Notes under the pieces: generated by a model
Told to the model about the DNA's origin: nothing
Seen by the model: only the letters and a program-made list of their open reading frames with translations
Database searches by the model: none
Position numbers and translations under genes: made by a program
Assembly: GCA_021159235.1 (NCBI GenBank)
Contig: JAGGSF010000039.1
Location: 1-7,538, forward strand
Direction of reading: 5' to 3'
DNA length: 7,538 bases
Source of the DNA: Deltaproteobacteria bacterium
GTDB taxonomy: Bacteria; Campylobacterota_A; Desulfurellia; JAGGSF01
Part shown: positions 1 to 7,538 of the stretch, one piece after another
How positions within the stretch are numbered: position 1 is the stretch's first letter
Layout: each line of letters starts with the position of its first letter

Positions 1-81
1 TAAGCAAATTAAATACCCTTTAAAAAAATGATAAAATGCCTATTATTATGTTAATGTTAAATATAAGTTTTAAGTTTTGTG

Positions 82-142
82 TTCTAAAGTCTACGACCAG
101 GAGGCAAAAGCAACAATGCATAAGTAGAAACTGTCCTTAGAA
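82..142 (+). promoter_or_regulatory. possible structured leader RNA enclosing a mini-ORF
   Basis: Bases 82-87 (TTCTAA) can pair with 137-142 (TTAGAA). G89 can pair with C135, and 90-94 (TCTAC) can pair with 124-128 (GTAGA), leaving a bulge at 129-134. The enclosed loop carries AGGAGG at 99-104. An ATG follows at 116-118, opening a mini-ORF that reads Met-His-Lys-stop (116-127). The stop codon overlaps the 3' arm of the inner stem, so translating the mini-ORF would disturb the fold. This could be a leader-peptide or riboswitch-like control element ahead of aorA. The stems are short and AT-rich, so chance is possible. I do not recognise it as a known Moco or Wco riboswitch. Confidence 0.3.
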
Positions 143-156
143 GGAAGAAAGCAGAG

Positions 157-163
157 GGAGGTG
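157..163 (+). promoter_or_regulatory. strong ribosome binding site of aorA
   Basis: GGAGGTG matches the 16S rRNA anti-Shine-Dalgarno sequence over seven bases and ends four bases before the ATG at 168. It fixes the aorA start and predicts efficient translation of the first gene of the operon. Confidence 0.85.
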
Positions 164-167
164 TTTA

Positions 168-659
168 ATGAAAGTAGTCGTGCTGGAACCTCTAAAGTGT
201 ACAGGCTGCAGAGCATGTGAGTATGCCTGTTCATTTGCCCACACAGGCTTATTCAATCCATTGGATTCCCGTATCAAAATCAATACATTTTTAGAAGACC
301 TGAGTTTTATTCCCTCAATCTGCATGCAATGTGAAGAACCTTACTGTATGGAGGTATGTCCTACCGGAGCACTTACCAAAAATGCAGAAACGGGCGTTGT
401 TGAGTTTGAAAGAAACAGGTGTATCGGATGTAAACAGTGTATCATCGCATGTCCGTGGGGATCGATAAAATTGAATCACACTGGCAGAGAAATCATCAAA
501 TGCGATTATTGTGGTGGGGATCCAGAATGCATAAAGGTATGCGCCGCAAGAGCGCTTACCTTTGAAGAAGTGGAAGACATGGTAACAGCTAAACAAAAGA
601 AGGTTGCCACCAAGTATAAAGAGATTGCAAAGGAGATAGCAAGGGGGGTGAACCCATGA
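168..659 (+). CDS. aorA: AorA-type polyferredoxin electron-transfer subunit
   Basis: This 163-residue cytoplasmic Fe-S protein should carry electrons between the pterin enzyme encoded next and the flavoprotein after it. It has 16 cysteines in four clusters: C11/14/17/21, C52/55/60/64, C85/88/91/95 and C112/115/121/125. That is enough for four [4Fe-4S] centres, in the HycB/DmsB-like two-by-two arrangement. There is no signal peptide and no membrane segment. The last 30 residues are a lysine- and glutamate-rich helix without cysteines. Length and gene order match AorA of the NAD-reducing aldehyde oxidoreductase of Aromatoleum aromaticum, where repeated AorA-AorB units build a filament capped by AorC. 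The GGAGGTG at 157-163 sets the start, and the stop overlaps the next ATG by four bases. Fold and cofactor count are clear; assignment to AorA rests largely on context. Confidence 0.9.
   Translation: MKVVVLEPLKCTGCRACEYACSFAHTGLFNPLDSRIKINTFLEDLSFIPSICMQCEEPYCMEVCPTGALTKNAETGVVEFERNRCIGCKQCIIACPWGSIKLNHTGREIIKCDYCGGDPECIKVCAARALTFEEVEDMVTAKQKKVATKYKEIAKEIARGVNP
643..650 (+). promoter_or_regulatory. ribosome binding site of aorB inside aorA
   Basis: GGGGGGTG ends five bases before the ATG at 656 and lies within the last codons of aorA. It supports this start and adds independent initiation to the coupling given by the ATGA overlap. Confidence 0.7.
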
Positions 660-2470
660 TCAAAGGTGGTTATCAAGGCAAAATCCTCAGGGTAAATCTT
701 ACTAATGGAAATGTAAAGATAGAAGATATCAATGAAGAATGGGCAAAAAAATACATTGGTGGAAGAGGATATGGAACACGAATTATATATGAAGAAGTAG
801 ATCCAGCGGTAGACCCTCTTTCAGAAGATAACAAGGTAATTATTGCCACCGGCCCGCTTGATGGAACATTAGCTCCTTCATCGGGAAGAGTTATGGTTAT
901 CACAAAAGGAGCGTTGAATGGTGCAATTGCCTGTTCAAACTCAGGCGGTCATTTTGGCCCTGCGCTTAAACAAACAGGTTACGATATGATAATACTGGAG
1001 GGAAAAGCAAAAGAACCTGTTTATCTGTGGATAAACAAAGGAAAAGTGGAGATAAGGAATGCAGGAAATTTATGGGGAAAACCTGTAAATGAGGCCGATA
1101 AGCTAATGAGAAAAGAAACGCATCCAGAAGCAGAGACAATGGTGATAGGTCCTGCAGGAGAAAAACTTTCATTGATTGCAAATGTTATGTTCAATGGTCA
1201 TAGAGCAGCTGGAAGAACAGGTGTAGGTGCGGTAGTGGGCAGCAAGAATCTAAAAGGAATTGCTGTAAGGGGAAATCTTGATATAAAGGTGGCTGAGCCA
1301 GAAAAATTCATGGAAGCAGTATACGAGACAAGAGATATTCTCAGTAAAGATGCATTCTCTGGTGGCGGTGGAGCGAAATATGGAACTGCAGTGCTTGTAA
1401 ATGTAATTAACGGCATCGGAGGACTGCCCACAAGAAACGCACAGGATGCATACTTCCCAGAAGCGGAAAAAATCAGTGGAGATGCACTTGCAAAAAACAA
1501 TCTTGTAAGGAATGAAGGCTGTGACAATTGCCCAATTGCATGCGGAAGAGTAACAGAAATAAGAGAGGGAAAATACAAAGGAGAAAAAGGGACAGGACCT
1601 GAATACGAATCAATATGGGCACTGGGAGCAATGTGTGGTGTCTCCGATCTAAATGCTATTGTTATGGCAAATTATCTCTGTGACAGATATGGGCTGGATA
1701 CAATCTCAGCCGGTGCTACTGTCGCCTGTGCAATGGAGTTATATGAAGGGAGATACATACCAAAGGAAGATGCACCAGTTCCACTTCAATTTGGCTCAGG
1801 TGATGCACTGATAGAGACGATAAAACTAATGGGAGAACAGAAAGGAAAACTTGGTAAGCTATTAGCACAGGGCTCTTACAGACTTGCAGAACACTACGGT
1901 CATCCTGAACTTTCCATGAGCGTAAAAAAACAGGAATTTCCCGCTTATGACCCCAGAGCCATTAAGGGCATCGGATTGGAGTATGCAACAAGTAATAGGG
2001 GCGCCTGTCATGTAAGAGGCTATACAGTTGCAGCAGAAGTTTTAGGTAATGTTGACAGGCTGAAATATGAAGGTAAAGCCGAGCTTACCAAAACATTTCA
2101 GGATTTAACCGCTGCTCTTGATTCAACCGGCATATGTCTATTTACAACATTCGGACTGGTTGGAAAAAATATCGCAGCACTTTACTCCACTGCAACAGGA
2201 TTTGAATGTGATGAAAAAGAATTCCTGAAGATTGGTGAAAGAATATGGAATCTTGAAAAGCTCTTCAACTTAAAAGCAGGATTTACACGAAAGGACGATA
2301 CATTACCACTTAGAATTTTAAAAGAGCCTATAAAAACAGGTCCATCAAAGGGAGAAATAGAAGAACTTGATAAAATGTTAGATGATTATTATAAGGTAAG
2401 AGGCTGGGGTAAGGATGGTGTTCCCATGAAGGAGAAATTAGAAGAACTTGAATTATCTGATCTAATATGA
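656..2470 (+). CDS. aorB: tungsten/molybdenum-pterin aldehyde:ferredoxin oxidoreductase, catalytic subunit
   Basis: This 604-residue cytoplasmic enzyme should oxidise aldehydes to carboxylic acids, or reduce acids in reverse, at a bis-pterin tungsten (or molybdenum) centre beside one [4Fe-4S] cluster. Its length and motifs match the AOR family end to end. The cluster ligands are C289, C292, C296 and C494, almost the same numbering as Pyrococcus furiosus AOR (288/291/295/494). Two pterin-contact motifs are seen, DRYGLD at 343-348 and DSTGIC at 489-494. H452 (CHVRGY) and a glutamate in GPEYES (314-319) correspond to the proposed catalytic His and Glu. The N-terminal pterin domain includes GGRGYG at 35-40. 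It starts within the aorA stop (ATGA) and ends in an ATGA overlap with the next gene. The preferred aldehyde, and W versus Mo, cannot be read from sequence; subfamilies such as FOR or benzoyl-CoA reductase BamB are less likely on length and neighbours. Confidence 0.95.
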   Translation: MIKGGYQGKILRVNLTNGNVKIEDINEEWAKKYIGGRGYGTRIIYEEVDPAVDPLSEDNKVIIATGPLDGTLAPSSGRVMVITKGALNGAIACSNSGGHFGPALKQTGYDMIILEGKAKEPVYLWINKGKVEIRNAGNLWGKPVNEADKLMRKETHPEAETMVIGPAGEKLSLIANVMFNGHRAAGRTGVGAVVGSKNLKGIAVRGNLDIKVAEPEKFMEAVYETRDILSKDAFSGGGGAKYGTAVLVNVINGIGGLPTRNAQDAYFPEAEKISGDALAKNNLVRNEGCDNCPIACGRVTEIREGKYKGEKGTGPEYESIWALGAMCGVSDLNAIVMANYLCDRYGLDTISAGATVACAMELYEGRYIPKEDAPVPLQFGSGDALIETIKLMGEQKGKLGKLLAQGSYRLAEHYGHPELSMSVKKQEFPAYDPRAIKGIGLEYATSNRGACHVRGYTVAAEVLGNVDRLKYEGKAELTKTFQDLTAALDSTGICLFTTFGLVGKNIAALYSTATGFECDEKEFLKIGERIWNLEKLFNLKAGFTRKDDTLPLRILKEPIKTGPSKGEIEELDKMLDDYYKVRGWGKDGVPMKEKLEELELSDLI

Positions 2471-3696
2471 GACACATAATTGTAGGTGCAAGCATAGCGG
2501 GATTGTCTGCTGCAAAAAAGATAAAGGAAATTAGTCCAGAAGATGAAGTAGTAATTGTTTCAGGAGAAAAGGTAAAACCATACGGCAAAATGACCCTTAC
2601 TTACCTTCTTTCTGGAGAAGTTGCAGCAGAAAATTTCTATCTTGATGTTCCCGGTGGAATAGAACTTCTGTTAAACAAAAAGGTTGTAAAAATAGACCCG
2701 GGTAAGAGAACTGTTATAACTGATTCCAACGAGGAATTTTCTTATGATAAACTACTTATTGCAACCGGTGCACATGCGTATATTCCAGAGATACCCGGCA
2801 GTACATTCCCCTCAGTCTTTTCGGTGAGAAATCTTGAAGATATAGAGAAAATAAAAAGTAGAATCAAACAATCCAATGAAAAAAGAGTGATACTCTCGGG
2901 TGCGGGGCTTATAAATACGGAAATTGGTGACGCACTGTTTAAAATCGGCATTCCCATCACCTATGTTATTCATTCCAATAGAGTTCTTTCCCAAATTATT
3001 GATGAAGAAGCATCAAGAATTGTAGAAAAAAGGCTTTTAAAACAGGGAATTGAAGTGCTCAAAGGCGAAAGCATTAAAGAAATAGAAGAAAAAGATGGGG
3101 TAACCTTTGCAACACTTGAATCAGGAAAAGTACTCAAAGGATCCTGTGTTATTTTTGGAAAAGGCGTAAGACCAAATACAGATCTTCTCAAAGACTCGAA
3201 AATCAAAACAAACAGAGGAATTCTTGTCGATGAACATCTTGAAACAAATGCAAGGAATATATATGCTGCAGGAGATGTGGTGGAAACAAAAGATATTGTT
3301 TACGGCGATAGGCGACTGCATGCACTCTGGCCAGTAGCAGCCGAACAGGGGAAAATTGCAGGAGCAAATATGGCTGGAGTGCCGCTCACCTATCCAGGCG
3401 ATGTATCAAGGAACACTCTCACCGTCTTTGGAATGACCATATTCACAGGAGGCATGAGCAGAGAGGGTAAATTTGATGTGTATAGAAAAATGGAAAATGG
3501 CGAATACAGGAAAGTAATTTTAAAGGATGGAAAACTTAAAGGTTTTATATTTACGGGAGAGGTTGATAACCCTGGAGTCTATATTTACATAATGAAAAAT
3601 GAGATTGAAGTAGACAAACTTGAAAGTCCTCTTCTCTATGGGAGTATATCTTTTTCGGATTTGCATTCGCCTGCAAGGATACGAACCTTTCAATGA
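2467..3696 (+). CDS. aorC: AorC-type FAD/NAD(P)-dependent oxidoreductase subunit
   Basis: This 409-residue flavoprotein of the pyridine nucleotide-disulfide/NADH:rubredoxin reductase fold should pass electrons from AorA to NAD(P)+. Motifs in order are the N-terminal FAD-binding GASIAG (7-12), the LLIATGA strand (97-102), a second Rossmann motif GAG-x4-E (145-152) for NAD(P), and AAGD (267-270) contacting FAD. Residues from about 315 on form the C-terminal interface domain. The only cysteine, C227, is not in a CxxC or CxxxxC pair, so it is not a disulfide reductase and electrons must leave through Fe-S partners. It starts inside the aorB stop (ATGA) with no good Shine-Dalgarno sequence, which suggests reinitiation by ribosomes finishing aorB. 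Gene order and length agree with AorC of the bacterial AorABC complex. NADH versus NADPH preference is not evident. Without context it would be called a generic FAD-dependent oxidoreductase. Confidence 0.88.
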   Translation: MRHIIVGASIAGLSAAKKIKEISPEDEVVIVSGEKVKPYGKMTLTYLLSGEVAAENFYLDVPGGIELLLNKKVVKIDPGKRTVITDSNEEFSYDKLLIATGAHAYIPEIPGSTFPSVFSVRNLEDIEKIKSRIKQSNEKRVILSGAGLINTEIGDALFKIGIPITYVIHSNRVLSQIIDEEASRIVEKRLLKQGIEVLKGESIKEIEEKDGVTFATLESGKVLKGSCVIFGKGVRPNTDLLKDSKIKTNRGILVDEHLETNARNIYAAGDVVETKDIVYGDRRLHALWPVAAEQGKIAGANMAGVPLTYPGDVSRNTLTVFGMTIFTGGMSREGKFDVYRKMENGEYRKVILKDGKLKGFIFTGEVDNPGVYIYIMKNEIEVDKLESPLLYGSISFSDLHSPARIRTFQ

Positions 3697-4376
3697 AAAA
3701 CAAAGAGATAAAAAATTCTCATCCTTTTATCATTAAAAACTGCATGCTCACCACAATTGCAACGGGAGAAAAAGCAGAAAGTTTAAGAGAATTAAGGGAC
3801 AAATTAATGGACATTCATCCAGGTAGTGTATACTACCATTTCTGGGGTGGGCTTTTATCTCCTCGCTTTGAAGAACCAGAATTTAACAACGATTTTGCAG
3901 CCTGGGCTTACCGTGCTCTGCGCGATCCAGTTCTGGCTGAAAGATTGGCCATGATTGACCCCACACCCTTTGCCGACATAGAGGATTTACGCCAGGAAGT
4001 AATAGAGGTAATAGAAGAGAGATTGTATGAAACAGAAATAGTGCCGGTGGTAAAACCTGATGAAGCGTTCTGCTTCATCAGGTCACAAATTGTTATCTTT
4101 GATACCTACAGACGCCTCATAGAACCAAAAGAACTTGCCTCAGTTGTCCCCACTCTATCCGGAGGAAGTATCTTTTACCATTTCATCGATGCCAGAAGGC
4201 GCACCGATGAAAGAATCGATGATTTTCGCGCCTGGCTTAAAGGATTCGGCAATACATATAATGACCTGTGCGATATGCTCGCTGCCGTTGACCCTTACTT
4301 CACCACCCTGGTTGAATTGCGAAAAACCCTCTCAAAGATATTTAAAACCTATTTTGGGGAAGATGAAAAAGCTTGA
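3693..4376 (+). CDS. DUF5752-like protein with two internal repeats
   Basis: A 227-residue soluble protein of unknown function. I place it in the DUF5752 family from memory of the pattern YYHFWGG...PEFNNDFAAWAYRALRD, not from a search. It is an internal duplication. Residues 11-50 align without gaps to 125-164 and share a closing G-S-[VI]-[YF]-Y-H-F. DFAAW (67-71) matches DFRAW (177-181), and the DP at 89-90 matches 200-201 before a similar helix. The conserved His, Asp and Trp suggest a binding or catalytic pocket per repeat, but no metal or cofactor motif is certain. There is no signal peptide or membrane segment. It overlaps aorC by ATGA, with only a distant AAGGA (3675-3679) as ribosome site. 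M18 (3744) is an alternative start but would cut the first repeat. The 14-base overlap with the glycosyltransferase gene suggests the two proteins act together. Confidence 0.8.
   Translation: MKNKEIKNSHPFIIKNCMLTTIATGEKAESLRELRDKLMDIHPGSVYYHFWGGLLSPRFEEPEFNNDFAAWAYRALRDPVLAERLAMIDPTPFADIEDLRQEVIEVIEERLYETEIVPVVKPDEAFCFIRSQIVIFDTYRRLIEPKELASVVPTLSGGSIFYHFIDARRRTDERIDDFRAWLKGFGNTYNDLCDMLAAVDPYFTTLVELRKTLSKIFKTYFGEDEKA
3723..4352 (+). repeat. divergent tandem duplication within the DUF5752-like gene
   Basis: Protein residues 11-111 and 125-220 are diverged copies of one module of about 100 residues. The first 40 residues align without gaps. Both copies contain L-x3-(L/V), then G-S-aromatic-Y-H-F, then an acidic stretch leading to D-F-x-A-W, then a D-P before the last helix. 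Identity is low, so the duplication is old and not visible at the DNA level. Confidence 0.75.
4055..4083 (+). repeat. perfect 12-bp inverted repeat (hairpin) inside the DUF5752-like gene
   Basis: Twelve bases at 4055-4066 (ACCTGATGAAGC) are the exact reverse complement of 4072-4083, with a five-base loop GTTCT. The hairpin spans codons 121-131, the junction where the second protein repeat begins. No T-run follows, so it is not an intrinsic terminator. It could pause translation, protect mRNA against 3'-5' decay between the aor genes and the downstream pair, or mark an old insertion or duplication joint. Role unknown. Confidence 0.85.
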
Positions 4377-5598
4377 CCTCTACACCAGTATAGTAGGTAA
4401 GGATGTTATAGAGGAACTCCATCAATTAGCTGGTCTTTTGAAAGGAAGGAAGGTTGTTCACGTCAATTCTACTCGAAAAGGCGGTGGTGTGGCAGAAATT
4501 CTGAGAAGATTGGTGCCTTTGATGTGTGAACTGGGGATCAAAACCAAATGGAAGGTCATAACCGGTGATGATGATTTTTTCAAATGCACAAAAAGTATGC
4601 ATAATGCTCTTCAGGGCAACCCGATAGACATCCCTGAATCTCTCTTGAGAATATACGAAAAAACAAATGCTCAAAATGCAGAAGTTTTGAGAAAAGAACT
4701 TGAAGAAGCGGATATTGTATTTATTCATGACCCTCAACCTGCTCCCCTTATAAAATTCTGCCCAGATAGGAGAGGAAAATGGATCTGGCGATGTCACATA
4801 GATATTAGTAGACCACAAAGACATATCTGGAAATACTTGAGAAATTTTGTAGTGGATTACGATGCCAGCATTTTTTCTATCGTCAACTTCGCACAGAGAT
4901 TACCTCACCCTTTATACATTATTCCACCCAGCATCGACCCTTTAAGTGAAAAAAATAAAGATTTAGATGCTAAGGAAGTCTATTCGGTCTATGATGGATT
5001 GGGAATAGATATGGGGAATCCCATTATACTACAGGTGTCTCGTTTTGACCGATTCAAAGACCCCGTAGGTGTTATTCAATCCTATAGACTTGTAAAGAAT
5101 TTTACACCTTCTGCACAACTCGTGCTGGCAGGAGGTCCAGCAACAGACGACCCTGAAGGAAAAGTTGTATTAGAGGAGGTAAAAACAGCAGCAGGAGATA
5201 ACCCTAACATCCACATCCTGTTGTTGCCTCCCGAATCGGATAGAACAATCAATGCTTTGCAACGAGGAGCAGATATTGTTCTCCAAAAATCTATAAAGGA
5301 AGGTTTCGGATTGACGGTAACGGAAACGATGTGGAAGGGTAAACCTGTCATTGGCGGCAATACAGGTGGTATTAGACTTCAGGTTATCAACCATCACACG
5401 GGTTTTCTCGTCAACACCCCCGAAGGTGCAGCTCTGCGTGCCCGCTATCTGCTGCACCATCCCGAGAAAATTAAAGAAATGGGATATAAAGCCAAAGAGT
5501 TTGTCAGAGCAAATTTCCTGATAACACGACATCTAAGAGACCATCTAACCTTGATGATCAGCATACTTTATGGTGTTAAAGAAAGAATTGAGTTGTAA
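4363..5598 (+). CDS. treT: GT4 glycosyltransferase, trehalose synthase TreT-like
   Basis: This 411-residue GT-B fold, retaining glycosyltransferase resembles TreT, which makes trehalose from NDP-glucose and glucose in the cytoplasm. Family landmarks run the whole length: HVNSTRKGGGVAEIL (33-47), HNALQG (80-85), IHDPQPAPLI (121-130), WRCHIDIS (142-149), IIPPSIDPLSEKN (186-198), QVSRFDRFKDP (224-234), LVLAGG (253-258), and the E-x7-E donor motif E313/E321. The start at 4363 is chosen because the typical TreT N-terminus begins there. The frame stays open up to an ATG at 4135, but those 76 extra residues overlap the previous gene and do not look like the family. Initiation overlaps the preceding stop by 14 bases, with a GGGG close upstream, so translation is probably coupled. 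The acceptor cannot be proved from sequence: bacterial relatives may act on other sugars. Family assignment is firm, trehalose product less so. Confidence 0.88.
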   Translation: MKKLDLYTSIVGKDVIEELHQLAGLLKGRKVVHVNSTRKGGGVAEILRRLVPLMCELGIKTKWKVITGDDDFFKCTKSMHNALQGNPIDIPESLLRIYEKTNAQNAEVLRKELEEADIVFIHDPQPAPLIKFCPDRRGKWIWRCHIDISRPQRHIWKYLRNFVVDYDASIFSIVNFAQRLPHPLYIIPPSIDPLSEKNKDLDAKEVYSVYDGLGIDMGNPIILQVSRFDRFKDPVGVIQSYRLVKNFTPSAQLVLAGGPATDDPEGKVVLEEVKTAAGDNPNIHILLLPPESDRTINALQRGADIVLQKSIKEGFGLTVTETMWKGKPVIGGNTGGIRLQVINHHTGFLVNTPEGAALRARYLLHHPEKIKEMGYKAKEFVRANFLITRHLRDHLTLMISILYGVKERIEL

Positions 5599-5615
5599 TT
5601 TTTCAATTCGTTTTT
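5585..5615 (+). terminator. possible bidirectional terminator between convergent genes
   Basis: GAATTGA (5585-5591) and TCAATTC (5603-5609) form a 7-bp stem with an 11-base loop spanning both stop codons, and a T5 run follows at 5611-5615. A second dyad, TAAAAGC (5615-5621) with GCTTTTA (5627-5633), lies just beyond. The genes are only four bases apart, so each terminator would have to use the other gene's 3' end. The stem is AT-rich and weak, so termination may be leaky. Confidence 0.4.
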
Positions 5616-6985
5616 AAAAGCGAACAGCTTTTATCCGGACCCAATGGATCTTTTGTAGTTGAATAAGCATAAGCCCTGCATCCACCGCCGCAAATCTTGT
5701 AATACTTACAACTCTTGCACCTCTCTTTAATAGGTGCTGCATCCCTTAAACTATTAAACAGCGGACTATTGGTCCATATGTCCATAAAAGGCCTATCTTT
5801 CACATTGCCTGCCACTGGTTCATAAGGTGAAAACATACAGGGAGAAACGATACCATTGGGCTGAATATTGCAATAGTACCTGCCCGCTGGACACCCACCG
5901 AACATACTTAAAAACGGTCTGACTACAGCATTCTTTACACTGGCATTGAAAAATGTGGTGATGGGGAAACACAAACCGGTTATAGGCTTATAATCTTCCT
6001 TTCTCGCCTTTTTTATTTGAGAAGTAATCACTTCAAAATGTGGTGTCTCGCAAACGATATCAATATCCACCTCATCTATCTTTTCTGCCAATTTTTTATA
6101 GAGCCTCCATCTGGTTTGAGGATCAATATCATACTCCAATATTTCATCTGCTCTTCCCACAGGAATAAAGGGAAAAATAACGATACGATGAGCCCCAAGT
6201 TCCTGAGAAAAATCAATCAACTCAAACGCCTCATCTATATTGTACTTATGCATCGTGACACCAATAGCCGTAACTATACCTACTTCATTCAAGTTTTTTA
6301 CAGCCTGAACCGCTTTTTCCCAGGAGCCCTTCACCCCTCTAAATTCATCATGCGTTTCTGGATTTATACCATCTATACTCACCTGAGCATAATCAAGACC
6401 ATTTTCCTTCAATTTCAAAGCCATGTCTTTATCAATAAGCGTTCCATTTGTATCTATGGACACAAATACATTGTAGCTTTTTGCAATTCTCAAGGCATCA
6501 AAAAAATGGGGATACATTAACGGTTCTCCACCAGAGAAGGTTATAGATGATAGCCCTGCTTCGCCCAACTCTTTTACCACCTCTAACTTTCTCTCATCAC
6601 TCATCTCGTCCGGGAGAGGGTTGCCTGCTCTCTGAAAACAATGCTTACATTTAAGATTACATACATTGCTCAAATTATAAACAACAGAAAATGGAGCCCT
6701 GATCTTTAAGGGTTCCTGATACCCATACATCTGAACACCCTGCAGTGAATTTACAAACAACTTCCTAACACTACAATCCTTCATGCTTTCCTTCACTATA
6801 TTGGAAGGAAATCCTAAAAACTTCTCTGCCAGAGCAAGAAGAGTGGTCAGGGTTTTAATATCCCTATTTTCTCCTGTTTCTGCCCACAGGGATAATTTCT
6901 GTTCCAAATTACCGGTATCGATGTTTCTGACCAATCTATCTACTGCCATCTTTTTCATAAACTGCGTAAAAGTCGCCATCTCCAT
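5603..6985 (-). CDS. radical SAM/SPASM enzyme, candidate AOR maturase (Cmo-like)
   Basis: A 460-residue radical SAM protein. After an N-terminal helical region of about 100 residues comes the SAM-cluster motif C109-x3-C113-x2-C116, then SGGEP (151-155) for SAM binding. The C-terminal SPASM domain has all expected ligands for two auxiliary [4Fe-4S] clusters: C365, C372, C383, then C423-x2-C426-x5-C432-x3-C436, and C454. Such enzymes mostly modify peptides or assist cofactor assembly. A radical SAM gene (cmo, 'cofactor modifying protein') accompanies aor in Pyrococcus, so a role in maturing the AOR is a reasonable inference, not shown by sequence. A heme-, PQQ- or RiPP-type function is an alternative; no small precursor peptide gene was found nearby. 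ATG at 6979 (458 residues) is probably the true start, since GGGGG at 6986-6990 lies six bases before it but directly abuts the ATG at 6985. A promoter is predicted at 7017-7045. Confidence 0.87.
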   Translation of the reverse strand: MEMATFTQFMKKMAVDRLVRNIDTGNLEQKLSLWAETGENRDIKTLTTLLALAEKFLGFPSNIVKESMKDCSVRKLFVNSLQGVQMYGYQEPLKIRAPFSVVYNLSNVCNLKCKHCFQRAGNPLPDEMSDERKLEVVKELGEAGLSSITFSGGEPLMYPHFFDALRIAKSYNVFVSIDTNGTLIDKDMALKLKENGLDYAQVSIDGINPETHDEFRGVKGSWEKAVQAVKNLNEVGIVTAIGVTMHKYNIDEAFELIDFSQELGAHRIVIFPFIPVGRADEILEYDIDPQTRWRLYKKLAEKIDEVDIDIVCETPHFEVITSQIKKARKEDYKPITGLCFPITTFFNASVKNAVVRPFLSMFGGCPAGRYYCNIQPNGIVSPCMFSPYEPVAGNVKDRPFMDIWTNSPLFNSLRDAAPIKERCKSCKYYKICGGGCRAYAYSTTKDPLGPDKSCSLLKTN

Positions 6986-6990
6986 CCCCC
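6986..6990 (-). promoter_or_regulatory. start-deciding ribosome binding site of the radical SAM gene
   Basis: GGGGG on the minus strand touches the ATG at 6985 but stands six bases from the in-frame ATG at 6979. That spacing favours the second ATG, giving a 458-residue protein. The difference is two residues. Confidence 0.45.
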
Positions 6991-7016
6991 AAAAAATTCT
7001 ATCTTTTTTACAGTGG

Positions 7017-7045
7017 ATTATAACGGTAAAAATGCCTCAAAGCAA
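7017..7045 (-). promoter_or_regulatory. predicted sigma70-type promoter of the radical SAM gene
   Basis: On the minus strand, TTGCTT (7045-7040) is followed after exactly 17 bases by a perfect TATAAT (7022-7017). Transcription would start near 7010, about 25-30 bases before the gene. It lies entirely in the 67-base gap after the ABC transporter gene, so the radical SAM gene can be expressed apart from it, although read-through is likely too. The -35 box matches consensus at only three of six positions. This is the best sequence hint that the host is a bacterium. Confidence 0.6.
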
Positions 7046-7052
7046 GAGAAAA

Positions 7053-7538
7053 TTAAAAGATATGAACGGCAGAGGCTTTAAAGGTAATATAAGCTGTCTC
7101 TCCTTCCCTTAGTTGCATATTCTCTAAAGACTGCCTGGTTATCATAATCTTGAATGGAATACCTGTATCCACTGTTACTTTAGCAGTTGCCCCCGAATTT
7201 ACTATTCTTACTATTTTCCCCTTCAATGAGTTTCTGGCGCTGGATTTAAACGGTTGTTTGGAAATCAAGATTTCCTCCGGCCTAACAGAAACAAACACCT
7301 CCCCAGATTTCTTACCGGTAGAAAAGATATCTACACCATCTACATTGATATGAGCGGAACCATTTTCTACAATAGATTTTCCTCTGAATAGATTTTCTAC
7401 TCCCACAAAATTCGCCACAAATTCACTGTTGGGTTTTCTGAATATCTCCTCCGGCCTGCCTACCTGAATAATTCTTCCCTCATTCATCACAGCCACTCTA
7501 TCTGCAAGGGAAAATACCTCTTCAAAATTGTGCGTCAC
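7053..7538 (-). CDS. molybdate/tungstate-type ABC transporter ATPase, C-terminal part
   Basis: This is the 3' portion of a gene running off the right edge: 161 residues are visible, and the first codon seen (GTG) is an internal valine, not a start. The fragment opens at the switch histidine of the ATPase (V-T-H-N-F-E-E), followed by LADRVAVMNEGRI and the QVGRPEEIF stretch (25-33) typical of CUT/MOI-type importers. A regulatory domain follows, with VSVRPEEI (83-90) and a Mop-like TOBE module from SARNSLKGK (100-108) to KASAVHI (154-160). The SARN and KAS signatures are those of oxyanion-binding Mop domains, so the substrate is most likely molybdate or tungstate (ModC/WtpC class). The Walker A, signature and Walker B motifs lie outside the window. 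It stands upstream of, and in the same direction as, the radical SAM gene, 67 bases away. Metal supply to the AOR is an inference from context. Confidence 0.87.
   Translation of the reverse strand: MTHNFEEVFSLADRVAVMNEGRIIQVGRPEEIFRKPNSEFVANFVGVENLFRGKSIVENGSAHINVDGVDIFSTGKKSGEVFVSVRPEEILISKQPFKSSARNSLKGKIVRIVNSGATAKVTVDTGIPFKIMITRQSLENMQLREGETAYITFKASAVHIF

What the first reader, a model, noticed from the sequence alone, without database searches (positions are those of the whole stretch)
3693..5598. DUF5752-like protein and TreT-like glycosyltransferase built into an aldehyde oxidoreductase operon
Seen: four consecutive gene overlaps (4, 4, 4, 14 bases) tie two sugar-related or unknown genes to aorABC. 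Selection for such tight coupling suggests stoichiometric or co-regulated products. Possibilities: an NDP-sugar or trehalose step that answers the same stress as aldehyde removal; glycosylation of the aldehyde, acid or a complex subunit; or simple operon capture. The DUF5752-like protein would then be a partner or regulator of the glycosyltransferase. I know of no described system with this five-gene set.
Basis: partly seen in the sequence, partly recalled or inferred. Interest (0 to 1): 0.7.

Follow-up and report, generated by a model that had tools for sequence, protein, structure and literature searches.

The report
Trehalose gene pair behind aldehyde-oxidoreductase operon
Two genes that sit side by side in trehalose (stress-sugar) operons of many bacteria have, in one small Desulfurella-like lineage, ended up directly behind an unrelated tungsten aldehyde-oxidizing operon, so the five-gene string is a local rearrangement of known parts rather than a new system.

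Summary
Five genes overlap by 4, 4, 4 and 14 bases: AorA-like Fe-S protein, AOR, AorC-like FAD protein, DUF5752, TreT-like glycosyltransferase. The reading of a five-gene system is not supported.

In this genome 67 of 297 same-strand neighbours overlap by exactly 4 bases, and runs of four or more overlaps recur. Elsewhere DUF5752 is the immediate upstream neighbour of TreT: 79 of 80 named loci in many phyla (the exception is a contig end) and 81 of 81 full-length hits in 80 further genomes. Typical partners are OtsA, OtsB, fused TPSP, TreZ-like amylase or glycogen synthase.

AOR is not a partner: 2 of those 80 genomes encode one, on other contigs. aorABC is conserved in the window's phylum, but none of 15 loci with a readable 3' side is followed by the pair. 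Only the window and one congener show the link; a third congener's contig ends inside DUF5752.

The window's TreT nests among Desulfurellales TPSP-DUF5752-TreT operons, and the genus has lost the TPSP fusion. DUF5752 is homologous to the solved Thermoproteus tenax protein OrfY (4cso). Best reading: a relocated trehalose pair, probably co-transcribed with aor. DUF5752 is probably a protein partner of TreT; that role is inferred.

The parts
168..659 (+). AorA-like small subunit with Fe-S ferredoxin domains
   Evidence: Pfam Fer4 families; best solved relative is 8c0z_C of the AorABC enzyme, E 2.8e-36
656..2470 (+). AorB-like tungsten aldehyde:ferredoxin oxidoreductase catalytic subunit
   Evidence: AFOR_N/AFOR_C; PDB 9mqx 2.8e-214, 1aor 1.2e-189, 8c0z_A 1.2e-173
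2467..3696 (+). AorC-like FAD/NAD(H) subunit
   Evidence: Pyr_redox_2; best solved relative is 8c0z_E of AorABC, E 6e-48
3693..4376 (+). DUF5752 (OrfY-like) protein, 227 aa, two tandem copies of one module; probable partner of TreT
   Evidence: PF19027 1.7e-80; 4cso profile match 1.5e-38; model Z 21.7 to 4cso; internal repeat hhalign 99.4%, 7.4e-22
4363..5598 (+). TreT-like GT4 trehalose synthase, 411 aa; EX7E motif at residues 313-321
   Evidence: PF21269 8.9e-60; PDB 6zj4 2.9e-130, 2x6q 8.1e-114; motif scan

Best explanation
The five-gene string is two separate modules joined end to end. aorABC is the ordinary three-subunit tungsten aldehyde oxidoreductase operon conserved through the phylum. 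DUF5752-TreT is an ordinary trehalose-synthesis pair inherited from a TPSP-DUF5752-TreT trehalose operon of Desulfurellales. In the window's genus the TPSP gene was lost, a second trehalose operon (OtsA-DUF5752-TreT-OtsB) is present, and the old pair lies directly behind aorC, where it is probably transcribed from the aor promoter. [quoted passage not shown] DUF5752 most likely acts as a non-catalytic, translationally coupled protein partner or regulator of TreT, not of AOR. Shown by sequence: module identities, pairing, neighbourhoods, tree position, absence of the aor link in relatives, purifying selection. Inferred: co-transcription, TreT activity here, the role of DUF5752, and that the pair moved in one event.
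For: TreT lies next to DUF5752 in 79 of 80 named loci and 81 of 81 full-length DUF5752 hits in 80 genomes of two more phyla. Neighbours are OtsA/OtsB/TPSP in 45 of the 80 named loci; eight loci sampled from the rest all lie beside TreZ-like, MalQ/amylase or glycogen synthase genes. 2 of 80 such genomes encode any AOR, on other contigs. aorABC orthologues occur in 23 of 25 genomes of the phylum; 15 loci with a readable 3' side are not followed by the pair. G018 carries both modules apart, on C9 and C48. The window's TreT with its two congeners is sister to Desulfurellales TPSP-operon TreTs, 100/99 support. GT20 survives in the genus only as OtsA of the second operon. A TreT start lies within -16 to +20 bases of the DUF5752 stop in 82 of 88 loci. 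DUF5752 is acidic (median charge -12, pI 5.1), which speaks for a protein partner rather than a DNA binder. dN/dS 0.16 and 0.09 for DUF5752 and TreT. Precedent: in T. tenax a GT4-family protein activates TPSP by complex formation (PMC3634074).
Against: No expression or biochemical data. The link is seen in two genomes, both fragmented contig sets. The window's TreT is below the cut-off of the one TreT equivalog model, which is limited to Thermococcales (418.8 versus 775 bits). PDB calls OrfY a 'transcription factor', which would make DUF5752 a regulator of genes rather than a subunit.
Confidence: 0.88

Rival explanations
1. Functional coupling: trehalose synthesis and aldehyde removal answer the same stress in this genus, so selection placed the pair under the aor promoter for co-regulation.
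For: Tight overlaps in the window and in G001; all five genes under purifying selection. Trehalose is a stress solute (PMC3634074).
Against: Seen in two genomes only. Neighbours behind aor vary in relatives (LysE translocator, MoeA), so this is a variable slot. aorBC and the pair have different recent divergence (dS about 1.0 versus 0.37-0.48). G002 has no aor DNA at all yet keeps the pair.
Confidence: 0.15
2. The glycosyltransferase modifies an AOR subunit or an aldehyde/acid product, and DUF5752 presents the substrate.
For: Adjacency only.
Against: TreT is close to solved trehalose synthases along its whole length, with the EX7E motif kept. 78 of 80 genomes with DUF5752-TreT have no AOR.
Confidence: 0.02
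3. DUF5752 is a transcription factor that regulates the trehalose genes, as the PDB name of OrfY suggests, rather than an enzyme partner. (This rival concerns only the role of DUF5752, not the two-module reading.)
For: 4cso is named OrfY protein, transcription factor; the fold matches it over 210 residues, Z 21.7.
Against: Family strongly acidic; no other PDB match shows a DNA-binding fold above background, HapR/SmcR rows being at Z about 2; the gene is always directly coupled to TreT in the same direction.
Confidence: 0.25

Closest known systems
AorABC of Aromatoleum aromaticum (PDB 8c0z; PMC6365974, PMC10413684)
   Same: Three subunits in the same gene order; AorA-like and AorC-like genes have 8c0z chains as best solved relatives
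   Different: In Aromatoleum aorD and aorE (MoaD-like) belong to the operon (PMC6365974); here DUF5752 and TreT follow. The AOR subunit is closer to 9mqx and to 1aor than to 8c0z
TreT trehalose synthase (EC 2.4.1.245; PDB 6zj4 Thermoproteus uzoniensis, 2x6q Pyrococcus horikoshii)
   Same: Full-length homology (2.9e-130), GT4 family, EX7E and RFDxxKDP regions kept
   Different: Activity not tested; gene context is aor; below the Thermococcales equivalog cut-off
OrfY of Thermoproteus tenax (PDB 4cso)
   Same: Same family as DUF5752: profile E 1.5e-38, Z 21.7, 3.1 A over 210 residues
   Different: 24-25% identity; named a transcription factor in PDB, but no held paper describes its function
Trehalose synthase complex of T. 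tenax (msc-gt-tpsp operon, PMC3634074)
   Same: A GT4-family protein, TPSP and a mechanosensitive channel in one operon; in Desulfurella-like genomes an MscS-like gene adjoins TPSP next to DUF5752-TreT
   Different: The paper's GT is closest to PimA and is distinct from TreT; no DUF5752 is mentioned; in the window's genus TPSP has been lost

Membership tests
TreT trehalose synthase | TreT_GT1 N-terminal domain plus GT4 C-terminal domain over the whole length | tested here: met
   PF21269 201 bits (cut-off 27), PF00534 86 bits; 6zj4 over residues 5-403
TreT trehalose synthase | GT4 retaining EX7E motif | tested here: met
   EGFGLTVTE at residues 313-321
TreT of Thermococcales (NCBIfam NF041139 equivalog) | Score above the curated equivalog cut-off | tested here: not met
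   418.8 bits against a cut-off of 775; so it is not filed under that order-specific equivalog, only under the broader TreT family
[quoted passage not shown]
   needs an enzyme assay
DUF5752 / OrfY (PF19027) | Score above the Pfam gathering cut-off, full-length | tested here: met
   269.7 bits against 23, positions 2-207 of 208
DUF5752 / OrfY (PF19027) | Fold of the solved member 4cso | tested here: met
   AF2 model pLDDT 90.4; TM 0.77/0.80, Z 21.7
AorABC aldehyde oxidoreductase | Fe-S, AOR and FAD subunits encoded in that order | tested here: met
AorABC aldehyde oxidoreductase | Tungsten content and NAD-coupled aldehyde oxidation | not testable with these tools
   a WtpC tungstate-transporter fragment lies at 7053-7538, which is only circumstantial
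T. tenax-type trehalose synthase complex | TPSP present with its activating glycosyltransferase | tested here: not met
   No TPSP found in the window's genome; GT20 only as OtsA of the second operon
T. tenax-type trehalose synthase complex | Physical complex | not testable with these tools
   needs co-purification

The most novel reading that the evidence does not exclude
DUF5752/OrfY is an obligate, widespread regulatory subunit of one branch of TreT. Its two-fold repeated H...(N/D)DFxxW module would bind a sugar or nucleotide-sugar and gate trehalose synthesis. In this genus its expression has been put under the control of an aldehyde-oxidizing operon.
Probability: 0.3. Interest if true: 0.45.

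Novelty: new member of a known kind. Interest (0 to 1): 0.27.

Why it matters
The aor link itself is a local rearrangement and matters little. The useful by-product is that an uncharacterised family, DUF5752, which already has a solved structure (OrfY, 4cso), is an almost invariant upstream partner of TreT across many phyla. That makes the role of DUF5752 in trehalose synthesis directly testable.

Tried and rejected
Viral contigs: no relative of the window's DUF5752 protein. Papers: no held paper mentions DUF5752, or OrfY together with T. tenax or trehalose. L044 (CSMAG_150), the only named locus with AOR within 8 kb: about 2.9 kb separates AOR from DUF5752, with a metallophosphoesterase ORF, an opposite-strand ORF and an unknown ORF between, so not the same arrangement. 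Promoter and terminator scans gave no more hits than shuffles, so a separate promoter for the pair can be neither shown nor excluded. A second look for other folds related to DUF5752 gave nothing above the background. DUF5752-TreT fusions: none seen in the loci read. Whether orfY adjoins treT in T. tenax could not be checked with the tools.

Full report
What is there. The window holds, on the + strand, an AorA-like Fe-S protein (168-659), an aldehyde oxidoreductase (656-2470), an AorC-like FAD protein (2467-3696), a DUF5752 protein (3693-4376) and a TreT-like glycosyltransferase (4363-5598). On the other strand follow a radical SAM/SPASM protein (5603-6985) and the end of a WtpC-like tungstate transporter ATPase (7053-7538).

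Is the overlap pattern special? No. In 411 kb of the same genome 67 of 297 same-strand neighbours overlap by exactly 4 bases, and 13 runs of four or more consecutive overlaps occur (gene starts were taken as the longest ORF, so the count of overlaps of any length is an upper bound). Overlap lengths also differ between congeners.

What the two genes are. The glycosyltransferase matches solved trehalose synthases over its length (6zj4 2.9e-130, 2x6q 8.1e-114) and keeps the EX7E motif. DUF5752 matches PF19027 at 1.7e-80 and, by profile, PDB 4cso, OrfY of Thermoproteus tenax, at 1.5e-38. An AlphaFold2 model (pLDDT 90.4) matches 4cso at TM 0.77/0.80 and Z 21.7 over 210 residues. The protein is an internal duplication: its two halves align with each other at 99.4% probability and E 7.4e-22, and the invariant H, D and W residues repeat in both halves. 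The family is acidic, median net charge -12 and pI 5.1, which speaks against, but does not exclude, the DNA-binding role implied by the PDB name.

Whose partner is DUF5752? In 80 named loci from GTDB species (Thermodesulfobacteriota and other 'Deltaproteobacteria', Bacteroidota, Pseudomonadota, Aquificota, Spirochaetota, Krumholzibacteriota, Cyanobacteriota, Actinomycetota and others) TreT is the next gene in 79; the exception is a contig end. In two further phyla, 81 of 81 full-length DUF5752 hits in 80 genomes have TreT directly downstream on the same strand. Eight of 89 TreT hits in these genomes have no DUF5752 upstream, so TreT can occur alone. 45 of the 80 named loci carry OtsA, OtsB or TPSP nearby. 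Eight loci sampled from the remaining 35 all carry TreZ-like, MalQ/amylase or glycogen synthase genes next to the pair. The pair is therefore a trehalose/alpha-glucan module. Only 2 of the 80 genomes encode any AOR, on other contigs, and only L044 of the named loci has an AOR within 8 kb, with other genes between.

Where did the aor link arise? Three of the same-class genomes match named contigs by length and coordinates (Desulfurellaceae or Desulfurellales MAGs: CAJXLZ010000048.1, JALTDI010000138.1, JALVTR010000148.1), which places the window in that lineage. aorABC orthologues occur in 23 of 25 genomes of the phylum. I read 15 aorABC loci outside the window's genus whose 3' side is visible; none is followed by DUF5752-TreT, and the next gene varies (LysE translocator, MoeA, opposite-strand genes). 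In the related G018, aorABC (C9) and TPSP-DUF5752-TreT (C48) are apart. In a tree of 85 TreTs the window and its two congeners form one clade (100/98), sister (100/99) to the TreTs of three Desulfurellales TPSP operons. The genus has no TPSP gene; its only GT20 is the OtsA of a second operon, OtsA-DUF5752-TreT-OtsB, whose TreT is a distant paralogue. So the pair is the remnant of a TPSP operon now lying behind aorC. Whether it moved, or aor moved next to it, cannot be told.

How firm is the link in the genus? It is read through in the window and in G001 (L022). In G002 the contig starts inside DUF5752, and neither the AOR protein nor the aor DNA is found in that genome, although it is rated 100% complete. 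Between the window and G001, aorB and aorC are more diverged (dS 0.95 and 1.05) than aorA, DUF5752, TreT and the radical SAM gene (dS 0.33 to 0.50), with a drop in identity from about base 700 to 3700. This suggests a replaced or faster-evolving aorBC segment and does not fit a closely co-selected five-gene unit. DUF5752 and TreT remain under purifying selection (dN/dS 0.16 and 0.09), so the pair is probably functional.

How it most likely works. [quoted passage not shown] DUF5752 would act on TreT itself, as a partner or regulator made in step with it: a TreT start lies within -16 to +20 bases of the DUF5752 stop in 82 of 88 loci. There is a precedent for control of prokaryotic trehalose synthesis by a protein partner: in T. 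tenax a GT4-family protein activates TPSP by complex formation (PMC3634074). AorABC would oxidize aldehydes independently, as in Aromatoleum (PMC6365974). Co-transcription of the two modules is likely from the overlaps but is not shown.

Verdict. Observation confirmed; interpretation partly right (partner of the glycosyltransferase; operon capture) and otherwise not supported. The arrangement is lineage-specific and its parts are known kinds. The family-level regularity of DUF5752-TreT is the more interesting result.

Noticed in passing
window 700-3700 against L022 (G001): aorB and aorC are much more diverged between congeners (dS about 1.0; FAD subunit 70% identical) than flanking genes (dS 0.33-0.50), as if this segment had been replaced or evolves faster.
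   Followed up: partly
L025 (G002:C114) 1: The third congener's contig starts inside DUF5752, and no aor protein or DNA was found in that genome although it is rated 100% complete.
   Followed up: partly
window 3693-4376; L014 472-3201: DUF5752 is a tandem duplication, and a single copy of the half-module occurs inside response-regulator plus PPDK_N proteins of about 1000 aa in other phyla.
   Followed up: partly
L029 7382-11538 (G000:C1): The same genome has a second, complete trehalose operon OtsA-DUF5752-TreT-OtsB whose TreT and DUF5752 are distant paralogues of the window's (about 26% identity for DUF5752).
   Followed up: yes
L026, L027, L028, L033 (L013): An MscS-like mechanosensitive channel gene adjoins the trehalose genes in Desulfurella-like genomes, and a 223-aa ORF with membrane-like sequence sits between OtsA and DUF5752 in G033, recalling the T. 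tenax msc-gt-tpsp operon.
   Followed up: no
window 5603-6985 (-): Radical SAM/SPASM protein, conserved downstream of TreT in all three congeners; it scores below the NCBIfam equivalog cut-offs shown, with NirJ2-like models best and the tungsten-cofactor oxidoreductase maturase model weaker.
   Followed up: no
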